Source of the DNA: Parietichytrium sp. I65-24A
Taxonomy: Eukaryota > Sar > Bigyra > Thraustochytrida > Thraustochytriidae
Length of the DNA: 64,000 bases
Assembly: GCA_012862575.1 (NCBI GenBank)
Contig: BLSF01000060.1
Span: forward strand, 205,136-269,135
Direction of reading: 5' to 3'
Part shown: positions 1-64,000 of the stretch, one piece after another
How the letters are laid out: each line of letters opens with the position of its first letter
Numbering within the stretch: position 1 is the first letter of the stretch
Made by a program: the position numbers and the translations under genes
The notes under the pieces: generated by a model
The model's input: the letters and a program-made list of their open reading frames with translations, nothing else
Database searches by the model: none
Told to the model about the DNA's origin: nothing

Positions 1-76
1 TGTTGACTTGTGATCACAAGTCCAGCTGCGCACTAGAGAAGAGAAGCAAAAGAAGGTATGAAAATGAAACAATCGC

Positions 77-607
77 TTAGTACTTCTCGGAGATCATTCC
101 GTGGGTAAAGTAGATGAATTTTGGAGCTCCGAGGTTGTTAGCCTCGTCGTCCCACCATCCAACAACGTGGGAGTTGAAGGACTTGGTCTGGTAGATCTCG
201 AAGTTCTTGAACTCAGCGTTAAGGAATGGGAGGAACGCCTGAGCGGAGGTCATGAATGGCTTTGGCTTTTCACCCTTCTCAACAATAGCTTCCTTGATCT
301 TCTTGCACCAGAGTTTGTACATGGTGCCGAACTCAGCCTTGGAGAGGGTCATTGGGCCCTCGTATCCGAATCCGGTCTCTCCATCAACGATGTTGTTCAC
401 CTTCTGGACGGAGTCATCGGTTCCCTCATCAGCCTCCTCAGCGCTAGCGTTAGCACCAATGTCGATGGAGCCAACTCCCTTCTCAATCATGGCGGACTGG
501 ACGATCACAACGCCTTCCATCTCCTCTCCATTGTACTTGAGTGGCTCCTGCTTGAAGCTATCAGAGAGCACCTGGTCTCCAGAAGCGAGGTCCGTGAACA
601 CAATCAT
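77..607 (-). CDS. TCTP: Translationally controlled tumor protein (TCTP) homologue
   Basis: A 176-residue protein, close to the usual 170-175 for TCTP. It opens with MIVFTDLASGDQVLSDSF, the family N-terminus. It carries the acidic loop segment (NASAEEADEGTDDSVQKVN), and later the helical-hairpin region followed by a C-terminal FIYFTHGMISEKY, also family-like. TCTP is an abundant cytosolic, calcium- and tubulin-binding protein linked to growth control and to guanine-nucleotide exchange on small GTPases. That role is family knowledge, not visible here. The ATG at 605-607 is the natural start because it begins the conserved N-terminus. The gene is a single exon, with stop codon and about 76 bases of 3' flank inside the window. 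Identification is firm. Confidence 0.96.
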   Translation of the reverse strand: MIVFTDLASGDQVLSDSFKQEPLKYNGEEMEGVVIVQSAMIEKGVGSIDIGANASAEEADEGTDDSVQKVNNIVDGETGFGYEGPMTLSKAEFGTMYKLWCKKIKEAIVEKGEKPKPFMTSAQAFLPFLNAEFKNFEIYQTKSFNSHVVGWWDDEANNLGAPKFIYFTHGMISEKY

Positions 608-2971
608 TTTCTAATATTCTTTTCTGCTGTACTTCTGCGAAACATGCAACTCACTGCGTCAGCTCATCTAATCCAACACATCATGCCACCCAAATGCGTT
701 CCGCACACCCGCCTAACAAACAAACAAAACCGCCTTCCAGTCCAGTTTACTCGCGAGCCGCGGCCTTCCGCGCGATTCGCCATCGATAGAGAGCACGCTT
801 CCATCCCAAAGACGCGTCATACCATACCATATTTCAGCGCCACATCCAGCAATCCTTTCGCATTCCAGCCGGATCGGGACCAGGATTTCCATCACCTCTC
901 GACCGCGAGTGAGAGAACCGCGCCAGCACGAGCCACTACCCCACCACACCACGCCACGCACCACCTTCTCCCACCACCACCACACGACCCAGCACCTGCT
1001 ATCGTAGCAGTAGGTGCGCGCTCGAAACTTACCCTGCTTGCGAGGACACTTGCTTGTCTTTCTTTGCTTATTTACTTTCGCGAAAGTTCTTCTTCTCCTC
1101 CGCCTGCCAAACTAACGACCAATAGCACTCAATAGGGAATCGCTATTCGTCGCTGGCGTAGGAGCCGATTAGTTGAATCTTTAAAGTAGGGAAGGAGTTG
1201 TGAGGGAAAGGAGTTGGAGAGCTTCCTACGTCATCACGCGCAGGTATTTAGAGTATTGAGTGTTGGAATGTTATAGCACACCTTTATGACGTGGATTACT
1301 GCGAGTATGGGTCTTAAAGTAATGACGCCAATGATTAGTGGTGTGTTAGTTAATGGCTAAGAGCTGGATGACGATGAGCGCTTGGGTTCAACCCTAGCCC
1401 TAAACGATTTGTGTTACCAATACCGACTTACAGTAACTGTTCCATGAAGACTACGCTTACACTCTTGCCACTTGAAATACTGATTAGATAGAATCTTCGA
1501 AGCTTATGGGAAATATTAGACCTTTGTATGCTGGTCCGGACAAGGTAATGCCATCCACCCATCACGGCCATAGCCTTTACTTTATGCACATTAGAACATT
1601 GCCTTGGGTCAACTAAGAAAATCTAATCTTTACCTTTGATCCTAGATGCCTCCTATTGGACTAATCTATTTGGCGTAGTATGCGGAGCTGGGATATTCGA
1701 GACATCATTAGGAGAAAACTGTATATACCATAAATAGTCTATCACCATTAGCCGCCTGCGTTTAGTGAAAAGGTAAAGCCATCTCAAGCTTAGAGTGGTA
1801 CTGTTGGGAGAGGTAGCGAAAGTGGTTGGAAGATGTAAAAGAAAGATTACGTGCATTGCATTGTTTGCATAGTTTGCATTGGATGTGCATTGGATGTATT
1901 GGTTGAATGGATTGCATAGTCCCCAATTCGAATAGTTCAGGGCGCTAGTTCGAGCTCCAAGAGCATTGGCGACTTGACGCGCCGCAGCGTGACGACTTGG
2001 TCAAGTCGTGGAAGATGTCGGCCAGATAGAGCGGGCATAGGTACGTCGCGAACGAGGATGGGAGGAATGTGACCGCGCGTGCTTCCTTGGTCCGTGCTTG
2101 GTTTCGGTAGCGTTTGGACCTCTACAGGCACGCCACAATGTGTTGGCTTCAGCAAGCACGCTCTGGCAGTCTTGTGTTTTCACTTTGGTGGTGACTTGCT
2201 GCCTCGCTTGCGACTGCTAAAATTTGCGCATTTCAGTGGGGGGGATTCCGGGGTTTTGGCTGAGTGACATTTTGGAATGATCGGCTCACGAGATGTCTTG
2301 TTCTTTGGTGCTACAGCGCATGGCCGTGCGTTTTCTTTGACGCGAGGTCTCTGTTGCAGCAGCTACGTGTAAAATTGCTTGTGGCTTGTACATAGTTGCG
2401 GAGTTGTACATATTTCGCGTGACGAATGATCTCCGTTTACTTTCTTCGCGTTTTCTTTTATTCTCTTGTCAATTTTGTTTTTGGGTTGCTCGTACTCACG
2501 AGCACTTACGCGTGCACTTCACTTTGTCCTGCCTTCTTTTTGATTGAGGTATGGATCATTCAGACACGCAATATTTAGTGGTGGTATCCATCCGACATTA
2601 GCCTGACTTTTGATTGGCTTTGTTGACTTAAATTCCCACCAACATGCCCATGCTTCCCCGGATGTCTTCCGGGAGCAATTCTAAAGCACAGGAAGGGGGG
2701 TTCCGCTTTTTTCGTAGCGAAAACCCGTGGACGTCCTGTGCAACATTCAATCTTGTCTCCCCTAACATCATCTCGTTGAGCTTCATATCCATGGCTCTAT
2801 GATTATCTGGAGAGGTAGATACTCAAGTCTTGTCCCACCTTGCTCCTTTTCGAAGGCCTTCCTCGTCCTCTTGTCGCTTCAATGCGTGCAACTCTGAGCG
2901 AAGTCATGAGTGAATCTGCATTTGATCATTATTAGTCCTACTAGTTCTGCGTTTTGACTTTGGTGCCATCG
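608..2971. other. Intergenic region, no supported gene
   Basis: This 2.4-kb stretch has only short, overlapping open frames with unlikely composition. Around 1852-1910 it holds a run of TTTGCATTGGATG-like repeats that reappears near 16.2 kb. The first 500 bases are probably the TCTP promoter and leader. I see no tRNA or conserved protein here. Confidence 0.6.
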
Positions 2972-3538
2972 TCATGACGGGTGAGTGGAGAGAAAGTCCG
3001 CTTCGGTCACTCCTCTCATCTCGATGACTCGCCCCAAAAGTGCATTTGCAACGGCTTCCTGAACCACAATCGATCTTGTAGGACACCGCCCTCCAAGATC
3101 GTCATCTACCTCCAGTGGTCCATACCAGATCATCTGCGAGCACCATTTCGCCATGTGCCCATCCGGTAACTTGCCCGTCTCTATTCCAGAGCAGATGCCG
3201 ACTATCTCAGCGGCACCACGTGCCTGTACCAGCCGGCATGCTCGTTCACACTCCTTGGTTTTTCCAGAGTTGGAAAACATCAAGGCACAGTCTTGCAGCC
3301 CCGCACCTCCAAGGTCCCCATGACCCCACTCCGAAGCGTGAAGAAACGCTGCTGAAATACCAACTGACCGCAGCGAGGCTGCAAACCGTGCAGCAGGGAA
3401 CGCAGACTTGCCTATTCCTGAAGTCCACGTCATTCTGGCGTCGCAAATGCTCCTGGCCGCCCGACATATCTGCTCCTCGAGCCAAGGACTTTTGCTCAAA
3501 GCTAAGAGCACGCGAGCATCCTTGGCGAAGGAACGCAT
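2972..3538 (-). CDS. SIS-domain sugar-phosphate isomerase, arabinose-5-phosphate isomerase (KdsD/KpsF)-like
   Basis: A 188-residue protein that is a single SIS domain without CBS modules. Recognisable blocks are TSGIGKSA at residues 39-46 (phosphate-binding loop), HASEWGHGDLG at 67-77, and SNSGKTKE at 89-96. A C-terminal CPTRSIVVQEAVANALL segment runs into MRGVTEADFLSTHPS, the standard ending of the KdsD SIS domain. In that family the enzyme interconverts ribulose-5-phosphate and arabinose-5-phosphate, the first step toward Kdo. The start is the first ATG in frame (3536-3538). The frame is open a little further upstream, but only to a non-ATG codon, and an acceptor-like AG just before the ATG leaves a small 5' exon possible. 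It lies head-to-head with the YvcK-like gene, about 440 bp away. Family is secure; exact substrate is inferred. Confidence 0.8.
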   Translation of the reverse strand: MRSFAKDARVLLALSKSPWLEEQICRAARSICDARMTWTSGIGKSAFPAARFAASLRSVGISAAFLHASEWGHGDLGGAGLQDCALMFSNSGKTKECERACRLVQARGAAEIVGICSGIETGKLPDGHMAKWCSQMIWYGPLEVDDDLGGRCPTRSIVVQEAVANALLGRVIEMRGVTEADFLSTHPS

Positions 3539-3975
3539 GTCCTCCGTCCAAGTGCTACCTACCCCCAAAACCGGTTCCCTTTGCGACAACTTGTATCATA
3601 TCCGCCCCTCTCCACAGCACCACAACTCCGCGTGCTGCAAACTACAACCGCCGCCGGCCACGGCTTGGACTTTGCGAGAGTATCAGTAGCCCGAAAGTCG
3701 CCCCCCTTCACCAAGACCACCTTGTGATACCTTGTGGGACGTTTGTAGAGTTTGCAGAGTTTGAAAAACTTTGACTCACCGCCTGCGCCAGCTCTCCTCT
3801 CTCGCGGCCTTCAAACTTTCGCCCGACCACGACCGCCGTGGTGTACGCGAGTACTACTGTAGGAAGGGTTCCAGTAGTGCCAGTACGCAGGCTGAGCCCA
3901 TACCAAACCTGTCGCGGGAAGATAGAAGCAGTTACGGGGAGGACAGGGAGCAAGTCTCGCGGGAGCTTGGAGACA
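3539..3975. promoter_or_regulatory. Shared divergent promoter region between the SIS and YvcK-like genes
   Basis: The two genes are transcribed away from each other with about 440 bp between their ATG codons, so this stretch should hold both promoters and both leaders. No clear TATA box or known operator is visible. Its upstream boundary on the right is uncertain because the YvcK-like start could also be at 4021. Confidence 0.45.
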
Positions 3976-5355
3976 ATGCAGTCGGTGGCCGAGAAAGAGG
4001 GCGACGAGAGCTGGGGCGGAATGGTGATCTTTTCAGGTACGTGCGAAACAGCGAGACCGGGCTCAAGTGGCAAGGTTCACGGCCCGGGAGGGGAAATTGT
4101 AGTTGAGAGAGAGAGAGAGAGGGAGATGAGAGCTGGCGCTCACAGTCTATTGCTTTCGTATGATTTAGGCGGGTCTGCGTTCAATGAGGTTGCCTCAGAG
4201 CTGAAAACTGTGTGCACAAAGGTGGCGTATGTACTGCCCGTGTCAGACGACGGAGGGTCTACGGCAGAGATCATCCGTATCCTTGGCGGCCCTGCGGTGG
4301 GGGACATCCGATCGCGTATCTTGAGACTGTCAGCAGACCACACGGAGGAAGAGAAGGCCGTGAAGGAGCTCATGGGACACCGTTTGCCTTCTGCATCTGA
4401 AGATGCTGCAAAACTAGAGTGGCTGGCGATCGCAAATGGAACCCATCAGCTTTACAATCACATCTCCCTTCCATACAAGCAGATCATCCGGCGATTCCTG
4501 ACATACTTTTCGAGCTGCGTGTTGCGCGACGACAAGGTCTTCAAGTTTCGGAACGGTTCAATCGGAAACTTCTTTTTCGCGGGAGCACGTATCTTTTTTT
4601 CGTCCATTGAATCGGCCATTTTCCTGTACAGCAAAGTGTCTGGGGTTCCGTCTGCAACCGAGGTTCTCCCCGTCATTGTCGAGTCAGAGCACAGGGTTTC
4701 AATCGCCTGCGAGCTGAGTGACGGTTCGCGAATCCTCGGCCAGAGCGCAATCAGTCATCCTAGCTCGTCCGGGGACGCGAATAGTAACGTGGTGCGCAAG
4801 GATGAAACGGAGAAGCTCCACTCGCCAATCAAGCGAGTGTACTATGTTGATGATGGCCGCGAAAAAAGTCACGTTGTGAACCCTATGGTCCTGGAGCGCC
4901 TTCGGGAGGCCGCAGTTATCGTCTACGGGATGGGAAGTTTGTACACGAGTATAGTTCCCTCCCTCATTTTGAACGGCGTGGGACAGGCCATTCAGTCTGC
5001 AAATCCGCCCAAAGTGCTTCTTTTGAATGGGAGCTTTGATCGGGAGACGCACGGCTTGAGCGCCTTCGATTTTGTGACGGCTATTGGACGAGCATTGAGC
5101 TCCAATTACGCAAGCGAAATGTATCGAATCTCGGATTTTGTCACACACGTTGTATATCCGAGCGAAGGAGAGGTGCCCGGTGCTTTCGAGGAGCTTCAAG
5201 CTCACGGCGTGCAGGTCCAGGCTATTGGCTCCTCTAGGGACGAGAAAGGGCACATCGTGTTTGACAATTTTGAGTTGTGCCAATATCTTGCTGGCCTGCG
5301 CGACAAATCAGCAGCCAAGCTTACCCTTCCTGCCATTCACCACCCTCCTCTCTGA
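3976..5355 (+). CDS. YvcK/CofD-like (UPF0052) protein, two exons
   Basis: Exons 3976-4036 and 4169-5355 give 415 residues. The unspliced frame is also open, but splicing 4037-4168 restores MVIFSGGSAFNEVASEL, the expected family start with its Ser-Gly-Gly phosphate-binding loop. Further family blocks are YVLPVSDDGGSTAEIIRIL, GPAVGDIRSR, the EWLAIANGTHQLYNHISLPYK region, FRNGSIGNFFFAGARIFF, and a PSLILNGVGQAI-type segment. These match the eukaryotic and archaeal branch related to the bacterial gluconeogenesis factor YvcK/GlmR and the F420-pathway enzyme CofD. The eukaryotic role is unknown; nucleotide-sugar or phosphosugar binding is inference. The first in-frame ATG is 3976; 4021 (giving MVIFSGG directly, 400 residues) has a better start context and is an equal candidate. 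Confidence 0.88.
   Translation: MQSVAEKEGDESWGGMVIFSGTCETARPGSSGKVHGPGGEIVVEREREREMRAGAHSLLLSYDLGGSAFNEVASELKTVCTKVAYVLPVSDDGGSTAEIIRILGGPAVGDIRSRILRLSADHTEEEKAVKELMGHRLPSASEDAAKLEWLAIANGTHQLYNHISLPYKQIIRRFLTYFSSCVLRDDKVFKFRNGSIGNFFFAGARIFFSSIESAIFLYSKVSGVPSATEVLPVIVESEHRVSIACELSDGSRILGQSAISHPSSSGDANSNVVRKDETEKLHSPIKRVYYVDDGREKSHVVNPMVLERLREAAVIVYGMGSLYTSIVPSLILNGVGQAIQSANPPKVLLLNGSFDRETHGLSAFDFVTAIGRALSSNYASEMYRISDFVTHVVYPSEGEVPGAFEELQAHGVQVQAIGSSRDEKGHIVFDNFELCQYLAGLRDKSAAKLTLPAIHHPPL
4037..4168 (+). other. Spliceosomal intron in the YvcK-like gene, length divisible by three and stop-free
   Basis: The donor is GTACGTGCG at 4037 and the acceptor ends TGATTTAG at 4168. The 132-bp intron contains a (GA)n run near 4103-4125. 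Removing it joins G|GC inside a glycine codon and recreates FSGGSAFNE. Left in, it would add 44 codons without a stop inside the conserved loop. Confidence 0.88.
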
Positions 5356-7837
5356 ACCCATCGCAAGCGAGAATCTTGCTGCATGGCCTTGAAGCATCTT
5401 GAAGCTTCTCGAGGATTCAAAGTGATGTTTGAATCCCACCACTCACCAAAAACCAGCCTTGGTCGTACCATTCCATGATTTTTGTAGTCGCACCAGGCCA
5501 ACCATCCGATTTTCAGTAGTCGGCGCTCTAGCCGGAGTTCCAGGATACCGCCTGCAGTCCCAGCACCAGTCAAACGATGGATGGCTTACTTTTTGCCGTG
5601 AATGAAAGCGAGTGAAACACAAATAGTCACCAGAGCACAAAAGTCAGAGAATCAGAGATTCGTTCCTGAACCTCGCAGATCCTCGCGGTAAAGGAGTCAA
5701 CATCCATCGATCGTCTCGATCGATCAAGATGCAGGCTCTGGAGCCGCTCCTGTATGCTACAACCAAAGAAACAGCAATGGTCGTTGCTCCGAATCACGGC
5801 AAACCTCTCTCTCTACTATCTCTACATTCCTTTCCACGGATCAACCATTCAATCGATGTTGCTGGCATTCGACACTTTCGACTCGATAAAAATTTCTAAT
5901 TTGCTGTTCTGAATGTTTTTGTTCATCGCGGAATTCGAACGCTCACTCACCAAGACGAGACATCGGCCGCGTTGTGGCCTATGAGAACCGTGTGGTTCAA
6001 CGCCAGAAACCACAACCTGAATTGAACTGAGTTGATAGTGAGTTGAGTTGCTTCGAGAGGCTCAAGGCTTTTTTGTACAATTGATACTGGCCAAGGACGG
6101 GATGAGCGCGTGCGTGAGAACGATGTGCTGTGAAGAGACTGGGGATGCACCGATTGCAACGATGCAACAGCGATTCACCTGTACTGCTATGCTAAGCAGT
6201 ACTCACAGTACCAGCCCGTGAGGTCGCACTTAGCGCATTCGTACTCCCTGTCAGCGAATTCTCGGCTACCAAGTACCGTCTCGATGAGAACTTGGTGATG
6301 CGAACGCCAGGAACGAGGGAATGTCATTTGATACTCGGGTGGTTGGCTGGCTGAGCAGAGAGATGAGATGTGAGAGGTGAGAGATGCCGAGGCACTTGCG
6401 CTCAGCTCGAGCGCATTCGAAATTCGAAATTCGCAGGCAAGCCACCACTCCGACGGCGCACACTGCATGGAGAGGCAGGCGTGAGTGAATTAGTCAGTGA
6501 GTGAGGTGGCATGGCGTAGGGTATACTGGGTACAGTACCAGTGCAATCACGTGCTACTCGCTCTACACCCACACTGGCAGAGAATGGCGGAGAGGAAGGA
6601 AGGAAGTGCAGCGGAATGTGCCGTGAACGATGTGAACGATGGACTCCAGGTTGAACAGCGAGAAAATGACAGTCTTTTGGCCGCGAATGGATCACTTGCA
6701 ACCTTGCTGTGTGGGTATCGTGAGTACAAATTATGCAGCACAGGAGCAGGTTCATTGGACCAAGCGCTGCCAGCGAGGAAAAAAGCAGAAAATCGTGAAA
6801 ATCGAGAAGGAGGGAGCTGCAGAGCCTGAGGAGGCTGAGAGCTACAAAGTGCGCCATGCGCTGACTCTGACCAACACAGATTCCAGTGCAAGACGTTCCC
6901 TTCCATCGCCGCTCAAAGTAGTGGCTGGTAAACGCGGCAGGCCTGACGAGAATCGCAAGAATCGCAAGAATCGCGAGAATGTATCGCGAGTATCGTGAGG
7001 CGCTTGCGCGTTTTGTGAATTCGCCTTAGCCTCGTGTACCGTCCTCGACGCATACAGTACGTGATCGATGTCAATTGGCTTGTATACCACCAGTACAACC
7101 AAGCAAACCAAGAAGGCAGTTGAAATGTGGCACAATGGCAGCAGTGAATTTGGTTGGCTCTTTGCCTCTTTTTCTGTTTGTGCCCACCCACCCTCAATTT
7201 CGCATCGCCTCAAATGAATAAGAGACAGTCTTTTAGCGCTTCGAGGTACAGTAATAGCACTGTTACCGGTAGTGCTAGCTTCAACGAGTAGCTAGAAGCT
7301 AGCCCGTACCACCACACGAAGATTCACTATGGTAGGTGGTCAGCGCGCGTAAGCACATTTGGCATCGATGCTGAGTACTATTGTTAGCACTAGTACTCCT
7401 TAATGAGTGAGCTTGCCGTGAATGCCTTTTCTTCCTCTTTCTCTCTCTTTCTTTCTTTCTTTCTTTCTCTCTCTTTGTCGTTATCAAAACTTCTCAAAAC
7501 TGTCAATTGACTGTCATTTGTCACATTCAATGTTGTGTCACTCGCCAGTCTGAGCCAGAATCGAAAGTGTGAAACATACCGCGCGCACAGCTGGTCAAGG
7601 GGCGGGAGAAGCGTTGCGGGCACAAGCGCTTTCTTTGTTGTTGTCGTCGTCGTTGTTGTTGGTTGGGGTCGGAGTCGGAGTCGGAGTCGGAGCGGGCCGC
7701 GGTTCATAAAAGCGTGCAAGGTGCGAGGTGCAAGTGGCGTAGGGCAGAGTTGCGCTTCAATGAGATAGTGGACGGCGCAGGTTGAGTCGAGTTGAAACGG
7801 AGCGAGGCCTGGACGTTGGCCGCTGGGCCGTGGCATC
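5356..7837. other. Intergenic region, no supported gene
   Basis: A 2.5-kb stretch with many overlapping short frames on both strands but none with a recognisable domain. It includes a CTTT/CTCT microsatellite near 7436-7475, AATCGCAAG direct repeats near 6951-6980, and an ACCGGTA motif near 7264. The last few hundred bases should be the promoter of the gene at 7838. Confidence 0.55.
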
Positions 7838-9115
7838 ATGGGTCTCGCGTGCACAAAAGCTCAGCCAAAGCAGCAGGTCACGATGAGACGGAGAGTCAAG
7901 GTGGGCACTTCGGGCGGCACGCAGACACAAGGGCTTGCGTCCAAGAACCGGATCGGAAAGACGTCAGGGTCAAAAGCAGTGGCGCTGCAACGCACCAAAA
8001 CGTCGAGCACTGTTCTGCGCGCTATCTCACGAACGAAAAGCAAAAGGTCGCTGATGTATCAGACAGAAGACTTCTCCACCCTGATAAGTTACGTGTCGGA
8101 AACCGAGGACGACTTTGACGACGATGAGTCCTCGGTGTGCATTTACGAAGCAGACCTTCAAATCCTCACCGCGCCGCTCCGCGCTTGGCTGAAAAAGTCT
8201 GATCTGGTAGACTGCGCACCGGCGCTCACAGGAGCTGGCATTTTGACTCTGGAAGAGCTCAAGTCGAGTAAATCGTCCTCTCTGGAAGGCTATGGCGCGA
8301 GTGCCGCCAGAATTAGGACTCTGCTCGTGGCCGCCGCAAGGGCGCCCAAGGAAAGCTCGCCATTCGGTTATCTTGAGCTTCTGTCTGATGCTGACTGGCT
8401 CGACCAAGCCGGGCTGAACCTCTGTGTGGTGGAGCCAGCCAGCCACCGTGGCAAGACGGTTACAGTTCTCTGTGAAAATAATGAAAAGACCTACCGCAAG
8501 CCGAACTTGCGGAGAAACCCTGGGCAACCTTTGGGATATGCGGATCCTGTCGAACTGCGATCAAAAATTGGAAGCGGCACCCTAAACGTGTCTTGCAGGG
8601 GGGATAAAGCTCTGGAGGGGATCAGCAGGGAGCACGTGCTCTTATCTGTTAGCGAGCAGCTCTCTCTGAACCAATGGAGCAAGGAAACATTGACCATAAA
8701 GAATTTGGATAGCAACTGCAGCACCAAAATATATGTTAGTTTAGGCAGCCAAATATACGCCAAGGAGCTCGCGGGCAACGAAGAATGCACGCTGGATGTG
8801 AGCATGTCCTCCAACATAAGGCCAATAGGGCTTTCGATTGGCGGTTTCTTGCTGGCTTTCTCGGGATCCGGTAAAATGTACCCCGACGGGCCAACGCACT
8901 CCGGCGACTGCAAGACCCTCATGGTGTTCCCTTCCGATGAGTCGGACACCAGAGAGATGCTTTGGGCGGACGGCTTTGTTGACGTTTGCAGGGCGCACTA
9001 CGTCGAGTCTTCCACCTCCAGCAACTCTCGCGGGTCCAACAAGTCAGACTCGTCCACTATTAGCCAGTGGGGCGAGATCTTTGGCGCATCAAACCTGCGC
9101 AAATTTAGTCTCTGA
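7838..9115 (+). CDS. Putatively acylated SAM-domain plus FHA-like protein, function unknown
   Basis: A 425-residue single-exon protein. It begins MGLACTK: glycine at 2, threonine at 6 and lysine at 7 fit N-myristoylation, and cysteine 5 would allow palmitoylation, so membrane attachment is likely (inference). A basic Ser/Thr/Lys-rich tail follows to about residue 75, then an acidic patch (DDFDDDES). Residues about 110-170 look like a sterile alpha motif: APLRAWLKKSDLVDCAPAL, GAGILTLEELKSS, and a final helix with RIRTLLVAAARA. Residues about 235-330 resemble a divergent FHA domain, with GISREHVLL and LTIKNLDSNCSTKIYV matching the SRxH and N..S.N-type positions. The C-terminal 45 residues are Ser-rich. 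SAM mediates self-association and FHA binds phosphothreonine, so a membrane-tethered scaffold is plausible. I cannot name an orthologue. Confidence 0.72.
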   Translation: MGLACTKAQPKQQVTMRRRVKVGTSGGTQTQGLASKNRIGKTSGSKAVALQRTKTSSTVLRAISRTKSKRSLMYQTEDFSTLISYVSETEDDFDDDESSVCIYEADLQILTAPLRAWLKKSDLVDCAPALTGAGILTLEELKSSKSSSLEGYGASAARIRTLLVAAARAPKESSPFGYLELLSDADWLDQAGLNLCVVEPASHRGKTVTVLCENNEKTYRKPNLRRNPGQPLGYADPVELRSKIGSGTLNVSCRGDKALEGISREHVLLSVSEQLSLNQWSKETLTIKNLDSNCSTKIYVSLGSQIYAKELAGNEECTLDVSMSSNIRPIGLSIGGFLLAFSGSGKMYPDGPTHSGDCKTLMVFPSDESDTREMLWADGFVDVCRAHYVESSTSSNSRGSNKSDSSTISQWGEIFGASNLRKFSL

Positions 9116-9401
9116 ACACACTGACCATTTTGTAACCCACTAATTCACACCAACCCTCACCATCTACTCTTACTTTCCGTCTCCCATCCACATAACCAAC
9201 TCCGTCCTCGAGCTCACCACCCTCCCACCCTCCCAGCCGAAACAACCGAAACAGCTCAAACAACTGCAAAAGCAGAGCTGCCCAGTTCAGCTACTCCACC
9301 TCAACAGTGCTCGCGCCCTCTCAAGACTCTCAAGACTCTCAACCACGACAGACGGCGTCTAGTTCCTTCCAGGAACCTCTGCAGACCTGCAACACAGCGT
9401 G

Positions 9402-10988
9402 ATGGTGATGGGTTTCTCCCTGCGCGCGCTGTGCTCGCGCGGAAGGTCCAGCTTTCCCTTGGCGCGCGCCCTGTCTCCCGCGGGTCGTCGGTCTCCAACT
9501 GGTCGGTGGGCAAGGCTGCAGTCGTCCTCTGCCCGCGAGCAGGCTGCGCTGGAGGCGGAGGTCCTGCGCGTTCTGCGAGGGGTGGCGTACGGGGACCGGG
9601 ACGTGGTGTCCGCGGGGCTGGTGCGCGACCTGCGCGTGGACAAGGCGTCGGGCGCGGTGGCGCTGAGCCTGGCGGAAGGGGACTTTAGAACAGTGAAAGC
9701 CTGCGAGAAGGCGTTGCAGGAACCTGGCGCTGCGCCGGAATGGGTGACGCAAAAGCCACAGGTGGCGCTGGCAAAAGCGCCTCGGCTGCAGAGCGCAGGA
9801 AGCAGCACTGGAGGACAGCACAGAGCACGCAACGCGAGCAGCAGAGTGGCGGGACGCGAAGGGCTGGAAGGGGTCAAGCATGTGGTGGCGGTGTCGAGCT
9901 GCAAAGGCGGCGTGGGCAAGTCGACCGTGGCGGTGAACCTCGCGTGCGCGCTGGCGGAGCGGGGCAGGGTGGGAATTCTGGACGCCGACGTGTACGGGCC
10001 GAGCCTGCCGACGATGATGGTGGCGGAAGGCGTGGAATGGGCGGTGCATAAGTCCAAGGACCAGAAGATGATCGAGCCGGTCTTCCTGCACGGTCTAAAG
10101 GCAATGTCATACGGGTTCGTGTCGCCAGGCACGGGCGGTAAAGGAGTGGGCCAGCCCGCCAACTGGCTGGCGGGCGGCAAAGGACAGGCCGCGATTTTGA
10201 GGGGGCCCGTGGTGTCCAACATCGTTACGCAGCTGGCGTGTCAGACCGAGTGGAGCGAGCTGGACTACCTCGTGTTGGATATGCCCCCTGGAACCGGTGA
10301 CATCTCCATCTCCCTGGGGCAGCAGCTCGGAATCGCAGGGTCCGTGATCGTCACCACGCCGCAGAAGCTCGCGTTCGTGGACGTGGTTAAAGGCTTGGAG
10401 ATGTTCGACAAGCTCAAAGTTCCTACGCTGGCCGTGGTGGAGAATATGGCGTGGTTCGACGGCGATGACGGCAAGAGGTACCATCCTTTCGGCCCCGGCC
10501 ACAAGAACCAGCTGACCGAGGGGTTTGGTATTAACAACTCGTATTCCCTTCCCATTCTCGGCGACACCAGCGCGTGCGGCGACGCGGGGACACCTTTCTT
10601 CAAAACGCACCCGCAAAGCGAAGTCGCCGATATCTATCGGCGCTTGGCAAAGGGCGTTGCAGACGAGCTTGAGCAAGCAGATGTCAAGGTTACCAAGGCA
10701 ACCACAACCGTCGAATTCGACGAGGGTCGGAACATGTTGGTCGTCCGCTTCAGGTCAGCCAACGCGGAGCGCGATTACGCTATCCTGCCGCGAGAGCTCC
10801 GCAAAAAGCTGCGGCGGGTTGACGATATGCTCGGCATGAAAGTGGAGGACCTCAGTCCGGACGTCAAGCCGCTCGACATCCAACCCATGGGTAATTACGC
10901 AGTCACCATCCGCTGGTCTGATGGCCATGACGCCTCGATCTACCCATACGCGGATATCTTGGAAGCTTGCGAGGAGCTTGCTGGTTAG
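9402..10988 (+). CDS. HCF101: HCF101-type iron-sulfur carrier ATPase, probably plastid targeted
   Basis: A 528-residue protein with the complete HCF101 order. An Arg/Ser-rich N-terminal extension (about residues 1-45) looks like a transit peptide. A MIP18/DUF59-type domain covers about 47-110. The deviant Walker A SSCKGGVGKSTVAVNLA has its GKS lysine at residue 173; ILDADVYGPSLP and LDYLVLDMPPGTGD follow, as in Mrp/NBP35 ATPases. A C-terminal DUF971 domain (about 430-528) includes VEFDEGRNMLVVRFRSA and VTIRWSDGHDASIYPY. Plant HCF101 transfers 4Fe-4S clusters for photosystem I assembly. The DUF971 domain separates it from mitochondrial Ind1 and cytosolic Nbp35. The usual ATG is at 9402. It converges with the transaldolase gene 283 bp downstream. 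Confidence 0.93.
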   Translation: MVMGFSLRALCSRGRSSFPLARALSPAGRRSPTGRWARLQSSSAREQAALEAEVLRVLRGVAYGDRDVVSAGLVRDLRVDKASGAVALSLAEGDFRTVKACEKALQEPGAAPEWVTQKPQVALAKAPRLQSAGSSTGGQHRARNASSRVAGREGLEGVKHVVAVSSCKGGVGKSTVAVNLACALAERGRVGILDADVYGPSLPTMMVAEGVEWAVHKSKDQKMIEPVFLHGLKAMSYGFVSPGTGGKGVGQPANWLAGGKGQAAILRGPVVSNIVTQLACQTEWSELDYLVLDMPPGTGDISISLGQQLGIAGSVIVTTPQKLAFVDVVKGLEMFDKLKVPTLAVVENMAWFDGDDGKRYHPFGPGHKNQLTEGFGINNSYSLPILGDTSACGDAGTPFFKTHPQSEVADIYRRLAKGVADELEQADVKVTKATTTVEFDEGRNMLVVRFRSANAERDYAILPRELRKKLRRVDDMLGMKVEDLSPDVKPLDIQPMGNYAVTIRWSDGHDASIYPYADILEACEELAG

Positions 10989-11271
10989 ACTGCGTCATTC
11001 GTACCGATGACAAATGTGTTGCTTCTTTCACTCTTGGCTCTTCGTGTGGTCCATCAGTTGAAAAGGAGTGTGGGTCTTTTGGGGAGCTATCGCTTTTGCT
11101 CTTTCTTGACAGGAACCTACAGTTTTTAGGAAAGGGAAGAGGGGAAACCAGAATGAAGACCAGCACATCGGCACGGGGGGTAGTGATATTCTTGATATTT
11201 AGATGAAATAGGGGATCAAAAGTAAATGCAAAAGATTCAGATTCGAAAGATGTATGTTTTGATCAGAGTTT

Positions 11272-12261
11272 TTAGAGCATACCCTTAATCTTTTCCTCGA
11301 GTTTCACGAGGTCCGCAGCAAAGTTTTTGATTCCCTCGGAAAGCTTCTGAGTGGCCATTTGGTCCTCGTTCAGCATCCAGCGGAAGGTCTTCTCGTCCAA
11401 CTCGAGCTTCTCGCCTACGTCCATTTCCTTTGCCTTCTCAGCATCGAGCTTCTTCTCGATCGTCGACTCGCCGGTCTTGAGAGCCTCAAGCCAGTTTGGG
11501 GAGATGGTGAGCTTATCGCAGCCAGCAAGCTCGATGATCTCCTCCTTGCTGCGGAAGCTTGCTCCCATCACAACGGTGTCGTAGTCGTACTTTTTGTAGT
11601 AGTTGTAGATCTTGGTCACGCTGAGGACACCAGGATCTTCTGGAGCCTCGTAGGTTTTGTTGTTTTCCTTCTGATACCAGTCGCGGATACGGCCGACGAA
11701 AGGAGAGATGAGCTTGACTCCGGCCTCAGCGCAAGCCACAGCCTGGCAAAACGAGAAAAGAAGGGTGAGGTTGCAGTTGATCCCGTCAGCCTTGAGCTCC
11801 TTGGCTGCCTCGATTCCCTCCCAGGTGGACGCGATCTTGATCAGAATGCGGTCCTTGGAGATCCCCTCGTCCTCGTACATCTTGATGATGCGCTTGGCGC
11901 GAGCGATGGTTCCCTCCTTGTCGAAGCTAAGGCGAGCGTCGACCTCGGTGGACACGAGGCCCTTGACGATCTTGAGGATCTCGAGGCCAAAGTTGACCGC
12001 CAACTTGTCCATGATAATGTCCAGGCGCTCCTGCTCCGAGCAGTCCTGCTCCTTTCCGTACTTGATGGCATCTTCCACGAGCGACTTGTACTCCTCCTTC
12101 TGAGCAGCGGCGTAGATCAAGCTCGGGTTGGTGGTCGAGTCCTCAGGCTGGTACTTCTCCAGCTGCCCAAAGTCGCCAGTATCGGCAACCACCACACTGA
12201 GCTTGCGCAGCTGCTCGAGCTCGGAGTCCATCTTCTGCTTCTTCGCTGGTGGTTCAGACAT
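11272..12261 (-). CDS. TAL: Transaldolase
   Basis: A 329-residue class I transaldolase. [24 protein letters not shown] and [12 protein letters not shown] are the signature blocks, with the Schiff-base lysine at residue 142. [27 protein letters not shown] and VMGASFRS follow in standard order. It exchanges dihydroxyacetone units in the non-oxidative pentose phosphate pathway. There is no transit peptide; the N-terminus [10 protein letters not shown] is a short basic patch like that of animal transaldolases, so a cytosolic and perhaps nuclear location is likely. The ATG is at 12259-12261. The acidic/basic C-terminus is ordinary. Its neighbour on the left, HCF101, converges on it. Confidence 0.97.
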
Positions 12262-13261
12262 CCTGCCTTTCTTCGCTTCCCTTTACTCTCCTTTTCCTGC
12301 TCTCCTGCTCTCCTGCTCTCTTCCGAAATATCTCTCACGCTGCGCTTCGCTTCCTGTCCCTCTCTTCCTCGCTGCCTTCTTGCACTTCTTGATACTTCTT
12401 CCCTTCTTTTGCTCTCGCGCTATCTACTCAATCTAAGCACTACTGTTGTCTCAAAACGTGTGCTAGCCTCGAAATTTAGAACCAACTAGGGCAGAGCATG
12501 GCAGAGCGCAGAATTCAGAAAAATTAGAACTAGAATGTAGAAGAATTAGAAGCATGTGGATACAGTGGAATAAGATCCTTTATCCTCTCGCTCAAACCAA
12601 GTACAATACTGTATCTGTATCAACCACGTACGGACGGTGGTTAGCCTTTTGATAGTGATGGTGTTAGCGGAGATTGGCGAGATGCGAGTCTGTCGCGTTA
12701 AGAGCTCCTCGTCGCAGGCAGGTACCCATTGCGTAGTCTCTGGGTCTCATGGGAGCGAAATCTATCTATTGATGGTGAGTATTTTCCAGTGCAAAAAGAT
12801 TTTCCTCTCTTGACTGTATCTACATTGCCAGTCCTACTCTCTTGACTGTACTCAGTCTCTACTTTTCCAGTCCTACTCAAGATCCTAATCACTCCCTGCT
12901 CTCCTGGCCGCACGATCAACTAGGTCAGTAAAATAGTATTAGCTGTCCCCTCCTCCAACAAATACTCCCTTGCAAACTAAACTGCCATCTTAACAAAGAC
13001 TGGTGTGTATGAGCTAGTACACGAGGTGACACGCGTCATTAGTTGAGCGAGTGTGATTTTTGCAGGGAGCAAGGTTCCTTCTGTTTGCTCCAGGTTGGCC
13101 ATGTTTGGAACCCGAAAATCCCAGTTCGGCGGGGAGGATCCGGGCCGGAGACGCTGGAGCGAAGGAAATGCAAAGGCGATGGCATTGTGGGCAATAGAGC
13201 ACCTGCGGCGAATGCAAGAAACGCATCAAATGTTCAGTCGGCAAAAAATAGAACGGAATTT
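12262..13261. other. Intergenic region, no supported gene
   Basis: The first 200 bases are pyrimidine-rich (CTCTCCTTTTCCTGCTCTC-like) and are the likely leader and promoter of transaldolase. Duplicated segments around TCTTGACTGTA (about 12812-12880) form an imperfect tandem repeat. No coding region is recognised. Confidence 0.55.
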
Positions 13262-15286
13262 TTACACTTTACGATTTCTCTTCCTACGAGCCCAGCGGCC
13301 GGTCGCCCGCTTTTCGCGGGCCATTTTAGAATCCTTCGAGCGAAATTTGCCGACGCCCTTCCTCTCCTTCCATTTCAGACGGCCTGCCGAACTCTTGTTA
13401 AAGCCTACATTGGCAGGTTTGAGCAAACCTTCCTTCGCCTTCAGTTCAGCTGGGAGCAAGTAAGAGGGAATTGTGGCGATGCTTGCCTTCACTTTTCGTT
13501 TGCGAATCGAGCCCTCATGCTTCAAGAGAACCAAGTCTGTCGGATTATCCTCAAAGTGAGCCTTCAGCCTTTCAGAGTTGAGCATTTCTTGTCGCAATTC
13601 CCTGAACCGAGCGTCTCTAATGCTGGCTTTTGTGACGGCTTTACGGATGTCTTCGACGCGGTACCGGAAGCCGTTGATCTCACTTAGGTTGAGCTCCAGG
13701 GGCGCTGGTTGATAAGTTTCGCCGACCTTGGGTTGCTTTTTCTGAATCTGCTCTAGCAACGCAGCCTCGGTCGGGTTCTTCGCACAAACGATTGTGAGTG
13801 CAGTGCCACTAAGACCGCCTCGGGCAGTTCTGCCAATGCGATGTGTGTACGAAGAGGCAGAGGGAGGGAAATCAAGATTGATCACAGTAGACACATTTTC
13901 AAAGTCGATTCCGCGAGCCACGCCAAAGTCGTCACCTTCGCCTTCAGCTCGCTCCTCGTCATCCTCGCCAGCTCCAAGCTTACGTTTCTTGTTTGCTTTG
14001 CTTTGGCCTTTCTTCTGTTTGCCACTGATTCGTTTTGTTTTCTCGTTTTTTCCACTGGTCTCCGTCTCGTCATCGTCTTCGGCCATAGGGGAGTCCTCTT
14101 CGCTTTCGTCTTCCTCGTCCGATTCAGCTTCCTCTTCTTCACCCTTCGCTTCCTCATCGTCATCGTCATCCTCATCGTCATCACCATCTTCTTCTTCGTC
14201 GTCGTTGTCTTCATCATCATCATCGTCGTCACCGTTGTCGCTGTCCTTGGCCTTTCCACTGCTCTTCGCTCCTCCTTTTAGCTTTTCCTCTTCAGCAATT
14301 TCCTTCTCAAGCTCCTCATTCTTAATATGCTGGTAAGTGACACCTTCATCTGTGGCAATCAGGTAGTCAAACATGCCGCGGTTGAACTCCTCGATAATGT
14401 GAAGACGGGAGCGAATTGGGAGCTCACTGTTAAGAATGGCTGCCTTGACGTGAAATTGCTCCAACAAAAGCTTGGTGTAGTACGCTCTCTCAATGCTATT
14501 AACAAAAAACAAAGCCTTTCCAGAAACCAGGTTCAGGCGCAACAATGCAAAAAGCAGTAAGTCCTTGTCCTCCTCTGGAACTGTGCAATACCACTGAGCG
14601 AGGTTTCCATCCGAAACGCTTTCCTTGACCTTGACTACCATAGGATTGTTCAAAATGAGCTTCTTGAGGGCGAGGACCTCAGCGCTCAATGTCGCAGACA
14701 TAAGTAAGGACTGCATGGTTCGTGGAAGCTGGGACACAATCAGGTCGACATCCTCCTGATACCCGTATGAGAAAATAAGATCCGCTTCATCTACTACTAA
14801 AGTCTCCACCGTCTCGCGCAATTTCAACTCACTCCCGGTCTGCTTTAGCAACGCTGCGAGCCGACCAGGCGTAGAAATAATGACATCAGGTGCGCTCTTC
14901 AACCAGGTCTTTTGAATGTCTATCTTCTCGTTTGAGATGGCCACTACGCGAATGACGTCCTTGCAAAAATACATGAGCTCGGTCATGTGAGAGTGAATTT
15001 GGGCAACCAGCTCTTTGGTCGGAACCAGCACCACCGCCCGTGTCTCCGGAGCATGGCCGCCGTCCTCGTCTTTTGCCAACAGAATCTTATTGAGCAAAGG
15101 CAGGCAAAACGCCAAAGTCTTCCCTGAACCAGTCCGCGCGCTCACGAGCAAATCTTTTCCAGCAAGGGCGGAGGCCAACGTCTTTTGCTGCACTAGCGTG
15201 GGCTTCACGAACCCGCACTTCATCAACCCTTTGTCGAGGCGCTTGTCCAGGTCCAAGCCCAGCGACTCAAAGGTTACCTCTGTCAT
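13262..15286 (-). CDS. DBP9: DEAD-box ATP-dependent RNA helicase Dbp9/DDX56
   Basis: A 674-residue helicase. It has the Q-motif region FESLGLDLDKRLDKGLMKCGF, motif I ARTGSGKT, Ia PTKELVAQ, Ib TPGRL, motif II VDEAD, motif III SAT, and motif VI HRIGRTARGG. Between the IATDEGV segment and ARGIDFENV sits a very acidic, then lysine-rich insertion (about residues 330-455). An insertion at this point is characteristic of the Dbp9/DDX56 family. The family acts in the nucleolus on pre-60S ribosomal particles. The C-terminal tail (KWKERKGVGKFRSKDSK and onward) is strongly basic and fits RNA binding and nucleolar retention. The start at 15284-15286 gives MTEVTFESLGL directly before the Q motif. No intron is seen. 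Confidence 0.95.
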   Translation of the reverse strand: MTEVTFESLGLDLDKRLDKGLMKCGFVKPTLVQQKTLASALAGKDLLVSARTGSGKTLAFCLPLLNKILLAKDEDGGHAPETRAVVLVPTKELVAQIHSHMTELMYFCKDVIRVVAISNEKIDIQKTWLKSAPDVIISTPGRLAALLKQTGSELKLRETVETLVVDEADLIFSYGYQEDVDLIVSQLPRTMQSLLMSATLSAEVLALKKLILNNPMVVKVKESVSDGNLAQWYCTVPEEDKDLLLFALLRLNLVSGKALFFVNSIERAYYTKLLLEQFHVKAAILNSELPIRSRLHIIEEFNRGMFDYLIATDEGVTYQHIKNEELEKEIAEEEKLKGGAKSSGKAKDSDNGDDDDDDEDNDDEEEDGDDDEDDDDDEEAKGEEEEAESDEEDESEEDSPMAEDDDETETSGKNEKTKRISGKQKKGQSKANKKRKLGAGEDDEERAEGEGDDFGVARGIDFENVSTVINLDFPPSASSYTHRIGRTARGGLSGTALTIVCAKNPTEAALLEQIQKKQPKVGETYQPAPLELNLSEINGFRYRVEDIRKAVTKASIRDARFRELRQEMLNSERLKAHFEDNPTDLVLLKHEGSIRKRKVKASIATIPSYLLPAELKAKEGLLKPANVGFNKSSAGRLKWKERKGVGKFRSKDSKMAREKRATGRWARRKRNRKV

Positions 15287-16475
15287 TTTGGCGCCACCCC
15301 TCCGGTCACACCACTTATCGATCCTCCAACTTGGCCTGCGCTATTCTCCCACAGCGCAATCCCACTTTTCTGCGACGGACAGCACTCCTGCGAACCCGAA
15401 ACCGCTTAGGCTGCAGGATCAAAACTCTCACTCTCGTCCGCCCAACCAACCTGCCTTCGTCGTTTCAGTCGTCCACCTCGATTCTCCTTCTACTTGTCCT
15501 TCTTCTCTGCCACCAGTTGACCATCACCTATTTCCGTTCCGCAGGCCAACGTGGGGGCGCCTGTGACGCGAGCGCAGATGGACGAGTCTAAACGTATGTA
15601 ATTGTAATGAAACAACCTCTGTGACGCGTGTAGATACCGGTGAATAGGCGAATCTGCGTCACGGAGACGCACCAGTGAGTGACCGTTTCGAGATGACTTG
15701 GCCAGTTTTTGGTGTTTTTGGTGTTTTTGGTGTTTTTGGTGTTTTTGGTGTTTTTGGTGTTTTTGGTTCATCTTGAGTTTGAGATTGACTGCGAAGATAG
15801 TTTGGTTGCAGAGAAGCGATGGAAGTGATCTTGCGAGAGCCGCGATCGATCGGCTCCGCTCTGCTCTTCCCTACATCACTTTCTTCTTCAGTTTTTTTGT
15901 CATGAACAATCGCCTCACTTCAGAAGATGGTAGATGATTAGCTCCACAGACTGGCCGCGAGTAACAGCGACGGTTTCATGGAAGCGAGTATCCTTGAGTC
16001 GCCTGAATTACAGTCAAAGCTCGTTCATTCATCCTCGCTGTTTCTTCTCTTGTTTATTTCATTTCATGTATGATTTAATTCATTGAAATGAGTTTTTTAT
16101 TGGTGCTGCAAGACAAGATTGCAAGCTCCGCCACGGTCCAGCAAGGCAACACGCAACACCTCGCCAAAACGTTGCATTGTATTATGCATTGCATTGCATT
16201 GCATTGGCATTGCATTTGTGGGTTTGCATTGGATGGAGTGAGCGAAAGATGAGCTACGCGGTAGATAATGTTCATTGTTGATTGACAGTGAATGAAGAAG
16301 GGAAGGTGGATAAGAGGGGCTGTACGTTGTGCACTGTGCATTCTGTATTGTACATTGTCTACTCCTTTCCGCGCGTCGGAAAGGGCCAGCAGCAGCAGGA
16401 ACAACAACAACAGCAGCAGCAGCAGTCAGTGAACCGTTTGGCTCAATATAGGCTGGCGCTGAGACCGTTGGCTGA
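15287..16475. other. Intergenic region with short tandem repeats
   Basis: This 1.2-kb divergent spacer holds promoters for the helicase (left) and the coiled-coil gene (right). It contains a 9-bp TTTTTGGTG tandem array at 15706-15767, GCATT repeats near 16186-16230, an ATTGACAGTGA motif at 16281-16291, and a CAG/CAA microsatellite near 16388-16425. No gene is supported. Confidence 0.6.
15706..15767 (+). repeat. TTTTTGGTG tandem repeat
   Basis: About 6.7 uninterrupted copies of a 9-bp unit. It is noncoding in context; the antisense open frame is a repeat artefact. Confidence 0.95.
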
Positions 16476-17627
16476 ATGAAAGGCACTGCGGCAGGGAGAA
16501 TGAAGCGAGGAGCAAGGCGCGAGACGGCTCTGACGGTGGAGACGGGAATGAACCCCGAGCTCGGGTCGGACTGCGAAGTGCTGATGGGCAAGCTGGAGAT
16601 GCTGTTGCAGGAGTCTTCGGTTCACCTGTCGAAAACGGACGCCGCAGAGCACAACGCGAAGGGAAGGAATTGCCAGGCGAAGAGCCCCGCGAAGAGCCCC
16701 GCTGAGGCGGAGGGCTATGATAATTGGAGAGCAGTGGCGGAATCTCAGAAGGCGATCTTGCTCCATGAGCAAAAGCGGGCCGTGGAGGAGAAAAGAAGAA
16801 ACTCTCACATAATCACCGAATTTGCGAAAGAGAACGCAACGTTACTAGATACAATTGAGGAGTTGCGTCGCGAGGTAGCTACTCTGAAGGAGAAAAACAG
16901 CGAAGCAAACAACGAACGGGACGTACTGAAAGCTGAACTTCGCCACGAAACAGTCGAAGTGAAGCGGCTTCGAAAGCAAAACGATGTGCTCGTTCGAGCT
17001 GTGGAAAAGCTTTCCGAGAATGTTCCTCCGCATGTCAATGAGAAGATTCACCTGCTTGAGCAAGAGAACCGCACACTGACAAGCATCAACGCAGTTTTGA
17101 GAAGCACAATTGACTCAGCAAAGCTAAGGGAGGGACCTTCGTCAACACGAGATCGCGACGATGACAGTGACAGCGAGGACTCTTCGTTCCACCGAGCAGC
17201 AGCCTTTCATCTAGGCAGTCCGATCCACGAGATGTCCTTGCGCCAAGCCTATGAGTCATTTGTCCAAGAGGAGCGTGCGGAAGTTTTGCTTACCGTCCCA
17301 CGCGCGATGAACTCGCAGTCGAAGAAGGACTCGGGTTCACAATATTCCAAACGAGCGCTTCATGAGGTCCCCAGGCACGCAAGGGTGCGTGACCTGAGCG
17401 AGGAGGACTATGGCTTCCAGAGTGCCGAGGAAGACGACGATAGGGAGGAGTTGAACATGTCTTCCTATGAAGTAGAAGACACCGCCGAGAATATCCCAGC
17501 AAATGCAAATCGTGCAACGCATAGAAAAGAAGCAGCCCGCAAAAGCCCGCGGTCAAACACTGCGAAACACGGAGGCGCGCTGAGGACGTTTGGCTCCCGC
17601 GCAAATACTTCTGCGGCGACAGCTTGA
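16476..17627 (+). CDS. Coiled-coil protein, unrecognised
   Basis: A 383-residue, single-exon protein. Residues about 80-215 are a charged, heptad-rich region with no proline until the end (for example TLLDTIEELRREVATLKEK and KAELRHETVEVKRLRKQND), predicted to form a long coiled coil. The second half is acidic and Ser-rich (DRDDDSDSEDSSF, EEDDDREELNMSSYEVED) and ends basic. There is no signal peptide or membrane segment. Composition and clean boundaries support a real gene. I do not recognise a family; a structural or cytoskeletal scaffold is only a guess. The ATG is at 16476. Confidence 0.7.
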   Translation: MKGTAAGRMKRGARRETALTVETGMNPELGSDCEVLMGKLEMLLQESSVHLSKTDAAEHNAKGRNCQAKSPAKSPAEAEGYDNWRAVAESQKAILLHEQKRAVEEKRRNSHIITEFAKENATLLDTIEELRREVATLKEKNSEANNERDVLKAELRHETVEVKRLRKQNDVLVRAVEKLSENVPPHVNEKIHLLEQENRTLTSINAVLRSTIDSAKLREGPSSTRDRDDDSDSEDSSFHRAAAFHLGSPIHEMSLRQAYESFVQEERAEVLLTVPRAMNSQSKKDSGSQYSKRALHEVPRHARVRDLSEEDYGFQSAEEDDDREELNMSSYEVEDTAENIPANANRATHRKEAARKSPRSNTAKHGGALRTFGSRANTSAATA

Positions 17628-18061
17628 ACTCGACTAAGTACCGTGGTGTCTCTAGTCGCGTGTTTTATTTTCCAAACTGGAAAACATAGGGAAAATGTTG
17701 CCATTTCAATTGACAGTGAAAGAACATGAGCATAATTCTTTGCCAGCCGAGTCTGCGAAGAGTGGGATTTTATTATTTGTCTTGCAGCTTGGTGCGAGTG
17801 TACGTGCTGATAATAATAATAAGAAAAGCAACAATTATGTATTTTTTTGTTTTAGCAAGGCAGAGAGAAAGGCTGTATCCTGCATTTCGTCCTTGACCCG
17901 CAGCATCTTCGAAGCATGAAAAGACTTTGGCATTACGCGCACTGCTGCCAAATCGCTAAATGTCCTTCAAGCACCGTGTTCAGTCAGATGTGCAGTGATT
18001 TGGTTTTCTCAAGAAATACGGATTGGCATCGTTCAACCGCGAGCCAGGCCACAACCTTTGC
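17628..18061. other. Convergent intergenic region
   Basis: The 3' flanks of the coiled-coil gene and coatomer gamma meet here. The stretch is AT-rich and includes an ATTGACAGTGA motif at 17709-17719 and an AATAATAATAAG run near 17810 that could serve polyadenylation. No gene is seen. Confidence 0.5.
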
Positions 18062-20815
18062 TTAGCCAGTGATGCGGTCCATAATAAGCTGGGAGATCTC
18101 GCCATCATCGCAACGAACACCAATCTTGAGGTTCACACCTGAACCTGAAGGGTTGAGCGCAAAGTTTGCCCGAACCAAAACCTTTGCGCCGCCAAGGAAC
18201 GTTCCCGACATCAGAACATTCTGAGTGGTCGCATTGCTTTGCACTGCGTCGGTACCCTCGCATGGCCGCAAACCGAGGTAATTGATGATTTCGCTAATGG
18301 CAGCCTTGAGGGTTTTTTGCTCCAGCTTGAGGATTTCGAGAATCTCGTTCTCCTTTGAAATTGCCTCCCAGACACTCTTAAAGTTGTTGACCTGCGTGCT
18401 CGCCACGAAATCTGTAACGGTAAGCTCCACTTCTTCCAGAGGGTAGTCCTCCTCTTCGCCTTCATCTTCTGGGTCATAAGGCTGGAAGGTGGTTGCGTCG
18501 CATTCCACAACGTTGAAGTGGAGCTCCACGGTAAAGTTTGCCATATACATCTCTTCAGGCCGCTTCAGAAGCAAGTACACCCTGCCCGGCTCGGCGTACT
18601 TTAATGACTCCGCCTTCTTGGTGAACAACACCTCCCACTGGTCGCATTCAGGGTCCTCGACAAGTACCTTGACGTTCTTGAGGAGCTGATCATTCAAAGT
18701 ATTGGTGACATTGAACTGCAAAACCAAGTGCTCTGGGAAGATATGCTTGACACAAGATACCAAGTACTCTGCCTCGTTTTCTGTAAGCTCCACGGCTTTG
18801 GACGACCTGAAGAGAGGACCAAGGTTTGCAAACTCTGGGATCTGGTACAGCTCCTCAACGTACGAGACTTCCGCTGCAGCGGGTGGCGGCTCCACAGCCG
18901 CACTGAGACCAGCATCGAGTGGGGACGCGGACTCCTTTGGTGGAGGTGGAGCGGAGGACTCTACGTGTGGGAGAGCGTCCAAAGTCAGGGGTCCGGGTGC
19001 TGGCCTCTGGCGGTAGAGCTCAACAGAGCGCATGAGGCTGGAAGGATCGAAGCTTAATGGGTCGACAAGAATCGACGTGTTCGAACTGGTTCCGTCCTGG
19101 ATGTTCTTGAGGATACATAGACAAATGGTGGCACGGTCGCGAACCTCGTCATCGTCATCGTTCTGAGAGCGTTCAAGCAGAGATATGATGCTAGAAGTCA
19201 GAGATGGAACCTGAGACCCAAACTTGCCAAGAGCAGACACCGCCGCAGCGCGAACATGGGCGTTCTCCAAAATGATACGGTTGTAGATAAAGCGAATGTA
19301 TTTTGCGGGGTGGCTAGTGGTCGGGCCAAGCTCGCCCAGAACATGAAGGATCTGAGCTGACAAGGATGTGAACTCACAGTCCTCAATGAACTCGCAAAGG
19401 TGAAAGAGGCCAGCTTCCTTTGCGTTCGGGATCTTCTCGATGAGCTCCAAGATGGTGTCCACGACCACCTTCTTAAACTCGAACCCGCCTTCATCGCGGA
19501 GAATAGAGCTCAAGAAGATGAGAAGAATACGCTGCTTGGATGGGTATTTAATGCAGAGCGCACGTACAGCGTGTACCACGACGATCTTAAACTCATCAGC
19601 AATGTCGGTGATGAACCCGGAGATTTGCTTCATGAGCTTATCGATGGAGCCTTCGGAGCCGGTCTTGAGCAACGTGGTGATTGCAAGAGTTGCAATGCTC
19701 TTATTGCTGTCCTGAATGAGCGCCTCCATGTCCTCGTTCGCGCGGGTGATCACGTTAGGGTGCTTCATTGCCACCTCGTTGAGGGTGCGTACAGCCGCAA
19801 AGCGAAGGCTCGGCCTCGGAGAGCTGAGGAACAGCTGCAAAACAGTGATTGCTGGCATGATGTCCTGTGGCGCTACTTCTGGGAGGCGGCACATTGCCCT
19901 AGCGGCTTCAAGGATGACCATCTCGCTCTTGTGGTGCAAGCAAGACTCGATAAACTCGTACGCGGTGCGAGCATTGGTGGCCGCCAAATCGTCGTGCAGG
20001 AGTTTGGAAGTATATCTAATCAAGAGACACATGGCCAACGGGGAGTGGAGCGTATTCTTCGAGTACTGCTGCACGATGCGGCCAACAGCAAGCTTGTCAT
20101 GCGACTTGATTGAGTATAGAAGCGAGAGGGCCTGGAACTGAACCATCTCGTTGCGGTTATTCACGGTTTCCTGGACCTCGTTCACCCAGCGCCTCACGAT
20201 CTCTAACTTTTGCGCATCAGGAACCATTTGGTTTCCGCAAATAAGCGCGGAAGCTGCAACAAGGGCGCTCTTATCGACTACTGCCTGCTTGATGTAACGG
20301 TCAATCTGGCCAAGAATGGACGCATTGATAATCTTACACAGCACGCGGATTGCATTCGCGCGGTACAGATCTACATTCGAATTCATATCCTTGGTCAAGC
20401 TCTGTACCACAATGATGACATTCTCGGGGTCGGTGCTCTCAGCCACCTCCTTGATGAAGAGGTAGGTCATCCGCCTCAAGGCAGTGTTCTGACTCTGAAA
20501 CAGCTTGGTAACGGCAAAGAACACCGACTCAGCATCCCTACCCTCAAATTGCTCTCCTTGCGCGAGGAGGTACAGCAATTTGGTGATCAACAAACAGCAT
20601 TTTCCAGGCTCTAGCTTCACAACTTGAGGGCTGTTAAATGCTGCAGATGCTTCCTGCAGAACGGCGCTCTTCTCCAGTCCTGCATAAGGACTGATAACGG
20701 CTTCGTCATCCTCGCTCTTCGCCTTGTCGCCGCGCATCGAGTTGAACTCCTTCATCATGGTCGATACCAGGCTGCTTCCGCCCTGCATCTCTTCCTCCGC
20801 TGGTGGGGCACTCAT
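18062..20815 (-). CDS. COPG: Coatomer subunit gamma (COPI)
   Basis: A 917-residue protein of normal length for gamma-COP. The N-terminal two thirds is an adaptin-type helical solenoid, with FNSPQVVKLEPGKCCLLITKLLYLL near residue 60 and RMTYLFIKEVAESTDPENVIIV as family blocks. A Pro/Ala-rich hinge at about 615-650 follows, then the C-terminal appendage domain with SCVKHIFPEHLVLQFNVTNTL, and an ending with CDDGEISQLIMDRI. Gamma-COP is part of the COPI coat of Golgi-to-ER vesicles and links the coat to ARF1 and cargo tails. The single ATG is at 20813-20815. No intron is needed. Confidence 0.97.
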   Translation of the reverse strand: MSAPPAEEEMQGGSSLVSTMMKEFNSMRGDKAKSEDDEAVISPYAGLEKSAVLQEASAAFNSPQVVKLEPGKCCLLITKLLYLLAQGEQFEGRDAESVFFAVTKLFQSQNTALRRMTYLFIKEVAESTDPENVIIVVQSLTKDMNSNVDLYRANAIRVLCKIINASILGQIDRYIKQAVVDKSALVAASALICGNQMVPDAQKLEIVRRWVNEVQETVNNRNEMVQFQALSLLYSIKSHDKLAVGRIVQQYSKNTLHSPLAMCLLIRYTSKLLHDDLAATNARTAYEFIESCLHHKSEMVILEAARAMCRLPEVAPQDIMPAITVLQLFLSSPRPSLRFAAVRTLNEVAMKHPNVITRANEDMEALIQDSNKSIATLAITTLLKTGSEGSIDKLMKQISGFITDIADEFKIVVVHAVRALCIKYPSKQRILLIFLSSILRDEGGFEFKKVVVDTILELIEKIPNAKEAGLFHLCEFIEDCEFTSLSAQILHVLGELGPTTSHPAKYIRFIYNRIILENAHVRAAAVSALGKFGSQVPSLTSSIISLLERSQNDDDDEVRDRATICLCILKNIQDGTSSNTSILVDPLSFDPSSLMRSVELYRQRPAPGPLTLDALPHVESSAPPPPKESASPLDAGLSAAVEPPPAAAEVSYVEELYQIPEFANLGPLFRSSKAVELTENEAEYLVSCVKHIFPEHLVLQFNVTNTLNDQLLKNVKVLVEDPECDQWEVLFTKKAESLKYAEPGRVYLLLKRPEEMYMANFTVELHFNVVECDATTFQPYDPEDEGEEEDYPLEEVELTVTDFVASTQVNNFKSVWEAISKENEILEILKLEQKTLKAAISEIINYLGLRPCEGTDAVQSNATTQNVLMSGTFLGGAKVLVRANFALNPSGSGVNLKIGVRCDDGEISQLIMDRITG

Positions 20816-22148
20816 TTTGCCGCTCTTCCCGAACTCTTCACCGAAAGCTTTAACTGCTGGGTTGCACCCCGAACTATCTATGGCAGGCGAACAAAATACC
20901 CAAATATGGAGTTGCGCACCACATTTTCATCGCAAAGGCACCACACAAATTCACAAATACGTCAGCCCACCTCCTAAGCGCTCATCATTTCCTCCCCTCC
21001 ACGCAGCTCAGGTCGCTCCTCGCGAGCGTACTCATAGCTCCTTCCAACAACAGATCACTCACCAACTCACCTCAAAGGAGACACGCTGCGCGAGACAGTG
21101 AAAATAACAATCAAGCTTAATCCCAGAGCCAGTCAGACGTCTGATTGGCTGCAAAGCCCTGGTGTCCTCGCCGCGTACCCTTCGCGATTTGCCCAGCTTC
21201 TGCCTTCTTCTCTGGATCCGGCTAAGGGTGCCTTTGGCTGTTGGATACGGTGTTGAGCGAGCGGCAGAGTGCGTGAGATTTGCTCTCGTGAAACGCTCTA
21301 CTGACCCCGCTACGTGGCGTCTTGCTGACTTGATGTCACAGAGGCCGTTTACATGTGCGTCTAATACAAGATCATTCAGCATTTGGCTAGCCAGATAGTC
21401 CATTAATCTTTACATTTTGTGTATGGACATTTTCTGAATTCTGCTAGTTCCACTTTCTTTCCAAATACACTTTTGTCACTAAGAACTAATACGAAGAGCA
21501 GTACGTCGCATAGACACATAGGTTCGAATTTAGACAAAGTCAAAATAGGGTTAAAATTGAACTCCACGTGGTCCTTGAACATTCGCAGCCATAGTGGATG
21601 TAGCCTATCAATGTCCCTATCAGCATGCTAAGACAGTAACAGATCCTCTTGCACTGGCTTCAAGGAGGCAATATGACACAAGACTCTCGCATTGCAAAAG
21701 ATTTCTGTGACGTGGTTGATGTGGTTGATTGATGTGGTTGACGTGGTCTTCTTGGTTCTCACTGTTTGGAACCTGATAGCGTAAAGGTAAATCCTGTTCA
21801 CTGACATCCTTTCATCAGAATCAGCAAGCGTCGAGAAACCCATGGTCAGTCACTTCGAGTGAGTGAAGAGTCAAGAGCAGAAATTGCGTTTCGTCGAAGC
21901 GTCCCCTGGTCCGGGAAACTAGAAGGCTTGTTCTGCTGAGGCTGGGAGTTCACAACACAAGAACCAATTAAATTTTTCAGCCTCTGTTGCTACTATCCAA
22001 ATCGAAATGGCACCATCAAAAAAAAAACAATAAAATTGAAAGTGTGAGTGAACGTTACGAATCGTGATTACCAAATGAGCAACAGGGCGGAACGAAAGAA
22101 AGTTGCCCCTCGCTTCGAAAGGTCGGTCTTTAAATTTTCAAAAATAAA
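20816..22148. other. Intergenic region, no supported gene
   Basis: About 1.3 kb containing the coatomer gamma promoter on the left and the 3' flank of the JmjC gene on the right. GTGGTTGAT-type direct repeats occur at about 21712-21745. Short frames in this stretch lack any family features. Confidence 0.55.
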
Positions 22149-23702
22149 TTACGATTTCAATGGAGAGGCAAAGTCAGGTATCCACGGATAGGATTCCAAG
22201 TCGCAGCGCATCTGACAGTCAGGACAAGGGAAAGGTTTTTTGAAGATCGGTTTGAACCAGTAGTTGAAAGCCAAGTTGAGGTCGCCTAAAGCCTCAGAAA
22301 CAACATGATGCCACCAGAACCCTGGCACAAATATTGCGTCCCCTGCGTCAACTTTACAGGTCAGATTTTTTTCGACAGTATTTGGGTTGTTCATTAGCAG
22401 GTCGTCCAAAGGGGTATTCACAATGGATGTAGACTGAGATATCCTTTCGCGATGAACCTGCTGAGTATTGTCTTGGTAGAGCCCAAAGTGAGCCTCCCGC
22501 AAATGACCTTCTTTCAGCTTCGCGCTGGCTTCTGGAGGGAAGAGCGTAAACTCCTTCGAACCCTCGACTTGAAACAAAAAGTTCTCGTAAGCGTCAAAGT
22601 GCGTGCAACCTATAGTTTTACCTGAGGAAATCCATATATTCTCCAGTTGAAGGTTGTCAAGGAGAAGACGGAAAGGGGTCTCCGGGGTTCTGCTCAACTG
22701 CACCAAAGACTTGAGTTGTCCAGCGAGCTGAAAGTATTCCACGTACATTGAGGTGTTCGACTGCTCAGAAAAACTATCCAAGAGTTGTCCGAGCTTCATG
22801 GTTGTATGAGCTGGGCGAACGAGTACCTTCTCGGCATCTGAGAGTGCATTCTTCACATGTTGAGGGACCGTATCGTTTGCTGAAGCCGCATCAGCCCACG
22901 CACCTAAAGGCTCGGTACACTCAAAGTAACCGTAGCCGTCACCTTGGCGAGGCACGACCTTAAGCCCTACATCTGCGCTGCGATATGGTTCTGAGCTCAG
23001 CAAGGATTTGTTTAAAGACGCGCTCCCGTGGAGCCACTGCTCGACAGCGCCTTTGAGAATCACTGGCTTCGATCTCAAAAGATACTCTTCTAAAAACTCC
23101 TTCAGCTGTACGTTTGACGCATCGATCTCCTCGCACTCGAACTCGGCGCCTATTTTGTATAGCTGGCCAAGCAGAGCGTTTTCGGCGGATCCTTGCGCTC
23201 CGAGGCTCCCATCCAGTTTTCTGTCCAGGGAAAACGACGTATTGATTTTCGTCACAAGATCTGCGGAGTCGGGCCTTGCGGCAATTGTGGTGGGAGCTGG
23301 CAGCTTGGTTGTCGTGAAACCCCACGAGTTTGCTCCGTAGCTCCCAAGCATATCCAAGGTGGACTCGCTGAGCAAGCATTTGAACGCCTCTTCGTCCCTC
23401 TTATACAGGTAGACCTCCCAGCTGCCAGGCGACCAGCAGTCAGAACAGATCAAAAATTGAACATCCTCTCCCTCATAAGCCTTTGACACCTTTTCGACTT
23501 CCGCCTGCGCCCTTGCGCTCGCTACGACTGTGTGTGTTTTCCGTCTCAAGAGGATTCTGCTCACTTGGACCACGTTCCACGTCCGCTCAGGTGGCAAACT
23601 TGAATACAACTCGCTGCAGCCGGTGTCAAAGGCTTCCCCAAGCCGCACTGGCAGCTGCAAAAGCAGTGCTAAAACCACGTACTTGAAGACGTTGTAGCCC
23701 AT
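22149..23702 (-). CDS. JmjC (cupin-8) domain protein with N-terminal signal sequence
   Basis: A 517-residue protein from the ATG at 23700-23702. The N-terminus MGYNVFKYVVLALLLQLPV is a signal peptide or anchor, followed by a segment with paired cysteines. Residues about 215-490 form a cupin-8/JmjC domain: YLLRSKPVILKGAVEQW is the typical opening. THFDAYENF supplies H368 and D370 of the Fe(II) triad, and IFVPGFWWHHVV supplies the distal histidine (H465 or H466). FQVEGSKEFTLFPP is the usual strand between them. The C-terminus has a CPDCQMRC motif, a possible metal or disulfide site. The family comprises 2-oxoglutarate dioxygenases hydroxylating proteins. A secretory-pathway member is less common, and the substrate is unknown. 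Confidence 0.82.
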   Translation of the reverse strand: MGYNVFKYVVLALLLQLPVRLGEAFDTGCSELYSSLPPERTWNVVQVSRILLRRKTHTVVASARAQAEVEKVSKAYEGEDVQFLICSDCWSPGSWEVYLYKRDEEAFKCLLSESTLDMLGSYGANSWGFTTTKLPAPTTIAARPDSADLVTKINTSFSLDRKLDGSLGAQGSAENALLGQLYKIGAEFECEEIDASNVQLKEFLEEYLLRSKPVILKGAVEQWLHGSASLNKSLLSSEPYRSADVGLKVVPRQGDGYGYFECTEPLGAWADAASANDTVPQHVKNALSDAEKVLVRPAHTTMKLGQLLDSFSEQSNTSMYVEYFQLAGQLKSLVQLSRTPETPFRLLLDNLQLENIWISSGKTIGCTHFDAYENFLFQVEGSKEFTLFPPEASAKLKEGHLREAHFGLYQDNTQQVHRERISQSTSIVNTPLDDLLMNNPNTVEKNLTCKVDAGDAIFVPGFWWHHVVSEALGDLNLAFNYWFKPIFKKPFPCPDCQMRCDLESYPWIPDFASPLKS

Positions 23703-26700
23703 GGTGCAGGGGCTATATTTGTCCACGGTGTCCTCGAGGACCTCAAAAAGAGGTCCGGTAAAAGCTATTACGACTCAGAAGGCCAACCAGACCTGAAGCC
23801 TGCCCCCAAGTGCTTGCTTGTGTTAAAAGCTGATCTCTTTGACGAAGATCCCTGTCGCGGTGCATTTGCAGAGGTATTTTATTGAATGAATTGCACCAGT
23901 CTCCTCGAGAGCGAATCAAAACCCTCCATGTCCTTTTCCATTGGTTGCCTTCAATTTTGAGAGCAGATCTTCGAACAGCTCAAAGCGTCACTCTCGCTCA
24001 GAGCGAACAACGAACTCGTCAAAGCGACGAATGGTTCGTTGTTCTCTTCTTCCCAACCTTTATAAAGCTATACCGGTACCATAGTCGAGTCTCCAGTAGA
24101 TTTCAAGTATACAACATCTGAATTCTGAATTCTGAACTGAACATTTGGAGTAAGTGAAGCCACGAAGTGAGAGCGTAAACAAACCCTATCGGAAGGTGGG
24201 GTGCATTTGGAGAGGAAGTTTCAGGTGGCAGTTTCACGTGGCCCGCAAGTTGTAACGCCAAAGAGGAAGGCGCAGTGCTGAGTGCTGACTGTGAGTGTTT
24301 GCCCTTGTCCCAAAAGAAAAGAGTTGCGAAACTGTCGCTTCGATCTCAGTGAAGAGGAAGCGCTTTGATTCCTCCCTTTTCTCTGGCTTCCATTCATTCA
24401 GGCTACTCGCCCCAATGACTAACAAACATGCCCCACGCCCTCCTCTCCCTCCTGCACCTCTACTCCTAATGCTATGACCCATGCTTGCATAAGGGGGTGT
24501 GGGGCACCTTTTAGCTACCAATCGGGCAATCTCTCGCAACCCGCGCTGAAGGCCTTGCGTCTCCCGGGACTTACTAAACTTACGAATTTTCCGGAACACA
24601 CTGAAGTAGTAAGAGACTACTACCATAATGCACATGTTTACTACTCTAAATTCTAGTAAATTTTACAGATCCCTGATACCCGGAGACGCAAGGTCCGATC
24701 AGTCCTAGCGGGGCTAGGTGGTAGAGTGAGTTGGTCTCCCGGGATGTTGCATGTGGGATGTGTTGGATTGGATGTGTGAGGTATCCCGGGGCACTTTAGC
24801 TCGGAGGATCCAAAGTGCGAGAGGTGAGATGATGTTGACTGAAATGGCAGCCACGAAATACTGGACTGGAGCAACAACGAATGGACTCGCGTGTTCGAGC
24901 ATCATCCTGCCGCAGTCAGTACTGACTGTGAGTACACATATGGTCCCTGAATCCGCGCACAACGGTGGTGTACGACCGCACGTAACCAACTGCGTATTCG
25001 GTCCCTCTCAGACACTCAGTCTCGTAGACTAGAGATAGGCGCCCAGTGGGCGCCAGCTGCTCCATAGCAGAAAGCGCAGACACCACGTGATGACTCGGCA
25101 GAGAGACGACTGGAGAGTGAGAAAGTCACAACTCGCTCGAGAAGGAGAAGAAGGCTGTGGGGGCATTCACAATTCACCACAGTGACCACACACCAATCCT
25201 GCCGGAGCAATCCTCCTGAATACGCAGTGAGTTCCATTCCCAAAGCGCACAGAGTTCCTCTTCGCAGCGTCTCGTCGTACGCTTGGCATCAGGGAAAATC
25301 AGTCAGGAGCTTCCTTTTCGCGGTCTCGGCTCATCTTGCTCATCTCTCCCATTCTCCTCGCTGCTAATGCCCTCTCTTTCTCTTTTCTCTTTTTTCTCTC
25401 TCAGCGATTGTGCAACTACCATCCACTTACTATGCACATTACCATCGATAGTGCTGGCTAGTCAAGGATATCCTCTACTCTCGTTATAGATGCACTACCG
25501 CAAACTCTAAATATCTGAGCCTGACCTTGCAGAGTCCTATCACGGCCTATGAGCTGCGTAGCGAAAACCTCCTTCACACACCACAGACAGCACCGCAGTA
25601 CTTGAGAGTGAGAACATTCAGGCAAACGAAATTTCAGGAGCGTTGCTAGCCGATATATGTAGGAGCACCTAGCGCGGAAGAGAAGAAAGAGTTTCCCCGA
25701 ATATCCCGCCTCACAGCGTCTCTCGAAGGAGAGTAGCGCTCCCCGTGGGATACAGTAGCAGCAATTTCGGAGAGGAGAAGAGCTGCGAGAAAGAAAATGC
25801 AGCGAAGACTAGTTTTGCCAATGGCAAGTGAGTCACAACTTTCAATCAGCCTTTCTGCCTTCCTTGTATCATGCGGCCATTTGTTCATTCGACAAATCAA
25901 AATTTCGTTTCAATCAACACAGTACAAGCCAAGATTTATATCACAAACGCATTTCACCCTCCTCCACGGAAGACTCTGCGAGAGGCAAACATGCATCCGA
26001 ATTCCATCACTCATTATTCATCCACAGATTCCATCCCCGAAAGACAAGTCAGGCGCATCCTCCTCTCCCGCGCCTCACAACCCGGCTCCCTCCTTGCGCT
26101 GCTCCCCTCACACCAACTTGGCCAGCCTCACGGAGAAGCATATAGCGCTGTGAGGAAAGAACCGCGCCCCTCCTCCCACAGAAGCCCTGAGGAGCGCCCC
26201 TGAATTGCGCCAAATTCGCGTCTGCCCCTCACAACGAAATGCGGAAAAGCCAGAAAAAGAGTGGCCGGCATTAGAGGGGAAACCGGAGTGGTACAGCCGA
26301 AGGAAGGAAGAAGGAGGGAGGGAAGGAAGAGAGAAAGGCACATAAAGAGAGAGAGAGAGAGAGAGAGTGAGTGAGAGAGGGAGTGAGAGAGAGAGAGGGC
26401 AGCCAAGCATCCCTGGCAGAGGGGCCAGAGGGGCAGAGAGCGCAGAGGAGCCGCGAAGGAAGGAGGAAGGAGGAAGGAGGAGGGAGGAGACAACCTCGGA
26501 GGAACAGCGGAGGTTGAGGTGGAGAGGCGCTGTTGTGGAGCGCGCCGGAGATTTACGATCCGGGTGCGGGACATCTCGGCGCGGATTCGTAGTTGCGCGG
26601 CTGAGGGCGAACGAGAGAGAGAGAGGAAGAGGGAAAGCAGGAGCGCGGCGCGGGCAAACGGAACCCGCGCAGAGACGCCTCGCCCCGTTCGCTGGGCGGG

Positions 26701-27379
26701 CCCGGCGCCCGGGGAGCGGGCGGAGTGGGCGGAAGGCGGCCTTGCTGGTTCCCAGCAAATACACAAACCAGGAGCTCACCGGGGCTTTTGGAATAACTTG
26801 TAGCTTCCAGCCTCGTGGCATTGTACAGTGTACAGTGTGCAGTGTACAGTGAGCCCGCGCGCATTCTCATTCACTCACTCACACGCGCAGTCAGTTCTCG
26901 TCTACGCAATTGGTTCTCACAGTTTGTGGAGCTTGGACGGAGTTGATTCCGAGCCATAATTTACGAAAGGACCATCAGATCACGGTGCCGCCGGCCTAGT
27001 GCGATTGTGTATACAGGAGAAGAACGAGGAGCTTGTTCTGAATCTAGGATCTGGTCGGGCTTGGCTTCAGGCGAAAGCCAAGCGCGCAAGACGGGCGGGA
27101 TATAATACGGTGCGTGCCTAAGGTATATTCGGACAGGAAAGCTGGCAGACAGTCTTTCCGGAGCCCGGGACCTGTAAAGGGCAAGTGCGCTTTGTTATTA
27201 GGCTCGTCTTGCGTGCGCGGGGCGCTGATTTGCTGAGCAGGGAGACGGGGAGACGGGAGCGGAATCTGATCGAGCAAGCTTGCCTTCGAGATTTTTGGGT
27301 TTTTTGCCGTCTTATGAGTAGGCACCTCCGGACTATTTGGCAATTGGTTTAATCGTTGCCGGTATTAGGCGGTCCAGTC
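23703..27379. other. Long intergenic region with purine-rich tract
   Basis: A 3.7-kb divergent spacer. It holds an ACTGACTGTGAGTAC motif at 24921-24935, a TACCGGTACC palindrome at 24071-24080, and a strongly purine-biased block from about 26280 to 26500. That block includes GA microsatellites at about 26349-26398, and antisense frames over it are low complexity. A short TACAGTGTACAGTGT repeat lies at about 26823-26850. I find no convincing coding region. Confidence 0.55.
26280..26500. repeat. Purine-rich (GA)n tract
   Basis: The plus strand is mostly G and A here, with runs of GAGAGA at 26349-26398 and GGAAGGAGGAAGGAGG-like repeats after 26450. It lies about 0.9 kb upstream of the large gene at 27380. 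Confidence 0.85.
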
Positions 27380-30136
27380 ATGAGGGAAAAGAACGCCGCG
27401 GCTACAGCCAAGGCCTCATCTGCATCGCAACCCTCGTCATCATCCTCCTCCTCTTCCACGACTGCACAACCCTCCTCCACGCCTCTCGGGTCAGGGAGTG
27501 GCACCCGCGCTCAGGTGGCTGCGCAATCCGAAGCCCCTGCCACTCCAAGTCACAAAGGTGTTGGTTTTCCATTCTCAAGTAATCCCGCCACGCCTGGCTT
27601 GACGACCAACGCTGCGGCACAGACTGACATTTTCGCCGGCCTGTTTGGCAACTCTATTCAACAAGGTCAGTTTATGAACCCCGCGGGTAGCTTCGCCACC
27701 TCATCGGCAACCACGGCCTTTTCTCAAAGCAGTAGACCTGATGCAGGAAGCGCCGTTCCGGGAAGCGACTCTACATCGAAAATATCAGGCGGGCAAGACG
27801 CGTCTAGTGTAGAATGGAACGCCGAAAAGAAGACACCTTCGTTGCAAGAGGTTGGGCTCGCTGTGGAGCGCTTGGAGCATAATCAACGAGAAATTATGTG
27901 CGAGCTCCGCGCCCAAACGGTGACGATGTTGAACGTTTTGGCGAGCTTGGGCAGGATAGAGAAAAGCGCTCAGGATCCTAACAGGACAAGTAAGGGCGGG
28001 CTTTTCGCTCCACCTGTGGATACAGGCATTGTGATGGGCAAATCTCAGAGTCCGCTCAGCGACGGCAAATCTCAGCTTACCTCGCCATGGTCCGAGCATG
28101 AGTCGATTGACTCTCTTTCTCCGAGCGGCGTTCTCTACAACGCTTCTGATAAGACAATGGATAACCGCAATTTCCTCAACGCGGCTTTTGCAGACCTCAT
28201 GCGGCCAAAGGGGCCAGTTGCCCAGGATCTTCCGTCCGCAGCCACACAACAACAAGCACAGGTGGGTAACATTGCACAGGAAGCAACATTCAAGACAAAG
28301 CCACAACAGCCTGACTTTAGCACGGAAGGTCGCAGGCAAGCCAAGAGGCAGAAGGTATCTGAGGAAGCAGGGGTTGTTGACGGGTCGATGCGAAGTCTTG
28401 CTGCAGAGACACTGGCATCGTTTAGCAAATCTAGTGGAACGAACTACCAAGAAACTGGCGGGGCAAGCCCTCAACGCGAAACTGTGAAGCAACTCATCAG
28501 CAACTCAGCCTCGTCTACACCTCAATCGCAAACTCAACCAAATCCTCAGAGTACACCTCAGTCATGGCTGCCTCCACTGAACACCCCGGCCGGAAGCGGT
28601 ACCACCGTGCCGGATTTCAGAATGTTCAACTTTCCCAATATCTCCCCGCAATCTCTTCTCAACTCCACGTCGGGGCCCACTGCAAATCTATTCTCCTTCG
28701 GCCTCACGAAGCCGGAGCCTCTTGGGGCGCAGGCTGTACTTGCTGGACTCTCCCTCAGCCGCGACAACCCTGCTGCAGCCATGCTGACACAAGGACGTGA
28801 TGCTATGGACCTCCTGAACGAAGCGGCTGTAGTAAGTGACGGTGAAGCGTCTGCCGGTAATTTGCTGGCTCATGGCCCAACAAAGTCTTCCGTGGCTGTG
28901 ACGCCGGCCAAGGCGTCCTCAGTTGAGATCAGTGCGAAACCCGAGCCTGGGAAGAAACAGTTGCCTTCGGATCTGTCTGACTCCGGCTCTCGAGACGCTG
29001 TCAAGAGAAAGCCAACGAAGAGTGCCTCGAGCACACCCTCCCCTTTGGCAACCAGCACAGCTTCCAAAGGGAAAACGTCCGGGTCAGCAAACTCGGGAAT
29101 GATCCAGCAGACAAAAGGGCAGGGCCGCAAGCCAGGGGCGAAAAAGTCACGGAGAAATAAGCGAAATTCCACCGGAAGTTCCAACTCCGAGGTGACTTTA
29201 CTGACCTTCGCACCATCTTCGATCCCGACTCAGGATATCTTGAAGACGAAAGGCATTCAGTGGATGGTGGAAGTTTATCGCAGCGAGCCAAAGTTCCCGA
29301 AAGTCTTTTATGCAAAGGGGAAGCCAGTCCAGCTGGAGGAGCTGATTGACGAGATTCGCAACGACCAGGAGCTCGGAGTCCGTCTCAGAGACGTTTGGGA
29401 ACGCACTCCAACTGAGCATGGGGCGCAATGGCTGGGGTACTTCAGAAAACACTTTTTAAACCGCTACACCCGAAGCATGGATCCCAATAGCCTCCTGGAT
29501 GAGGGAATACGGTATCCGGTCATCAAGCTCGACTACAACAAAAGTCACATGTCCAGCAACAAGTTGGTGTATGGCTCGTGGTACGGCGTGGACCACGGCG
29601 ATTTGAGCAACAAAACCGCGGAGCTGACAAAGAAGATTCTCAAGTACTGCTTCTTCAAGTTGCCCCTGGTTTTGGTACATGGCGTAGGTTCGGGTGACCG
29701 GCAGTCCGAGCGGCATCACATTCATCCGCTGTTTTTGCTCGCCTCTATGCTGCATGGATTATTTACAGAGTTTGGGATGGACACTGGCAACCCGCGCAAG
29801 CTTTTGTGGCAGAATGACATGACGGTGGAGGACGACGGGGAGGATTATGAAGTAGAAGACAACATATCAGCGAGCGGCGATCGTCCAGCGCACCTTGCAG
29901 ACCATGGGGTTGGTCGAAGTGAGGGGCGTCCTGATGACGACGATGGTGACGAAGACGACGATGGTAACGAAGACGATGATGACGAGGAGGAGGAGGGCGA
30001 CCCCGAGAGTGAAGATAACGACAGACTGCATGATGGCGAGTCGGCCTCACAGGCTCGGCCTGCATTTGCAGGACCCGGAGAGACGGTAACTTACCGGCCA
30101 AACAAGCCGCAAGCGAAACTCGGTGGCGACAGTTAA
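27380..30136 (+). CDS. Large low-complexity protein with one conserved-looking domain, unrecognised
   Basis: A 918-residue single-exon protein. The first 600 residues are rich in Ser, Thr, Gln, Pro and Gly, with scattered FG-like dipeptides (FAGLFGNS, NLFSFGL) and a helical patch at about 160-200. A basic linker (GRKPGAKKSRRNKRNS) precedes a globular segment at about 615-810 containing IQWMVEVYRSEPKFPKVFY, WLGYFRKHFLNRYTRS, YVYGSWYGVD-like residues and LVLVHGVGSGDRQSERHH. A very acidic tail of about 50 Asp/Glu follows. I cannot assign the globular part to a family. The architecture resembles a nuclear regulatory protein, which is inference only. The in-frame ATG is at 27380; the frame extends slightly upstream without ATG. 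Confidence 0.75.
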   Translation: MREKNAAATAKASSASQPSSSSSSSSTTAQPSSTPLGSGSGTRAQVAAQSEAPATPSHKGVGFPFSSNPATPGLTTNAAAQTDIFAGLFGNSIQQGQFMNPAGSFATSSATTAFSQSSRPDAGSAVPGSDSTSKISGGQDASSVEWNAEKKTPSLQEVGLAVERLEHNQREIMCELRAQTVTMLNVLASLGRIEKSAQDPNRTSKGGLFAPPVDTGIVMGKSQSPLSDGKSQLTSPWSEHESIDSLSPSGVLYNASDKTMDNRNFLNAAFADLMRPKGPVAQDLPSAATQQQAQVGNIAQEATFKTKPQQPDFSTEGRRQAKRQKVSEEAGVVDGSMRSLAAETLASFSKSSGTNYQETGGASPQRETVKQLISNSASSTPQSQTQPNPQSTPQSWLPPLNTPAGSGTTVPDFRMFNFPNISPQSLLNSTSGPTANLFSFGLTKPEPLGAQAVLAGLSLSRDNPAAAMLTQGRDAMDLLNEAAVVSDGEASAGNLLAHGPTKSSVAVTPAKASSVEISAKPEPGKKQLPSDLSDSGSRDAVKRKPTKSASSTPSPLATSTASKGKTSGSANSGMIQQTKGQGRKPGAKKSRRNKRNSTGSSNSEVTLLTFAPSSIPTQDILKTKGIQWMVEVYRSEPKFPKVFYAKGKPVQLEELIDEIRNDQELGVRLRDVWERTPTEHGAQWLGYFRKHFLNRYTRSMDPNSLLDEGIRYPVIKLDYNKSHMSSNKLVYGSWYGVDHGDLSNKTAELTKKILKYCFFKLPLVLVHGVGSGDRQSERHHIHPLFLLASMLHGLFTEFGMDTGNPRKLLWQNDMTVEDDGEDYEVEDNISASGDRPAHLADHGVGRSEGRPDDDDGDEDDDGNEDDDDEEEEGDPESEDNDRLHDGESASQARPAFAGPGETVTYRPNKPQAKLGGDS

Positions 30137-30191
30137 CCCACAGATGTAGCTGCATCGAAAAGGGTTTTCGAGTCGCTAGCCGCTGTAGCTC

Positions 30192-30782
30192 ATGGTAAAT
30201 CAGGCAAGTGAGCATACCTTTGAAGCCTCTCGTGCGCTCTCTCTCTCCCCTCGAAATAATATATATATATATATACAAATAGTATGCTCGACTTTTCTTT
30301 GGTTCTTGTGCTTGCTACTTGCTTTAATTTTTTTCCTAAGGAGATGGCCGTTCTCAAGCTCGTGCCTGCGCACAATCGAGATAATTATTCTTCAGAAAGA
30401 AAGAACAAAATTTTTCGAGACGAAAATCACAAGACTCGGACAAACATTGTCTTTCTCAAGGCTCCAGTCCGCTGGAGCGCTACGAAATGTTGAGTCCGTT
30501 TACAATTCCTGCTCCCAACCTATCTCTCCAGGATCGGACCAAACAGATGAATGCTTGAGTGACGACGAGTTTCAAGAACTATTATCGGACTGCGGCCGGA
30601 ATTTTGAGCCAACAGATACATGCTTGAGTGACGACGAGTTCCACGAAGTATTATCGCACTGCGGCCCGAATTTTGAGCCGCTCTTGCCAAACAACACGCA
30701 TGGTCAGGATTTCGAATTCTCGAAAATGGATGAAGAGGATATATTTGGGGGTGGCAGAACTCCGGAAAACATTCTCGTGTAA
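30192..30782 (+). CDS. Hypothetical protein with a duplicated 23-residue acidic motif; possible retrocopy
   Basis: A 196-residue open frame. The first 100 residues include a hydrophobic stretch (CSTFLWFLCLLLALIFFL) that may be chance over an AT-rich leader. The C-terminal half has two tandem units of 23 residues, CLSDDEFQELLSDCGRNFEP and CLSDDEFHEVLSHCGPNFEP (the first three residues of each are TDE or TDT). They are encoded by 69-bp repeats at 30543-30611 and 30612-30680. It ends MDEEDIFGGGRTPENILV. A 19-base A run starts 32 bases after the stop. No family is recognised. The true start may be internal; overall coding status is uncertain. Confidence 0.35.
   Translation: MVNQASEHTFEASRALSLSPRNNIYIYIQIVCSTFLWFLCLLLALIFFLRRWPFSSSCLRTIEIIILQKERTKFFETKITRLGQTLSFSRLQSAGALRNVESVYNSCSQPISPGSDQTDECLSDDEFQELLSDCGRNFEPTDTCLSDDEFHEVLSHCGPNFEPLLPNNTHGQDFEFSKMDEEDIFGGGRTPENILV
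30543..30680 (+). repeat. 69-bp tandem duplication inside an open frame
   Basis: Two adjacent 69-bp units encode near-identical 23-residue motifs. Differences between units are a mix of silent and amino-acid changing substitutions, and the frame is kept. Confidence 0.9.
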
Positions 30783-31446
30783 TGATATAGACGTATGAGC
30801 TTTGTTTACAGTTCAAAAAAAAAAAAAAAAAAATCTACCAAAAGCGCGCCATTCAAGAGCGATAAATAGATCAATCGGGCGTGTTCCGAAGTGAAGATGT
30901 ACAGTCATGTATTTGGCGAATTTGCACCTACATATCTTCGAGTTTCAAGTTTCAATACATCCAAGCCCCAAATTTGTATGGCTCCATGATCCAGGTCCCA
31001 TGTCCAAAGTGCTCCAAGTTCCATGACCCGTTTCAAAGCCAATGCGCTGTAAGAGAAGTTGATGGGAGATGGCGAGATCACCGAGAGCCCCCTTCTTGGC
31101 CTTTCTTTTCTTTCAAGTTGAAAAGCCTTGCCATTCGCCAACTTGATCGAGCAGCTCATACGCTCACACGCTCACATGCTCACGTGCTCACATGCTTACA
31201 CGAGCTCTTCATTCCGAGTTCTGGTTCTGTTTCACCTTGAGTGAGTCGCAGCAAGTGCAGTTCTAGCCATCTTCCTGCGCTCTCGCCTAGGTCCGTGTCG
31301 CCGGCCTGGACGCTCTGCTTAGTGTGCTTAGCGGCTTCTTGTCACAGTCCTCCAAGTCCTCTAAGTCCTCAAGTCCTCTACGAGCTCTGCGAGCTCTGCG
31401 GCGCGTGGGTCAGTCGATTAGGTTAGGTCGGTGGCGGCCACGCACA
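30783..31446. other. Intergenic region with poly(A) tract
   Basis: It begins with the 3' flank of the preceding open frame and an A19 run at 30815-30833. It then continues to the promoter and leader of the CorA-like gene, which has CTCAC(A/G)TG repeats near 31163-31195 and AGTCCTC repeats near 31347-31380. No coding region is recognised. Confidence 0.55.
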
Positions 31447-33024
31447 ATGTCCGGTCGCAGGAGACGGTCGCGCGACGGCGCTGAGAGTGGCGGCGGGGAT
31501 AGCGGGACGGAGGCAGGCGGATCTGGGAGCCCCACTGAGGAGCTGTACGTGGTATTCGACTCCTCGCGGCCTGTAGAAGGAGGCGCTTTCAGCGAAGAGC
31601 ACGGCGAGAGCCAGCGGAGCGAGGATAAGGATAATGCGGGCGTGGGAGCAGAACGCGATGAGTCTGAGCCTGGAGGGTCGTACAAGGAGGGCGAGCGCGG
31701 CGAGGCTGAAGAGCGGGACGAAGAGGCGGAGGACGGAGACCCGTCAGAGCTCGCAGCTGCGTCGCCGAAAATGAGGGTCACGCTGGAAGGCATGAACCTA
31801 CGCGACAGGCTCTCGTCGGTTGGGCTGACGCTGGACGTGGACAGAATCTATACCTCGAGCGCGACGAAAATGCGGCTGGTGCACAAGCAAAAGCCCTTGC
31901 TGGTGCTGGACTTTGGCGCGAACGGCGCGCACAGGTTCGTGGAAATGCGCCGCGACGAGGTGCTTCAAGAAGCGCGTTCGGCGGTGCCAGAAATCATTCC
32001 CAGCAAGGACGCGCGCCTCCTGGAAAAAAAGGCGGAGATCAATGAAGCCGTCGCAAAGGGCCTTCGTGGTCCTCTGAAAAACGAAGAGGAGCTGATCGAC
32101 AGAATTCGTTTCAAAGGTACCTTGCAGCAACGCGACTCGAGGTTGCTAGATACCAATTTTTCGCACGCACGAGACCCAGCGATCCTCGTTCGCCGTCACG
32201 CAATTTTGGTGAATCTCCCGCCCATTAAAGCTCTCGTGCTGTACAACCGCACGCTGGTGTTTGTGCCTGACGGGGCGGATTCGATTTTGGCAAGCCTGAT
32301 GGCGCGATTACAGGAGCGGGCCGATCGCCATAACCCAGAGTACGAAGAGTTGCACGTCCCGTTTGTCATTCGTTCAATGGAAGCCATCTTTCTCACAACT
32401 TGTAAGGCTCTCGACGACGAAGTTACGCTTTTGAGTCCCAGGGTGCACAAGACTGTGAACGAGATTATCCAGAGTTCTTCAGGCGTCACCATTGAGCGCC
32501 TTCGCCAGGCGAAAAACTCCGTCAATATCTTGTTTGCAAAGGTTGATGGTATTCAGTACGCTTTCGATGAGCTTTTGAAGAACGATCGAGACATGGCGCT
32601 TATGAAGCTCGACAAATTGTACGTGTACCCCGACTTTTATGTAGAGAAGAATGCGGACACGTGGGCTGCGGATCACGAAGAAATTGAGCTCCTTTTGGAG
32701 AACTACGCGCAGGCCATTGACGGGACCATGTCAAGAATCGAGGCTTTGAACAAGGAAATAGACTCCGCAATGTCAACAATCTCGTTGCGGCTTGATACCG
32801 CACGTAATCGGCTGTTGGGCATCGACCTTCTTGTGACAAGCGTCACCTCTGCTGCAGCTGTTGGGGCGCTATTTGCAGGTCTGTTCGGAATGAACTTGGA
32901 CTCTGGGGTTTCTGAGAGTCCATACTGGTTTTGGACCTGGTTTGGGATCATTGTAGGAGGGGTACCTGTTGTGGTTCTGGTCATGTTTTCATGTATATAT
33001 CGTCACGGTCTTCTTATCACCTAA
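31447..33024 (+). CDS. CorA/MRS2-family magnesium transporter
   Basis: A 525-residue protein from the ATG at 31447. Residues 1-110 are a disordered, acidic Ser/Glu-rich tail. The large helical domain follows (VLDFGANGAHRFVEMRRDEVLQ, LVFVPDGADSILASLMARL, and a long helix ending TISLRLDTARNRLLG). Two C-terminal membrane helices surround the signature GMN at residues 481-483 (AAAVGALFAGLFGMN, then YWFWTWFGIIVGGVPVVVLV). The GMN loop forms the pore entrance of these pentameric Mg2+ channels. The organisation is that of eukaryotic MRS2-like proteins. No clear organelle presequence is visible, so the membrane it sits in is unknown. The upstream open extension has no ATG. Confidence 0.92.
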   Translation: MSGRRRRSRDGAESGGGDSGTEAGGSGSPTEELYVVFDSSRPVEGGAFSEEHGESQRSEDKDNAGVGAERDESEPGGSYKEGERGEAEERDEEAEDGDPSELAAASPKMRVTLEGMNLRDRLSSVGLTLDVDRIYTSSATKMRLVHKQKPLLVLDFGANGAHRFVEMRRDEVLQEARSAVPEIIPSKDARLLEKKAEINEAVAKGLRGPLKNEEELIDRIRFKGTLQQRDSRLLDTNFSHARDPAILVRRHAILVNLPPIKALVLYNRTLVFVPDGADSILASLMARLQERADRHNPEYEELHVPFVIRSMEAIFLTTCKALDDEVTLLSPRVHKTVNEIIQSSSGVTIERLRQAKNSVNILFAKVDGIQYAFDELLKNDRDMALMKLDKLYVYPDFYVEKNADTWAADHEEIELLLENYAQAIDGTMSRIEALNKEIDSAMSTISLRLDTARNRLLGIDLLVTSVTSAAAVGALFAGLFGMNLDSGVSESPYWFWTWFGIIVGGVPVVVLVMFSCIYRHGLLIT

Positions 33025-33473
33025 GTCGCACTCCGGGCACCCGTACTGTGTTTCTCGAAAGGTTCGCAGTTTGCTTGAGAGATGTCGAAAGAAAGAAATA
33101 CATGGGATTTGTTACGAAGACAATTGCCTTGTGGAGGCAAACGCTTGCTGCCGGCGTCTTCTGCGGCCACACGGAAAACATCATCGCTGGTATAGTACTT
33201 GTTCAAGAGAGCCAGCTTGCTCACATCTGCAATTGTTAGTAGCCTCGAATTTTCTTGCTCGCTGTCATTCATTCATTCATTCTATAAGCTTCAAAGTCAT
33301 ATGCACCTTTCATTTCCCTCGAGCCGGAATAAGATTTAAAGCTGGAAAGGGAGAACGAAAGTGTGAATGAAAAAGGTGTTAAATTGAATTTTCCGTTCAG
33401 AGCTCTCTAATAAGTTCCGGACCCCTCGGCCAGACCCGTACATTACTGGCGAGAGAAATTCGCTAGCTCAAAA
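33025..33473. other. Convergent intergenic region
   Basis: The 3' flanks of the CorA-like gene and DCP1 meet here. CATT repeats occur at 33268-33281. Nothing else is recognised. Confidence 0.5.
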
Positions 33474-34352
33474 TTAGTTTTGCGATGGCGGAGGTTGCTG
33501 ATTGCCGTAGTATTGTTGTTGTTGATATTGCGGATCATAGACAGGAGGGTAAGGGTGATGAACTTGGTAGTGGGGTGGTTGTTGCCTCAGCGGGCTCGGA
33601 GCAGGCGCTATAATATGGCCGTGGCCATGACCGGGCACAGAGCCATGACCATGCATATTGAACTGCGCTGGAGGGGTGGTGCCCTGTGGATGAGCATGAG
33701 GCTTGCTCTGCAGTCCTTTAAGATAGGTGTTGTGAAGAATATCTATAAATTTATCCGTTTGCACCAAGCGAACGAGAACCTCCTTCATTTGCTCTTTGCT
33801 CATCACGAAATTCTCTTGCGCATTCGGTCCGTTGAACGTGGGTGGCGGCTGTTCAGACTGCTGCTCTTTTGCCTTCTCACTCAAAAACATTTGCTGCAAA
33901 AGGGCAGGCATTTCCCCACTCGCTGTCTGCGCGTGTCCGGGCTTGGCAGCGCTCGCCTTGGCCATCTCCCCGATGAGCTCTTCCAGCTTGCGAATCACAC
34001 GGCCCTGCTCTGCTGGGTCCGCGAACCATATGCCAAAAATGCCATCCGGGAGTTTGAACATGAGATACTCGTCCGTCGCATCGTGCTCAAAGTCTGCCCC
34101 CACGTACTTGACCAGGTTGCTGCTGCTATTCCTGTTCACCACCACCAGCGCGCACGCCTCCGCCACTCCGTTCACTCCTGGCGTGCGGTCGACCAGGAAG
34201 AACGCTCCTTCTATGTCCTCCTTCTCCCAGCTCTGCTCCGACTCACTAAACTTGTACACTGCCACATAGTTGGCCTGGTCCCTGATCTCCGTGGCGCCCG
34301 GCACCAGCCGCTGCAGCATGCGAAAGTTCTTCTGCTGCCGCAACTCGTCCAT
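33474..34352 (-). CDS. DCP1: mRNA-decapping enzyme subunit Dcp1
   Basis: A 292-residue protein. Its N-terminal EVH1 domain (about 1-130) shows the Dcp1 pattern: LQRLVPGATEIRDQANYVAVYKF, then W, then IEGAFFLVDR and the RNSSSNLVKYV strand, with MFKLPDGIFGIWFAD as the closing block. The C-terminal half is helical near 190-215 (MSKEQMKEVLVRLVQTDKF, like the trimerisation segment) and ends in a Pro/Gln/His/Tyr-rich tail. Dcp1 activates the Dcp2 decapping nuclease in cytoplasmic 5'-3' mRNA decay. The first in-frame ATG is at 34350-34352, giving MDELRQQKNFRML; the longer open frame upstream has no ATG. Confidence 0.92.
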   Translation of the reverse strand: MDELRQQKNFRMLQRLVPGATEIRDQANYVAVYKFSESEQSWEKEDIEGAFFLVDRTPGVNGVAEACALVVVNRNSSSNLVKYVGADFEHDATDEYLMFKLPDGIFGIWFADPAEQGRVIRKLEELIGEMAKASAAKPGHAQTASGEMPALLQQMFLSEKAKEQQSEQPPPTFNGPNAQENFVMSKEQMKEVLVRLVQTDKFIDILHNTYLKGLQSKPHAHPQGTTPPAQFNMHGHGSVPGHGHGHIIAPAPSPLRQQPPHYQVHHPYPPVYDPQYQQQQYYGNQQPPPSQN

Positions 34353-34435
34353 CTTGGCCAACGGCGCTCTAACGCCCAACTGCCCAACTACCCAACTGTC
34401 CTCGCCGCGTACTAGTACTCAGTACCCTCTCTCTT

Positions 34436-34466
<31 letters not shown>

Positions 34467-35051
34467 CTATGTTCTCTGACTTATGTATGTGAGATTATGT
34501 GAGATGCTCGCTGCAGAAAGCAATACCAACGGTGGACTATCCACACTACAGTCACTACAGGAAAATCTTCGTTCGCCACTCTATCCGAACGAGGAGCTAT
34601 TCCCTCTACACTACATGTACATGGTACCGGTACCGGTAATGCCCGCACATTGCTATAGCTGATAATAATACGATCCCACAGTGGTATACTACGTGGCAGT
34701 TACCGAAATCGAATAATATCAGCGCCAGGAATCCGTAGGAAGCTTTCTAATCAACATCGTGAACGTCTTAACTACAGCTTCTGATACTGATACTCCTACG
34801 ATCGATAGCTAGTGATAACTGCGCTATCGCCTTCCTACTATAAATAACCTGCTATTAGCCGTGGTGGTAGGTGGTAGGTGGTAGCTGATAGCGTGGATGT
34901 TATGTTAAGAGACGGCTATGAAGACCTATGAAGCACAGTATGTAAAAGTGTTTGTCCAATGGAAAGAAAGGAAAGAGTGAAAAGCAAAGTGCGAGAAGAT
35001 GAGTGAGATAAGGAGATAAGTGGAGACGGGGATAAAGGGATAAGGAAGGCG
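34353..35051. other. Divergent intergenic region with microsatellite
   Basis: The stretch between DCP1 and POP4 holds promoters for both. It contains a CTAT microsatellite at about 34437-34466 and a GGTACCGGTACCGG palindrome at 34623-34636. No gene is seen. Confidence 0.55.
34437..34466. repeat. (CTAT)n microsatellite
   Basis: About seven uninterrupted tetranucleotide copies just upstream of the DCP1 start. Confidence 0.95.
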
Positions 35052-35648
35052 ATGGAGAGCAGAGGCAAACGACTGGATCGCGTCCTTTCGCAGCTGGTTT
35101 CGCACCGAGTATTGGACAATGTGCTTGACTCGGTGCGAAACAAGGCGCTCACGTTGGAGATCGCAAGGCAAGACTTGAGCAAGGAAGCACGAAAGGAGCG
35201 CAAGGCACGAAGAGCGGCAAAGGATCGAAACGCACTCAGACTTCCGAGACAAAAGCGGAAAGAATTACTCGCCAGGGCATTGGCCTCTATCGAATGGTCA
35301 AGAGGGCTGACTCAACTCAACGTCAAAGGCCGCGGAGCTCATACTTCCCTCCCCAAATCAGCAAAATCGATCGAAGGGGATGAACTTTACAACCTTGCTA
35401 GCAAGCAGGCCGCGCGTTCCGACAAGCTTCGAAAGCTCGATTTGCGCGGAGCAAGTATCGTAGTGTTCCACACGAGAGGATCAGATTGCAGAACCGGGAT
35501 CAGAGGGGTTGTCGTGCACGTGTCAGCGAACACCTTTGTAGTCTCCCGTGAACAGGGGAAGCTAATGCGATTCCCGAAAGCTGGCACCAAAATCGCCTTG
35601 GCAGGGGAAGAAGACTACCCTTTCTGGACGGACATCTTGAATAAGTGA
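35052..35648 (+). CDS. POP4: RNase P/MRP protein subunit Rpp29 (Pop4)
   Basis: A 198-residue protein. The N-terminal 90 residues are basic and helical (KARKERKARRAAKDRNAL-type composition). The C-terminal 80 residues match the UPF0086/Rpp29 beta-barrel: LDLRGASIVVFHTRGSDC, TGIRGVVVHVSANTFVV, then KLMRFPKAGTKIAL. In that fold the protein binds the RNase P and RNase MRP RNAs and takes part in tRNA 5' processing and rRNA maturation. The ATG at 35052 is clean and the length is close to family norms. It is followed on the same strand by SLX9, another ribosome-biogenesis gene, though nearly 700 bp separate them. Confidence 0.9.
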   Translation: MESRGKRLDRVLSQLVSHRVLDNVLDSVRNKALTLEIARQDLSKEARKERKARRAAKDRNALRLPRQKRKELLARALASIEWSRGLTQLNVKGRGAHTSLPKSAKSIEGDELYNLASKQAARSDKLRKLDLRGASIVVFHTRGSDCRTGIRGVVVHVSANTFVVSREQGKLMRFPKAGTKIALAGEEDYPFWTDILNK

Positions 35649-36334
35649 GCGTTGCTTTCAATAGCTCGCTTCCCTAGCTAGAGATGGCCTCGAAGACGCC
35701 GAAGGAGCGCAAAATCAGATTTGGGTTGACAGGATAGATGGAGACCATAGCAGCGAGCCCGACAAAGTGGACACGCACTTGCGCCTGTCGATTCTTCGAC
35801 GCCCAATGCCGACATGGAGAAGACAGACACTTGGCTCCGAAGCAAAGTTCGGATGGGCGTCCACAACAGCCGGGTTGATTGGAGCTCATTCTCACGAGAG
35901 GACGAGAGGACGATGTTGACAATGCCAGTATAAACGCAAAAAGACTCGAGGGGCAACTTGAGACGAGACGCGCGCAGCAATATATCAAGTTCGCAACCCA
36001 CGTTCCCTGAATATCGACTGACGGAATCCCAAAATCCCGCTTCTTGCAAGTAACACACAAGTCCGCCGTTCATTTACTGTTAATTTTTTCAAAACTAACT
36101 GACTGTGATTCTGTTTAGTGTTTACGTAAAAAGGGTGTCGAATTGTTATAGTATTGTTACATGCGCTAAGAAACTCTCGTTTACCACCCATTCACCCATC
36201 TTTAGAATAATCTGTATAATCGTAAGCGTTCCGCTATTACTGGCTTGAAGATGAAGGCTGCGAGGTCAGCAAATTTTCGCTGGGGTGCTCGCGTACAGTG
36301 AACATACTGGGCATAGAAACGAGCATATTGTAAA
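35649..36334. other. Intergenic region, one doubtful small frame
   Basis: It contains only short antisense frames. The best, 35674-35889 minus, would encode 71 Cys-rich residues but has no support. The last 100 bases are the SLX9 leader. Confidence 0.4.
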
Positions 36335-36769
36335 ATGCCAAAGGCATCACGCGTGAAGAAGGCCGCCCGGGCGGCATACGCTGTCCCGAAAGGCGATGGT
36401 AAGACTCTGTCCGTGAAGGCGAAGCGGGAGGAGCGCAGGGCAAACTTTTTGGACAAGTTGGACCGCACCCAGAAAGGCATCAAGAAGGACAAACAGGTCA
36501 AGGAGGTAGGGAGCGCCCTTGCGTCCGTGGATAATCTGTCAGAGGCGCTGAAGGCGTTCGAGAAGGAGGTGGAGAAGACGGCGTCGACAGGCAAAGGGGA
36601 GGCCGGCGCAGTCAGGAAGTCAAAGACTGGGAGAGTCTCGCTGAAGAAGCGAAAGGAGATCCAGAGGGAAGAGATCAACCTGCTCAAGCAAGTAATGCAG
36701 CACCCTGCAATGAAGGAGAACCCATACGCTGCTATCAAGGAGCACCTTACCAACACATTTGTGGAATAA
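36335..36769 (+). CDS. SLX9: Slx9-like ribosome biogenesis protein
   Basis: A 144-residue, strongly basic protein. The mid part has KAKREERRANFLDKLDRTQ, and the C-terminal block SLKKRKEIQREEINLLKQV is followed by MQHPAMKENPYAAIKEHL. This Q-HPAF-x-NP-x-AAI-x-EHL pattern defines Slx9/FAM207A proteins, which associate with pre-40S particles in the nucleolus and assist ITS1 processing. The length is short but normal for the family. The ATG is at 36335. Identification rests mainly on the C-terminal motif. Confidence 0.82.
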   Translation: MPKASRVKKAARAAYAVPKGDGKTLSVKAKREERRANFLDKLDRTQKGIKKDKQVKEVGSALASVDNLSEALKAFEKEVEKTASTGKGEAGAVRKSKTGRVSLKKRKEIQREEINLLKQVMQHPAMKENPYAAIKEHLTNTFVE

Positions 36770-37060
36770 ATCGCACGAGAACCAACCCGCACTGATACAT
36801 GTGCATTGTATATATCGTCGAATCCTGGCGAGCAAAGTGTTTCTCCTTCGCAGACGTTGTAACTGACTTTCGAGAGGTCAAAACCTTAAAATCTTCTCAA
36901 CCAGACATCTCATTTAAAAAAAAAGTAAAACTTCGGCTATGCAAGTCATTCTTCAATTTAGCTAAAAAAAATCAAAACAAATTTCATAAAAGGTCAATCA
37001 AATGAAAGAAATAGAGAACCCCCTCCTCAACAACAAAAGAGACGGGGGCGTAGAGCAGTA

Positions 37061-38704
37061 CTAATTCGGTCTCACTTGACTCGTAGCGTCTTGCAAGGAG
37101 CCCGAGGAGTGTGAAAGGAATGACTCAAAAAGATGTGGCGTCTTGCGGGCTCGATGCGGGCTACGACGCGGGTGGGACTCCTCCCGCATCTGGGTTACGT
37201 CTGGGTCGTCAAAAATTTCGAGCACCTCGAAACGATTGTCTTCTACGGCAGCGCTTCGGGGGTCTTGCCCGAGGGAATCCTTCGTGTCCAGCTCTATCCT
37301 ACCGTCTCGAAGCAAGATTTCGCAAGACCCAGGCTGGTTGGCTCTCACTGCGACATGCAGAGGAGTCTCCCCATCATCGTTAGCTGCATTAATGTCGGCA
37401 CCGTGCTTGAGCAGACTTTGTAGGGCCACCTTGTTTCCGATCATCGCTGCAGCATGAAGCGGACGAGCGCCGTCAGGCGCAGCGCAATTAATGTCGAATA
37501 TATTGGGATACTCTGCAAGTAGACACATGACCTCGGGGACCAATTTGGTGCCAAAAGTGGCCAAGATGTGGTATGAAGACTTTCCGCCAACGCCGGCCTT
37601 TTCGCATTCTTTGAGAAGCGTCTCTTCGTTGCGCTCGACGATGTACTGAAGCATAACCTTTAGGACGTCATAAGAAGCATGAAAGCACGCTTTATGCCAG
37701 GCGGAGTAGCCCGCATTGTCCAATTCATACGGGCTCGCTCCAGCCTGCAAAAGCAACTTTACACACTCCGCAGAGTACGGGCTCGCGGAGATTGCAGATC
37801 GATGCAAAGGAGTGAGTCCGTATCTATCGTACACATTGCTGACCAATGCTCCGTTCGCGAGCAAGATCTCAACGACCTTGAGATTGTTTGTGTTTACACT
37901 TGCGCACGCTGTGTGCAAGGGAAGAAAGCCACGCTCTCTGTCAGTAGCGCGATTTACTAACAAAAACTTGGACTGTCGCTCGAGGGGTTCGAGTAATACT
38001 GCAAGTGTCTCCGCTGCGCCGACCCTGCATAGGACATGAAGAATCGTTTCTCCAGAGCGATTGCGCCAGACCACAAGTGCTCGCTGGAAATCGCTCTCCT
38101 TCGCGATCACTTGCAAATCCGCCAATCGGCTCTCTGTAATGCATATCAAGCCGCGTCTCCAGGTTTGGGATTTTAGCGCCTGGATGCTTCCGGACCTGTC
38201 CCACTTCCACTTTGACTGTGTGCTCTTAAGTGGGCTGGATTTGGGGTTATTTGGCGGATTGGAAGCGATTGGGTTTTCCTTTTGCGGAACCTCACGGAGC
38301 ACGAACTTGAGCCTACTCTTCCTCCCGCATCTCATTTTACGAAATCCTTTGCGCAGCCAGTGCCACCCTCTGAAACAACAGCCTCCGTCATACCTTGCAT
38401 CTCCATCGTCGCTCCCAGTCGACGTGGAGAGGAGTTCCTCGTTCAGCGATGACTTTTTCCTGCCCGATATTATTGAGTTCTCGTCCCCGGCCGGCTGCGA
38501 GCCCGAACCGGAGGATTCTGTTATTATTCCTGTCATCGACCTGGCGGAGGAGATAGGCTCCTCCGGTGAGCACAGTGACGGTGGGCACGTGTTGCCGCGC
38601 AGCAGCACTGGCTTCACCTCCACCACGCTTCGCTCTTCCGGCGTGACATCCGCAGCCACTTCGCCCTGCTGGGAGTCCTCCACTCTATCGCTCCCTTTCA
38701 GCAT
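37061..38704 (-). CDS. Ankyrin-repeat protein
   Basis: A 547-residue protein. The first 140 residues are disordered and Ser/Glu-rich with a basic patch (GFRKMRCGRKSRLKFVL). From about residue 215 there are roughly eight ankyrin repeats, for example GETILHVLCRVGAAETLAVL, GLTPLHRSAISAS and GARPLHAAAMIGNKVALQSL, then GETPLHVAVRANQPGSCEIL. The last 50 residues are Arg/His/Ser-rich. There are no membrane helices or catalytic domains, so it is probably an adaptor; the partner is unknown. The ATG is at 38702-38704. Confidence 0.88.
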   Translation of the reverse strand: MLKGSDRVEDSQQGEVAADVTPEERSVVEVKPVLLRGNTCPPSLCSPEEPISSARSMTGIITESSGSGSQPAGDENSIISGRKKSSLNEELLSTSTGSDDGDARYDGGCCFRGWHWLRKGFRKMRCGRKSRLKFVLREVPQKENPIASNPPNNPKSSPLKSTQSKWKWDRSGSIQALKSQTWRRGLICITESRLADLQVIAKESDFQRALVVWRNRSGETILHVLCRVGAAETLAVLLEPLERQSKFLLVNRATDRERGFLPLHTACASVNTNNLKVVEILLANGALVSNVYDRYGLTPLHRSAISASPYSAECVKLLLQAGASPYELDNAGYSAWHKACFHASYDVLKVMLQYIVERNEETLLKECEKAGVGGKSSYHILATFGTKLVPEVMCLLAEYPNIFDINCAAPDGARPLHAAAMIGNKVALQSLLKHGADINAANDDGETPLHVAVRANQPGSCEILLRDGRIELDTKDSLGQDPRSAAVEDNRFEVLEIFDDPDVTQMREESHPRRSPHRARKTPHLFESFLSHSSGSLQDATSQVRPN

Positions 38705-41642
38705 TTCTCTTTCCTTTGACTTTCTTCAATTCCTCTGAATTCTGCTTTTTTGCCCTTGTCCTTCGCTCCAAAACTCAAATCTATCAAAACTCAAAACTCT
38801 GGGCCTTGCTCACAGACCTTCCGGCGTGACCGTAACCGTGCCCGAAGCCCTTCTTCTCTCGTGCAATCGCGCGAAACTGTGCCAATTCGAGGACCCTCCT
38901 ACCGTGTCTGCGGGGACTGCTTTGTGCTTCGCTGAATTATGTCTCTGCTTCTCCTCACTACTACACTCACTCAGCAACTCAACTCATCCTTCACTATTTT
39001 CACTGTTTCCTCGGAATCGTCTGAAACAGACTCTTAACGCAAGCTTTAATAGACTACTATTGAGGAGCTCAGCAAGTCCATAGGAGTGTATAGGGCCTAT
39101 CAGCTATAACTTTGGTAAACGTGCTGTGTTAGCACTCCCGTACAAAACCCGGACCAAATCGTTTATTATTGGCTTTGAATGCGTCGAGTCTGGTGTGGTA
39201 CAGTCTGGGGAAAGGAAAAAAGTGTTGAAATGTGGGGAATGCAATGGCTGTGTACCGGATGTTACAGTCATCTACATATTCGCGTAGAAGCCACCCCACT
39301 GAGACTCCGTCCCACGAGAAACTTCAACCTCGGTCACCGACCAGATAACTAGCGCGTGATTAGCGTTTTACTAATGCTTGCAGGACCTTCTTTGCAGGCT
39401 CCGTCGCGCTACGTCCACTACGTCGAACTTAGCATGTCTCTGCAGTCTGCCTCAAACACCTCAGAGTCCAACACCAACATCTACTACACCAACACGAGAT
39501 AAGTAGCAAGTCAAGATAAGACAAGAGACTCCCGGACCCAAGAGAGGTTGAACTTTAAGAACCTGGAAAACCTGGGGACCCCAGCTTTACAAGAGCATTG
39601 TTCGCTTCTGCCACGGTCATCTGTAGGACTGGAGGGCAGAGGGCGGGGCCTGCCATTTGGCGTACATACAGGCAGGCTGCTTCGAGCCGCTTTTTGAGTC
39701 AACACAGTCGAGCCGGGCAGAGCTGGATACCACAACAGCTTTGCTTGATTGACAGTGAGACATTTTCTTTCCAATTGAAAGCGAGAAGGAGTAACCTTTT
39801 GGTTTAGGAATCAGAGTCCAGAACTTCAGATTCACCAATTCAGAGGGTTCACTCAGATGTCGCAAAGCGGAATACTTGATCCAGAATCAGTGTAGCATGG
39901 AGTACTGCACCAAGCATTGTTTTCAAATCCAGGTTTTCACTCGCCACGCCAGAATAGCGGAATGCCGGAATGCCAGAGTGAAAAAGTTATCAAAATTCTC
40001 AAGATTCTCAAGGATCAGGATATTAATTCAAGAATCAGAAGAGTTTAAGAATTCAGGAGGTTCAGGAACCAAGGGCTCCAAGAGCACGAGCCCGATCTAC
40101 TCTTGAGCTCTCGTTTTCCAGTCACGAGGGTTTCTTGGAGTTCCTCACTGCGCCAACAACACAATTTCATCGCAGATGTAACGAAACTCCAATCAAAATA
40201 TAATAATCACTTTCAACGAAAGAGCGCCCTCAGAGCCCCGCGCGTAGCCTGTTGTTCGTGGCGGGCGGTAGCAACAATCCACTATGAATTCACCCGCGGC
40301 GGCTGCAATGCGCTACCGTCTCCATTCGTCGCACTCGTTGCATGCAAGTTCAATTTTGTTGCATGCAAATTCTTCAATTTCGCTTGTGTAGCTGGATGAG
40401 AATGGAGCTTCATGTAATTCATGTACCTGGTACTCGCGACTAGCTAGGAGCTACTCAGTGCTACCTTCCACTGCGCCTATGCTCTGTCCTACTCTCTATT
40501 AGCCCCTTAGCGGAAAAGCGGAATGTTGACAGCGCGAACAATAGAACCATGGAGAGGAGGAGGCAGACGCGCGGCAGGCCCGCTGACAGGGCCGTTAGTG
40601 GAAGACGCAACTTGATTGAGCTTGAACCTTTAAATTCAGATTCAGAAATTAATTCAATTGACAGTGAATTGTAAATGCCAATTTTGATTGGAGCGTCTCT
40701 TGACCATTGATCAAGGATTTCGTCCATCTATCGAGCTGCCATTCTGTTCGATCGAGAAACGATAATATTGACAATATTCAATTTAGTTTGGTGGGGATGT
40801 GGCGATACAGCAAGCTGGGGTTGGCAGGAGGACGCTGGACTCTCCTTCAAGTCAACCGTTCCAGATGGCGAAGCCTTCTTCATTTGTTCCTCATAACGCA
40901 TAACGTGACGATGTCCGCGCTTCTCGTGGCATTGTGCGCGCTTGTGGTACATATCAAAGTCACAATACAACGATCAACCCCGTCTTTCACCACGCATTGG
41001 CCGCAAAACTATTCCAGTCGGGCGCAAGAGCCGTGTAGTGCCAAAGCAAGCGGAACAACTATGGAATTCCTGGCCTGTTCTGCAAATCCCATTGAGCGCG
41101 GCAATATCATGCTCTCAGCTCCGAGTTTCGCCACACCGTCTCGGACCACACCGTCTCGGACCACACCATCTCGCCTCGCGTCCGCTGTGCACGGCCATCG
41201 CCGGCAAGCGCTTGAGCGCTTGACCCCGCGGAACGTGACCCTTGATCCCCTGACCGCGACGACGACAACGACAGCGAGTTCCGAAATGTTCCGATTGTTC
41301 GCGCGATGTGATCGGAATTGACAGAGAAAATCCTCCCTGCGAACGTAAGACGTGAGGCTTGGTAGGCGAGCCCAGTCTCGTCGTAGACCCCTCTATGTAT
41401 CTATCTCTTCGTTCATCGCGAGATTGTTATCGTACTCACTGTCAGTACCGGTAGCAAATTGGACGAAAATTGAAGATCCCATAAGTTAGTGGCCATTCCA
41501 AAAGATAGGGAAAGTGGGACTCGAAGTGAGTCCTCAGACGAGAGAAGAGCAATCAATCGCTCGCTCATACCCCGAACGAAGGCTCGCGGCTTGTGTTGGA
41601 TTTCTTGGCGCGCTCGGACAAACGATCAATCTCGCAAGCAAG
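38705..41642. other. Long intergenic region
   Basis: A 2.9-kb stretch without a convincing gene. It has ATTGACAGTGA motifs at 39748-39758 and 40657-40667 and the composite GTACTCACTGTCAGTACCGGTAG at 41432-41454 (given in two parts: GTACTCACTGTCAG then TACCGGTAG). Three 15-bp CACACCGTCTCGGAC-like copies lie at about 41130-41174. A 204-residue open frame at 40707-41321 looks random. Confidence 0.5.
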
Positions 41643-41846
41643 ATGAAGTGGCTCTCGGCACTCCTCTTCGCGACGGCGCTCGCGAGCGGCTCCGGCGCGT
41701 CCCTCCGCGGCGCTGTGCAAGACAAGGCCCTCGCTGAGACACAGCAAGGCAATCGTTGGTTTCCTTCTACCACGTTTCAAGGTTTCGCGGGGAAGATTGA
41801 CTGCACCAGGCCAGGAGCGACTTCCGGAAGCTACATTTACTGCTAA
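41643..41846 (+). CDS. Small secreted protein with SLRxAVQ leader motif
   Basis: A 67-residue protein. MKWLSALLFATALASGSG is a clear signal peptide. It is followed by ASLRGAVQDKALAETQQ, a charged helix-like leader, then GNRWFPSTTFQGFAGKI and DCTRPGATSGSYIYC with two cysteines (the second at the C-terminus). The leader closely matches that of the repeat precursor at 44270-44566 (TSLRAAVQESIASESAQ). The frame extends upstream of the signal peptide, but an internal start at 41643 fits the signal sequence exactly. No known family is recognised. It is likely a secreted peptide precursor or cell-wall peptide. The 3' end could be altered by an unseen intron. Confidence 0.55.
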   Translation: MKWLSALLFATALASGSGASLRGAVQDKALAETQQGNRWFPSTTFQGFAGKIDCTRPGATSGSYIYC

Positions 41847-42810
41847 AGTGTCCGGTTGGAGCTTCGAAACGGCTGACACCCTTCGCTGGGGCGCTACTTC
41901 TTCCAGCCACAAGCCTGTGCGCGCTCGTTGTCGTAACTCTAATCGGAAGCACCATCAAAAATTGTTTGTCGTTTCTTAATCAAGCCGCCCCTTACCCCTT
42001 TGACCTTCTTGTCGCCCCCTCGCCTTCAAGCTGTGCCCTAAGGAAAGTGCGAGTCCGTGGAAACTCATGCATTTCACTTATGGAGGACCTGCGTTTGCGA
42101 GGCAATGGGCGACCATCAGCTCGGGGCGACCGTTGGCAAAACTTCATCTATGGCCGATGTGGCTGGCCGGAGCCGCTGAATTAAACAAGTTCCCGCCCGC
42201 GCGATTGCAACAATCACAGATCAAAAGAACTATACCTGTAGGTACATTCTCGTGGACCAGCCTCATGGCCGAGAGTCCAGCGCCCCGCTGTTTGCATACG
42301 CTTTCGAAAGGTTAAGTGGTTCGATTGTTGAAAAAAAGAAAAAGTTCCATTAGGTCTCCGCGAAGACTGTTGCTCAGGCTGTTGCGATGCAATGCAAAGC
42401 AATGCACGTGAAGGAGCGCGCCATCTCTCGCCCCACATGATCAATCTTCACCACATAATTGGCTGAGCCACATCCGATCTATCCTATCTCGAAAAGAGAG
42501 AACCAAGCATCCAATCGAGAGCACCCATGCCTCCGAGATGAACAACAAGCCCATCATCCACCATCCATCACCCATCCGCCTCCCATCTCTTCAGAGCCTC
42601 ACCATCAGCTGCGCCACTTTGTCCCTTTGTCCCTTTATCCCTTTCTCCTCGTATTCCCCAGCTCTCGCTCACATCCACACTTTCGCCACTGTCGACACTG
42701 TCCACGCTCTCCGTTTGCTCTGCTCTTCGCTCTTCGCTCTTCGCTCTTCTTTCAAGCTTCCAAGCTTGGAAGCTTTCAAGCTTGAAAAGCACTTGGACAG
42801 AGAGAGAGAG
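41847..42810. other. Intergenic region upstream of the acid phosphatase
   Basis: No gene is recognised. Just before the phosphatase start are two overlapping HindIII-centred palindromes, CTTCCAAGCTTGGAAG at 42757-42772 and TTTCAAGCTTGAAA at 42774-42787. They are preceded by CTCTTCG repeats (42719-42750). Confidence 0.55.
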
Positions 42811-43998
42811 ATGAAGAGCAGGTCGCGGCTGTCCGTCCGCGCGTGCGTGAGCGTGTTCCGCCACGGCGACCGCAGTCCGGCGTCGAATCTTCTCTCGCGC
42901 GGCGGCGCGGACCCTTCGCCGTCCGCGGACACCGAGCGGCGGACGTGGTCGCGCCTGGTCGCCTCCGCGGACCGCGTCAGCGCTCTCTCGCGCCGCTTTC
43001 CCGTGCTGCCGTGGGACGGCGAGGGCAGGTTCTCGTTCACCACTGGCGCGGACACTGGCGCGGACACTTGTGCAGAGGGGTCCGCGGACGGGGACGCCCG
43101 GGAGGTGGACGAGAACCCGTTCGGGAAGATTACGGAGAAAGGTCTGGACCAGCTGGAACTGCGCGGCGTGGAGCTCCACGCGAGGTGGGGCAGGGTGCGC
43201 GAGGAGGATGTACTCGCGTTCTCGACGGGGTACGCGAGGACGCAGCAGAGCGCGCAGAGCATGCTCACGGGACTGCTGGGACGCGCGGGGAGGAGGGAGG
43301 AGGAGGAGGGAAAGGTCGTGGTGCGAGTCCCGCCAGCGGAGCGAGACGTGGCAAACTCATGGGAGGCGCACAAAGAGCTGCGCGACGCGATCTCGATGAT
43401 GAGTAAGACAGACAGGTTCTTCGCGGAGCAGGAGGACATGTATTATCGTGAACGCGAAGCGCTGTGCACGCTGCTGCCATATTACGAGGCGGACCCGGAA
43501 AGGTTTTTGTGGATTTTCTCTTGCGACTATTTCGTGTGCCGCAGAGCGCACGGCTTGCCGCTAGACCCCCGGCTGGAAAAGCACGAAAGCGCGGTTCTGA
43601 ACCACACAATCGGCCGGTTTATCAGGTGGTACAGCGATCCTGACATTGTGCAACTCGCGGCTGGAGGCCTTCTCAGTGCAATAAAGCGCCACCTCGCTGA
43701 TGCTGTGCAAAGGCCGGATGCCAAAAGGTTTGTCTTCTACAGTGGGCACGACATCACGGTTCTTCCTCTCCTCTCCGCGATCAAAAGATTTGAGCAACTG
43801 GAGTTCGTTTCGTTCGAGCAGCACTGGCCAAAGTACGGGAGCATTCTTTGCTTTGAGCTGCTGTCCGAGGACCCCTCTTCGCGAAGAATCGAGGATTTGC
43901 TAATTCGCGTGGTGTATAACAATGCTGAGCTGATTGCGCCTTGTGCTTTCAACGAGTTTTGGGACAAGCGCGTCCGGGTTGACACAAGAGAGCACTAG
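42811..43998 (+). CDS. Histidine acid phosphatase family protein
   Basis: A 395-residue protein from the ATG at 42811. The catalytic N-terminal motif is VSVFRHGDRSP at residues 13-23 (RHGxRxP), with the phosphorylated histidine at 18. The C-terminal acid/base motif is FYSGHDITVLPLLSAIKRF (HD). Between them KITEKGLDQLELRG and AFSTGYARTQQSAQSML match the branch-2 histidine phosphatase layout. The family hydrolyses phosphomonoesters including lysophosphatidate, inositol phosphates and phospho-xylose. The closest look-alikes are the ACP6/PXYLP1-type enzymes, but the substrate cannot be told. The frame is open upstream to an ATG at 42538, which would add 91 residues of unlikely composition. No signal peptide is present from 42811. 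Confidence 0.85.
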   Translation: MKSRSRLSVRACVSVFRHGDRSPASNLLSRGGADPSPSADTERRTWSRLVASADRVSALSRRFPVLPWDGEGRFSFTTGADTGADTCAEGSADGDAREVDENPFGKITEKGLDQLELRGVELHARWGRVREEDVLAFSTGYARTQQSAQSMLTGLLGRAGRREEEEGKVVVRVPPAERDVANSWEAHKELRDAISMMSKTDRFFAEQEDMYYREREALCTLLPYYEADPERFLWIFSCDYFVCRRAHGLPLDPRLEKHESAVLNHTIGRFIRWYSDPDIVQLAAGGLLSAIKRHLADAVQRPDAKRFVFYSGHDITVLPLLSAIKRFEQLEFVSFEQHWPKYGSILCFELLSEDPSSRRIEDLLIRVVYNNAELIAPCAFNEFWDKRVRVDTREH

Positions 43999-44269
43999 GC
44001 AGTCCGGGCCTTCTGATGTCCCGTTGACTTCGGGCTTGCCCAAGCTCAAGCTCCTGAGATAGGGACTCGAAGAAGTGGTCCATTGTGGAGCGTGACCATG
44101 GGGAATCTGCCACGAACGGTGCCCAACAGCGAACACCAACACAACGCGCACAAGCGCCCCACGGAAGGTCGGTCGCTTCAAAGGCTTGGGGGTTCGACAA
44201 AGAGTCAAGTGTGGAGAATCGTTGCGTATCGAAGCTTGCTTCATCTTGGAGTTTATGTATTGTTAGAAC

Positions 44270-44566
44270 TTAGAAGAAACGTGGGTTTGGTGGGCGAGTG
44301 CGGCGCTCCTCTTCAACGAAGAAACGTGGGTTTGGTGGGCGAGTGCGGCGCTCCTCTTCAACGAAGAAACGTGGGTTTGGTGGGCGAGTGCGGCTCTCCT
44401 CCTCAACGAAGAAACGTGGGTTTGGTGGGCGAGTGCGGCGCTCCTCCTCAACAAGCTGTGCGCTCTCCGAGGCGATGCTCTCTTGCACGGCAGCCCTGAG
44501 GCTGGTCTTGGCGCCTGCAGCGACGGAAGCCACGAAGGCGAGGATAGCGACGGAAAAGAACTTCAT
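44270..44566 (-). CDS. Secreted repeat-peptide precursor (four 15-residue units)
   Basis: A 98-residue protein. MKFFSVAILAFVASVAAGA is a signal peptide. TSLRAAVQESIASESAQL is a leader nearly shared with the protein at 41643-41846. The rest, to the stop, is exactly four tandem units of VEEERRTRPPNPRFF (unit 2 has Ser for the first Arg). Each unit has an acidic half, a basic RRTR site fitting the minimal R-x-x-R proprotein-convertase rule, and a Pro-rich PPNPRFF. This is the layout of multi-copy secreted peptide precursors, including peptide hormones, pheromones and some RiPPs. The mature product is inferred, not known. No Cys is present. The ATG at 44564-44566 precisely begins the signal peptide. 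It sits beside, and converges with, the phosphatase gene. Confidence 0.7.
   Translation of the reverse strand: MKFFSVAILAFVASVAAGAKTSLRAAVQESIASESAQLVEEERRTRPPNPRFFVEEESRTRPPNPRFFVEEERRTRPPNPRFFVEEERRTRPPNPRFF
44273..44452 (-). repeat. Four 45-bp in-frame tandem repeats coding peptide units
   Basis: Copies occupy 44273-44317, 44318-44362, 44363-44407 and 44408-44452. They differ at only two or three positions, almost all silent, the exception being the Arg-to-Ser change in copy 44363-44407. The last unit runs directly into the stop codon. Confidence 0.97.
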
Positions 44567-47398
44567 CTTCGTGGCCTGCAGAGTCTGCGAACAAGCGCGG
44601 CAGCTGCTGATTGTACGTTTTAGGTCTGCTCCGATGGTCTCCTTCGTTTCCGCCTGACATAAACTACTTTCAGAGAGTACGCTACGGCACCGCAGTGTGC
44701 AGCGGTTAGTAGTAGCCTCTTCTTCTGTTCTTGTTCAACAAATTGAAATGAAATACTTGATTGAAATGAATGAAGAAGATCTGGGGTACAAGTGGGTACA
44801 CATGCTTATAACCCCTTTCTCTTCTTGGTTCAGTATGGTCCAGTATGTAGCGTGCAAGCCACCAGACAAGTTAGACGGGGAGTACGGGGAGAGTCCCGAC
44901 AGTTGGCTTCTCTTGGACCGCGACCATTGCCACGCGATGCCCTCGCCCCGCTCGCGTTCAAGCTAAGATTGGGACTGCTGCCGATTCGATTCGAGTATCG
45001 TCGAAACCGTTGAGTCCACTTGGCAATCCGCAACGACAACGAAGTTAACCAAGTACCGGTACTGACTGTGAGTACTAATTACTGAGCAGCCCATCATCAT
45101 TCACCATTCTCTCATTTTACTCATTTTGGGATTGATTATTTTGACCGCTCTGTGGCATCCACCACACGATAGAAGTTGGAATGAATATGCTGCTACCGGT
45201 ACCCTACTGCAGTGCCTCTCTTCGCCAACTCGAGCTAGCACTGTGATCAAAGTGATTAAGAGGCGCTTCCCGGATCCTTTGTGTAGCGAAAGAGGTAGGT
45301 GATTCATTGACACTGTTCTTGTTTCATTGGTTCATCATACTCGCAATGACAGAGAGAGTGAGCTGACCTTAAGTATGGTGTGCTACGCTCTTGCTACAGA
45401 CGTGCGCATCTCTTCAAGTGAGTGATCGGAAATTGGTCAAGTGACACTCCGCTAGTAACATATCAGGTGATACGATAGGGCTTGAATGAACACATCAATA
45501 ACACTCCGAGTCCATCAATCAATTAACTGTAACATCTTGATCAATCAACCTCAATAGAAAGAAAGTGGATGGAAGTGGATGGAAGTAAAGGAGAAAATCA
45601 ACAAAGTCAAGATCAAAATCAAATGAAGAGAAAAGAAAAATTGTCTTCTGACAGATACTGACAGTGAGTACAAGTCCCGTTCCATTCAATTTTCCCAAGA
45701 AGACACATGAGACATAAATAACAATCAAAAGCGAAAGCCCTCAACTGTAACTGTAATTTCCTCCCGCACGTGTACTTCCGCAAAGCGACACATATACACT
45801 CTGGCTTCCATCATCTTCCATTTCACACACAAGTCCACGAATGTCCGCGATACTGACTACTGAGTACCATTCCACAGCGCAAGCGATTTGGGTTGTTCAT
45901 GCCGTCCAAAGATGTTTCATGCACTGCTTTCAAAGCTCAGATTTTATACAGCTCCAAAGCGTGCGGCGAGAGAAGCGAGTGCAGCGGTCTCAGCGCGGTG
46001 GTGCGGTGGTGCGTTAGGGCGTGCACTAGAACTACGAAAGCCGCTTCGGTTCCTGCGGTCAGTGGATGCGTTTGGACGGTGGGTTCGGTTCTGTACTCAT
46101 GGTCAGAACTGGGAAGCATAAACGAGCGAAACCAGTCGCAGTCAGCGCCAACTGTGCGCGATCGTGTGCGAATCGATCATGGGAGATCTTGGCGGTTCGG
46201 TTGACCGATAACTTTGTTATTGAAGCGCTTCTCGAGAACCGGTCTGGTAACCAAACAAGGGAAACGAAATGCCTTGAAGCTGATGACCAATGAATGAGCG
46301 CCGGGCGCGGAACGCTCGTCACGGTTGCAGTCGTTCGTTGTGAAGAAAGCCGCGACCGTGACCTGCGAGAAGCTGGCTGAAAACCACGTCCATGTTCTGT
46401 TGTCAGTCTCCCGACCGGTGACCGCGGAGGACGCAGACAGACTGAGAACGAAGGCTCTCCTCGATTTCATGGAGAGAACGGAGATGGCTCGACAGACAGC
46501 AATGGAGTACAGATGATGGTGGAGTTGCGATCATTCGAATTGGCGCCAGGACCTCGACGAGCCCATTGAAAATAGATATCAAAGCAGTGAGGAATGGCGC
46601 GGGCACACAGCCTCCAGCGCTTCTTCGCAACAAAACTGCGGCAGAACGGCGAACGCGTGTGAATCTGTTTCCCGAAATTGTGCAAACGCAGTGACGAACG
46701 TGCAAAAGACGTGCCGATCATCGACCGACGCTCGATCCTCTTGGATACCTCTACTGGCTCGAGAAGAACACCTCCCGAAACACTTGCGCGAAGCTCCCTC
46801 AAAGCCTGAGAATGGCGGTCGCCTTTCCAAGGCTTCCCGCTGGTTCTGCGCAAATGACGCGCAGCTCGTGCGAGGCACCAGCATTCCCGACCATCAAATT
46901 TCAAGTTTTAGAGCGTGCAACACCGGCCAGCGTCACGAGACCCGGAAAGAAAGTGCACCTTTCGGATCATACTGATCATACACGCTCTCTCTCCCTACCA
47001 GCTACCAGCTACCAGCTGGGGATAGAGAAGCTGTTGGTCGCAGAACGGGGGCTAGCTTCGGGTAGGAGCGCAACATAGCGATGGACGACAATGGCTGTGA
47101 CTCGAGTGAAACCTGATACTCCTGATACCATGATACAGGCTTCGATAGGAGCGATGGGTTCGCAATCAGTGTTCGTGTACTGAGTACTCACAATCAGTAC
47201 TGGTACCGGTACCGGTGCTGGGAATCATTGGCAACTTGCCAAGTGCAGAATGCAGAATTGCGGAGTTCATGCGCGACGAGAGAGTCACAAGTGGAGCGTC
47301 GCGAAAGGGAAGAAAGCAAGAGGGTGCTCATCACGGGCAGGTGGACTGAAAGAAGGGGCTTGGGGGAAGGCGTGGATGCTTGACGTGCGGCACGGGGA
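44567..47398. other. Long intergenic region with dispersed motifs
   Basis: A 2.8-kb divergent spacer between the peptide precursor and the NRF-6-like gene. It contains TACCGGTACTGACTGTGAG at 45053-45071, ATACTGACAGTGAGTAC at 45655-45671, TACCGGTACC at 45194-45203, and GGTACCGGTACCGG at 47202-47215. Short frames on both strands near 45.9-46.9 kb show no family features. Confidence 0.55.
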
Positions 47399-49708
47399 AT
47401 GGCGCAGCGGACTGTGACGTTGGTGGCGCTGGCTACACTGGCTGCGAGCGCGACAGGGTACAACGCGAGCAGAGCGTTGGAATCGTGCCAACCACTGTCG
47501 TGCACGTCGTCTTGGAATTCATGGGGCGAACGGGCTACACTGCCCTGCGATACCGCGTCCGGCCACCTACCATTGGCGGCTCTTCAGCTGCCGCTGGTGT
47601 TCCAGGGGAATTACGATCTGTGCATGACTTTTGATGATGCGCACTTTTGCAAAATTGAAATCCCTTTCCCTCCTGGAGTGCCTTTGCCGCTTTTTGATAG
47701 TCATCTCAAGCCGAAAGGTGCATTTCTACTGGGTGGATTCAGGCTTGATCAGTGCGTCTCGTCTAGCTGCGATCTTTCGAGCCTGAAACATAGCTTTGAC
47801 GAGCAAATCGAGGATCTGATTTCGTGGCTCGCTAAAACCTTCCCCTCCGTAATCACGCCGAAAGACGTTCAGCTGTACGAGCAACTTGCCAAATTGGTAA
47901 AAGTAACTTGTACCGACGGCACAGCCAAGGGCCTTGATGGCGTCGGGCTATTTGCTGTTGTAACTTTTTCCATTTTCCTTGCCCTGGCAGTAGTGTCAAC
48001 GTTGCTGGACGTCTACGCACCTCATTTTGTGGATCGCCATGAGAAGCTAAGGTGGTTTGCCATGAATAGGAACGGTGAGCGGCTCGTTGCTGCAATCCCT
48101 GGCGACTTTAATTGCCTCAACGGCATCCGCTTCCTGTCGATGTGTTGGGTAATCATGGGTCACACAATTTTGACCTACGCGCTTGGGATTCTCAATCCGA
48201 ACGCAGAAGCCAAAGTTCTTCGGAGCTTTGAGTTTGTCTTTGTGAGGGGCGCAGAGTATGCTGTGGACACCTTCTTTTTCATGTCGGGCTTCCTAGCCTC
48301 CTGGGGTATGCTACAACAGTTTCAGAGTAAACCGCTTACTCTAAAATCTTACCTTCTGCTACTTGTTGGGAGATACATCCGTCTCACTCCAACCTACCTC
48401 TTGGTCGTTCTCTTCTATTGGCGCGTCAATCCCGCCCTTGGATCGGGCCCAAACTGGAACGTCGTGATCGACCAGAGCTCAACTTGCAATGATACTTGGT
48501 ATTACAACTTTCTATACGTCAACAACTTGTTTCCATGGGGCAACGCAAGCGCCCTCCATTCTTGTGCTGGCTGGACGTGGTATCTCGCAAACGACTTTCA
48601 GTTTTTTCTACTTGCCCCTATACTCGTTCAACTGTTTTTAAATGGGCTGAAACGTTCTGGGAGACCTTTGCAGTTCGCTTTCAAGTACGGCCCCTGCGTC
48701 GTCCTTATCGCAACTCAGATTGCTGCCACGGCCGCCATCCTTGGTGAACTGGGAGACAACCCAACGACCAGCATGAAATATCAGGACAGGATTTACACGA
48801 AGCCGTGGTGCCGGATGACTCCATATATCGTCGGCGTGGGGCTTTCATTCTTTCATTTTGAGCGGGTCCGAGCATCCCAGAGCGAAGCTACACAGAGTCT
48901 CTTGCCAAGCAATGGTGAGCCTTCAGGCAAGTCGAGCTGGAAGCTGCTCCAAACTCCTCTCTTCCTCTCACATGTCGTTAGCGTCCTTTCGATTGGGACA
49001 ATGCTCGCAGCTATTTTTGCGTTCTATTGGCAATGGCGTTGCGTGGAGACAGAACACGAGTGCGATGTCTACATGGGACAATTTCTCTACGGATTTTTTC
49101 GCAGCCCGAACTGGAGCCGTGGCGGGGTTATCTTTTTTGACAGCATATTCTACCTGCTATGGACCCTTCCTCTCGCAACGTTTTGCTATATCCTTTTTTG
49201 CCACGACATGTATGACCTCCTACACATTAAATGGTTCCTGCAGCATCCGTCTTTTACACCCATGGCACGGCTCACCTACAACGCATACCTGGTTCATCTG
49301 CCGCTTATGATTGGCATTTATGGGCACTCCAAATACGTACAGAATTGGGAAGCTTTCAGAATAACCCTTGAGGTCGTGGGATTTATCTTCTTGGCGTACT
49401 TGACCTCCTTTGTGCTCTACCTGGTTGTTGAAAAGCCGATCATGAACATGACGTCCATTCTCTTCCGCTCTGTGCGCAAGGGCAGTTCCGTTCGGACAGG
49501 TCCAGGAACATCTGCTCTCGCCGATGACTCCGATGAAGACGACGACTTTGATGAAGGTAACACCGGTGCGCCTTCGCGACACAGGCTGCCACTCGATCGA
49601 CAATTCTCTAGCGTTAGCGACATTGATAGCGAAAGTCTTCACCTTACCTCCCCACCAGCGCAGAGGCACAGGCTAACTACCAGCGCCTCCAGCAACGAGG
49701 CTCCGTGA
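47399..49708 (+). CDS. NRF-6-type acyltransferase-3 family membrane protein
   Basis: A 769-residue protein. A signal peptide (MAQRTVTLVALATLAASATG) precedes a Cys-containing luminal domain of about 160 residues that includes LPLVFQGNYDLCMTFDDAHFC. This is the NRF (nose-resistant-to-fluoxetine) domain pattern. A first membrane helix lies at about 184-205 (FAVVTFSIFLALAVVST). From about 239, LNGIRFLSMCWVIMGH opens the acyltransferase-3 domain with its conserved histidine. About ten further membrane helices follow to about residue 690, with WYLANDFQFFLLAPILVQLF as a signature. A cytosolic acidic Ser/Asp-rich tail ends the protein. The family transfers acyl groups to lipids or sugars. In algae polysaccharide or lipid modification is possible; the substrate is unknown. 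Confidence 0.9.
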   Translation: MAQRTVTLVALATLAASATGYNASRALESCQPLSCTSSWNSWGERATLPCDTASGHLPLAALQLPLVFQGNYDLCMTFDDAHFCKIEIPFPPGVPLPLFDSHLKPKGAFLLGGFRLDQCVSSSCDLSSLKHSFDEQIEDLISWLAKTFPSVITPKDVQLYEQLAKLVKVTCTDGTAKGLDGVGLFAVVTFSIFLALAVVSTLLDVYAPHFVDRHEKLRWFAMNRNGERLVAAIPGDFNCLNGIRFLSMCWVIMGHTILTYALGILNPNAEAKVLRSFEFVFVRGAEYAVDTFFFMSGFLASWGMLQQFQSKPLTLKSYLLLLVGRYIRLTPTYLLVVLFYWRVNPALGSGPNWNVVIDQSSTCNDTWYYNFLYVNNLFPWGNASALHSCAGWTWYLANDFQFFLLAPILVQLFLNGLKRSGRPLQFAFKYGPCVVLIATQIAATAAILGELGDNPTTSMKYQDRIYTKPWCRMTPYIVGVGLSFFHFERVRASQSEATQSLLPSNGEPSGKSSWKLLQTPLFLSHVVSVLSIGTMLAAIFAFYWQWRCVETEHECDVYMGQFLYGFFRSPNWSRGGVIFFDSIFYLLWTLPLATFCYILFCHDMYDLLHIKWFLQHPSFTPMARLTYNAYLVHLPLMIGIYGHSKYVQNWEAFRITLEVVGFIFLAYLTSFVLYLVVEKPIMNMTSILFRSVRKGSSVRTGPGTSALADDSDEDDDFDEGNTGAPSRHRLPLDRQFSSVSDIDSESLHLTSPPAQRHRLTTSASSNEAP

Positions 49709-49792
49709 AGTTTGTTGTGATAATGTTGCAGGGATCACAATTCATCTCGTAGGCAATCCTTTGGTCTTGATCATTTCCTTTTTTTTAACATC

Positions 49793-50713
49793 TCAAAGTT
49801 CACACATCGGCTCCGGCTCCCGCTTCGTCGCAGGGACAGGAATCTGGGAGTCTTCTCTCTTTACACCGGGCTCCTTGTACTCTTCTTTCACGAGACCTGG
49901 CTCGTCTTTGACGAAGTCTACCTGGATGCCTGCTCGCTGCAGGATGCTCCGCCACGGCGCAGATCCGGACAGCAAGTAACTCCCACGCAATGCCCAAACA
50001 AATCTCATTGGCTTCTGTCCGTCATCAAAGCTTATCAAACGAAGAGCCCCACAGCACACATAAGGCTCTCCAGGGCTCCTACACATCAATATCACGTTCG
50101 TGCCTTCATCGAGCAGTCGCCGGATTACGGGGGTTTCGACATGCTGCTTGGGCTGAGCAAACCAGGTCATCTGCCAGCACCCTTGCTCATCCTTCCAAAA
50201 GAGGTTGGAATACGCGGGCTTGCGCTCTCCCTCAAATGGCTCCACGTTTACAAAGAGCACCACGGCGTTTCGAAAAGGCTGAATCCCGCTGTACTTTGAA
50301 AACCTCGGCCGAACTACTCCGGCCGCGTTCATGGCGGCTTCCTTCATGGAGTTGGACCCCTCAGGGGGCAGCAGCACCTTTCCGACCCACGTCTTCGTCA
50401 GATCATCCACCCTCGCGTCTACCTCTTTGCTTGAGCCTCCTTTCACGTTGCTCGCAGGCACGTAGATGGCCCATTCGGCCCCGCCTTCAACCTTGATCTC
50501 CTTTTTCACCCGCGCCTCCGCCAGGTGTTCTGCCTCCACCTTCACCTCCTCCTCCTTCACTTCCACCTTCACTTGTACTTGAGTTGTCGAGGTTTCTGTA
50601 TCCTTCCCAGCCTCCTCCTTGTCGCGCTTTGCGACAACATGTCTTCCAATTCTCGCGCTTCTTCGCAGCCCAGCGTCTCCGAGTGCCGCGCCAACGCGCT
50701 TCCTGCCAGGCAT
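49793..50713 (-). CDS. Single-domain protein (DUF3427-like, tentative) flanked by SUMO-consensus motifs
   Basis: A 306-residue protein from the ATG at 50711-50713. A basic N-terminus (GRKRVGAALGDAGLRRSARIGR) precedes a Val/Lys/Glu tract. The central part (about 120-245) is globular: GIQPFRNAVVLFVNVEPFEG, then YSNLFWKDEQGCWQMTWFAQ, NVILMCRSPGEPYVCCGAL and MRFVWALRGSYLLSG. This order (W..FAQ, a long gap, R....YV.CG.L, then F.W.L) resembles the C-terminal DUF3427 domain of some bacterial helicases, but the match is by eye and weak. Eight psi-K-x-E motifs surround the domain (VKVE, VKEE, VKVE, VKKE, IKVE before; VKDE, VKEE, VKRE after). A chromatin or nuclear role is inference. Confidence 0.6.
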   Translation of the reverse strand: MPGRKRVGAALGDAGLRRSARIGRHVVAKRDKEEAGKDTETSTTQVQVKVEVKEEEVKVEAEHLAEARVKKEIKVEGGAEWAIYVPASNVKGGSSKEVDARVDDLTKTWVGKVLLPPEGSNSMKEAAMNAAGVVRPRFSKYSGIQPFRNAVVLFVNVEPFEGERKPAYSNLFWKDEQGCWQMTWFAQPKQHVETPVIRRLLDEGTNVILMCRSPGEPYVCCGALRLISFDDGQKPMRFVWALRGSYLLSGSAPWRSILQRAGIQVDFVKDEPGLVKEEYKEPGVKREDSQIPVPATKREPEPMCEL

Positions 50714-53294
50714 GCCGCTCACGCGTCACACGCTGTCACTCGATGTCCACGATGCCACACCTTCAGCCCTTTCCTTCTGCACGTTGTGCTCGGTCTACGC
50801 GCGCAATGTCCGTGCTTTCCGTGCTGTCTAGCCTTGCTTTCGAGATCTGAAAGTAACGATCGCGTACTCCACCAGGGTCCTCGTATGTTCCCGTATGTTC
50901 CCGTATCGTATGCCCTCGTCGCGGGTCAGCGTGTGTTTCGTTCCCCAATGTTCTAAAAGTAGGATTTTTATATTCGTGTTTAAGACTATGTGGAGACGTG
51001 AATCAGTCGTTTGCGTTCTCCAGACGAAGAGATTTCGATATTAAGCTGCAGCGCCACCATAATTATAGATTGTAGTAGCTGTTGTTGCGTGATGGAGGGG
51101 TTTGAGATTAACATGGCGAAGATTTGTCTTGGAGTGGAGGAGGAAAGTCATGTCACTTTGGTCGAAAGTGAAGAGGTGGTGGCGTCGCGGAAAGAAGCGA
51201 TGGTGTAGTGCGCCGAAAGCGCGTATACCTCACACAAGCCCGATTGGATTGGACAGGCGCGACCCAGAAGCTCTGCGGCTTTGTAACAATTCGGGTGAAG
51301 TGGCGGAAAAGTACTGGCGGATACCTGGGATCTGGAGTCTGAAGTCTAGAGTCTGGAGTCTGGAAGCGGTGGCAAGGAAGAATGGGGATGGCAGCCCGCG
51401 GCGTGGCGATGGCAGCGGCAGTGTGGCTGTTACTGGCGATGACGGCATCTGCTATGGCCTTGGTGGCGATGTCGGCCATGTGCAGGAAGGACTCTTCGCG
51501 CGAGAAGCACGGCAGGAGACTTGCCAGGGCACGCGACGGAAATGTCGCGAGCATAATGGGCCGGTAAATATTGCGTGTGATGTGCCTTCCCTTCGCCACT
51601 TGATTCTTAGAGACCGAATCAAGAGGCGAGAGTTTAGAGATCAAAGCAAGCGCGCATTTGCGGTGGCGTCTCTCTTATTTATATCTTTTACAGATTTCAA
51701 AACACTTTATTACCTCAAGGTGAGTTTCAGTACTGTACAGCTGTAGAAAGTTGACAATCCACCTCCTCTTGCAGTTTGTTCTTTCTTTTTTATTGGTTTG
51801 ACCCTCCCCAAAAGCAGCTCATCGACGAAATGAAAGTCCGTCTCCGATCAACGAGAACTTTGCGCGCACAAGTACAAATCAAGTTGTAAGTCAAACGTCC
51901 TCCCATTCAGCCTTGCTCCAACAGCCCTGACTCAAAGCGAACAACGGAATTGTCGCATTGCACGGCAGAAGCGACACATTTCTCAAAACATTTCATCCTT
52001 CCATTGCAAAATGACGGCCAATTTTGTGGTTGACACTGAGTACGCATCTTGTATGATAAACGATGCTCAAGAGCCTATGCTCTTGTCTTGCCCAATCTTG
52101 TCCAACCCACTATATGACAGGGCACCCTTCGCTCCCTCTGTGTAAAATACAAATGGCACATTTACAGTCCATCCAGCTACTTTGCACACAAAGTTTCCTC
52201 CTATTTGTGACTAATTGTGCCAAGGTGACGGTTTCAGTGAAAGCGAATTTGAACGCTGTGACAGTGAGTAGCAGTGACCCCCGATGCTGTCCGCACTTCC
52301 TTTCACCCCCCCATGTCTCCCGACCGGTGCCTGTTGCCATTCATGCAGTTCCAGCGGAAGCGAATGATAGTTAGCAACGATAGCCCTGTCATATCATGTA
52401 GCTCAAAGGTGCAAGCTCTACTCAGATCACGCTTCGTCCAACGGACTCAAACGGAGAGGGCGCAGGATATGCCTCCTTCTGGAGAGTATTCAGTTCAAAG
52501 TGACTCTAATCCTTCAAGTCAATCGTCTGTTTTGTTTTCTTGCATTTATTCCAACCTTTGCATTCCCACTCCGAACTTGGTCAAACCAAGCCTGCGTACA
52601 AATCTCCAAACCGACCCCCTCTCTGGTCACTCCCAAATTGACGTATCGGTAAGTGTACTTGACGTTTGAGTTGTTTGAGAAGGTCACCATTCCTCGTCCC
52701 CACACTAGGCAGGAATTACAGCTAACTTACTCGCTGTGATTCGTTTCAGCTGATTCCTCGTGTGAATCGTTATTTCGGGGGTCAATTTACGCCTAAGCGA
52801 GAGAATGAGTATCACCGTCCTGGCCTTGTTTAGCTACAGCTCAAGTAGAGAGTTAAAGATAGGAACGATTAGAGTACTACACATCTCCCTATTGATACAC
52901 TACTGGCACACGTATGTTTGCCAAATTTCAGGGAATACTGCTTGAGTACCGCAGACCCCTAGTGGCATAATACATGTGTAGATACGCTCGTAAGCGTGCA
53001 TACGATAGGCAAATAGGCTCTATATAATTGGTACCGGTAGGGTAGTTGTATTCAAGTTCGAAGCTTCCAAGCCGCAAAGGCAAGAATGCGTTGATTTGAA
53101 GAGCCTGAGAGCCTGAGACTGAGACTGGGCAGAATCCGATCGGCGCTGGCGTTGGGAGAGCTCGTGTTTGATTTTGGGGTGAGACTTTCTTGGAGCGTGC
53201 GCGGATTGCGCGGGGCTGATCAGCGAAATTGAATCATCAAGTGCGGATACCGGAGGTTCTATAATCAAGAAAGAGGCGGTTTGCTCGAATCGAG
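50714..53294. other. Long intergenic region
   Basis: A 2.6-kb spacer. Overlapping frames at 51102-51746 on both strands owe their length to CTGGAGTCTGAAGTCTAGAG-type direct repeats near 51331-51365. GGTACCGGTAG occurs at 53030-53040. The last 150 bases resemble the region just upstream of the second GT77-like gene (TGAGCGTGCGCGGAT-like block), so the duplicated promoter begins here. Confidence 0.5.
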
Positions 53295-54908
53295 ATGATG
53301 TGCAATTTGGCACTGGGCTTCATGGTATTGGCAGCGCTGACGGTGCTGTCTAACATGTCGTCCTTGTATAAGATGGGGGCGAAATTTCGGGAGGATCTCG
53401 TCTCCTCAAAGAGTGAATTGCAAGGAGTAAGTCTTTCTGAAATCGTGAACGTGCCTGTGCCAACATGGACTTCGGATCAAGATAGCGAGCGCGTCATAGA
53501 GCAGATAAATACTGAGATCGCATCTTCTGCGGTCACCCCATTCTATGATGAGGTGGGAGAAGAAGAAGGACTCGAGCCTTGCATGTACAACCCGTTCGCT
53601 CCGGGCTGCGAAATTGTGGCCTATCCTCCAGAGCCACTCTCAGTTGAGGATATCAAGCTTTGCGATCCAAGGCAACACACCCATCTCCCAAGAGGCGATA
53701 AAGAGTACACTTGTAGCGAAGACCCTACTTGCATCAAATGCAGGCGCGGCTTTCAATTCGCGTCAGATGTCATCTCAGCATTTAGATTATCAGATTTACA
53801 ACAAGAACGCGCGGAGATGTTCAGGTCGAGGTTCACTAGAGTGCTTCCCGATGGGGAGATTGTGCGTCAACCAGTAGTCGCTGTGGCAATAAACTATGGC
53901 CAGCTCTATCTTTTGCTTAATTTTGTGTGCTCCTGTGAGGCAATCGGCCTCAAACCTCGCCAATTTCTATACATTGTCGCTACGGACAAAAAAGCCGAAA
54001 AATACCTCGTTGAACATGGTTTCATTGTGGAGCCTTTGAAGTGGCTAAGCAGATCTGGGCATGAAGGTGGTATCAGCTCGAGATATGTCGGATTGGCCAA
54101 CGTCGGACCTCACAACATCATCAATTCAATGCTCATAGCAGGCGTGGAGGGTCTGCTGAAAGAGGGATATCCCGTCTTGCTCATGGATGTTGACGTCGTA
54201 TGGCTGAAGAATCCATTCAAGATGCTCAAACGTGCGAGCGAAGGCAAAGATATCGTGGGGAGCTATTCTCCCCGCAACGACGCGTAAGTGTGATGCTCAT
54301 TCATATCATGTTTTTTATCAGACAAAAGGTGAAGCTTACGTCGAAATGTATGTACCATTCGCATTTGCAGGTTCGGACATGTAAACAGTGGAGCGATTTA
54401 CTTTCTACCAACGGAAAAGACAAAAGTCTTTGTGGGAACGCTTGTGAACCTATGTACCATCAAAGTCAAGAGTGATCAAGTCATGTTTAACTCCTTGATT
54501 CGCTATTACAAACTCCGACAGCTGGTGCTGTCAATTCTGCCTCACTCCATTTTTTACACTGTTTGGTCTTCTCACCCGAAGCCGATTCACTCTTATTTTG
54601 CCCACATGGTGGGAGAACATAAAGCCCAGCGGTTCATGATTAATGGACTGTGGATGTTCAACTCAACGTGTTCTTCATTCGACCCTGAGCTACACAACCA
54701 TACAGAAAGCCTTGGTCTGTTCGATATGAAAGTACTTGTCAAGGCGCCAAAGCCAGATAAGGAGGAAGCGAAAGGGGAAGCAAAAAAAGAAGCGCAAAGG
54801 GAAGCAAAAAAAGAAGCGAAAAGTGAAGCAAAAAAAGAAGCGAAAAGGGAAGCAAAAAAAGAAGCGAAAAGGGAAGCAAAAAGGGAAGCACCTTCAAATC
54901 ACGTGTGA
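53295..54908 (+). CDS. GT77-like glycosyltransferase, copy A, two exons
   Basis: Exons 53295-54283 and 54371-54908 give 508 residues. The N-terminus MMCNLALGFMVLAALTVLS is a signal anchor, implying a type II Golgi protein. The luminal domain contains VVAVAINYGQLYLLLNFVC, QFLYIVATDKKAEKYLVEHG, then YPVLLMDVDVVWLKNPF with the DxD motif. After the intron come FGHVNSGAIYFLPT and INGLWMFNSTC. This is the nucleotide-diphospho-sugar transferase fold of GT77, a family that in plants adds arabinose or galactose to cell-wall proteins. The last 45 residues are a Lys/Glu/Ala repeat tail missing from copy B. Its paralogue lies 3.4 kb downstream and is nearly identical over the catalytic core. Confidence 0.88.
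54284..54370 (+). other. Intron in GT77-like copy A
   Basis: GTAAGTGTG donor at 54284 and TTTGCAG acceptor ending 54370, 87 bp. Without splicing, the GCG codon is followed at once by TAA. Splicing gives NDAFGHVNSG, in line with the family. Confidence 0.92.
54765..54890 (+). repeat. Lys/Glu/Ala-coding minisatellite at the C-terminus of copy A
   Basis: GAAGCRAAAARR-type 12-bp units in about ten copies, arranged as alternating 24-bp pairs. It encodes EAKKEAKREAK-type residues, likely a charged helix. Confidence 0.93.
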
Positions 54909-55054
54909 ATGCAATTCTCGAGCTGATCTTGTGTGTGCCACGTGTGAAAGCATGATGTTGTGTTTCCCGAGCCCTTTGTGATGTCCCTGTGCAGTGGGAC
55001 TTTGCATCTTGTGCATTATGTTGTAGTCCAAACTCCGCAGATAACACAAGTTTT

Positions 55055-56033
55055 TTATATAGAAGCCACCTTCTGTTTCCCTTTCCCAGCTACGGGGCGC
55101 AAGCCAAAACTGCAGGAATCGTGCACGCCCGCGAGCCGGAGGGCCTTGAGCGCTGGGTACTTGTTGAAATATTCCAGTCTAGCTTGGAACTTTCTCGGCA
55201 TTTTCTTCAGAAGCGCCTCAGCATCATCGCTTCGAGAAAGCTTTTTTGGTCGGCCAGGAGCAAGCTCTTGTGCGATACCCCTCCAGTAATCTATAGGTAC
55301 TATGGGTTTCAGCACTCGCTGTTTTTTTTTTCTTTGTATATGTAAAGGAGTTCCTCCGCCAGCTCCCAAACGAAGTTCTTGAGCGGCTCGACTTTATTCG
55401 GCTCGTTGCGCAGCGTCTGAGCCTTCTCGATGGTGAATATCTGACGCTTGTCACGATAGTGGTAGATCATACGGTGTGCCACAAAAGAATTACTTGCCAA
55501 ACGCTTGAAGGCCCGGAGTACCACTCTCTGATCAAAGTCGACGGGCGAGTTTGCTGAGCCGGACAAGTTCTGCACGTATTGTGTCGGGTCTTCTATGCTA
55601 CTTTTCATCGTGTTGTAGACGGTCTGCACATATGCCGTAAACCTTTTGATGGGGGAGAGGGGGTCGTTAGCTTTGACATGAATTGCAACCGCTCTCCACA
55701 GCTTTAAGTGCGATTTCAATATTGGAATCGACTCCCTGAAAGCATCTGGGATCTTCGGGACAGCCGTGCTCGGTTCCAGCGAGTTGTGGGCCCAATCCAT
55801 TAGTGGCCTGTACAGGTCAGGTCAATGGCGTAAATGTAGTTGTCTCGGACGGTCTCGTTGACTTTCACAAAGCAACAATACTTGATTGTTTGCTTGTCAG
55901 CTACAACCAAAATACAGTTCAGACGGGTAACCGCTGCTTGATGCAATATCTGCCCGCGCCAAGCCCAAGGCACAGCCTCGCACCAGGTGTCCAAAACTAG
56001 TAAATTTACTAATTTCGGGCCATAGTAGATCAT
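55055..56033 (-). pseudogene. Broken gene with two frame disruptions between the GT77 copies
   Basis: Three open segments follow each other on the minus strand: 56033-55800 (77 residues), 55800-55309 (163 residues), and a frame running to 55055 (about 85 residues past the A run). The first junction coincides with a tandem 5-bp duplication AGGTCAGGTC at 55814-55823. Counting it as a single copy would put the first two segments in one frame. The second junction is a 10-base T run at 55322-55331 on the plus strand. Composition of all three parts is protein-like (FVKVNETVRDNYIYAIDL, AFKRLASNSFVAHRMIYHYR, KKMPRKFQARLEYFNKYPAL). No family is recognised. Either a decayed gene or, for the homopolymer only, a sequencing error. 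Confidence 0.55.
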
Positions 56034-56687
56034 AGTAGCGAGCTACCAAGCTCTTGAAGACCACGATCATTAACATCCAGCTACCCAGCTATGATAGTAG
56101 CTAGCTAGCTATTAGAGTCTGTTTATAGGGATAGAAGTACATACAGAAGACGTTCCTACCTCAGTACGTAGAGTGGCAACTTTGAGCAACTTAGACTTAA
56201 CGGTACCACTGTTGGTGAAACTTAGAGTCGACTCGGACAATGCCGAATGTGCAGTGAGTGATCATGATGTCCATGGATGTGCAGTGCAGCACAGTGCAGC
56301 ACAGTGCGATCGAGACAAGAGATAACAAGAGCCAATTCGAAACAGAGAGGAACGAGAAGAACGAGAAGAGAGGAGAAGACAGAAGGAGAAGAGGCGAGGG
56401 CAAAGGATGCGAGTTCGTTGAGAGGAGCGTTGTGTCTGCATTCCGTGTAGCTGCCAGTTGTCCCTGCGTTCAGGCATAGAGAGCCAGGCATCCTAAAAGA
56501 TCGTGGAAGCAAAAGAGCGTGCCAGCGCGCGGGGAAAGATCTGGTTGGGATTGGCGGTGGGAGATCTCGGGTGTGGTACTGAGAGGAGACGTTTTGAGCG
56601 TGCGCGGATCGCGCGGGGTTGAACGGTGGGTGCGAATACACGCGGTTCTGTAGTCGGGAGGGAGGCGGATTGATCACGCCTATCAAA
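56034..56687. other. Upstream region of GT77-like copy B
   Basis: GTGCAGCACAGTGCAGCACAGT direct repeats lie near 56278-56306 (a 10-bp unit), and a purine-rich stretch follows to about 56410. The 130 bases before the start resemble those before copy A, so the duplication included promoter sequence. Confidence 0.55.
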
Positions 56688-58263
56688 ATGCGACGCAACT
56701 TGTTGCTGGCCTTTTCGGCATTGGCAGCGCTGATGGTGCTGTCTATTCTTTCGTCCCTGTATGAAACGGGTTCAAATTCGAGCGCAAATCTCTTCCCTGT
56801 GGGCTCAACACCCATAAAAGGTGAACTGCGTGGCGAGGGGTCCGAAGTCAATGGCGAAGAGCTTTCTAATAAAGCGCCAATAGAGCGCGAAGTCTCAGAG
56901 AGTGAACTGCGAGGAACTAGTCCTCCTGAAGTCGTGAACGAGCCTGTGACGACACGAACTTCGGATGAAAGTAGCGCGAGCGTCATAGAGCAGATAAATA
57001 CTGAGACCGCATCTTCTGCGGTCACCCCATTCTATGATGAGGTGGGAGAAGAAGAAGGACTCGAGCCTTGCATGTACAACCCGTTCGCTCCGGGCTGTGA
57101 AATTGTGGCCTATCCTTCAAAGCCACTTTCCGTGAAGGATGTCAAACTTTGCGATCCGAAACAGCACGCCCATCTCCCAAATGGCCACATAGAGTACACT
57201 TGTAGTGAAGACCCTACCTGCATCAAATGCAGGCGCAGCTTTCAATTCGCGTCAGATGTCATCTCAGCATTTAGATTATCAGATTTGCAACGAGAACGCG
57301 CGAAATTGTTTCAGTCGAGATTCACCAGAGTAGGGCCCGATGGGGAGATTGTGCGTCAACCGGTAGTCGCTGTGGCAATAAACTATGGCCAGCTCTATCT
57401 TTTGCTTAATTTTGTGTGCTCCTGTGAGGCAATCGGCCTCAAACCTCGCCAATTTCTATACATTGTCGCTACGGACAAAAAAGCCGAAAAATACCTCGTT
57501 GAACATGGTTTCATTGTGGAGCCTTTGAAGTGGCTAAGCAGATCTGGGCATGAAGGTGGTATCAGCTCGAGATATGTCGGATTGGCCAACGTCGGACCTC
57601 ACAACATCATCAATTCAATGCTCATAGCAGGCGTGGAGGGTCTGCTGAAAGAGGGATATCCCGTCTTGCTCATGGATGTTGACGTCGTATGGCTGAAGAA
57701 TCCATTCAAGATGCTCAAACGTGCGAGCGAAGGCAAAGATATTGTGGGGAGCTATTCTCCCCGCGACGACGCGTAAGTGTGATGCTCATTCATATCGTTT
57801 TTTTTTTTTTCTTGGCGAAAGGTAAAGCTTACGGCGACATGCATTGTTTTGTGATATTCGCAATTTCAGTTATGGACATGTAAACGGCGGAGCGATTTAC
57901 TTTCTACCAACGGAAAAGACAAAAGTCTTTGTGGGAACGCTTGTGAACCTATGTACCATCAAAAGCCAGAGTGACCAGGTTTTGTTCAACTCGTTGATTC
58001 GCTATTATAAACTCCGACAGCTGGTGCTGTCAATTCTGCCTCACTCCATCTTTTACACTGTTTGGTCTTCTCACCCGAAGCCGATTCACTCTTATTTTGC
58101 CCATATGGTGGGACTACATAAAGCCCAGCGGTTTATGATCAATGGACTGTGGATGTTCAACTCTACGTGTGCTTCGTTCGACCCTGAGCTACATAAGAAT
58201 GCAGAAAACCTTGGTCTGTTCGATATGAAAGTACTTGACAAGCCGCCAAAGGTAAAAACGTAG
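56688..58263 (+). CDS. GT77-like glycosyltransferase, copy B, two exons
   Basis: Exons 56688-57772 and 57870-58263 give 492 residues. MRRNLLLAFSALAALMVLS is the signal anchor. The stem region is longer than in copy A by about 30 residues and diverged (ELRGEGSEVNGEELSNKAP), whereas the catalytic core with LLMDVDVVWLKNPF is identical. The second exon begins with YGHVNGGAIYFLPT. It ends DKPPKVKT, with no Lys/Glu/Ala tail. The start is the ATG at 56688; the longer open frame upstream has no ATG. Same proposed role as copy A: a Golgi glycosyltransferase acting on secreted or wall glycoproteins or polysaccharides. Divergent stems with a shared core suggest different location or partners. Confidence 0.88.
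57773..57869 (+). other. Intron in GT77-like copy B
   Basis: GTAAGTGTG donor and CAATTTCAG acceptor, 97 bp, same position and phase as in copy A. The first 23 bases are identical to the copy A intron, then the sequences diverge. Confidence 0.92.
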
Positions 58264-58955
58264 AAAGCGAAAAGTGAAGGTGCGAGCGTAGATGCCTAAG
58301 GGAGGAGGGACGGGAGCACGGTAATTATTTTGTTCTGAACGGGAAAGCGCATGAGGAAGAATATTAGACGTGAAGATACGGCAGGTCTCAAATGGCTTTC
58401 CTAGCTCGCGCGGCGAAGAGTCCCATTTCTGTGCGGAACTCTTTACGTGTGGTAATGTTGAAAACTGAAGGCTTGTAGGCTTGTCCACGTCTGGGTCTTG
58501 GCAGAGCAATCGTACTGGCGCAAACGCCTTCTCGTTCATCTCTGTTGCGCTCTGATTCTGCTAGTATGCCTCCTCAATGTGACAGAGTTTACACTATACA
58601 GACTCCGTTCGCCCATGTCATTATGAATACCTTTTCGAGTTTTTCTCTTTTTTCTTCTTTTTCTTTTGTACGAGAAGAATGGTCGTTCGGCTTTACAAAA
58701 AATGACGAGGATAGATGGAGAGAGAGAGAGAGAGAAAACAAGAAATCTTGAATCCATTTGCTTTTCAAATTGTGCGTCTACAGGTGATTTTTCAGGTTCT
58801 TTTCCTATCTTGCAAGCTGTAAAGACTTCGTATGTCGAGAAGATGCATCTCCTCGAATCCCAGAACGTAATTGACAATCACAATAGATACAATGTACGCG
58901 CAGAGTCAGAATCTTGCAAGAGGCTAAAGTCCCGTTCTCCTGCTGCCCGACTGTT
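58264..58955. other. Convergent intergenic region
   Basis: 3' flanks of GT77-like copy B and the Mic12-like gene. It begins with an in-frame remnant of the Lys/Glu/Ala repeat after the copy B stop. A GA microsatellite lies at about 58715-58735. No gene is recognised. Confidence 0.5.
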
Positions 58956-59300
58956 CTACTGACTGGCCGACTCAGACGAAGGCGAGCTTACAGGTTGGCT
59001 CAGGTAAGGGTTTCTCAGAGAGCTCAAAAATTTACTGTACACCCACCTGATGGAGGAATTCCAATTCTCGCGGAAAGACTCGGCCGCTTTGTTACGGTAC
59101 ATTTCCAGCCCAGACGCGTCCACGGTGTGCACCACTGCGGAGTCCTGCACTGGTGGCGGAGCGTCAGGGTTAATTTCGTGTCTTAGTGCCCCAAGCGCTG
59201 CGTCCAGGCGGTGCAGATTGGACGTCGCGTACACGTACATCCCCAAATACGCCGCTCCCCCGCTGGCGGCGCCCCAGAACAATGGCTTAACGCGTCCCAT
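58956..59300 (-). CDS. Small single-pass protein, possible MICOS subunit Mic12-like
   Basis: A 114-residue protein. MGRVKPLFWGAASGGAAYLGMYVY is a short basic start plus a glycine-rich membrane helix. A helical stretch follows (NLHRLDAALGALRHEINPDA). Near the C-terminus the segment NKAAESFRENWNSSIRWVYSKF resembles the ESxxxxWNxxIRxxVxWVYS motif of fungal Mic12/Aim5, a small inner-membrane MICOS subunit at mitochondrial crista junctions. Size and topology also agree. The similarity is by eye over about 20 residues, so the assignment is tentative. The last 16 residues (after SQP) may include an unspliced intron beginning GTAAG. The ATG is at 59298-59300. Confidence 0.5.
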   Translation of the reverse strand: MGRVKPLFWGAASGGAAYLGMYVYATSNLHRLDAALGALRHEINPDAPPPVQDSAVVHTVDASGLEMYRNKAAESFRENWNSSIRWVYSKFLSSLRNPYLSQPVSSPSSESASQ

Positions 59301-60218
59301 TCTCTTTCGCTCTTGCCTTTCTTACTATCCTACCGCAACGTTTCGCCCGCTTCCCACTTTCCACTTTCCACTTCCTACTCTCAGGACGCACCACGGGGAT
59401 CCGAACCTTCGCTTCGTATTCTGCACGTGCACGTCTGTCTGTCTATGTCTCGCGAGAGACTCGTTCTGCGAGTACCCACTCTTAATATCCCCACTATAAA
59501 CAGCTCACCACACTTCACTATCTACCGTTACCGTACGGTGTCCGCGCACTCTTTCCCACCGTCAATCAACGCGCACCGCAAAAACCAATCTTCAAGCCTC
59601 ACTCCTTCCTACAAGACCACGCGTCTTCACGGTGTCCAACACTATCTACGTTCTCCGAGTCTGGTACTAGAATCGCGTGGTGCAGTGCCTCGGCCGTGGA
59701 TAGAGGTTTAATTAACCGAAATGGTAATACACAGAGGAAGAAGATAAGAAGAAAACAGAGAAAACAAAAGAAAACCAATTCTCTCTCTCTCTGTTTGTTC
59801 ATGTTCATTGAAACGAGCGGTGCTCTGCGTTTTTTTTGGAGAAGCACAAAAGGTGCACAGCGCATGCCCGCTCCCCGCGCAAAGAGAAAGTACATGTATA
59901 TATATCATTGTTATATACACGCAAGTAGTTCCTACGGCCGCTTGCGATTCGAGAGCTACGAGAGCAACAAGAGATAAGAGAGCTACGAGAGATAGAGATA
60001 GGAGAGATAGGAGCGGCAGAACAGATACGACCAAGCACTTTGGGACGGGCGAGATCGGAAGGACGCAAAGTGTCCGCGGCGTTTTCACAGTGTTCTCGCA
60101 CAACATCGCCTGCGCCTCCTTGGCGGTCTATGTACTCACTCTCTGGAGCAAGAGGGAGAAAGGTCGAGCGTTAGAGTTGTCTCTTCATTCATTCGTTTTT
60201 AGTTTTTAGTGCGCGGAA
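59301..60218. other. Divergent intergenic region
   Basis: Promoters for the Mic12-like gene and VPS36. The stretch includes CTTTCCACTTTCCAC repeats near 59358-59372, an AT-rich block, and GAGATAAGAGAGC-like repeats near 59965-60010. No coding region is supported. Confidence 0.5.
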
Positions 60219-61385
60219 ATGGACTTGCTGGAAGCTGGTGCTCTGACTGCGGGGGGACGCGCGGCTCTTGCTGATGGCGAGACGCAGGTGTTTGGAGCGA
60301 GCAACGTCTGGCTTCAAGATCGCAACAAACAGCCGGTGGTGGCAAGCCGCGGGCAAGCCGCGGTGACTACTCACTGTGTATGGTGGTGGAACACGGACGG
60401 AGGCGCCGGGGCTTCGGCGCTGCGGCTTCCTTTGGCCAGGGTACTAAAGGTGGAAGCGCACAAAAGTCTGTTTCGCAGGGAACCGCGCATTGACTTTTTC
60501 TTTGCCAAGGATCCTTCGGCGCCGCTGCTACGCCTGGTGTTTTCTGGGAGTGAGTGCAGCGAGTTTTTCCAGCGCTTGCAGACGAGCATCGAACGGGAAG
60601 GCTGGAAGCAAGCTGCGGCTGTGGTCAAGCGGGAGGAAGGTTTCAACACACAATTTGCCGGAATTGGTGGCATCATGCGTAGGCAAGAGCAGGAGCGTGA
60701 ACAGACTCAGAACTTGACGTCCGAGGCATTTGCGGATCTCGAAAAGCTCATGCGTTCTGCGTCTGAAATTGTGAGCCTTGCTGAAAGATTCTCAAGTGCT
60801 GTGCGCCAGCAGCAAGAAAAATCCGGGGGAGATAAGGAGGAGCAGCAAGAGTTTTTCTCGCTCCTCAACGACATGGGTATCGCAAATCCGGCCACAAAAC
60901 GAGCCTGTGGGTCGAGGTATCATGAAGAACTTGCCAGGGAACTCTGTGACTTTTTGCAAGCGCACATGAAACGTCACAGCAAGTCCGGTGTTATGGCTCT
61001 TACCGATCTTTTTTGCCTTGTAAATCGCGCACGCGGGACAGAGTTGATCTCCCCGAATGACCTTTACCAGGCGTGCAGTCAGATGGACAGCCTGAATCTT
61101 GGATATTCGCTGAAGAAATTCGAGAGTGGAGTATGTGTCCTCCAACCCAAGGCAATGAGTGATGCCTCGGCCGCGGAAACAATTGTCAAATTCCTTGACA
61201 GACACGAGAAGGAGACTGGAACGGCTTTCTTGACTGCCATCCTCGTCGCACAAGAGCTTTCACTTTCGCTTCAATTGGCCATGGAGCAGCTTAAGGTAGC
61301 TGAAAATCAGGGGCTGTTGTGTCGCGACGAAACATTGCATGGCGTTGCATTTTACCGTAATCTATTTGCCGACGTGCAGCTGTAA
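60219..61385 (+). CDS. VPS36: ESCRT-II subunit Vps36
   Basis: A 388-residue protein. Residues about 1-130 form a GLUE/PH-like domain: LTAGGRAALADGETQVF, VVTTHCVWWWN-type strand, LPLARVLKVEAHKSLFRREP, then RLVFSGSECSEFFQRL. No zinc-finger insertion is present. Residues about 165-388 are the EAP30 winged-helix region, with ELARELCDFLQAHMKRHSKS, GVMALTDLFCLVNRARGTEL, ISPNDLYQACSQMDSLNL and TAFLTAILVAQELSLSLQLA. ESCRT-II works on endosomes in sorting ubiquitinated membrane proteins to multivesicular bodies, and Vps36 supplies lipid and ubiquitin binding. The ATG is at 60219, and the length is normal. Confidence 0.94.
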   Translation: MDLLEAGALTAGGRAALADGETQVFGASNVWLQDRNKQPVVASRGQAAVTTHCVWWWNTDGGAGASALRLPLARVLKVEAHKSLFRREPRIDFFFAKDPSAPLLRLVFSGSECSEFFQRLQTSIEREGWKQAAAVVKREEGFNTQFAGIGGIMRRQEQEREQTQNLTSEAFADLEKLMRSASEIVSLAERFSSAVRQQQEKSGGDKEEQQEFFSLLNDMGIANPATKRACGSRYHEELARELCDFLQAHMKRHSKSGVMALTDLFCLVNRARGTELISPNDLYQACSQMDSLNLGYSLKKFESGVCVLQPKAMSDASAAETIVKFLDRHEKETGTAFLTAILVAQELSLSLQLAMEQLKVAENQGLLCRDETLHGVAFYRNLFADVQL

Positions 61386-61737
61386 ACATTTAGCCCACAC
61401 TAAACTTGTTCAACTATGTTTTTGTCGTAGGATAGACCCAAGCGTCTCCAATCACCCATCAACCAGAAGGATCAAGAGGCGTTGTTTTAAGCTTTCGTTC
61501 ATTCGGCTTTATCCAGGGGCGAAAAAGGAGGATGCTGAAGAAAACCTGAGCAAGATCTTTTCATTCAAGAGCGCACACTATAAAATCAAGTCGTTTGAGT
61601 ATCCTTCCCAGGAAGCCCAACGAGCAGTTGCCGTGTTGATTAACAAAGTTCCCTCCCTGTACGTACGCACATTTCGGGAGAAGCAGGGATACACCACAGA
61701 ATCATGCAGATGAATGACGGACAGAAACGTCTCTTCT
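61386..61737. other. Convergent intergenic region with an unexplained open frame
   Basis: The stretch between VPS36 and TBCB is open in one plus frame to 61713 and has protein-like composition (PGAKKEDAEENLSKIFSFK, QEAQRAVAVLINKVPSLYVR). No start of its own is convincing and no family is recognised, so I do not call it a gene. Confidence 0.35.
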
Positions 61738-62430
61738 TCATAGCTCTTCTCTGTCGGACGGAGCCATGTCCGAGTAAGTCATTTTTCGGATAGCAAAAGG
61801 GCGTAATAAGACGCCGTGGCCATCGGCACAGTCAAAAAGCTTCTTGCCCTTTACCGTTCCATCGTTCTTGCCCTTTTGTTCATCCAGTTCAACGCCAATA
61901 AAGAAACCCGGGGCCGCAGCTGCACATTTGCCAATATAGCGGACCGTGCCTTTCAGCCCCCCTTTAAGGGTGACAACACGATCGCCATCGTCAAACTCCG
62001 CGGCTTCGCTCATGCCAGTCGTGCCAGTTGGTGCTGGCTGGCTGTTCCCGCGCTCTATCCGCTTTGTATTTCTAAAATCCGTAAAGTCCTTTCTCCCATG
62101 AGCGGCCTCATACTTTGGCACAGTCTCGTCGAACAGAGCCGTCGAGGCTGCAATGCTTTGAGAGTCTGTGTCCACAATATGTAACTGCCATCCGCCTTGC
62201 TCAGCTTCCGGCGGAAACAATTGTGCCAATGGTACGCCATCGTCGTCAAGCAGCCTGACCCTTCTCCCTACACTATCGACGAGGTATAGCTCCATGCTCT
62301 TTCTCTCGGTGCCCGTGCGGCGATAAAGATTCTCCTTTACGTCCCCAACGCTCTTGTCCGCCGCGAATGTGAGCTCCGGCATACGCATCTCCAAATTCGT
62401 GTGAAACACGTCCACACGGAGACCCGCCAT
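61738..62430 (-). CDS. TBCB: Tubulin-folding cofactor B
   Basis: A 230-residue protein from the ATG at 62428-62430. The N-terminal ubiquitin-like domain (about 1-85) begins MAGLRVDVFHTNLEMRMPEL and includes YRRTGTERKSMELYLVDSVG. A linker follows, and then a CAP-Gly domain (about 150-225) with VTLKGGLKGTVRYIGKCAAA, FFIGVELDEQ and the tubulin-contacting GKNDG at residues 187-191. This two-domain order is specific to cofactor B, which binds alpha-tubulin after chaperonin folding and hands it to cofactor E. The frame extends upstream only to a GTG, so the ATG is preferred. It ends DREEL, close to the acidic end seen in the family. Confidence 0.95.
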   Translation of the reverse strand: MAGLRVDVFHTNLEMRMPELTFAADKSVGDVKENLYRRTGTERKSMELYLVDSVGRRVRLLDDDGVPLAQLFPPEAEQGGWQLHIVDTDSQSIAASTALFDETVPKYEAAHGRKDFTDFRNTKRIERGNSQPAPTGTTGMSEAAEFDDGDRVVTLKGGLKGTVRYIGKCAAAAPGFFIGVELDEQKGKNDGTVKGKKLFDCADGHGVLLRPFAIRKMTYSDMAPSDREEL

Positions 62431-64000
62431 ACTTGCCGCCCACTCCGTCCGGTGCCTTCCGACGCTTATTCGCTCTCTGCGACGCCGAAGCCCTCTTTCC
62501 TGCTCACGCCGACCCTCCTTCTTGATCACCACGCTCGCCCGTCCGGTGAGTCCGGTGAGTCCGGTGACGGTTTAGAAAAGAAAACAGCCTTCACATTCAG
62601 ATGGGCTCCTACAGTCTCTGTGAACTAGCCAGCGTCGGGGAGTCTCGTAGGACGTGGGCAGGAAGTTATACTGCAGGTACCCCAGTATAGTGCGTGCAGT
62701 CACTCACCCTCGCATCTGATTCATCTGAACTGATGCGAGAATGGTGCCTGCGTTCACTGTTGGCTTTTCATTTGTGAAAGAGTGAAAGAGTGCCTCAAGC
62801 CAGGGTCAGGAGCGTCGGGAATCCGGAGCGAGCATTGGGGCTGGGCATGTGGTCCCAGGTGCGTGCGTGATCGTGGTGACTGGGCTGCGCTTGTTTCAGG
62901 GAATGTTGAATGGACTCGCGTCTCAATGCTTTTGCGAGCTTTGTAGTTGCAGTTGTAAGTTCATTCCAATTTATACGTCATAATTGCGCGAGCTAGTCAT
63001 GGGTCTTTTGGCTCTTGAGGCTCGAAAATGGACGCTCGACTCCTCGTGCTGACAGGACCTGACCGGGCACGTTATGAGGCCACTTATTGTGGACTGTGAA
63101 AAAAAATCGCAACGGAAGAGGTTTACGTTGATTCATTTTTGAGCCGGTATCGCTTGAATGAGGAAACAAGAACGAGAAACTGGATGGCATCTGTACATGC
63201 GAGTCAGGGCCGGTCTTGACATACTACTCACTGCTTGAATTGTCGAAAGCTCAACAAAACAAGAAGCACTCGTTGCACAACACTAAAAGCCTTGAGAACG
63301 CGTGTCTTCAAGTCCATTCAGCTATGCAATGCCCGAGAGAGAACATCAGCTCGAATCCAAAAGGCCCTTTGGAAAACCTGCGCGTTTGCCGCTGTGTACT
63401 GTACCAACGAATGACAGGAGTGAAAGACAGATAGACGACGCACATACCATCATAGCACATCTCCGTCACGAGGCTGCCGCTCTTCACGGTAGCGATCCCA
63501 GTGGGGAGAAACGTCGATGGTACCGAATAGTGGTTGTTTAAACAGAGCGGCGTTCTTTCAAGAACAGCAACATCTGCGCTCGCAAAACAGATCTAACTAG
63601 AGTATGCTTCTCAGTTTCAAATTCTGAATTCTGATTTGTGAATTCTGATTTGTGTAAGCGCACTCGTCAAGTCAGAAAGCTCTTCTTCGTGGCCCAGTGA
63701 ACCATTACCTAGTACTGCATATTACTGCGATTGACTGCCAACTTCGCTGGTTCGAAACATTCATCGTGACCCTGGGCGATTTTCTTTTACCACTCCTATA
63801 TTATCGTCTGGCAGAACCTTATGGGTGAAGAATTGCCTACGAATTAACACGGAATTTCTGTAAGATCGGTACCTTGACATAAGCATATTTTTCTTCAGAT
63901 ATTACAAGAACTGGTCGGTTCGATCTTGCAATGCAAGAACCGGTAGTGACTACATGTGACTACAATGAAACGTAAGCGGGCGGGCCGCCCGCAACCAGAC
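62431..64000. other. Intergenic region to the window end
   Basis: The TBCB promoter (with a GGTGAGTCC triplet repeat near 62545-62565) is followed by about 1.4 kb without any recognisable gene. TGAATTCTGATTTG direct repeats occur near 63625-63654. The window ends in a G/C-rich palindromic stretch (GCGGGCGGGCCGCCCGC, about 63976-63992). Confidence 0.5.

What the first reader, a model, noticed from the sequence alone, without database searches (positions are those of the whole stretch)
44270..44566. Multi-copy secreted peptide precursor in an alga-like genome
Seen: signal peptide, acidic/helical leader, then four perfect-length 15-residue units VEEERRTRPPNPRFF running to the stop. Each unit pairs an acidic stretch, an Arg-rich cleavage-like site and a Pro-rich PPNPRFF. 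DNA repeats differ almost only at silent positions, suggesting selection on the peptide. Known: this layout marks repeat peptide hormones, mating pheromones and some eukaryotic RiPP precursors. Inference: cleavage at R-x-x-R would release identical 15-mers with a protected N-terminal Pro-Pro. I know no described family with this sequence.
Basis: partly seen in the sequence, partly recalled or inferred. Interest (0 to 1): 0.82.

Follow-up and report, generated by a model that had tools for sequence, protein, structure and literature searches.

The report
Secreted protein with four 15-residue repeats
A microbial eukaryote appears to carry a small secreted-protein gene ending in four near-identical 15-residue repeats, which may be cut into copies of a signalling peptide, although neither its expression nor the cutting has been shown.

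Summary
The reading frame is real: 98 codons on the minus strand (44270-44566), with a signal-peptide-like start, a 20-residue leader, four 15-residue units VEEE[R/S]RTRPPNPRFF, and a stop directly after. The DNA units differ at two positions, one silent and one missense (R to S in unit 2, which removes its cleavage-like motif), so nothing shows selection on the peptide. No light-harvesting protein matched in the genome, so "alga-like" is doubtful. No kexin/furin P-domain matched, and 23 subtilase frames examined show no kexin-type motif. New: a 67-residue secreted-type ORF 2.4 kb away (41643-41846, plus strand) shares the leader (15 of 37 identical; SLRxAVQ) but has an unrelated tail, suggesting a common leader with different cargo. 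The leader's codon usage is gene-like; that of the repeats is not. No relative was found in the prokaryote and viral collections; eukaryote relatives could not be searched. Best reading: a small secreted protein, possibly a multi-copy peptide precursor processed without kexin. An uncut secreted protein, or an idle minisatellite tail, are live rivals.

The parts
44270..44566 (-). 98-aa ORF (ATG to TAA): signal peptide, leader, four 15-residue units
   Evidence: one full match in the 42.5-Mb genome
44513..44566 (-). signal-peptide-like N-terminus, about residues 1-18 (MKFFSVAILAFVASVAAG); exact cut site not determined
   Evidence: home-made hydrophobicity and -3/-1 heuristic, (its best-scoring cut falls later, after residue 25); SignalP not available
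44453..44512 (-). leader AKTSLRAAVQESIASESAQL, shared in part with the neighbour ORF
   Evidence: gene-like hexamer score; single-sequence AlphaFold helix over residues 4-45, low confidence
44408..44452 (-). unit 1 VEEERRTRPPNPRFF
44363..44407 (-). unit 2 VEEESRTRPPNPRFF (R to S; loses RR and R-x-x-R)
44318..44362 (-). unit 3 VEEERRTRPPNPRFF
44273..44317 (-). unit 4 VEEERRTRPPNPRFF, directly followed by TAA (44270-44272)
41643..41846 (+). neighbour ORF of 67 aa: signal-peptide-like start, leader ASLRGAVQDKALAETQQ, then an unrelated two-Cys tail GNRWFPSTTFQGFAGKIDCTRPGATSGSYIYC
   Evidence: leader match 15 of 37 identical, BLASTP pair E 5e-7; best non-self ORF segment of those examined
42538..43998 (+). 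histidine phosphatase (branch 2) gene lying between the two small ORFs, convergent with the repeat ORF; context only, the true start may lie downstream of the first ATG
   Evidence: Pfam PF00328 E 1.1e-15; PDB relative lysophosphatidic acid phosphatase type 6, E 1.9e-5

Best explanation
A gene for a small secreted protein, one of two neighbours that share a leader (signal peptide plus a SLRxAVQ segment, probably from an old local duplication) while carrying different C-terminal cargo. In this copy the cargo is four tandem copies of a 15-residue unit at the very C-terminus. The most likely working is that the leader takes the protein into the secretory pathway and the tail is then cut into several copies of a short peptide that acts outside the cell. 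Two cutting schemes fit the sequence. A cut between a hydrophobic residue and VEEE (L|V, F|V, F|V, F|V) would free four 15-mers with the same ends as the natural C-terminus and needs no kexin. A cut after RR (RR|T) is possible in only 3 of 4 units and would give one 30-, one 15- and one 9-residue product. Shown: the ORF, the units and the leader similarity. Inferred: secretion, duplication, expression, cutting and extracellular role.
For: Signal-peptide-like start, exact 4.0 in-phase units and a stop directly after the last unit. Leader frame gene-like: score 15.5, next best frame 5.9, 46 of 8234 null segments reach it. Leader shared with the 67-aa neighbour: of 944 ORF segments (self and neighbour included) only those two reach a score of 37, the next is 27; 0 of 20,000 shuffles reach it; in tblastn the neighbour is the best non-self hit of the sequence held (E 0.001, next 0.61). 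Six of the 15 identical leader residues use different codons, including Ser AGC/TCC and Arg AGG/CGC, so the likeness is at protein level. The array was found at one place only in the genome. The layout resembles published KEX2-processed repeat proteins, and 15 residues falls in their 9-24 residue class (PMC6339444, section 6 read).
Against: Codon usage of the repeat part is not gene-like (2915 of 4445 null segments score as high or higher). No transcript, peptide data or orthologue was available. Unit 2 lost both basic cleavage motifs. No P-domain convertase match and no kexin-type motif in 23 S8 frames. The neighbour with the same leader has no repeats. The leader motif is not a genome-wide class: a degenerate DNA pattern for SLRx[AV]VQ gave 97 matches (the pair included) against 133 for the reversed control, and none of the 7 further hits inspected, of 97, shows a signal peptide.
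Confidence: 0.42

Rival explanations
1. A small secreted protein that is not cut: the alternating acidic/basic and Pro/Phe-rich tail works as an uncut disordered, surface- or matrix-binding segment, and the repeat number is free to vary.
For: Tail modelled as coil with pLDDT 53-56 over residues 51-98, leader as one helix (single sequence, low confidence). No kexin found. One unit lacks the basic motifs. The neighbour with the same leader has a non-repeated tail. Surface-associated repeat proteins are known in fungi and oomycetes (PMC4617103, found passages).
Against: 98 residues with a 60-residue tail is small for a structural wall protein (judgement). No Pfam domain above cut-off and no Cys in this copy.
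Confidence: 0.3
2. The leader belongs to a real secreted-protein gene, but the array is a young minisatellite at its 3' end (or in an intron or untranslated part of a differently spliced gene) with no function of its own.
For: The units differ at 2 of 45 positions only, so the array is young or homogenised. Repeat codon usage is like the non-coding background. Five of six frames of the unit are open anyway. No paralogue with the repeat was found.
Against: The period is a multiple of three, the array begins and ends in codon phase, and a stop follows directly (about 3 in 64 by chance, simple arithmetic).
Confidence: 0.23
3. The whole ORF is a chance frame.
For: 64 of 2679 stop-free background segments score as well as leader plus one unit. 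Nine of 428 small ORFs pass the signal-peptide heuristic, seven of them neither this ORF nor its neighbour.
Against: The shared leader with the neighbour and the leader's gene-like score (46 of 8234).
Confidence: 0.05

Closest known systems
KEX2-processed repeat proteins (KEPs) of fungi (Le Marquer et al. 2019, PMC6339444; abstract, sections 6, 19 and 24 and found passages seen)
   Same: Signal peptide, several near-identical short motifs making up much of the protein, motif length in their 9-24 residue class, a dibasic site in most units
   Different: Dibasic site in only 3 of 4 units, in silico cutting gives unequal fragments, no kexin detected in the genome; the authors place KEPs at the base of the opisthokonts and report no good candidates in plants (their data not shown)
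Ustilago maydis Rep1, Hum3 and Rsp1 repeat proteins (PMC4617103, found passages seen)
   Same: Tandem-repeat proteins with Kex2 motifs; for Rep1 the freed peptides act at the hyphal surface
   Different: Longer units (18-55 residues), more copies, imperfect repeats; sequences were not compared here
Chlamydomonas prepropeptides (GATI-amide; PMC6919629, found passages seen)
   Same: Peptide precursors of a microbial eukaryote outside animals and fungi, with signal peptide and basic sites
   Different: The authors state that C. reinhardtii prepropeptides do not contain multiple copies of one peptide; here there is no Gly amidation site in the units
Dikaritin RiPPs such as ustiloxins (PMC6339444, found passages seen; the name dikaritin is recalled)
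   Same: Signal peptide and repeated short cores
   Different: No UstYa match (control uninformative), no Tyr in the units

Membership tests
KEX2-processed repeat protein (KEP) | N-terminal signal peptide | tested here: inconclusive
   Own heuristic positive; SignalP not available
KEX2-processed repeat protein (KEP) | At least three similar fragments after cutting at KR, RR or KK | tested here: inconclusive
   RR in units 1, 3 and 4 only; the fragments after the leader would be of 30, 15 and 9 residues, the last being the C-terminal one, which the published pipeline leaves out at first; the pipeline itself was not run
KEX2-processed repeat protein (KEP) | Repeats make up at least 15% of the protein | tested here: met
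   60 of 98 residues
KEX2-processed repeat protein (KEP) | A KEX2 protease in the organism | tested here: not met
   No PF01483 match at E<=0.001 (of 14 controls only Methanosarcina rang, so no kexin-bearing control). 23 S8 frames, of 25 matches, have HGTH (20), HGSH (2) or HGTQ (1), none the kexin-type HGTR (the kexin motif is recalled). An intron-split P-domain could be missed
Dikaritin-type RiPP (ustiloxin family) | UstYa oxidases | tested here: inconclusive
   No PF11807 match, but no control genome rang either
RxLR effector of oomycetes | RxLR motif after the signal peptide, then EER (recalled definition) | tested here: not met
   The leader has TSLR, no RxLR; EEER occurs in three units (sequence). 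That the genome is an oomycete is itself unsupported: no elicitin PF00964 match, control uninformative
Amidated peptide precursor | Gly before the cleavage site | tested here: not met
   No Gly in any unit

The most novel reading that the evidence does not exclude
A multi-copy secreted-peptide precursor in a microbial eukaryote without detectable kexin, cut at hydrophobic|VEEE junctions by another protease, and belonging to a two-gene leader family in which a common signal-helix leader is fused to unrelated peptide cargo.
Probability: 0.17. Interest if true: 0.7.

Novelty: new variant of a known kind. Interest (0 to 1): 0.36.

Why it matters
Repeated peptide precursors are documented in fungi and animals. 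The Chlamydomonas study states that prepropeptides there do not carry multiple copies (PMC6919629, passage seen). A precursor of this kind in another microbial lineage, without a recognisable kexin, would mean that multi-copy peptide signalling arose or is processed in a different way. The 15-mer is short enough to synthesise and test directly.

Tried and rejected
Homology: no Pfam family above cut-off (best E 0.31; no match for the neighbour). No PDB sequence. No relative in viral contigs or genome contigs (these hold viruses and prokaryotes, so a miss says little). In the own genome the repeat ORF finds itself plus two weak hits (E 0.056 and 0.69): the first has two stops inside the match, the second lies in a 496-aa frame on the same strand; neither shows repeats in the frames listed. 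The leader alone and the array DNA find only themselves. Papers: five literal peptide strings gave 0 papers. Topic searches gave none, which needed two of two leader strings and three general phrases, gave none; some searches gave the papers cited.

Leader family genome-wide: pattern search not enriched. The full 67-aa neighbour finds one more place, C1:77534-77638, E 0.002, 46% over 35 residues, with one TGA inside and no ATG in frame between the preceding stop and the match. None of the frames of 30 aa or more overlapping it exceeds 97 aa. It may be a relic or chance; the mature part alone gives E 0.006.

Organism: light-harvesting protein and elicitin gave no match; PfaA gave 13 matches, none over cut-off (best 143.8 of 1010 bits). 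No name could be given. No Rfam match and no tRNA (bacterial code) in the window.

Coding test: a first version trained with the window included and judged against wrong frames of real genes (0 of 870) was dropped as too kind; replace it.

Structure: single-sequence AlphaFold is low confidence (mean pLDDT 64.4, pTM 0.23), so no fold search was made.

Full report
What is there. The minus-strand ORF at 44270-44566 codes for 98 residues: MKFFSVAILAFVASVAAG, then AKTSLRAAVQESIASESAQL, then four units of 15 residues, then TAA. Unit 2 has Ser for Arg at its fifth position. Tandem Repeats Finder gives one array at 44273-44452, period 45, 4.0 copies. It has the highest score of 35 rows of period 12 or more and at least 2.5 copies in the window plus the loci then held (255,432 bases). 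The array begins and ends in codon phase, and the stop follows without a spacer.

Only two of 45 columns differ among the units: GAG/GAA, silent, in units 3 and 4, and CGC/AGC, missense, in unit 2. With one silent and one missense change there is no evidence for selection on the peptide; the array is simply young or homogenised. The missense change removes both the RR pair and the R-x-x-R motif from unit 2. The leader is not acidic (two basic, two acidic residues). The genome (42.5 Mb, 172 contigs) has no light-harvesting protein match, whereas the same tool finds 25 matches to subtilases, so an alga is unlikely. I could not name the organism. PfaA has 13 matches, none over cut-off, and elicitin has none (where no control rang).

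Is it coding? With a hexamer score trained outside the window (26,564 codons), the leader frame scores 15.5 and the best other frame 5.9. Of 8234 stop-free segments outside long ORFs, 46 reach it. Leader plus one unit scores 8.3, reached by 64 of 2679 segments. The repeat part scores -35.8 against a background median of -28.7, and 2915 of 4445 segments do as well or better. So codon usage supports a gene at the leader but says nothing for the repeats. An earlier version of the test that included the window in training, and wrong frames of real genes as background, looked better and is not relied on. Five of six frames of the unit are free of stops, so openness is weak evidence.

A neighbour with the same leader. 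Of 428 small ORFs (50-160 aa) outside long ORFs, nine passed a simple signal-peptide heuristic, among them this one and a 67-aa ORF at 41643-41846 on the other strand. The two share MK..S..L.F...SLRxAVQ....E..Q: 15 of 37 residues identical, BLASTP E 5e-7 for the single comparison, signal peptide included. Against the 20-residue post-signal leader, the neighbour scores 37. The next best of the 944 ORF segments examined (self and neighbour included) scores 27, and 0 of 20,000 shuffles reach 37; in tblastn over the sequence then held the neighbour has E 0.001 and the next hit 0.61. Six of the 15 identical residues use different codons. Downstream the proteins are unlike: four repeats here, a two-cysteine tail there. 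A histidine phosphatase gene lies between them. The neighbour's own coding score is moderate (149 of 8234 segments reach that of its first 38 codons, 133 of 3755 that of the whole), and its tail scores near zero. The motif is not a large family: a degenerate DNA pattern for SLRx[AV]VQ occurs 97 times, the pair included, against 133 for the reversed control, and the seven further hits inspected show no signal peptide. One weak, stop-bearing place on contig 1 resembles the neighbour.

How it might work. A signal-peptide leader plus near-identical C-terminal units suggests a precursor cut into copies. A cut after RR is possible in 3 of 4 units and gives unequal products. A cut before each VEEE, after Leu or Phe, would give four 15-mers ending like the natural C-terminus; this is my inference from the phase of the array. 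No kexin was found: no P-domain match (the only control that rang was Methanosarcina), and in 23 subtilase frames that show both catalytic motifs the histidine motif is HGTH in 20, HGSH in 2 and HGTQ in 1 (the kexin form HGTR is recalled). Two of the 25 S8 matches, neighbouring fragments on contig 50, were not among these frames. An intron inside the P-domain could hide a kexin.

Comparison with the known. The layout is that of fungal KEX2-processed repeat proteins (PMC6339444: abstract, sections 6, 19, 24 and found passages) and of Ustilago Rep1, Hum3 and Rsp1 (PMC4617103, found passages). In Chlamydomonas, peptide precursors exist but are said not to hold multiple copies (PMC6919629, found passages). 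Membership in the KEP class is not claimed, because the protease was not found and the dibasic sites are incomplete. It may still work like one.

Verdict. A probably real and probably secreted small protein with a young four-unit tail and a leader-sharing neighbour. The peptide-precursor reading is the best single one but below even odds. Interest is moderate because sequence alone cannot separate it from an uncut secreted protein or an idle minisatellite tail.

Noticed in passing
41643-41846: Small secreted-type ORF with the same leader as the finding and an unrelated two-cysteine tail; treated in the report.
   Followed up: yes
53265-54281 and 56598-57770: Two neighbouring frames with Nucleotid_trans domains (PF03407) that also share an identical antisense 39-aa frame: probably a recent tandem duplication.
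   Followed up: no
54764-54890: A 24-bp unit repeated 5.2 times (GAAGCGAAAAGGGAAGCAAAAAAA), between the two duplicated genes.
   Followed up: no
30542-30679: A 69-bp unit in two copies, 89% matches, reading frame not examined.
   Followed up: no
L016, L017 (G000 C64) and L024, L025 (G000 C50): Clusters of subtilase frames: five S8 matches on C64 and five on C50, two of the latter being neighbouring fragments.
   Followed up: partly
G000 C66:8562-22499: An open frame of 5583 codons with four stretches matching the same N-terminal part of the PfaA profile (ketosynthase, from memory), possibly a giant type I polyketide synthase.
   Followed up: no
G000 C4:850620, C16:640447, C29:520941, C31:154: The same 21-mer TCTCTGCGCCTCGCGGTCCAG occurs at four places, on C29 and C31 close to contig ends (C29 length); possibly a subtelomeric repeat.
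   Followed up: no
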